Part shown: one piece after another, positions 1 through 22,419 of the stretch | How the letters are laid out: each line of letters starts with the position of its first letter | Numbering within the stretch: position 1 is the stretch's first letter | From: a virus | Virus record (IMG/VR): IMGVR_UViG_3300038416_000752 | Location: 1 to 22,419 of that record | DNA length: 22,419 nt | Direction: 5' to 3' (one strand) | Program-made: the position numbers and the translations under genes | Notes under the pieces: model-generated | Seen by the model: only the letters and a program-made list of their open reading frames with translations | What the model was told of the DNA's origin: nothing | Database searches by the model: none

Positions 1-228
1 TCATAACGTTGTAATGACGCCGGGACTACCAGTGAAGGAATTGGCGCTGCAATCGAAGCTGATTTCGTAACCAAGCTGGTCGCGCATGAAGTCAATGTCC
101 CGCTGGATGGTTTTAGCGGTCACTTCCAACTCCGCTGCCACGGACGAGGCATTGAACGGTTCACCGCGCAGCAATTTGCCACGGATAAAACGCATTCGAG
201 CAATGGGATTGCGCGTGGCTGATTTCAT
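1..228 (-). CDS. Small HTH (DeoR/WYL-type N-terminal) DNA-binding protein
   Basis: This encodes a 75-residue protein starting MKSATRN; the TGA stop occupies the first three bases of the window. Residues about 13-55 (FIRGKLLRGEPFNASSVAAE then VTAKTIQRDIDFMRDQLGY) look like the HTH_11 or DeoR-type winged helix found at the N-terminus of WYL regulators. The effector domain is absent. An upstream in-frame ATG at 267 would give 88 residues, but 228 is preferred because its ATG overlaps the TGA of the preceding small gene as ATGA, as in most of this operon. It is the last early-operon gene visible and probably binds phage or host DNA. Its target is unknown. Confidence 0.7.
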   Translation of the reverse strand: MKSATRNPIARMRFIRGKLLRGEPFNASSVAAELEVTAKTIQRDIDFMRDQLGYEISFDCSANSFTGSPGVITTL

Positions 229-377
229 GGCCGGGTGGAATTGATGCTCGTGTACCAGACCCAACATTTGTCATTGAGCCAGTCCCAGGCGAGGAGCGAG
301 GCAATCATGCCCAGGCAGGCGATGGCCAGCATGGGCGGAACGTTTACAACAGACCAGATTGCGCGCGTGAGTTTCAT
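225..377 (-). CDS. 50-residue single-pass membrane peptide
   Basis: This short ORF begins MKLTRAIWSVVNVPPMLAIA. It has one hydrophobic stretch (about residues 7-32), then a Trp-rich segment (WDWLNDKCWVWY) and a polar C-terminus. The ATG lies 2 nt after the TAG of the methyltransferase gene and its TGA overlaps the next ATG, so it fits the operon's coupling pattern exactly. I recognise no family. It could be a small inner-membrane protein of the superinfection-exclusion type, but that is only a guess. Short length is the main reason for doubt. Confidence 0.55.
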   Translation of the reverse strand: MKLTRAIWSVVNVPPMLAIACLGMIASLLAWDWLNDKCWVWYTSINSTRP

Positions 378-379
378 GG

Positions 380-1198
380 CTAAAAGTTCATCCACAAAAC
401 TTCCAGACGTTGAATGCGACCGAACTGGCCGCTGGCCTGTGCTACTTTATCCACCCGCCGCCAGTCGGGATAAAGTTCGCGGTCGTAAAGGTCCGAGGCG
501 TAGCCGGAGAGGATGGCTTTGGCTTTGATACTCTTGAGCAACTTGGCCAGCGAAAAGTGATCGGAGATTCCAAGCTCGAAACGATATTGTTTCCGGTTCG
601 ACGTGGGGCGCGTGGTTTCCAGATACGGCGGGTCGAGATAGAAAAGAGTTTCCGGGTGATCCTGCTGGCGGATCACCTCGAAGGCGTCGCGGCATTCGAT
701 GGTGACGCCTTTGAGCCGTTCCGTAACCAGCCAGAGGCATTCCGGGATATTTGCCCAATCGCGCGGATGCGGACGCCCGGTTTGTTTTGACGCCGCCCGG
801 AAGCCGGTCGAATAATCGCGGTTGAACGCGCCTGATCCGAAACCTTGGAAGGACCGGACCACCAGCCGGCGCGCCCGCTCAACCGGATCGTCGCTCAGTT
901 CGTATGCGGCTTGGAAATCCAGCCGCCCGAATGGAGTCATGGCCAGTAGTTCACACAGGCGCAGCGCACTGGCGCTGTCGCGCATCACGCGGAACAGGTT
1001 CACGACCTCTTCATCCAGGTCGTTATAGACCTCGCAAAAACTCCGCTCTTTGCGGAGCAATACCGACCCACCGCCGCCGAACGGCTCGACGTATATTTTG
1101 TGCGGCGGGAAGTGGCTGATTATCCAGGGCGCAAGAATCCACTTCCCGCCGTGGTAGCGGAGGACGGGGCGTGTGATTGCTGGCGCGGTGACGTTCAT
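380..1198 (-). CDS. dam: DNA adenine N6-methyltransferase, D12 (Dam) class
   Basis: This 272-residue enzyme is expected to transfer a methyl group from S-adenosylmethionine to N6 of adenine in a short target site. The N-terminal LRYHGGKW (13-20) and EPFGGGGSV (38-46) form the AdoMet-binding motif of the D12 family. FYLDPPY (186-192) carries the catalytic DPPY motif, and the length matches phage Dam proteins. The ATG overlaps the stop of the upstream 86-aa gene (ATGA). In a transposable phage it may protect DNA from host restriction or mark it for regulation; Mu itself uses Mom instead. The target (GATC or other) cannot be read from the sequence. No partner endonuclease is present, so it is an orphan enzyme. 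Confidence 0.93.
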   Translation of the reverse strand: MNVTAPAITRPVLRYHGGKWILAPWIISHFPPHKIYVEPFGGGGSVLLRKERSFCEVYNDLDEEVVNLFRVMRDSASALRLCELLAMTPFGRLDFQAAYELSDDPVERARRLVVRSFQGFGSGAFNRDYSTGFRAASKQTGRPHPRDWANIPECLWLVTERLKGVTIECRDAFEVIRQQDHPETLFYLDPPYLETTRPTSNRKQYRFELGISDHFSLAKLLKSIKAKAILSGYASDLYDRELYPDWRRVDKVAQASGQFGRIQRLEVLWMNF

Positions 1199-1455
1199 TT
1201 TTCCAGGATGGAGGCGAGACCTCTGGCGCGGTCATAGTGCTGTTTCACCTTGGCCATGCACGCTTCGCGCATGTGATTCAACCGGGTGCCTTGTGGGAAC
1301 AGACTTTTAGCCGAAAGTTCCAGTGCCTCCTGGCCAAACAATTTTGTGACGCGCCGTATTTGTGCGACGTTCCATTTCATCACCGCGTGTACTTCGTGTG
1401 CTGAAAGCGCCACGGTATAGGGCCGATCTTCTTCGGGTAGGGTGAATTTGCTCAT
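1195..1455 (-). CDS. 86-residue protein of unknown function
   Basis: The protein starts MSKFTLPEEDRPYTVALSAH and is rich in basic and amphipathic helices (MKWNVAQIRRVTKLFGQ; LNHMREACMAKVKQHYDRAR). No family is recognised. In the present sequence this frame is open upstream to 1713, which produces an artificial 172-residue fusion with the ASCH-like N-terminus. I separate the two because the alternate frame of the upstream gene ends in a TGA overlapping this ATG (ATGA at 1452-1455), as in the rest of the operon. An AAGAAG stretch sits just upstream as a weak ribosome site. A role in DNA binding is possible but unsupported. Confidence 0.65.
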   Translation of the reverse strand: MSKFTLPEEDRPYTVALSAHEVHAVMKWNVAQIRRVTKLFGQEALELSAKSLFPQGTRLNHMREACMAKVKQHYDRARGLASILEK

Positions 1456-1713
1456 AACTTCTTGAATCGCACGACGACCATCAGTTTTTCCGGCGGCTGT
1501 TTGACCAGGGCGCAAAACTGCGCGACTCAACTTAAAGCTACCGATGATTTTGCCGCCCCGATGCAATCCGCAATCTGCCGCCAGGTGAGTCACGCGCCCG
1601 GCGTCCCAGGCATTTTGCCAGCACTTGAGGGTGCGGTCGGTCCAGTCCCGCCGCGTCTCCGTTTTCTGGCCGGAGAGGAACTCTTTTTCGGTGAGTGCGA
1701 AGGAAAGAATCAT
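1452..1713 (-). pseudogene. ASCH-domain protein gene, apparently frameshifted
   Basis: The N-terminus (MILSFALTEKEFLSG then QKTETRRDW, and later GGKIIGSFKLS) resembles small phage ASCH-domain proteins, PUA-like folds that bind RNA or modified nucleic acid. After KLS, at about 1520-1540, the frame turns into unlikely sequence and runs into the next gene. The +1 frame instead reads AQFCALVKQPPEKLMVVVRF-KKL and stops at 1452, exactly overlapping the next ATG. Removing one base near 1520-1530 would give a continuous protein of about 86 residues. The start (1713) overlaps the Gam stop as ATGA. It may be a true pseudogene, an assembly or sequencing error, or recoding; no classical slippery heptamer was seen. 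Confidence 0.6.
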
Positions 1714-2240
1714 GCTGCCTTTTGCGTGTCCGTCGCGTCCTTGAGCAGGGCAGTGACGATTTTGTCCACGTTGGTGTCGGTGGGGCGGATGACGACTTCG
1801 TCGCCGGGGTTGACCCGTTGGCAGCCGAGTTTCTTCAATTCCTCGTCGGGTAAATCGCGGAGCATCTTCTTGTCTGGCGACTCGATGACGTGGATCAGGC
1901 CGACGGCATCGTCGCCGTAATGCTCCCGGATCAGCGTCAGCACCTTGTCGGCCTCGTCAAATTCGATACCGTCCTTGCCTTCCTGGAGGCCGATTTTAAT
2001 GCCGTGGAAAACGACCGTGCGCGGCTTAATGAACAGTTGCGAGTTGCCTTCGATGGCGGCGCGCAGGTTGGATTCGCGTTCGGCGGCGCGGGCCACCAGT
2101 TCGCGGATGACCGGCAGCTTTTTGCGCAGGATGGCATCCTGCTCGCGTTTGACTTCGGTGACGATTTCAGCCAGTTGGCCGCGCACGTCGGCATAAGGTT
2201 TAGTGAGTTTTTGGAGGTCGGTTAATTGCATGGTTGTCAT
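1710..2240 (-). CDS. gam: Gam-like host-nuclease inhibitor (DNA-end binding)
   Basis: The 176-residue length is close to Mu Gam (174 residues by recall). Gam dimers coat double-stranded DNA ends and block RecBCD-type exonucleases. The N-terminal half (about residues 10-65) is a long charged helix or coiled coil. Next comes the family-like pattern FIKPRTVVFHGIKIGLQEG (about 69-87), then a helix ADKVLTLIREHYGD, and a C-terminal LPDEELKKLGCQRV plus DEVVIRP, which matches the end of Gam-family proteins. The start at 2240 lies 3 nt after the upstream TAA; ATG at 2231 is an alternative. The position downstream of MuA/MuB matches the Mu early region. The assignment is by remembered pattern, not alignment. 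Confidence 0.82.
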   Translation of the reverse strand: MTTMQLTDLQKLTKPYADVRGQLAEIVTEVKREQDAILRKKLPVIRELVARAAERESNLRAAIEGNSQLFIKPRTVVFHGIKIGLQEGKDGIEFDEADKVLTLIREHYGDDAVGLIHVIESPDKKMLRDLPDEELKKLGCQRVNPGDEVVIRPTDTNVDKIVTALLKDATDTQKAA

Positions 2241-2243
2241 TGG

Positions 2244-2531
2244 TTAGTGGTTGACTGCGGGGATTGGTTTCAGTGGCCGCGCGAGCCGTTCTTTGCCGAA
2301 CGATCCGGCCAGACGCGGAATGATGTTGAATTCAGCCTGGCAGCCGGCGCACTGGATGTTCACGTTCATGCCGCCATGCGGGCCTTCCAGGAACTGCTCT
2401 GATCCGCAGTCCGGGCATTTGCCGGCATCAAGCGCGGCTACTTCGGCCTCGGTTAATTCCTCAATCTTGTGCCGATCCTTGGCGGCAAGCAGCGCGCGGG
2501 CGGTTGGGGAGATAGCTTCGAGGATGCTCAC
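2244..2531 (-). CDS. Small zinc-ribbon protein
   Basis: This 95-residue protein has two Cys pairs, CPDCGSEQFLEGPHGGMNVN followed by IQCAGC (about residues 39-64). That is a typical zinc ribbon, with a helical N-terminal part of about 35 residues. Zinc ribbons bind DNA, RNA or protein; no specific family is recognised. The start overlaps the stop of the upstream gene (ATGA at 2528-2531), and the stop is 3 nt before gam, so it is co-translated within the early operon. A small transcription or DNA-processing accessory factor is a reasonable but unproven role. Confidence 0.7.
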   Translation of the reverse strand: MSILEAISPTARALLAAKDRHKIEELTEAEVAALDAGKCPDCGSEQFLEGPHGGMNVNIQCAGCQAEFNIIPRLAGSFGKERLARPLKPIPAVNH

Positions 2532-2944
2532 GCGAGTTCTCCTCTCTCGCCGACCAGGGCGATCTGGTGCCGCGCCAGATTTTTAACGAGCCGGACCTTG
2601 GCATCGGCTGCCAGGCGGCGGACGATGGCTTGCGGAGCGTCGGTTGAAGATTCCGACACATGGTATGCGGCGCCGGAAATTTCAACCTGCTGGAAATCCT
2701 CGGTCAGGTGCCAGTAGCGCAACGTGACATCCAGCGTCAATTCCCGGTCCAATTTCAGGACCGGCACCACGGCCAGGATGATCTCAATCACGCCGGCTAT
2801 GCTCTCTCCTCGCGCCATGACCTGGATGGCGCCGCCGTTCTCGAATGTGGCTGTGATTTGCCGTTCATAGAACGCATCCGGCTCGTCCTTGCCGGCATGC
2901 ATGAGGTTGGTGGTTTGCTCTAACTGCGATTTGTTCTTTTTCAT
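2528..2944 (-). CDS. Conserved-looking phage early protein, unknown function
   Basis: This is a 138-residue soluble protein with no recognised domain. The N-terminus is charged (MKKNKSQLEQ). The centre (ENGGAIQVMARGESIAGVIE then IILAVVPVLKLD) reads like a mixed alpha/beta fold, and the C-terminus is basic and helical (IVRRLAADAKVRLVKNLARH). No clear ribosome site precedes the ATG, and there are 30 nt to the upstream stop. It sits between the MuB-side unknown and the zinc-ribbon gene. Presence in a tightly packed operon and typical codon use support it as a real gene. Confidence 0.65.
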   Translation of the reverse strand: MKKNKSQLEQTTNLMHAGKDEPDAFYERQITATFENGGAIQVMARGESIAGVIEIILAVVPVLKLDRELTLDVTLRYWHLTEDFQQVEISGAAYHVSESSTDAPQAIVRRLAADAKVRLVKNLARHQIALVGERGELA

Positions 2945-2974
2945 TGCCCGATTTTGGTTGTGGTTTGACTGCGG

Positions 2975-3370
2975 TTAACTGATGGCCAGGTCCGCTTGCT
3001 GGGCGGCGGCTGGCCGGTGATTGCGGCGAAGGAATTCCTCCGCCACCGAACGCGAGCAAAGGCGGTGGACGTTCACCCACCGGCCCTTGCTCTCGTCGCG
3101 TTCGGATTTGATTCGTTCCTGGTAAAAGACCTGCGCCACGAACACGCCGACCGGCTCAAGGACGCTGGCGTTGGTGAGCATGGAAACCACCGAGCCGGCG
3201 ATGCCGTTGCCGTCGCCCCGATCCGCGTCCGGCACGATGTCCGTGGTGAACTTGTTGACCCCGCCATGCAGCAACCCAAGCGCGTGCTCCACCAGGCTGA
3301 TGGCGAACGTGAGCATCTCATCGTTCTTCCAAACGACCTGCTGGTCCACGGCTTTGGCGGGTGCGGGCAT
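2975..3370 (-). CDS. Early-operon protein of unknown function, possible winged-helix tail
   Basis: This 131-residue protein starts at MPAPAKAVDQQ. That start is chosen because a GGGAG stretch sits just upstream and the ATG is only 2 nt after the MuB TAA; an ATG at 3382 would overlap MuB. The N-terminal half is hydrophobic and helical (MLTFAISLVEHALGLLHGG). The C-terminal segment (ERIKSERDESKGRWVNVHRL) resembles the beta-hairpin wing and recognition part of small winged-helix proteins, but the evidence is weak. No catalytic motif was seen. It lies immediately after MuB, a place that often holds small replication or regulation genes. Confidence 0.6.
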   Translation of the reverse strand: MPAPAKAVDQQVVWKNDEMLTFAISLVEHALGLLHGGVNKFTTDIVPDADRGDGNGIAGSVVSMLTNASVLEPVGVFVAQVFYQERIKSERDESKGRWVNVHRLCSRSVAEEFLRRNHRPAAAQQADLAIS

Positions 3371-3372
3371 AA

Positions 3373-4506
3373 TTACTCCCAAATCGGTTCCTGGATGCCT
3401 TCCTTCTCAATGCGCAGATGCGCGTCCACGAAGTGGGTCCAGGATATTTTTCCGCCCGGCTGTTTGCCGGCCAGCTTGCGCGCGTAGCGGATGCGCTCGG
3501 TGATGGCCTTGAGGCCGTTGTTCATGGCCTGCTGCCGCAAAATCGCGTAGGGGGTTTCGATGATGTCCTCTTTCTTGCCGGGGATGGTGATGGTCATGCC
3601 TTTGTCCGGGAACGACAGGCCGCTGTGTTCGAGGATCAGCCGCAGGTCTTCCTTGGTGGGCATGGCCGGCAACGCGACCTTGTGGACGCCGCGCCGCCAC
3701 ATCTGGATCAATTCGCCCTGGCTGGCGTTCTTCAGCTCGTCGAGGTTCGTCCAGGTGAGGACCATGCCGCAGCGGCACGCGTCGTAAATGCGGCGGATGG
3801 TTTCGATGCAGGCGAAGAAACTGTTCTTGCGGTAGGTATGCTTGAGCAGATGGACCTCATCCCAAATCAGCACGGTGTTCGGCGTGAGCGCGCCCTCGAT
3901 GCGTTCAACCAGTTTTGCCGTGTTCGAGTTGTCGCTGATGCCGCAGGCCGTTGCCGCCACGCGCACCATGCCGCCCAGGCCGCTGGCGGCCTTGAGTTCG
4001 GCAATGAAGGTTTTGCCGTGGTTGTTATGCTGCTGGTAATAATGCTCGGCCCAGGTTTTTCCGATATGCGACGGCCCCCACAGGATGACCGGCGATTGCG
4101 ATTCACGCGCCAGATCGCACGCGGTGAAAATCTTTTTGGCCGTGGGGGTGATGACGAAGTCGGTGTCGCCCAGGGCGTACCGCTCGGCTTCGAGCTTCAG
4201 GAACTTGTGAATCTCTGAGATCAGTTCCTTGGATGGATTGGCCGGCGTCTTGTCCGGTTTCCGATACCGGCCGGTGTAGAGCTGGTAAAGCAGGTTGTCG
4301 CTGCAACCCAGGCGCACCGCCGCGTCCGGTTTCTTCATGGCGTGGCGCGGGTCAATGCACCAGCGGAACAGCGCGACCAGTGCCTCCTGCGCGTCCGCGT
4401 CGTAGCGCGCCATGTCCACGCGCATCTGGTCGAGAGAAAAGTTCCAGGTGGCGCGGACGGTTTGCTGCTGTTTAGCGTCTTCGTTTTGCCCGATTTGTTC
4501 TTCCAT
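3373..4506 (-). CDS. MuB-like transposition target-selection AAA+ ATPase
   Basis: MuB-type ATPases bind target DNA as filaments, deliver it to the transpososome and activate the transposase. This 377-residue protein has an N-terminal HTH-like part (about 58-82, KKPDAAVRLGCSDNLLYQLY), a Walker A GPSHIGKT (144-151) and a Walker B VLIWDEVH (212-219). VLTWTNLDE follows as a sensor-1 candidate, then a C-terminal helical domain. The start at 4506 has AGGAA about 6 nt upstream and follows the transposase stop by 31 nt. The frame stays open upstream to 4806, but that extension is antisense-like reading inside the transposase gene. It is slightly longer than Mu B (312 residues by recall). Adjacency to MuA strongly supports the call. 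Confidence 0.9.
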   Translation of the reverse strand: MEEQIGQNEDAKQQQTVRATWNFSLDQMRVDMARYDADAQEALVALFRWCIDPRHAMKKPDAAVRLGCSDNLLYQLYTGRYRKPDKTPANPSKELISEIHKFLKLEAERYALGDTDFVITPTAKKIFTACDLARESQSPVILWGPSHIGKTWAEHYYQQHNNHGKTFIAELKAASGLGGMVRVAATACGISDNSNTAKLVERIEGALTPNTVLIWDEVHLLKHTYRKNSFFACIETIRRIYDACRCGMVLTWTNLDELKNASQGELIQMWRRGVHKVALPAMPTKEDLRLILEHSGLSFPDKGMTITIPGKKEDIIETPYAILRQQAMNNGLKAITERIRYARKLAGKQPGGKISWTHFVDAHLRIEKEGIQEPIWE

Positions 4507-4537
4507 TTTCGTTCCTGATTGTTGGTTGTGGGTTTGG

Positions 4538-6469
4538 TTACAACAGCGCTTCGGCGCTGAAATCGTCTCCGCCCTCCGTCTTGGAAGGGTCAGCGGCCTC
4601 GGCCAGTTCGCCGACCTCGCCGGCGTAGTTGCGCACGGCGCGCTGGTGTTTCTTTTCCTCCGGCGTCTGGCCAAGCACGCCGGCATTGTGGCGGGAATCC
4701 TCCAGCCGTTTGCGGGTGAGTTCCGCGCCGCGCGCGGCCACGGGCGCGAGCAGTTCGCGCTCCACCTTGGCCGCCGCGCCCATCGCCCGGTGCAATGCCC
4801 CGGCATCGTCGTGCGGGACGGTCTGCCAGGCTTTCACGACGCCGATCCAGCAGCCGCGCGCGTCGAAGAGGTGCGCCACCTCTGGCGAGAAGGGATTCAC
4901 CACGGCGGAAAACTTGTCGCCCGGTGAGAAGTGGTGCGCCAGGTAACGCAGCGTGGCGGGTGAAATCTCCTGGTCGTCAAACTCAATCAGGTGGTCCTCG
5001 CCCACCGTCACTTCGCGGGCGACGCGCTCCTTGAGCAGCATGGCGGTCTGTTCGGGGCGGAACTTCACCAGGTCGCCGCGCCCGGCGTCGAATACCTCGC
5101 GCGGACTCAGCTTGCGCGCCACCGGCTGCGCGACGGCGTAAATCGCGTTGCGCTTTTCGTCGGGCAGTTCCAGCACCTTGGCGCCGGTCAGCAGTCCGAC
5201 GCCCGGCACGTCGAAGTCCATCGTGGTGAGACCGGCTTCCAGCCAGCCCTCCAGTTCGTGCTCGGTGCGCTGATTGATGCGCTCAATGATTTCCTCCACG
5301 AGCCAGCGCGCCTGATTGACTTCCAGGAACGGCAGCCGGAGTTGCGCGACGCGCGCGGGTGGAAGCGCGGCCATTGCCTTGAGCAACGCATCAGCGTGCT
5401 TGTCGCGCCCTGCCAGTTCTTCCGGCAGGTTTAAACGGCTGTTGCTCCCGGTCTGGCCGGGCACCGCCAGCAGATTGGCCGTCTCGTTGTGGATCAGGTT
5501 GCCGAGACTTTCGAGCGCGGCCTTGAAACGGAAGTTGCCCTTGCCGCGCCCGGCGTATTGACCGGCGAACGAACTGGCGCCTTCGATGCCGCTGCGGTCC
5601 ACGAGCACCTTGCCGGCGGTCAGATCGAACAGGACTTTTTCGAGTTCCTCGCGGATGGCGGCGGTACCGTGCTCGACCATCAGCACGCAACCGTCCGGAT
5701 GATAACCGAACTCGGTGAGAACGTGCGCCACCAGGAAGAGCATTTCGTTTTCCTTGAGGCCGACCGATGAACCCGTTTCCGGGTCTTCCATGCGCGGCTT
5801 GATGCCGCGCGCGAACTGGCAGGCCGAAAACAGATCGTGCGCGTGCAGTTGCAGCAGGCGCATGGCGCGGCGCTGGCCGACCATCACCACCTTGAAGTCG
5901 TGCCACATATCGTCGAAGATGTATCGCTCGCCCACGCGCAGGCCGTTGCGCGTGGTGAAAAGTTTCGGGCGGAAATCGGCGGCGGCGCTGCGCCCGATGC
6001 GCGAGGCGGTGAGTTCAAACTGGGTGGGCTTGTAACGGATGAGATTACAGTAGGTGTAACCGAGCGGCAGGGCGTGGCGCGGCGTGCCGGGCGGCAGGCC
6101 GGGAATGGCTGTACCATCCTTGAAGCGCCGCACAAATTCGCGATAAGCCGGTTTGCATTTGCGCCCGTTCTCCTGGCACAGCTTTTTCCACCACTCAATG
6201 AACTGCGGATCGAGGCCGCGATCCTCCGGCACCTTGGCGCGGTTGATGAGACCCTTCCAGCCCTCGCGCCGCCAGTCGTCGTACCGGCGGCGGGCGGTCT
6301 TGAGCGATACGCCCAGGCGGTTGGCAATTTTCTCCAGGTTGCGCTGGATCGGTTTTGTGACGGCCTGCAATTCGCGGTCCCACTTTTCCACCTCACGCCG
6401 GACTTCGGAGGGTAACTGGAGAAACTCGGCGAGGTCGTGCGATTCGATTTGGAGGGAGGAGGTTGTCAT
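4538..6469 (-). CDS. MuA-like DDE transposase
   Basis: This 643-residue enzyme is expected to nick and join phage ends to target DNA; Mu A is 663 residues by recall. Residues about 38-75 form an HTH (IQRNLEKIANRLGVSLKTAR) typical of Mu-type end-binding domains. The catalytic core spans about 180-330: YIFDDMWHDF holds the first Asp (186 or 187), VLMVEHGTAAI sits where the second Asp is expected but has Glu266, and FKAALESL carries Glu320. The Glu266-Glu320 spacing (54) is close to the second Asp to Glu spacing in Mu A (56). A beta-barrel-like domain follows (about 460-560), then a charged C-terminal tail that could contact MuB. Its ATG overlaps the upstream stop (ATGA). Confidence 0.92.
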   Translation of the reverse strand: MTTSSLQIESHDLAEFLQLPSEVRREVEKWDRELQAVTKPIQRNLEKIANRLGVSLKTARRRYDDWRREGWKGLINRAKVPEDRGLDPQFIEWWKKLCQENGRKCKPAYREFVRRFKDGTAIPGLPPGTPRHALPLGYTYCNLIRYKPTQFELTASRIGRSAAADFRPKLFTTRNGLRVGERYIFDDMWHDFKVVMVGQRRAMRLLQLHAHDLFSACQFARGIKPRMEDPETGSSVGLKENEMLFLVAHVLTEFGYHPDGCVLMVEHGTAAIREELEKVLFDLTAGKVLVDRSGIEGASSFAGQYAGRGKGNFRFKAALESLGNLIHNETANLLAVPGQTGSNSRLNLPEELAGRDKHADALLKAMAALPPARVAQLRLPFLEVNQARWLVEEIIERINQRTEHELEGWLEAGLTTMDFDVPGVGLLTGAKVLELPDEKRNAIYAVAQPVARKLSPREVFDAGRGDLVKFRPEQTAMLLKERVAREVTVGEDHLIEFDDQEISPATLRYLAHHFSPGDKFSAVVNPFSPEVAHLFDARGCWIGVVKAWQTVPHDDAGALHRAMGAAAKVERELLAPVAARGAELTRKRLEDSRHNAGVLGQTPEEKKHQRAVRNYAGEVGELAEAADPSKTEGGDDFSAEALL

Positions 6470-7221
6470 AATTTTGTGTCGAACAGATGTTCAATGGCCG
6501 ACGCCACGCGGTTGGTTTTCGGCTGTTTAAGCCAGGCTCGACGGGCGGTTAAATGGCGTTCGAGCACGGCAATCTGCGCCTCCACGCTGGTATCGGAGAG
6601 CACCGTGAATTTGCCGCGATAGACCTTGAACATGTCGGCCATCTCGGCCCAATCCTCCACGGCCTGGACCTTGAGCAGCTCGGCGCGTTCGCTGATACTC
6701 AGCTTGCGGCTGCCGCCCTCGCCCGGTGCGCGCCCGGTCGCGCCGGCCCCCTGGTGTTTTTTCCACAGGCCAAGGTCTTCGCCAAAATCCTTCTGCGTCT
6801 TGTTGTCGGTCAACTTGCGCACACCGGCCTGGAGCGCCTCCTTCTGCGGCGCGGTCAGCAGCGCCATCGGTTTGTTCAAGGGGTCGAACCCGCGCAACGC
6901 CACGATTTTTTTCAGGCGCGGCGCGGCGGCCTTGGCCATGTCCATGAAACGATAGGCGGTGGAACTGGATAGGTTGGTTTCCTTGGCCAGGATTTCGTCC
7001 CAGGCACCTTTCCCATCGTGGGAAAGGTGGGCCTTGGAGCCGTTCGTGATGCCGTGGTTTTTGTGCAATTCCATCAACTCAAATCCCGCCATGACTTGGC
7101 AGAACAATTTGCCCTGCTCGAACAGACCGGCGGCGCTGATCCATTGCCGGGCGCCGTCCCAGGTGCCGGTGATTTGCGCGGGCGTGGATGGGTTAAGTTT
7201 TTGCAGATTTTGTTCACTCAT
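6466..7221 (-). CDS. Transposase-adjacent early protein, unknown (DUF3102-like flavour)
   Basis: This 251-residue soluble protein sits directly upstream of the transposase and overlaps it by 4 nt. Its first half contains WISAAGLFEQGKLFCQVMAG, then GKGAWDEILAKETNLSSSTA followed by YRFMDMAKAA. This pattern resembles DUF3102-type or ParB-like phage proteins in which a helix-turn-helix (TNLSSSTAYRFMDMA) is evident. The middle (about 150-175) is a glycine/arginine-rich linker and the C-terminal part is helical with basic residues. A DNA-binding accessory role in replication or control is plausible but inferred. The start lies 3 nt after the preceding gene's TGA. Confidence 0.7.
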   Translation of the reverse strand: MSEQNLQKLNPSTPAQITGTWDGARQWISAAGLFEQGKLFCQVMAGFELMELHKNHGITNGSKAHLSHDGKGAWDEILAKETNLSSSTAYRFMDMAKAAAPRLKKIVALRGFDPLNKPMALLTAPQKEALQAGVRKLTDNKTQKDFGEDLGLWKKHQGAGATGRAPGEGGSRKLSISERAELLKVQAVEDWAEMADMFKVYRGKFTVLSDTSVEAQIAVLERHLTARRAWLKQPKTNRVASAIEHLFDTKL

Positions 7222-7224
7222 AAA

Positions 7225-7491
7225 TCAGGCTTCGATGGAGGTTGCTTCCGGCTGCGCCTTGGCCAGTTCGAGCAGCTCGGCAAGTTTGATGTCGTCTATC
7301 TCCCACTGGATCATCACCGAGTGGAACCGGGCCGGCGGCAAAACTTCGTGGAGCGTGGCGACGATGCCGGCAATGACGCCGCGTCCGGTCTGCGCTTCGT
7401 TGGCGCTGCCCATCAGTCCGGCGATCTGATGGTTGGCGAACATGGCGCCCAGGCGCAGAAGCTGCTCGGTGGTGAGGGAAATGGTTTTCAT
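7225..7491 (-). CDS. 88-residue early protein, unknown function
   Basis: The protein starts MKTISLTTEQLLRLGAMFAN. The ATG at 7491 is chosen because it overlaps the TGA of the preceding gene; the frame is open upstream but has no coupling signal there. It is a small acidic and helical protein (residues about 5-25 and 60-85) without Cys pairs or a membrane segment. The sequence WEIDDIKLAELLELAKAQ suggests an amphipathic C-terminal helix, perhaps for protein interaction. No family is recognised. Confidence 0.65.
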   Translation of the reverse strand: MKTISLTTEQLLRLGAMFANHQIAGLMGSANEAQTGRGVIAGIVATLHEVLPPARFHSVMIQWEIDDIKLAELLELAKAQPEATSIEA

Positions 7492-7703
7492 GGGAGGTAG
7501 TGGAATCTGAGCCAGGTGATAAACGCGATCAGGAGGCACGTGAACCCGACGCCAAATATCGCGCCTACGATGATGCCCTCGACGATCCGCACCTTCGGCG
7601 CGGTGCGTTTCTCCAGTTCGGCCACGCCGCTGGCGTCGTCCACGAGCAGGTAGCCCGCTTCGCGGCGCGATTGAAGGTTGAAGGTTGAAGGTTGAAGGTT
7701 CAT
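7488..7703 (-). CDS. 71-residue C-terminally membrane-anchored protein
   Basis: A soluble N-terminal 40 residues is followed by one strong membrane helix (about 43-66, VEGIIVGAIFGVGFTCLLIA). The first 11 codons after the ATG are made of a 7-bp tandem repeat on this strand, so they encode a repeat-derived peptide (MNLQPSTFNLQS). Because the unit is not a multiple of three, gain or loss of one unit would shift the frame. Start and stop are both ATGA-coupled to neighbours, which supports expression. There is no ATG after the repeat; only a GTG near codon 27 could serve. The function is unknown. Confidence 0.6.
   Translation of the reverse strand: MNLQPSTFNLQSRREAGYLLVDDASGVAELEKRTAPKVRIVEGIIVGAIFGVGFTCLLIAFITWLRFHYLP
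7671..7698. repeat. Four-copy TTGAAGG heptanucleotide tandem repeat
   Basis: Four perfect copies of TTGAAGG occur on the plus strand (CCTTCAA on the minus strand), followed by two further matching bases. The array covers the first codons of the membrane-protein gene at 7488-7703. Similar heptad arrays are, from memory, common in Verrucomicrobiota genomes, usually between genes. Inside a coding start it could act as a phase-variable tract by slippage. Confidence 0.9.
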
Positions 7704-7897
7704 GGAACGGTCACGGTAAAGTTGACCGGCGGCAGCGGCGACGTGCCGCCGGGGAGTTGGGAAACATCCAGCCGGGCAGTGGCGCCGCCGGCCCGAACAG
7801 ACGATGGGTGAGATTGATTCCGCGCCGGGATGCGGTCGCCCAGCACGACGGCTTTCTGCGCCTCGGTCAATTTAGGGATTTTTGCCTTCGCCCTCAT
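7700..7897 (-). CDS. 65-residue basic protein, unknown function
   Basis: The protein starts MRAKAKIPKLTEAQKAVVLG. The ATG at 7897 overlaps the TGA of the upstream gene and its own TGA overlaps the next ATG. It is basic at the N-terminus, has one short helix, and ends in a Gly/Pro-rich tail (GGATARLDVSQLPGGTSPLP). A longer in-frame version from 8011 reads as unlikely Arg/His-rich sequence inside the neighbouring gene and is rejected. No family is recognised. Confidence 0.55.
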   Translation of the reverse strand: MRAKAKIPKLTEAQKAVVLGDRIPARNQSHPSSVRAGGATARLDVSQLPGGTSPLPPVNFTVTVP

Positions 7898-8331
7898 TGC
7901 AGCCTCCGTTCCAGAAACGCCGCCAGGCTGGCGCGCGTCAGTTCGCGGTTCACTTCGGTGAGTTCGCCCGTGCGCACCAGGCGCGAGATGGTCATGTGGT
8001 TCATCGTCCACTGGACCTCAATTTCGCCACGCGGGAAGGTCCGGCGCGTGCCAAGAATTTTTGCGATTGCCACGCGCGGCTCGCTCCACTTGTTCACGTC
8101 GCCGGTGATCTCTTCTTTCCAAAAGCGCAGTTCGCGGATTTCGCCATCCGGCTTGACGCCGATGTTGAAGACCCACCGCAGAAACTTCGGGTGCGTGGCG
8201 TCCCCGACACAATTAAGCACGCTCTCGGCATCGCACCCGCGCGCGATGCGCACCGCCTCCAGCGTCACCAGCACGGTGCGCGCGCTGATCTCCAGCGGCA
8301 GGCTGCGCTGCATGGCGAGGCGAGTGGTCAT
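7894..8331 (-). CDS. 145-residue early-operon protein, unknown function
   Basis: The protein contains MQRSLPLEISARTVLVTLEA then VRIARGCDAESVLNCVG, followed by HPKFLRWVFNIGV and a helical C-terminus with repeated Arg (ELTRASLAAFLERRL). The segment around residues 100-135 (MTISRLVRTGELTEVNRE) may be a small HTH. No known domain can be named with confidence. Both ends are ATGA-coupled to neighbours. The internal consistency of hydrophobic and charged patterning suggests a real, conserved phage protein. Confidence 0.7.
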   Translation of the reverse strand: MTTRLAMQRSLPLEISARTVLVTLEAVRIARGCDAESVLNCVGDATHPKFLRWVFNIGVKPDGEIRELRFWKEEITGDVNKWSEPRVAIAKILGTRRTFPRGEIEVQWTMNHMTISRLVRTGELTEVNRELTRASLAAFLERRLQ

Positions 8332-8609
8332 ATCGTGGCAAGAGTGGCGATAGCTTCCTCGCGCAGGTTCATTGAACTGCGTAACATGGCCAGTTGGTTG
8401 GTTGACAACTCATCCCGGCTGCACATGTCTTCCGCCAGGCGACGGAACGAGCGCACCTCGTCAATGGTTGTGGCGCGCATCACTGCGCCCAGGATTTCAT
8501 CGTAGGTAGAAGCGCATCGGGCAGCCTGCTCTCTGGCAACCTCGTCGCTCTCGGTGTTGTTCATGCCGCCGGCTTGGCAGGCTTCATATACTTCGTCGTA
8601 TGTTTTCAT
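8328..8609 (-). CDS. 93-residue helical early protein, unknown function
   Basis: This is an acidic, helical protein (MKTYDEVYEACQAGGMNN at the start; DEVRSFRRLAEDMCSRDEL further on). It has a good ribosome site, GGAGT 4 nt before the ATG, one of the few strong ones in this operon, so it may be translated independently of the gene upstream. A 100-bp gap containing a stable-looking hairpin separates it from the preceding gene. No domain is recognised. Confidence 0.65.
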   Translation of the reverse strand: MKTYDEVYEACQAGGMNNTESDEVAREQAARCASTYDEILGAVMRATTIDEVRSFRRLAEDMCSRDELSTNQLAMLRSSMNLREEAIATLATI

Positions 8610-8634
8610 TGTGACTCCTTTTCCCGGAGCTGCG

Positions 8635-8663
8635 CCGAACCGGAGCTTGCGCTCTCAGTTCGG
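8635..8663 (-). other. Intercistronic hairpin with GCAA tetraloop
   Basis: Read on the minus strand, CCGAAC and GTTCGG form an outer 6-bp stem. An inner GAGC/GCTC stem closes a GCAA (GNRA-type) loop. It lies in the 100-bp gap of the early operon, upstream of the gene starting at 8609. There is no T-tract, so it is not a simple terminator. It could be an mRNA processing or stability element. Confidence 0.5.
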
Positions 8664-8709
8664 GCAGCCGGGCTTCGCGGTGTTCGGTTCGGAATGTGTC
8701 GGGAAGAAA

Positions 8710-8931
8710 TCATTGCGCGGCCTCCAGTTTTAGAAGCTCCTGAAATTTCATCTGCGCCAATTCGTGAGCGCGGATGGATTCGAGAACCTGCTTTACCTCG
8801 GTACGGCGTGGATAATTTTTTGGGAGCAGCACGAGTAGTGTGACCAAGTCCTCTTTGCGTTGGGCGATGTTATCCGGCAGCCGCGCGATGGTGCGCGCCA
8901 CAAAATGGTCGAGGTGTATCGGATTAATCAT
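8710..8931 (-). CDS. 73-residue early protein, unknown function
   Basis: This is the second gene of the early operon. Its ATG overlaps the TGA of the Ner-like gene. The sequence is all-helical in character (HFVARTIARLPDNIAQRKED then LVTLLVLLPKNYPRRTEVKQ and a C-terminal amphipathic helix KFQELLKLEAAQ). No catalytic or metal-binding residues stand out. It could be a small regulatory or adaptor protein working with the HTH protein encoded upstream, based only on position. Confidence 0.6.
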   Translation of the reverse strand: MINPIHLDHFVARTIARLPDNIAQRKEDLVTLLVLLPKNYPRRTEVKQVLESIRAHELAQMKFQELLKLEAAQ

Positions 8932-9104
8932 AGGAGGTATTTTTCAATCAGCGCAACGGTGGGACCGAAGCGTTCGGGATTGTTGACGGCGCGGTGAATG
9001 GTCGTTCGGGCGCGGCCAATCTTGCGGGCAAAGCCTTCAACGCCGTGATAACCGCGCTTCCAGCAGAGCTTCCGTAAATTCTTTTTGTTGACTTTTTCGT
9101 CCAT
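8928..9104 (-). CDS. 58-residue HTH protein, Ner/Cro-like early regulator
   Basis: This is the first gene of the leftward operon, starting MDEKVNKKNLRKLCWKRGYH. Residues about 20-44 (GVEGFARKIGRARTTIHRAV) fit a helix-turn-helix, and the basic N-terminus suits DNA contact. In Mu, Ner is a small DNA-binding protein encoded just downstream of the early promoter and divergent from the repressor. The size and location here are the same, so a Ner/Cro-type role (turning down the early and repressor promoters) is inferred. No ribosome site is evident before the ATG. The TGA overlaps the next ATG, which supports the reading frame. Confidence 0.68.
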   Translation of the reverse strand: MDEKVNKKNLRKLCWKRGYHGVEGFARKIGRARTTIHRAVNNPERFGPTVALIEKYLL

Positions 9105-9185
9105 GTGCGTTTAATTCTGTTGAGTAAGGTAACACTCCGTTACGCAACACGTCAACAGATAAATGTTGTTTTAGTAAAATAATTT
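9105..9185. promoter_or_regulatory. Divergent early/repressor control region with three inverted repeats
   Basis: This 81-bp AT-richer gap separates the repressor from the early operon. It holds three inverted repeats: GTAAC-N5-GTTAC (9129-9143), CAACA-N6-TGTTG (9153-9168) and TTTTA-G-TAAAA (9169-9179). On the plus strand TCAACA (9152-9157), 17 bp, then TAAAAT (9175-9180) makes a promoter for the repressor. Its transcript would begin at about the GTG itself. On the minus strand TTGACG (9155-9150) is a good -35 for the early operon, but its -10 is poor (TTACCT or TACCTT). Repressor and Ner-like proteins are the likely ligands. Confidence 0.65.
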
Positions 9186-9629
9186 GTGAGGCCGGAAAAC
9201 CTTGAATTCATTGCCCTACTAGAGGCGTCGGGCTGGAAACCGATTGATGTTGCTCGCCGACTTGAGCTGAGTCGTGGCGCGATCAGCCGCTACAAGTCTG
9301 GCGACATGAAGCCCAGTCCGCAGGTTTTGCAGTTATTCAAATTCATCCTGGCCAGCGAGCAGCCGGGTGCATTAGCGCCGCTGGCCTTGAAAGAGGAATC
9401 GCTCGCCTCTTGGGAAAGAAAAATTCTGGACGACCTCCGCTGGCTACACGACGCGGACCGCGCGCATGTGCTGAAGGTGATCCGCACCTTGATCGAAGGA
9501 CTCCCGAAACGAGAGCCGGTTTCCTGCCAGAAAACAAAGCCGGTCAGTTCCGGTAAAAAGAGTCCGACGGATCAGATGGTGGAGATAATCGAAAACCACG
9601 TTGGGAAGAATTACGGCGCTCCAAAATAG
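9186..9629 (+). CDS. XRE-family phage repressor (c-like)
   Basis: This 147-residue protein uses a GTG start. Residues about 8-45 (LLEASGWKPIDVARRLELSR then GAISRYKSGDMKPSPQ) are a clear XRE/Cro-type HTH. The rest is helical and charged, with a Lys/Ser-rich linker (about 105-130), and may serve for oligomerisation. It has no LexA-like peptidase residues, so RecA-driven self-cleavage is not expected. It diverges from the early operon and sits in the place of Mu c repressor, although Mu c has a different DNA-binding fold. No ribosome site precedes the GTG and a promoter -10 ends 5 bp before it, which suggests leaderless translation as for lambda cI. Confidence 0.82.
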   Translation: MRPENLEFIALLEASGWKPIDVARRLELSRGAISRYKSGDMKPSPQVLQLFKFILASEQPGALAPLALKEESLASWERKILDDLRWLHDADRAHVLKVIRTLIEGLPKREPVSCQKTKPVSSGKKSPTDQMVEIIENHVGKNYGAPK

Positions 9630-9714
9630 CAGCAACGGCCATGAGAAGATCGTGCAACAGCTTTTCCTGTTCGGATTTCGGCAGCGACTCAAACAATACA
9701 ACAATTCGCGTCAT
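9544..9714 (-). CDS. Possible 56-residue antisense small protein
   Basis: This ORF starts MTRIVVLFESLPKSEQEKLL. It has a convincing amphipathic helical N-terminal half (HDLLMAVAAILERR) and a Pro/Ser-rich tail. It converges with and overlaps the last 86 bp of the repressor gene on the other strand. The overlapped part is the less protein-like tail. No ribosome site is visible. Either it is a genuine small gene (for instance a repressor antagonist) or chance coding. The helical part lying outside the repressor gene is the argument for it. Confidence 0.35.
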   Translation of the reverse strand: MTRIVVLFESLPKSEQEKLLHDLLMAVAAILERRNSSQRGFRLSPPSDPSDSFYRN

Positions 9715-9942
9715 GATAAAAAAGCGCGGACCCGGCATACCGGAACCGAGGCACCGCGAAGCGCCCTTACCCCAATACACCGAGCCGCGCCAATTGACGC
9801 GCGCTCGGATTTGGGGAGTAAGAGAAAATTCGCGGTTTTCGGAACCGCCAAATCCGTCGCTCAAACTTATACGCAGACTGTGCCTCAATCTTCGGAAAAA
9901 TCGAAGCCATTTCTTGCGATTTACTACCTGCTTCTTGTTGAC
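9630..9942. other. 313-bp gap with inverted repeats, no convincing plus-strand gene
   Basis: Apart from the possible small minus-strand ORF at its left end, I see no gene. The plus frame is open through much of it but reads like noise before the lipoprotein signal at 9943. There are two inverted repeats. CGAGC (9781-9785) pairs with GCTCG (9803-9807), with an inner GCGC pair. GCGGTT (9832-9837) pairs with AACCGC (9843-9848). Neither has a T-tract. They may be part of an untranslated leader or a weak termination zone after the repressor. Confidence 0.5.
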
Positions 9943-10344
9943 ATGAAGACCACCATCTACCTTGTCGCCATCGCCGCGCTGCTCTGCGGTTGCAACAAGC
10001 CCTCCCAGTGGGAATATAAAACTGTCGAGGTTGACAATTCCATCCACGGTTATTTGGAGCGTGCCAAAACTAAAACCTCTGATAGTGAACGGGCTGAAGT
10101 TTACCGCACTGAAAATTCCGAGCCAGGTGACTTTGGAAACCTTGAAATCCAACTTGCAAAAATTGGTGATGAGGGATGGGAACTGGTCGGTGCAGTGCCG
10201 GAATTAGAGACACCATCACAGGCCGAGCGTTTAGATGGTAACGACCTTCACGAAACGGAACCCTTGGTGACTCCGCGCTATAAACCATTCACCAACGTTC
10301 GCACCGGGAAAATCATTCTGATCTTCAAACGCCCGGCTCGCTGA
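9943..10344 (+). CDS. Lipoprotein with DUF4177-like domain
   Basis: This 133-residue protein begins MKTTIYLVAIAALLCGCNKP, a lipoprotein signal peptide with Cys17 as the likely lipidated residue (lipobox LCGC). The mature part has WEYKTVEV and, about 50 residues later, LAKIGDEGWELVGAVPE. Both are hallmarks of DUF4177-type domains, small folds of unknown function. It is not part of the late operon, because a terminator lies downstream. It may be expressed in the lysogen with the repressor, as a moron that alters the host envelope. The frame is open further upstream to 9601, but the signal peptide defines the start. No ribosome site is visible. Confidence 0.72.
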   Translation: MKTTIYLVAIAALLCGCNKPSQWEYKTVEVDNSIHGYLERAKTKTSDSERAEVYRTENSEPGDFGNLEIQLAKIGDEGWELVGAVPELETPSQAERLDGNDLHETEPLVTPRYKPFTNVRTGKIILIFKRPAR

Positions 10345-10367
10345 CTCCACGCATTGCTCGCCAGAAA

Positions 10368-10676
10368 ATGAACGCTGAGAAATATCAATCACATCCCTGC
10401 CCGAAGTGTGGTACGCCGAATCTGGGCACCGAGTTGCAGGTGCATCGTGGCCTCAAATGCGTCAGTTGCGGGACCGGCTACATTCCGGTTGTCATTGAGC
10501 CGCGTGGGTTCGAGCAAAAAGAATCGCCGGCGGCGCTGCTGGTCCTGGGCGCGTTCGTTGTGATATTGGCCATCGTGTTCGGGTTCATTTCCATCTGGCT
10601 CACGCTGGCAATTGCCGCCGTCGGTTTGCTTGCTGGAATTTTCATCCTGCTGCTGCGCGCCAAAAAAAGTAATTGA
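10368..10676 (+). CDS. Zinc-ribbon membrane protein
   Basis: This 102-residue protein has an N-terminal zinc ribbon, CPKCGTPNLGTEL (about 10-22) with CVSCGTGY (about 31-38). Two membrane helices follow (about 53-76 and 78-95), and it ends in a basic tail RAKKSN. The Cys-rich part followed by two membrane helices resembles small bacterial zinc-ribbon membrane proteins of unknown function. It lies 23 bp after the lipoprotein gene and 33 bp before a strong terminator, so both probably share one transcript. A role in changing the lysogen's envelope is only inference. Confidence 0.68.
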   Translation: MNAEKYQSHPCPKCGTPNLGTELQVHRGLKCVSCGTGYIPVVIEPRGFEQKESPAALLVLGAFVVILAIVFGFISIWLTLAIAAVGLLAGIFILLLRAKKSN

Positions 10677-10709
10677 CGCACTGAGTGCCCCGTGACTAGA
10701 TAGCCCCAT

Positions 10710-10745
10710 GGGCGGCCACAGCGAGGAATGGGCCGTCCGTTTTTT
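10710..10745 (+). terminator. Rho-independent terminator
   Basis: GGGCGGCC (10710-10717) pairs with GGCCGTCC (10731-10738) as an 8-bp stem with one G-T pair and a 13-nt loop. A G and then six T residues (10740-10745) follow. It ends the repressor-side rightward transcript and insulates the late operon. Confidence 0.8.
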
Positions 10746-10923
10746 GTCCCCTCATAACTTCAGGCTCCCGGAGCCTGCCTGCTTTCTTCCAGTCACGCCA
10801 TAGTCGCGGCGTGATTCGGGCAATAACTCCAAACCATTTGAAGGCCGGCGGACGGCTCGTTCCTCGGATGCTTGCCCGTATCCGTCCGGCCGTCGGTCTT
10901 CAGTTTTCCAACCCACTGATCCC
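10746..10923 (+). promoter_or_regulatory. Hairpin-rich leader of the late operon
   Basis: This 178-bp gap between the terminator and the first late gene contains CAGGCTC-CCG-GAGCCTG (10761-10777), a tight 7-bp hairpin. TCACGCC (10793-10799) pairs with GGCGTGA (10808-10814), another 7-bp hairpin. A further GGACGG...CCGTCC pairing lies at about 10850-10903. I could not identify a convincing sigma70 promoter. The region should contain the late promoter, and the hairpins may be a structured leader or binding sites for a late activator. I recognise no known riboswitch. Confidence 0.45.
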
Positions 10924-11694
10924 ATGAACAAACTTTCCCAACTTATTTCGGACGGCGACGGCGCGCCCAGCACGATGCGCCTGGCCGTGCTCCTCATCAT
11001 CGTGCCAATCATGACGGTCTGGACCGTCCTCTCCATCAAGACCGGAGCGATGATTGATTTGGACGCCAAATGGCTTGGCCTCATCGCCGCCGCACTGGCC
11101 GCCAAGACCGGCCAGAGCTTTTCGGAAAATTTAACCGCAAAGAACGCAGAGAACGCAAAGCCTGCCGGTGGGACGCCGGCGCTCCCAGGCGCGGCCTTGA
11201 TTTTAGCCTTTAGCCTTTTGACTTCAGCCTTTCTTTGTTCTGGCTGCCGCTCAGTCGCACCAGGCCAGCCTTCGGGCGTACTGAGTCACGACACCAACGG
11301 CATCGTTTACATCGGCACCTGGACGGTGCGCACAAATGACGTTTACAACGGAATCAAAATCGCCGCGACCATCGGAACGCAGCAAGGTGTTCGCGCCGAC
11401 ACGAACTCCATCACTTACTTCAAACTCGTGGCGCAGGTTCTCACCGTGGCACTCGATGACGGCCAGCTTGATCCGGTCGCTATCCGCACGACCATCGCCA
11501 GCCTGCCCATGCCGGATAACCCGGATGTGAACAACGGCATCGTGAGCGGCCTTGCGCTATACCAGGCATTTTTCGGACAGGTGGTCGCGCAAAAAATCGG
11601 CGACGCCAGTCCGTACCTCGCGCCCGCCCTCACGGCCTTGCGCGATGGCATCACCGCCGGCCTGCCCATTCAACCCGCAACCCCGACACCGTAA
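10924..11694 (+). CDS. Holin-like domain fused to lipoprotein-like domain (repeat-linked ORF)
   Basis: This ORF has 256 residues. Residues 1-70 look like a small holin: two hydrophobic helices (about 18-38 and 47-62) after MNKLSQLISDGDGAPS. Residues about 70-88 are encoded by dispersed-repeat DNA (AKNAENAKPAGGTPALP). Residues 89-108 look like a lipoprotein signal (ALILAFSLLTSAFLCSGC, though -3 is Cys, not Leu). The remainder, about 150 residues, is an unrecognised domain with IGTWTVRTNDVYNGIK and VAQVLTVALDDGQLDP. The second part has no ATG of its own, only TTG codons, so two ancestral genes may have been merged by repeat insertion. It is the first late gene and probably has a lysis role. Confidence 0.6.
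   Translation: MNKLSQLISDGDGAPSTMRLAVLLIIVPIMTVWTVLSIKTGAMIDLDAKWLGLIAAALAAKTGQSFSENLTAKNAENAKPAGGTPALPGAALILAFSLLTSAFLCSGCRSVAPGQPSGVLSHDTNGIVYIGTWTVRTNDVYNGIKIAATIGTQQGVRADTNSITYFKLVAQVLTVALDDGQLDPVAIRTTIASLPMPDNPDVNNGIVSGLALYQAFFGQVVAQKIGDASPYLAPALTALRDGITAGLPIQPATPTP
11133..11240. repeat. Dispersed-type repeat block inside coding sequence
   Basis: A 9-bp unit (CGCAAAGAA, CGCAGAGAA, CGCAAAG; 11136-11160) is followed by a GC-rich partly palindromic block with GCCGGTGGGACGCCGGC (11164-11180). A TTTAGCC-type heptad-like tract comes next (from about 11201, TTTTAGCCTTTAGCC). I remember all three as common intergenic repeats in Verrucomicrobiota. Here they lie between the holin-like and lipoprotein-like parts of one ORF. 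Confidence 0.6.
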
Positions 11695-11892
11695 ATGTGG
11701 AACGCCGTTACAGCCGTCTTCACCGCCATCGGTCGCGCGCTCGGACTGGTCCAACAGCGCGATGCCGAGAAGAACGCGGCGGACGTGAAGGCGTCGGCCA
11801 TCGCCGGCTCGGAACAAAAGCAGGTTGACCAGGCGACCGAGGCCGTGGCGAAAGATGACGTAACTGAAATTAGAAACGATTTGGCGGAGTAA
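11695..11892 (+). CDS. 65-residue small late protein, unknown function
   Basis: The protein starts MWNAVTAVFTAIGRALGLVQ, a moderately hydrophobic amphipathic helix. A charged, Ala/Glu-rich helix or coiled coil follows (about 22-65). The ATG immediately follows the TAA of the fused ORF, so translation is probably coupled. A membrane-associated lysis accessory (for example an antiholin or a small spanin-like protein) would fit the location, but no family is recognised. Confidence 0.6.
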   Translation: MWNAVTAVFTAIGRALGLVQQRDAEKNAADVKASAIAGSEQKQVDQATEAVAKDDVTEIRNDLAE

Positions 11893-11916
11893 ACAACAAA
11901 CAACCCAAAGGAAAAT

Positions 11917-12147
11917 ATGCACTTCAAAAACGGCAGAGAAGCAAAGAACGGCGATAAGGTAATTCTGATTCCATCCTACGGACCTCCGGTGGCGGGGATT
12001 CTGTATGACGCAGTGGCAGGCAACGATGCCTGCAATGGTAGGTTGGCGATTCCCTCGCAGAGCGACCCGGTGGCAAACCTATCAGAATGTTTGCACGCCG
12101 ACGATGTGGCCAAGGCGACAATCCCTGATTCATCTGCGCCGAAATAA
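11917..12147 (+). CDS. 76-residue late-operon protein, unknown function
   Basis: The N-terminus MHFKNGREAKNGDKVILIPS followed by GPPVAGILYDA reads like a small SH3/KOW-type beta barrel with a G-D-K-V turn. Two Cys (about residues 39 and 59) are present, with the phrase NLSECLHADDVAKA near the C-terminus. AAAGGAAAA lies about 5-8 nt before the ATG as a ribosome site. It lies between small lysis-region genes. Its function is unknown; a nucleic-acid or protein-binding barrel is inferred from the pattern alone. Confidence 0.68.
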   Translation: MHFKNGREAKNGDKVILIPSYGPPVAGILYDAVAGNDACNGRLAIPSQSDPVANLSECLHADDVAKATIPDSSAPK

Positions 12148-12270
12148 ATTTCGCACAGCGAAATGGAATAACACCTACACATGAAACCAAAACAGCCGCG
12201 CCGGACGACTGAAGATTGTGCGCACAATCTTGAAGGCTGGGGATCGGGCGAAAGCCCGGCGGCCATCCGG
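12148..12270 (+). other. Structured intergenic element: three hairpins including a 20-bp palindrome
   Basis: Three strong inverted repeats follow one another. ATTTCGC-ACA-GCGAAAT lies at 12148-12164. A perfect 20-bp palindrome, AAGATTGTGCGCACAATCTT, lies at 12212-12231. CGGGC-GAAA-GCCCG, with a GNRA loop, lies at 12245-12258, and outer GGAT/ATCC (12241-12244, 12265-12268) can extend its stem. An open frame crosses it from 12181 into the lipoprotein gene, but that peptide does not look like a protein. It may be a structured RNA, a REP-like mobile repeat or a protein-binding site. Confidence 0.5.
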
Positions 12271-12294
12271 CACCTTTACCGTCATCAGGTTCTC

Positions 12295-12678
12295 ATGGCG
12301 GCGATCCACTGTTTTGTTACCTGTCTGTTAACACTGCTCGCATTTGCTCTGCTCATTCTTTTAACGAGTTGCGGCACGGTCATTCCCAAGCCCGTCCAGG
12401 CGAACGTGGCGAGCTACGACGGCGGCGCGCAGAACAGCGGCTTGATTTGCATGACCACGAACAGCACCGGAGAGGTGACCGGCGCTGTCATCACGCCTCA
12501 CGCGCGGGACCGCTACAACGCACTCGTCACACTTTACAGCACGAACTTTTTTCCGCGCCTGGAGATTGACGCCGGCATCACGCCCGCGCCGCCTAACTTC
12601 CGCATTGATGCCGAACACCTCGTTGACTTCATGCGGATGAACCGATGGCACAAGGCAGCCGCCCCACCCAAACCATGA
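12295..12678 (+). CDS. Late-operon lipoprotein
   Basis: This 127-residue protein starts MAAIHCFVTCLLTLLAFALL and has a lipobox LTSC with Cys26 as the lipidation site. The mature domain of about 100 residues (PVQANVASYDGGAQNSGL then ARDRYNALVTLYSTNFFPRL) is of no recognised family. ATG at 12295 is preferred over 12181 because it gives a correctly sized signal peptide. The stop overlaps the next ATG (ATGA at 12675-12678). A lipoprotein directly before a membrane/coiled-coil gene recalls outer-membrane and inner-membrane spanin pairs, but this one is longer than typical Rz1, so that role is unproven. Confidence 0.68.
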   Translation: MAAIHCFVTCLLTLLAFALLILLTSCGTVIPKPVQANVASYDGGAQNSGLICMTTNSTGEVTGAVITPHARDRYNALVTLYSTNFFPRLEIDAGITPAPPNFRIDAEHLVDFMRMNRWHKAAAPPKP

Positions 12679-13103
12679 ACCCACTTGCTCAACGCGTGCG
12701 CCCGATAATACTGGCTCAATCCACCGACCTGCCTTCCGTGCCCGACTCCACGTTGAAGTGGGTGCTGATTATTTTGATTTCCATTTGTCTCATCGCGGCG
12801 GCCCTGTACGCCGCCTTCCGCAAAAGCGGTCCCGTGAAGATTGACGATAACCCGCCCCCGGAATATCGCAAGGCGCCCAAGCGGTATAACCACGACGCGA
12901 CCGAGCAACGGTTTGTCCGTGCCGAGAACCGGCTGGATGGTCACGACACGGAACTGGACCGGCTCTGGCAGACGCTGCGGGTTGACCTGCCGGAAATGGA
13001 ACGCCGCATCAACAAGGCGGGTGAGGACCGGATTGAAAAAGTCCGCGAGCAGGTCAACCAGGTGCTGGAGAAGATCGGCGAATTGAAGGGGAGGGTGGAA
13101 TGA
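12675..13103 (+). CDS. Membrane-anchored coiled-coil protein (Mu gp25/DUF2730-like)
   Basis: This 142-residue protein has one membrane helix (about 29-48, LKWVLIILISICLIAAALYA) and a basic Pro-rich linker. A long coiled coil follows (about 75-142; ENRLDGHDTELDRLWQTL, IEKVREQVNQVLEKIGELKG). The position two genes before terminase and the membrane-then-coiled-coil layout match the Mu gp25-type (DUF2730) protein, whose function is unknown. An inner-membrane spanin is an alternative given the lipoprotein gene just upstream. The start at 12675 is fixed by the ATGA overlap; a longer frame from 12645 is less likely. Confidence 0.68.
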   Translation: MNPLAQRVRPIILAQSTDLPSVPDSTLKWVLIILISICLIAAALYAAFRKSGPVKIDDNPPPEYRKAPKRYNHDATEQRFVRAENRLDGHDTELDRLWQTLRVDLPEMERRINKAGEDRIEKVREQVNQVLEKIGELKGRVE

Positions 13104-13369
13104 CCTCGCGCGAACTCGTCATCACCAAAGCCGTGCTGAATTTTCTGCATGGCCTGGATTTTCACCAGGCTACGGAACCGGAAATCCACGCCGGCATTTC
13201 GCGCGACCCGGCCATCGGCACGCCCGCCCCCAGCGTGGCCGAGCTGGCCTCGGTCCTGAAAATGTGTGACTCGGAAAAGTGGATCACCGGCGCGCCGGCG
13301 CGGTTCAACAAACGAATCATGAAGTGGAACATCAACGATGCCGGCGAAGCCGCGCTTCTGGAACTGTGA
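13100..13369 (+). CDS. Small winged-helix-like protein (Mu gp26-like position)
   Basis: This 89-residue protein carries ELVITKAVLNFLHGLDFHQA, then PSVAELASVLKMCDSEKWIT and a hairpin-like RIMKWNINDAGEAALLEL. That is the order of helix, recognition helix and wing seen in small phage winged-helix proteins encoded just before terminase in Mu-like phages (gp26-type). It overlaps the preceding stop (ATGA) and directly abuts the terminase small subunit gene. It is probably a DNA-binding or packaging accessory factor, inferred from position and fold pattern only. Confidence 0.62.
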   Translation: MTSRELVITKAVLNFLHGLDFHQATEPEIHAGISRDPAIGTPAPSVAELASVLKMCDSEKWITGAPARFNKRIMKWNINDAGEAALLEL

Positions 13370-13924
13370 ATGAACGCACCCAAAAAATTACGCGGCGGGA
13401 CCGGGTCGGAACTGACTCGCTTCAAACTCATGTGGCGCGACTCCATGTCCGAGTCGGCACGGGACTTCTGGCGTGCGCTCTTTGCCTCGGACACCACGCA
13501 AGCGGACATCCGGCGGCAACTGGCGGTGAAGCTGCAAATCAAATTTACGCGGGACGATCAGCTTACATCGTTCCGGGATTGGGAATTTCAGCAACGCTTG
13601 ATGGACCTGGAAGCCGAGCGAATGAAGGACGACGAACGGCGCCTGCAAGAGGAATTCGGCGAGCAATGGACTCTGGATCAAATCCGCGAGGAAGTATTGA
13701 AGCGGAGTTATGCGCGGGCGCTGGCGACGGGCGATTTTGCGTCGGGCCGGAAAACGATAGTCCAGGATTTGAACGTGAAAAAGGTTTCACTGGACGAGCG
13801 CAAAGTAACTTTGCTCGAAAAGAAGGCGGCGGCATTCGACCAGATCAAGAATGCGGCCAAGTCCAAGGGCGGCCTCACCAGGGAAACCATCGCCAAGATC
13901 GAACGCGAACTGAACCTCTTGTGA
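13370..13924 (+). CDS. Terminase small subunit-like (Mu gp27/DUF3486-like)
   Basis: This 184-residue, highly charged, helical protein starts MNAPKKLRGGTGSELTRFKL. The segment ADIRRQLAVKLQIKFTRDDQ could be an HTH, and the C-terminal half is a long coiled coil (SLDERKVTLLEKKAAAFDQI). These features and the location immediately before the large terminase, with a GTGA overlap, match Mu-like gp27 proteins regarded as the small terminase subunit that recognises packaging DNA. Its start immediately follows the upstream TGA. No catalytic role is expected. Residue-level similarity to DUF3486 could not be tested. Confidence 0.72.
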   Translation: MNAPKKLRGGTGSELTRFKLMWRDSMSESARDFWRALFASDTTQADIRRQLAVKLQIKFTRDDQLTSFRDWEFQQRLMDLEAERMKDDERRLQEEFGEQWTLDQIREEVLKRSYARALATGDFASGRKTIVQDLNVKKVSLDERKVTLLEKKAAAFDQIKNAAKSKGGLTRETIAKIERELNLL

Positions 13925-15246
13925 AATTCTCCGGCGCAAAATACTTCATGCCGTTTCAATCGCGCTGGATACGCGATGCCAGCCGGCTGCGCATTGTCGA
14001 GAAGTCGCGCCAGATCGGATTCAGCTATTGCGACAGCTACGATTCGGTCGTCAAGGTTGCGCCGCGCGACGCCCGGCTGGATGTCTGGGTCAGCTCGCGG
14101 GACGAAATTGCCGCCAAGCAATATCTCCTCTACTGCAAACGGTGGGCGCGGGTTCTGAATCACGCCGCCGAAGACCTGGGCGAAATCCTGGTGGACCACG
14201 AGAAAAATCTCACGGCCTTCGTTTTGCGTTTCGCCAACGAGCGCACCATTAACTGCGTCTCTTCCAACCCGGACGCCATCGCCAGCAAGACGGGCCACGT
14301 GAAGGCCGATGAATTTGCGCTGCGCAAGCTCGATCTCCAGCGCGAGGTTTACGCCATTGGCAAGCCGGCTACGCAATGGGGCGGACAATTCAGCATCATC
14401 TCTACCCATCGCGGCGTCGGCAGTTTGTTCAACCAGATCATCGTTGACATCAAGGAGCGTGGCAACCCGATGGGTTGGTCGCTGCATTCGGTGCCCATCC
14501 AGGCGGCGGTCGAGCAGGGCATCGTCGAAAAAATAAATGCGGCCTCCGGCGCGAGCGAAACCCGCGAGGAATTTCTGGCCCGGATTCGCCGCGAGTGCAT
14601 TGATGAGGAACAATGGCTCCAGGAGTATTGCTGCATCCCCGCCGACGAATCCGCCGCCTTCATCACCTATGAGATGATCACCGCGTGCGAGGATGATTCC
14701 GCCGCCAAGGATTTTGCCTACCTGCAAACCTGCAAGAATCCACTCTACATCGGTTACGACGTGGCGCGCACCACGCACCTCAGCGTCATTGATGTGGAAG
14801 AAAAGGTTGGTGACGTTTATTGGGAGCGCCTGCGCCTGGAACTGCGCGGCAAAACTTTCGCCGAGCAGGAGTTCGAGTTGAATCAGCTCATGCAGTTGCC
14901 CGCCGTCCGCCGCTGTTGCATTGACTCCACCGGCCTGGGGATGCAACTCGCCGAGCGCGCGGTCGAGCGATTCGGTTATCGTGCCGAGGCCGTCCGCTTC
15001 AGTGGCACTGTCAAGGAAGACCTCGCCTTTCCCCTCCGCAGCGCCCATGAAGACCGCACACTGCGTTACGCCAAAAGTGAACCCCTGCGCGCCGACCTGC
15101 GCGGCATCAAAAAAGAAACCACCGCCTCCGGCAACATCCGCTTCGTCGGCGAGGCCGCGGATTCCCACTGTGACCGGTTTTGGGCCAAGGCGCTGGCACT
15201 GCACGCGGGTAAAACTGAACTCGGAATAGGAGCCGCTGTAGGATGA
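13921..15246 (+). CDS. Terminase large subunit (Mu gp28-like)
   Basis: This 441-residue packaging motor has a GTG start overlapping the previous TGA. EKSRQIGFSY (27-36) is the deviant Walker A of Mu-type terminases. VKADEFA (127-133) is the Walker B with Asp130/Glu131. A motif-III-like IISTHRG is at about 159-165. The C-terminal RNase H-like nuclease has YIGYDVART (Asp280), CCIDSTGLG (Asp335) and SHCDRFWAKALAL (Asp418), a full acidic set. The frame is open upstream to 13279, but that part lies over the two preceding genes and is not coding. The protein should translocate DNA into the prohead and cut it, by headful packaging in the Mu style. Confidence 0.92.
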   Translation: MKFSGAKYFMPFQSRWIRDASRLRIVEKSRQIGFSYCDSYDSVVKVAPRDARLDVWVSSRDEIAAKQYLLYCKRWARVLNHAAEDLGEILVDHEKNLTAFVLRFANERTINCVSSNPDAIASKTGHVKADEFALRKLDLQREVYAIGKPATQWGGQFSIISTHRGVGSLFNQIIVDIKERGNPMGWSLHSVPIQAAVEQGIVEKINAASGASETREEFLARIRRECIDEEQWLQEYCCIPADESAAFITYEMITACEDDSAAKDFAYLQTCKNPLYIGYDVARTTHLSVIDVEEKVGDVYWERLRLELRGKTFAEQEFELNQLMQLPAVRRCCIDSTGLGMQLAERAVERFGYRAEAVRFSGTVKEDLAFPLRSAHEDRTLRYAKSEPLRADLRGIKKETTASGNIRFVGEAADSHCDRFWAKALALHAGKTELGIGAAVG

Positions 15247-15370
15247 CAACCAACCCCTCTCTTTTTGCCCAAGGGCGATTTCCGGCCACTGTCTGCCGCC
15301 GCTGGGGTGCTCAATGCGCCCATACCGGGCTTAAATCGCAATTAAGAGCATCGTGGCAGGAGGTCAAACC
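15247..15370 (+). promoter_or_regulatory. Terminase-portal gap with perfect Shine-Dalgarno
   Basis: This 124-bp gap has no gene. It ends in AGGAGGT (15358-15364), 6 nt before the portal ATG. This is the strongest ribosome site in the window and fixes that start at 15371. No promoter or terminator was recognised. Confidence 0.75.
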
Positions 15371-17719
15371 ATGAGTAAATCAGTTTTAGAGCGGGTTGGG
15401 GATGCCTTCCATGCCTTGGCCGGGAAATCGGTCGCATCGCCGGACGTGGCCGCCTTCCTCACGGGCACCGATATTGATGACCAGCAGCAGGGCACCAAGC
15501 TGGTGAATCCCTACGCCCAGTCGGCCTGGATTTTTACGGCCGTCTCCATCCTGGCATCATCCATCGCACAGATTCCTTTCCGCATTTCCCGCGTCGGCGC
15601 GGACAAGGCCAAACGCATCCGCGCGCTCCGCAGCTCCGCCGATCCAAGGCACCGCAACTTTTGCCGCCGCGCCCTGGGCAATGACATTGTTGACTCCGGC
15701 GACGTGGTGGACCTGTTCAATCGTCCGCACCCGACGATGGACCGGCAATTGTTTTGGGAAATGGTTGTCACCTGGAACGCGTTGCGCGGGGAATTCTTCA
15801 TCCTGCCGCTCGACAATGCCGATCAGCCGGTGGATCTGTCGGATCGCAAGCCGCGCATCCAGCGGATGCTCACGTTGGACACCACTTTGTTCTGGCACAT
15901 GGTCCAGGGCTACAATCTCGAAGCCTGGCGTTACACCGGCTCGCCGCTGCTCACGCCGCTGCCGTCGGAAATCCTGATGCCCTCGGAACTGATCCATTCG
16001 CGCACGCCCAATCCTTATCTGTACTGGCGTGGACTCTCGCCACTCATCGTGGCCGGCACTCCGGCGCAAACGGATTTTGCCGGGGAACAATTCCAAAAAG
16101 GACTTTGGGTGAACAACGCTGACACCGGCGTCATTGTCACCACGGACCAGCAGGCCACGACCGAGCAACGCGCGGCCATCCTCGCCGCGTTGCGCGAGCG
16201 CAAGCGCAAGGCCGGCACCGCCGACCGCCCGCTCTTCCTGTGGGGCGGCGCAAAGATTGAGAAACCGACGCTCTCCATGATGGACATGCAGTTCCTCGAC
16301 ACGCGCAAATTCTTGCGCAAGGAAATCTTCGCCATCTTCAAGGTGCCGGAAACGCTCGCGGGTTTTACCGAGGACCTCAACGACGGCGGCAAGGGTGGTT
16401 CGATGGACGCGCAGAAAATCTCCTTCATCGAATCCACGCTCGGCAGTCTCTGCACGACGCTCGAATCCGCGGTCGAGCCGGTCGTGAAAACTTTCGGCGA
16501 CGATCTCGTCGGCTGGTTCGACGTTGACAGCCTGCCCATTATGCAGGCCGCGCGCCGCGCCCGGTGGGACACGGCCGGCAAGATGTTTGCCATCGGCGTG
16601 CCGCTCAACGATGTCAACACGAACCTTGACCTTGGCCTGCCGGAATACAAATGGGGCAAGGACAGTTACCTGCCGTTCAACCTGCAAAACGTTTCGCAGC
16701 CGGTCGAGCCGCCGCCCGGCGAGGACGATCCGAATAATCCGCCGCCGACCGATGAAGCTGAAAAGTCCACGCCCTTCAGCAAAATGTTGAAATGGCTCGG
16801 CAGCGTGAAAGCCGGCCCGGCGCCGGTCAAGGTGAAGAAGCCTGACACCACTGTACTTTGGAACGCGCACGTCTCGTCGCGCCGCAAGACGGTCAAGCTC
16901 ATGCAAGGCAAGGTCGGCAAGGTGTTGAACCAGTTCCGCGCCTCCACGCTGGCCAAACTCAGCGAGGTTCATCTCGAAAAGTTTCTGGTCCCCGCCGATA
17001 CGCAAAACCGCCGGGCGGCTGTCATGCTGCAAACGCGCGGCCTGGTGGATTTGATTTTTAGCCATTCGGCTTTCGGCGCGGCGCTTCAGGCCGAACTGAG
17101 CAACCCGATCATGGCCACGCTGAATCTGGCCGGCACGGAACTCAATGCCGAACTCGGCAATGACGACCCGTGGCAATATCCGCCCCAGCAGGCGAAGGAA
17201 TATCTGCTGTCCCGCACGCAACCCATCATGGGTGTGGGCGGCACGGTGCGCGACCAGCTCAACACCTCGCTGGATCAGGGACTCGACGCCGGTGAAACCT
17301 CGGCGCAACTCGCCGACCGCGTCAAGGCCGTGTTCAACAATCTCACCAGTGGCGAAGCCAAGCGCGTGGCGCAGACGGAAACCAACATGGCCTACAACAA
17401 CGCGCGGCACCTGGCCATGACCGACGCCGGCATCCAGTACAAAGCCTGGCTCTCCAGCCACGGCCCGAATGTCCGCGAAGCTCACGCCATCGCTGAGGAG
17501 CAATACATCGACGCCCCGATCCCCGTGGAAGAACCATTCGAGGTCGGCGGCGAGCAGCTCATGTATCCCGGTGACGATTCCCTGGGCGCCAGCGCCGGCA
17601 ACATCATTAATTGCCAGTGCATTCAGCTGGCCGCGCAGAAAACCGGCGAGGACGAAGAAACCCTCACGTTCAAAATCTTTGGCGTCGGCGTGCTGACCTT
17701 TAACAAAAAAACATCATGA
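15371..17719 (+). CDS. Portal protein fused to MuF-like minor head protein
   Basis: This is a 782-residue fusion. Residues about 1-440 look like an HK97-type portal: NPYAQSAWIFTAVSILASSI near the start, LRKEIFAIFKVPETLAGF, and ALRERKRKAGTADRPLF in the clip/wing region. A Pro/Asp-rich linker (about 447-460) follows. The C-terminal third matches the MuF/SPP1 gp7 head-morphogenesis domain, with KRVAQTETNMAYNNAR (664-679) and NCQCI (747-751). Portal forms the dodecameric DNA gate; MuF-type proteins sit at the portal or are injected. In Mu these are two genes (gp29, gp30) with an unrelated-looking portal. The start is set by a perfect AGGAGGT, and the stop overlaps the protease gene. Confidence 0.88.
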   Translation: MSKSVLERVGDAFHALAGKSVASPDVAAFLTGTDIDDQQQGTKLVNPYAQSAWIFTAVSILASSIAQIPFRISRVGADKAKRIRALRSSADPRHRNFCRRALGNDIVDSGDVVDLFNRPHPTMDRQLFWEMVVTWNALRGEFFILPLDNADQPVDLSDRKPRIQRMLTLDTTLFWHMVQGYNLEAWRYTGSPLLTPLPSEILMPSELIHSRTPNPYLYWRGLSPLIVAGTPAQTDFAGEQFQKGLWVNNADTGVIVTTDQQATTEQRAAILAALRERKRKAGTADRPLFLWGGAKIEKPTLSMMDMQFLDTRKFLRKEIFAIFKVPETLAGFTEDLNDGGKGGSMDAQKISFIESTLGSLCTTLESAVEPVVKTFGDDLVGWFDVDSLPIMQAARRARWDTAGKMFAIGVPLNDVNTNLDLGLPEYKWGKDSYLPFNLQNVSQPVEPPPGEDDPNNPPPTDEAEKSTPFSKMLKWLGSVKAGPAPVKVKKPDTTVLWNAHVSSRRKTVKLMQGKVGKVLNQFRASTLAKLSEVHLEKFLVPADTQNRRAAVMLQTRGLVDLIFSHSAFGAALQAELSNPIMATLNLAGTELNAELGNDDPWQYPPQQAKEYLLSRTQPIMGVGGTVRDQLNTSLDQGLDAGETSAQLADRVKAVFNNLTSGEAKRVAQTETNMAYNNARHLAMTDAGIQYKAWLSSHGPNVREAHAIAEEQYIDAPIPVEEPFEVGGEQLMYPGDDSLGASAGNIINCQCIQLAAQKTGEDEETLTFKIFGVGVLTFNKKTS

Positions 17720-18432
17720 AATTTTACGATCTCAGTCTCGACCAGGTGAAAACGGAGTTCGGCTCCCGGCTCATCACCCTCAACACCGGGAAGGCCGGAC
17801 TGCGCGGTGGTCTGCATTGCAACGTCAAGGAAGTTGCCGGTGACGATCCGGTCATGGACTTCATCGCCAGCGACGACACGCTCGACCGCTACAACGAGGT
17901 GATCCAGCAGGACGGCTGGCAGCTCGACAACTTCCTGGCCAATCCGGTCGTCCCGGATTGCCACGATTATTCGAGCATCATGAAAATTCTCGGGCGCGAC
18001 ATCCTGCCCAAGGACCAGCAGGTCCAGAACAACAAGCTCTGCTGCCGCATTCTGTTCGCGGTGGACAATCCGCTCGGCCTGCTTGCCTACAAAATGGCCA
18101 AGGGCGGTTTCATCCGTTCCATGTCCGTCGGCTTTATTCCCCTGGAATGGACCAGCGGCGACAGCAAGGACAAACCCGACCGCACCTACACCGAGTCGGA
18201 GTTGCTGGAAAAATCCCTGGTCGTGGTTCCCGCCAATCCCGGCGCCACCATCGGCAACCAGATCAAGGGCGTGCTCAATCCGGCCGAGCGGAAGAACCTT
18301 GCTGACTTTCTGAAACAATTTTGCGGTGAAGAGGCAGACCCCAGCACCCAGGCCGGCGCGTCCGGTGCGGGAATCCATGACGCGCGTTTGCTGCAATTGG
18401 CCAGGGGACTCCACAACGTCCTCAAAAACTAA
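17716..18432 (+). CDS. HK97-type prohead maturation protease
   Basis: This 238-residue serine protease belongs to the HK97/U35 class. It cleaves scaffold or delta domains and itself inside the prohead. DFIASDDTLDRYNEVIQQDG (about 48-67) is the typical N-terminal strand region. NPVVPDCHDY contains the catalytic His83. GGFIRSMSVGF (130-140) contains the nucleophile, most likely Ser137. The C-terminal 40 residues are a charged helix that may be the scaffold part. The ATG overlaps the portal stop (ATGA), and the capsid gene follows 25 bp later. The order portal-protease-capsid is the HK97 order, not the Mu I/Z-T order. Confidence 0.9.
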   Translation: MKFYDLSLDQVKTEFGSRLITLNTGKAGLRGGLHCNVKEVAGDDPVMDFIASDDTLDRYNEVIQQDGWQLDNFLANPVVPDCHDYSSIMKILGRDILPKDQQVQNNKLCCRILFAVDNPLGLLAYKMAKGGFIRSMSVGFIPLEWTSGDSKDKPDRTYTESELLEKSLVVVPANPGATIGNQIKGVLNPAERKNLADFLKQFCGEEADPSTQAGASGAGIHDARLLQLARGLHNVLKN

Positions 18433-18457
18433 ACCATTAACCAAAGAAAAATCTGCT

Positions 18458-19936
18458 ATGAAAAAAAATCTGAAACCGTATCGCCACCTGTTGGCGTTAT
18501 TCGCTGTCATCCTGGGCGCGGTCGCGCTCGCTCATTTGGGCATGCCGCCCGTCGCCTGCGCCATGCTGGTGGGTTGTTACCAGCTATCGCAAATCGCCAT
18601 GAGCAAACGCCAGGCGATGTGTTACACCACCGCGTTATCGCCCGAACAGATCAAGGAATTCGAGGGCATCCTTGACGGCTTCAAAGGCTACAACGCCATG
18701 TTCAAGGAACTCGCGGACCTGGCCAAGGTGGAAGGCGGTTTTGCCGCCATCAAAAAGTTACCCGATCTGCTCAAGACGATGGGCGAGGACCACGATAAGG
18801 TCAAAGCCGACCTTAAGAAACTCCGCAAGCAGTCCATGCTGCGCGATGGCGACACGGGTGTGCGTTACGTCGGCAACAAGCCTTTCGTCACCGACAGTTG
18901 CGCGCTGGCCCTGTCCGGCATGTATCTGGCCTGCGCCATGCGGCAGGATAAATGGGACACCAAGAAACACGGTGATGCCGAGACCATGCTTGCCAAGGCC
19001 GCTGAATGGATCGGCGTCGAGAAGGCCGCGCTCGCCAGCACGGACATCCCGCTGCCTACGATCTACGTCCCGCAGATCGTTGAGCTGGTTTACAAGTATG
19101 GCCAGTTCCGCCAGTTCGCCACGGTGTTTCCCCTGGGCGCCGGCACGGTGAACCTGCCGCAGTTGAAACCCGGTGAAGATGCGTTCACCTTCCTGGGCGT
19201 CGGCACCGCCGGCATGAGCCAGGCGCTGGGCGAAAAGAAAGTCGCCGCGCAAAACGTCACCTTCACCGCCAACAAATGCGGCGGCATCATCCGCATCCCG
19301 TCCGAAATTGAGGAGGACACGTTCATCCCGTTTGGCCAGTTCGTGGCGCGGTATATCTCCCGCCGGTTCGCCAACCTGGAAGACCAGACCGGCTTCCTGG
19401 GTGACGGCACCGGCACCTACGCGAACATCAAGGGCGTTGGCCCCTACATTGCCGGTGTGGCTCAAACCCCGCAGCTCGTGCAGCTCGGCGCGGGCAAGAC
19501 CAAACCCACCGACGCGACCATCAATGACTTCCGCGCCATGCGCGCCAAGGTCAATGCGGCCGTGCTGCAAACAGGCAATGCGGCTCACTACCTGAACCCG
19601 ACGATGGAGGCGTTGCTCGTGACGTTCAACACGCTGAACAATCCCTACATCTACGTCCGGCAAAATGGTTCGCAGCCGGCCACGCTGGATGGCTTCCCGA
19701 TCCACTGGGTCGGCGTCATGCAGCCTTACGCCACGGTCGCGGCAGCCGCCACTTACCTGGCGTTCTTCGGCGACCTCTCCTACTGGTACTTGGGCGAACG
19801 CGGCACGCCGCGTGTCGAGACCAGCCGCGAGGTTTACTTCGTCACCGACGAAATCGGGATGCGCGCCATTGAGCGTATTGATGTCGAGGCGCTCGCGCCC
19901 GACGCCATGACGGCCCTGCAAACCGCCGCGCAATAA
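18458..19936 (+). CDS. Major capsid protein, HK97 fold, with hydrophobic N-terminal extension
   Basis: This 492-residue protein is placed after portal and protease. Residues about 55-140 are a helical, charged delta-domain-like region (FKELADLAKVEGGFAAIKKL). From about 190 onward the HK97-like capsid features appear: PLPTIYVPQIVELVYKYGQF, GFLGDGTGTYANIKG, YLNPTMEALLV, LDGFPIHWVG and YLAFFGDLSYWYLGERG. Unusually, residues 10-47 are hydrophobic (HLLALFAVILGAVALAHLG and ACAMLVGCYQLSQIA). A start at Met48 (18599) would remove them but has no ribosome site. The upstream frame is open to 18326 but lies in the protease gene. Gene order and C-terminal motifs make the call firm; the true N-terminus is uncertain. 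Confidence 0.88.
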   Translation: MKKNLKPYRHLLALFAVILGAVALAHLGMPPVACAMLVGCYQLSQIAMSKRQAMCYTTALSPEQIKEFEGILDGFKGYNAMFKELADLAKVEGGFAAIKKLPDLLKTMGEDHDKVKADLKKLRKQSMLRDGDTGVRYVGNKPFVTDSCALALSGMYLACAMRQDKWDTKKHGDAETMLAKAAEWIGVEKAALASTDIPLPTIYVPQIVELVYKYGQFRQFATVFPLGAGTVNLPQLKPGEDAFTFLGVGTAGMSQALGEKKVAAQNVTFTANKCGGIIRIPSEIEEDTFIPFGQFVARYISRRFANLEDQTGFLGDGTGTYANIKGVGPYIAGVAQTPQLVQLGAGKTKPTDATINDFRAMRAKVNAAVLQTGNAAHYLNPTMEALLVTFNTLNNPYIYVRQNGSQPATLDGFPIHWVGVMQPYATVAAAATYLAFFGDLSYWYLGERGTPRVETSREVYFVTDEIGMRAIERIDVEALAPDAMTALQTAAQ

Positions 19937-19946
19937 ACATGATCAC

Positions 19947-19970
19947 GGGGGAGGTGACTAACCCCTTTTT
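19947..19970 (+). terminator. Weak terminator or attenuator after the capsid gene
   Basis: GGGG (19947-19950) can pair with CCCC (19962-19965), followed by five T residues. A competing TCAC/GTGA pairing (19943-19946, 19954-19957) would put the G-rich stretch in a loop. The stem is only 4 bp, so partial termination that keeps capsid mRNA in excess is the most that can be suggested. Confidence 0.35.
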
Positions 19971-20014
19971 GAAAACGTTCTAAACCATCCTTTAAACCTA
20001 ACGAAAGACTGAAC

Positions 20015-20638
20015 ATGAAAAAAATTCTCATCACCGCAGTGGTTGGCCTCGCCGTCGCCGTCGCAGCGTTCGCGGCGTTGCCCACCTTCAAGACCGTCTC
20101 CGGCTATGGCAATGCCACAACCGGCGCCACGGTTTACTTCCCGGCGGACCCGAATTCACAGGTCCGCATTGTCAACGTCAACTATGCCAGCGATTCCAAC
20201 ACCGCTGCGCTGAACTTCGCGTCCGGCACCACGCCGTTCTATGTCACAGCCACGAACGTGGCGACCAGTTCGGTCACCAACCAGATCAACAGCACCAACG
20301 GCCTGACCGCTGGCGGCGTCCTGGTGTTGCAACATAACGGCACCTGCTACTCGTCCACCATCTCGACCTGGAACCAGACGACCAACTCCGGCCCTTACGG
20401 CGGAACGAACGTCGTGCTGGCCTCCGGCGGCTGGGGCGTGGCCACGTCGGTCTATGATGAGGTCGAGCTGATGTCGGCGGCCACGCCCATTCCGGTCGGC
20501 GCGACCACCAATGCAATCAATGGCGATGCCATCTTCGTGGGCAACTACGGCCGCATCGTTTCATTGCAGCTCACACCGGCGCTGGTCACCAACCGCATTT
20601 ATACGGCCAGCGCGCACTACGATTCACAAAGCCAATAG
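20015..20638 (+). CDS. Protein with Sec signal peptide, next to capsid gene
   Basis: This 207-residue protein starts MKKILITAVVGLAVAVAAFA, a textbook signal peptide with likely cleavage after Ala20 (AFA before ALP). The mature part is Thr/Asn/Ser/Gly-rich and beta-strand-like (GNATTGATVYFPADPNSQVR; TNQINSTNGLTAGGVLVLQH), poor in charge and low in Lys. That resembles surface, fibre or decoration proteins. Its place directly after the major capsid gene is where head decoration proteins usually lie, but those normally lack export signals. It could be a decoration protein whose hydrophobic tail has another use, or a moron exported to the cell surface. ACGAAAG precedes the ATG. Confidence 0.7.
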   Translation: MKKILITAVVGLAVAVAAFAALPTFKTVSGYGNATTGATVYFPADPNSQVRIVNVNYASDSNTAALNFASGTTPFYVTATNVATSSVTNQINSTNGLTAGGVLVLQHNGTCYSSTISTWNQTTNSGPYGGTNVVLASGGWGVATSVYDEVELMSAATPIPVGATTNAINGDAIFVGNYGRIVSLQLTPALVTNRIYTASAHYDSQSQ

Positions 20639-20643
20639 GCCCC

Positions 20644-20871
20644 ATGCTTAATCAGCCGCCACAGGATCGGATGCTCAGAACGCGTGATGCTAACACGCGC
20701 GATGAACGCGCTGCCCCCGCAGTGCCGCATCCTGTGGCGGCTTCTCTCCCTGTCACGCCGAAGCGGAGCAAAGGCGGACGCCGCGCCACCACCGCCGAAG
20801 TCATTGGCCGCGATCCGCGCCTCAACAACATCGTCGCCGGACGCGACGGCATCATTCACCTGGAATCATGA
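20644..20871 (+). CDS. 75-residue basic Pro-rich protein, unknown function
   Basis: The N-terminal part (MLNQPPQDRMLRTRDANTRD) is charged and disordered-looking. The C-terminal 30 residues (TTAEVIGRDPRLNNIVAGRD then GIIHLES) are more ordered. The ATG lies 5 nt after the preceding stop, and the stop overlaps the next ATG (ATGA at 20868). It is not recognised. The location between capsid and head-tail connector genes suggests a small virion or assembly factor. The reading frame rests mainly on the overlap. Confidence 0.55.
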   Translation: MLNQPPQDRMLRTRDANTRDERAAPAVPHPVAASLPVTPKRSKGGRRATTAEVIGRDPRLNNIVAGRDGIIHLES

Positions 20872-21515
20872 ACACCGGCTTTTCCAATCTTGATTTTCTT
20901 CGCGCGCAAATCCTCGCCTCCAGCCAGGCCGGTGATGACTCGTTTGACGCCAAGCTCACGGCCGTCGGCCTGGGTGTGGCCGCCGCCTTCGAGAATTATT
21001 GCAACCGAAAGTTCACGCGTCTGGTTGGCGTCCAGGAAATCATCCCTGCCGACCGCTGCCAGTTTTTGCTGTCGCGCTATCCCCTCGAAGTCCTGACAGC
21101 CGTGGATTTGAAAATCAAGGAGTCGGATGGCTGGGTCGCGCAGGACCTCGGCAACATCCTGTCCATTGACCTCGCCAACGGCATCGTCAACTTCCCGGAA
21201 CGCGGAGATGTCGGTCCCTGGTATGCGCAGGTCCGCTTCACTTTCACCGCCGGCTTTTTCTGGAACACGCTCGAACCGGCGGACACCGGCTATCCCACCG
21301 CGCAACCCGCCGGGTCGGCGGCCCTGCCGTCCGATCTGCTCGACGCCTGGCTCCTCCAGGTGCGCAAGGAATGGGAGGCCATTGACAAGCTTGGCACGAA
21401 AATCACCGACGTGGGCAGCAACACGCGCAATGCCTCCGAGTCGCTCGCCGGCCTGGACTTTGTTCCCCGCGTGAAGGACATGCTGAATCAGTTCGTCCGT
21501 TACAACCTCGTATGA
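20868..21515 (+). CDS. Head-tail connector / head completion protein (gp6 or Mu gp36-like)
   Basis: This 215-residue protein has, at residues about 35-60, AVGLGVAAAFENYCNRKFTR. That helix with Y/N-C-x-R-x-F is typical of phage head-tail connector adaptors of the HK97 gp6/SPP1 gp15 type. A long C-terminal helix follows, DLLDAWLLQVRKEWEAIDKL, which also fits. The middle contains beta-strand segments and the phrase QVRFTFTAGFFW, found in such proteins. It should dock under the portal and close the head before tail joining. The ATG overlaps the previous stop and the stop overlaps the next start. Whether it is closer to HK97 gp6 or Mu gp36 (DUF1320) cannot be settled here. Confidence 0.75.
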   Translation: MNTGFSNLDFLRAQILASSQAGDDSFDAKLTAVGLGVAAAFENYCNRKFTRLVGVQEIIPADRCQFLLSRYPLEVLTAVDLKIKESDGWVAQDLGNILSIDLANGIVNFPERGDVGPWYAQVRFTFTAGFFWNTLEPADTGYPTAQPAGSAALPSDLLDAWLLQVRKEWEAIDKLGTKITDVGSNTRNASESLAGLDFVPRVKDMLNQFVRYNLV

Positions 21516-22066
21516 GCGCCGACTACTCCATTGAAATTTCCGGCGATGCCCTGGAGAAAATCCCGCTGCTGCGGGACCAGGCCGGCATCGCCCGCGCGCT
21601 CGCCCGCGCCACGGACTACGAGAACCAGCTCACTGTCGCCGTCATCCAGGAGAACTATTTGTCCTTCCCCAAGGACGGCCCGGTCCAGGAGACCGGCTTG
21701 CGCGTCATCTCCAACCGGCTGCGCGGCAGCATTCGCGCCACGCCCGCCGAGATCACCGCCGACGGCATCACCTCCAGCATCGGCTCCAACGTCCGCTACG
21801 CCGCGATCCACGAGTTTGGCTTCGACGGCAACGAACAGGTCAGCGCGCACGTGCGCCGCCGGTCCTCCGTCCAGAGCTTCCGTTTTGGCCAGCGCCTGGT
21901 CCACCGGAAGGTGCGTGGCGCGGACATCGAAGTGCGCGGCTTCACCCGCCACATGGTCATGCCCGCGCGCCGGCCCATTGGCCGGGGCATCGAGGAGCGC
22001 CTGCCGGCTTATGGCGCGGCCTATGAAAACTGCATCACCAAATTTTGGAACAAGGAGAACCCGTGA
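21512..22066 (+). CDS. Phage virion morphogenesis / tail completion protein (gpG or HK97 gp10-like)
   Basis: This 184-residue protein has the familiar series TGLRVISNRLRGSIRA, then SSIGSNVRYAAIHEFG, then a C-terminal MPARRPIG followed by a helix. These mark the Mu gpG/phage virion morphogenesis and HK97 gp10 families, which help finish heads and join tails. An insertion of about 40 residues (HVRRRSSVQSFRFGQRLVHR and following) between the HEFG and MPAR motifs is basic. It is ATGA-coupled to the connector gene, and its TGA overlaps the next GTG. The assignment rests on clear motif order. Confidence 0.82.
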   Translation: MSADYSIEISGDALEKIPLLRDQAGIARALARATDYENQLTVAVIQENYLSFPKDGPVQETGLRVISNRLRGSIRATPAEITADGITSSIGSNVRYAAIHEFGFDGNEQVSAHVRRRSSVQSFRFGQRLVHRKVRGADIEVRGFTRHMVMPARRPIGRGIEERLPAYGAAYENCITKFWNKENP

Positions 22067-22419
22067 GCATCAATCTCCTGGATGTCATTGACCGTTTGCC
22101 CACCGAGGACGCCGCCCGGCTGGCCAGCGATCCGTTCTTCTCGGACATCCCCGTCATCGTGGCCGACAAGGGCAACGTCAGCGCCGAGGTCGCGCGCGCC
22201 CAGGGCATCGTGACGATGAAGTCGGGCAAGCGCGGCGTCTGCGTCGTGGTCCTCCAGCTCGTTGGCGACGATCTGAACCCGAACATCCCCTTTGGCCCGA
22301 TGCGGCTCTACCCGGCCTTCCAGGTCATTGAGCAGGTCGAGATGAACAATGACAAAAACGGCACAAAGAAATCCGCGCGCCGGGTTGCCCGCCAGATCGT
22401 CAAGCTCACCAAAACGCTG
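22063..22419 (+). CDS. Tail terminator/neck-like protein, partial (cut by window end)
   Basis: The GTG start overlaps the preceding TGA (GTGA), with AAGGAG about 6 nt upstream. The visible 119 residues (SINLLDVIDRLPTEDAARLA, FFSDIPVIVADKGNVSAEVA, GVCVVVLQLVGDDLNPNIPF) and the position after the morphogenesis gene suggest the small tail-terminator or neck family (Mu gp37-like position). No stop is reached before the window ends. The family name is inferred from synteny; no diagnostic residue is known to me. Confidence 0.65.
   Translation, partial: MSINLLDVIDRLPTEDAARLASDPFFSDIPVIVADKGNVSAEVARAQGIVTMKSGKRGVCVVVLQLVGDDLNPNIPFGPMRLYPAFQVIEQVEMNNDKNGTKKSARRVARQIVKLTKTL

Follow-up and report, generated by a model that had tools for sequence, protein, structure and literature searches.

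A hairpin-rich stretch in the late genes of a Mu-like phage as the probable tail of a phage-specific insert

What do three strong inverted repeats, crowded into 123 bp between two late genes of a phage, signify? The question arose from the initial annotation of a 22,419-bp virus contig (IMG/VR record IMGVR_UViG_3300038416_000752), the whole of which is called the window here. That annotation placed the repeats at 12148-12270 and considered an unrecognised structured RNA, a REP-like mobile repeat or a site for a dimeric regulator. All three repeats, including a perfect 20-bp palindrome and a GAAA hairpin, are present as located (Table 1). The stretch nevertheless looks ordinary, with no sign of a conserved RNA, a mobile repeat or a repeated regulatory site, and we consider it to be probably the tail, specific to this phage, of a moron-like cargo insert.

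Table 1. Features of the hairpin stretch and of the neighbouring late genes
Feature	Position	Strand	Description
Small late gene	11695..11892	+	'...EIR.(D/E)L.E*'; at 13 loci its homologues adjoin the lipoprotein gene or overlap it
Putative phage-specific insert	11893..12294	+	right edge uncertain, roughly 12250-12300
Cargo gene	11917..12147	+	76 aa, MH[YF]KNGREAKNGDKV family
Hairpin 1	12148..12164	+	ATTTCGC-ACA-GCGAAAT, stem of 7 bp, loop ACA; immediately 3' of the stop codon of ORF 11917
Lipoprotein gene, long reading	12181..12678	+	165 aa, open frame
Predicted three-way junction	12200..12271	+	closing stem GCCGGA/TCCGGC enclosing hairpins 2 and 3
Hairpin 2, perfect 20-bp palindrome AAGATTGTGCGCACAATCTT	12212..12231	.	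arms AAGATTGTGC/GCACAATCTT, no spacer
Hairpin 3	12245..12258	+	CGGGC-GAAA-GCCCG
Weak hairpin	12279..12301	+	CCGTCAT/ATGGCGG; pairs candidate start codon ATG 12295; z -1.4
Conserved part of lipoprotein gene	12295..12678	+	127 aa; signal helix and LTSC lipobox

The phage and its hairpin stretch

The minus strand of the window encodes homologues of a transposase (phrog_310), a transposition protein (phrog_296) and Gam (phrog_491), and the plus strand carries Mu F-like and HK97-type head genes; the window is therefore attributed to a Mu-like transposable phage. These genes are held in common with the Mu-like transposable phages (MuA, MuB, Gam and head genes), from which the present phage differs in that its relatives are known here in uncultured Verrucomicrobiota and in that the proteins of its late cassette belong to no named family. 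Relatives of the terminase were found at 42 viral loci and at 15 loci in bacterial assemblies, the latter nearly all from Verrucomicrobiota, which makes this phylum the likely host. A tblastn search against an annotated phage collection gave no match. A second IMG/VR contig has an identical sequence across the hairpin region, which argues against an assembly error.

Of the three repeats, the palindrome is notable, the rest of the stretch is near background, and the overall fold is mildly unusual. Spacerless palindromes with arms of at least 10 bp are expected 0.07 times per 22 kb, as estimated from 60 Markov simulations of the window, and the 20-bp palindrome was matched by none of 100 shuffles of the local 150 nt. 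Such a palindrome is hard to obtain by chance in 150 nt and thus hints at selection. Hairpins with arms of at least 7 bp are in no clear excess over the window as a whole (22 observed vs 17 expected). The predicted RNA folds of 12140-12275 and 12148-12272 have z-values of -2.5 and -2.2, equalled by 1 and 5 of 200 shuffles, respectively, and that of the three-way junction (12194-12275) reaches only -1.65; these values give too strong an impression because the region had been picked for looking structured. In a fold scan of the whole window with 40 shuffles per scanned position, the stretch ranked eighth of 1118 (z -4.1), and the folds above it include those at 9728(+), 2968(-) and 20648(+).

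The window contains several further features. The strongest fold (z -6.5) is a long imperfect hairpin at 9715-9862 (+), 3' of the helix-turn-helix gene 9186-9629, and its relatives at L007:2136 and L014:2468 share about 77% identity over 80-89 bp and also fold strongly. The second-ranked fold (z -4.9), at 2960-3140 (-), consists of GC-rich hairpins of the 12-bp class near the 5' end of ORF 2528-2944(-), and its sequence was found solely in the identical contig. The segment 8623-8713, which takes in part of ORF 8328-8609(-) at its 5' end as well as the gap that follows ORF 8710-8931(-), corresponds to L050:2549-2639, with 91% identity over 91 bp in an otherwise diverged L050. Among the perfect inverted repeats, the one at 7005-7029 (11-bp arms, 3-nt loop) is the longest in the window and lies inside ORF 6466-7221(-).

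Searches for relatives of the stretch

The perfect two-fold symmetry of the palindrome over 20 bp and its position in a gap between conserved genes would suit an operator for a dimeric DNA-binding protein, a candidate control site for the lipoprotein gene and the genes that follow it. The exact palindrome was found in no viral contig beyond the identical phage. An operator of this kind is distinctly improbable, given that the window has no further site even when up to 3 mismatches are allowed, that a single imperfect match (3 mismatches) was found in a set of 17 relatives and hosts, and that no sigma-70-like promoter lies nearby, although that consensus may not be the one used by this host. 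Being palindromic and placed between genes, the stretch also has features of a REP-like mobile repeat, as the initial annotation had suggested. This suggestion did not hold up and is very improbable: the stretch is a single copy in the window, is absent from other viral contigs, and in blastn of its whole length against 384 host-class genomes gave only 24 short matches of 20-36 bp, which were treated as background.

The third proposal, a structured RNA, fared no better. In its fullest form it holds that the three-way junction and the GNRA loop make up a cis-acting or small RNA, either one that controls the lipoprotein or one that arises by processing of the late mRNA. The predicted fold is compact and nested (-41.5 kcal/mol), and in the prediction a weak local hairpin keeps the candidate start codon at 12295 largely base-paired. 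However, the fold is matched by 1-5 of 200 shuffles after a post-hoc choice of region, and a search of Rfam 15 at the gathering and at a permissive threshold gave only chance-level hits. Homologues of the stretch were found neither behind the 86 homologues of ORF 11917 (64 after removal of near-copies), nor at the 13 relatives of the lipoprotein gene, nor in the 384 genomes, which leaves no sequence in which covariation might be seen. The homologues of ORF 11917 likewise have no conserved hairpin 3' of the gene, their downstream 150 nt being near background (mean z -0.66). Collectively, these data make a regulatory or processed RNA unlikely. The initial annotation had named single-copy occurrence together with a lack of conserved pairing in homologues as speaking against its idea, and this is largely what was found: the stretch is single-copy, and no homologue turned up in which its pairing might be conserved. 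We put aside a hammerhead-like reading of CTGAAGA...GAAA, for which Rfam gave no match and whose core bases are taken up by the pairing of the palindrome.

Termination does not explain the stretch either, in agreement with the initial annotation: the plus strand lacks the T run that should follow a GC-rich stem in an intrinsic terminator, and hairpin 1 is terminator-like on the minus strand only.

The insert, its cargo gene and the lipoprotein gene

In 13 relatives the homologues of the small late gene upstream (ORF 11695) and of the lipoprotein gene are neighbours, with 5-135 nt between the upstream stop codon and the lipobox Cys; in the present phage these two points are 478 nt apart. The 13 loci include some near-copies (L182, L183 and L184). 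The difference amounts to about 350-470 extra bases, which comprise ORF 11917-12147, absent from this place in the 13 relatives, and the hairpin stretch. By parsimony, we infer an insertion in this phage in preference to repeated losses among its relatives. As the insert is known from one phage (two identical contigs), its edges are also those that we infer. Its GC content is 53% vs 59.6% in the window, a modest deviation that places it among the 5% of 402-bp segments with the lowest values. Neither a scar of insertion nor a duplication at the flanks was detected, the only direct repeat being an 8-mer expected by chance. A consensus scan gave no sigma-70-like promoter belonging to the insert, though promoter rules may differ in the host, and the only terminator-like match on its plus strand lies inside ORF 11917.

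The protein encoded by ORF 11917 carries the family motif MH[YF]KNGREAKNGDKVV...ECLHLDDV and has 186 relatives in viral contigs, spread over many other phages, and no match in Pfam, PHROG or NCBIfam at the thresholds used. Judged from these relatives, it belongs to a widespread but unclassified family of small phage proteins. Phage morons are cargo genes that have entered between two genes which related phages have side by side. The present insert resembles them in that an extra small gene of lower GC content parts a pair of genes adjoining in the 13 relatives; it differs in that its gene is oriented like the rest of the operon.

The lipoprotein has relatives in Verrucomicrobiota-associated phages and genomes (L075, L076, L175 and L178-L189), whose start coincides with, or lies close to, the Met that corresponds to ATG 12295; that of L075, with 43% identity, starts at the Met aligned with M39, the residue encoded by this ATG. 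The stretch thus probably lies outside the conserved protein, and in this the initial annotation, to which the frame read poorly as protein, was probably right. In these relatives the unnamed lipoprotein family always follows a small '...EIRxELxE' protein.

The main challenge to this conclusion is that the hairpins are ordinary coding DNA, by-products of the codons of an N-terminal extension translated from ATG 12181. This reading treats a sub-case of the insert account as the entire explanation, and it is a serious possibility, if somewhat short of an even chance. An open frame extends from 12181 to 12678, and the extension supplies the Arg/Lys before the signal helix that is present in the homologues; a start at ATG 12295 yields a signal peptide with no Lys or Arg ahead of the hydrophobic stretch, unlike the homologues. 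On the other hand, the extension occurs in no homologue, and a search in six frames for protein relatives of residues 1-38 gave none that was convincing. The codon score of 12181-12294 is within the lowest 3% of true-gene segments, though that of the signal-peptide segment is equally low. No purine-rich site comes closer than 12 nt to ATG 12181, which is a weak criterion; ribosome-site energies are indecisive between the two starts because most genes here have no clear site.

Downstream, the stop codon of the lipoprotein gene overlaps the ATG at 12675 of the next gene. That gene, ORF 12675-13103, shows a weak XhlA-like match. Lysis cassettes contain lipoproteins in the form of outer spanins such as Rz1, and the present gene is like them in encoding a small lipoprotein beside small membrane proteins in a late operon, with a stop that overlaps the next start. 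It differs in having no family match, in a gene order and size that are not those of Rz/Rz1, and in that its role in lysis is putative. The lipoprotein and its neighbours are likely a lysis-type cassette of Verrucomicrobiota phages.

The course of events that we favour can be outlined from these comparisons, although the improbable palindrome, the lack of a detected scar, the occurrence in a single phage and the uncharged start of a signal peptide made from ATG 12295 tell against it. An insert of approximately 11893-12294 would have landed among the late, lysis-type genes of a Mu-like phage, bringing the small cargo gene ORF 11917-12147 and parting the lipoprotein gene from its usual upstream neighbour. 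The hairpin stretch would be the right-hand tail of this insert, with the cargo stop codon on one side and the conserved lipoprotein start on the other. The tail would presumably be transcribed with the operon as mRNA, in which it could serve either as an untranslated leader, with translation from ATG 12295, or as the first 38 codons, with translation from ATG 12181. If the hairpins act at all, they would most probably influence lipoprotein translation in cis. A bolder extension, in which the tail became a phage-specific RNA switch or protein-binding site setting the lipoprotein level, and so lysis timing, after acquisition of the cargo gene, has little probability.

A hairpin among the head genes and the meaning of the comparison

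Another element of the window behaves differently in its relatives. The hairpin at 20656-20740 (+), within the fold of 20648-20772 flagged by the whole-window scan, begins at codon 5 of the small ORF 20644-20871 (MLNQPPQDRM...), between head genes, and compensatory changes preserve it in some 17 related phages, at one place per phage record (among them L050:13286, L007:12890, L011:13176, L041:6273, L012:6923, L006:9656, L008:7511, L054:8530, L062:13026, L025:13036 and L052:6730). The outer stem reads ACAGG/CCTGT in the window and L050, AAAGG/CCTTT in L006, L007, L008 and L054, GCAGG/CCTGC in L011 and ACGGG/CCCGT in L041. Among 12 sequences, with kinship ignored, the outer helix is 98% paired, the structure as a whole shows 11 cells with both-side changes (3.0 in shuffles), and none of 500 shuffles attains the covariation score. 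Nine of the 12 were found by sequence alone; pairing was itself a criterion in choosing the other three (L009, L057 and L062), which biases the count somewhat in favour of pairing. A covariance model search gave further loci, of which L025, L053 and L052, outside the model, pair at all ten outer-stem positions; weaker hits (e.g., L017 and L005) pair poorly.

The hairpin is placed at codons 5-8 of the conserved small ORF (MLNQPPxDRM), and the residue encoded by its 5' arm (Gln, Lys, Arg or Ser) changes together with the 3' arm, such that pairing is kept. Since the peptide is conserved as well, the stretch appears to be under both protein and RNA constraint. The hairpin has no match in Rfam and, on the comparative data, is a candidate dual coding and structured RNA, better placed as a new structured RNA than the stretch at 12148-12270.

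Strong hairpins seen in a single phage need relatives before a meaning can be given to them, and the hairpin stretch taken alone matters little. The comparison that it occasioned is more informative: it points to an insertion into a conserved late cassette, and it defines both a lipoprotein family and a widespread, unnamed family of small proteins.
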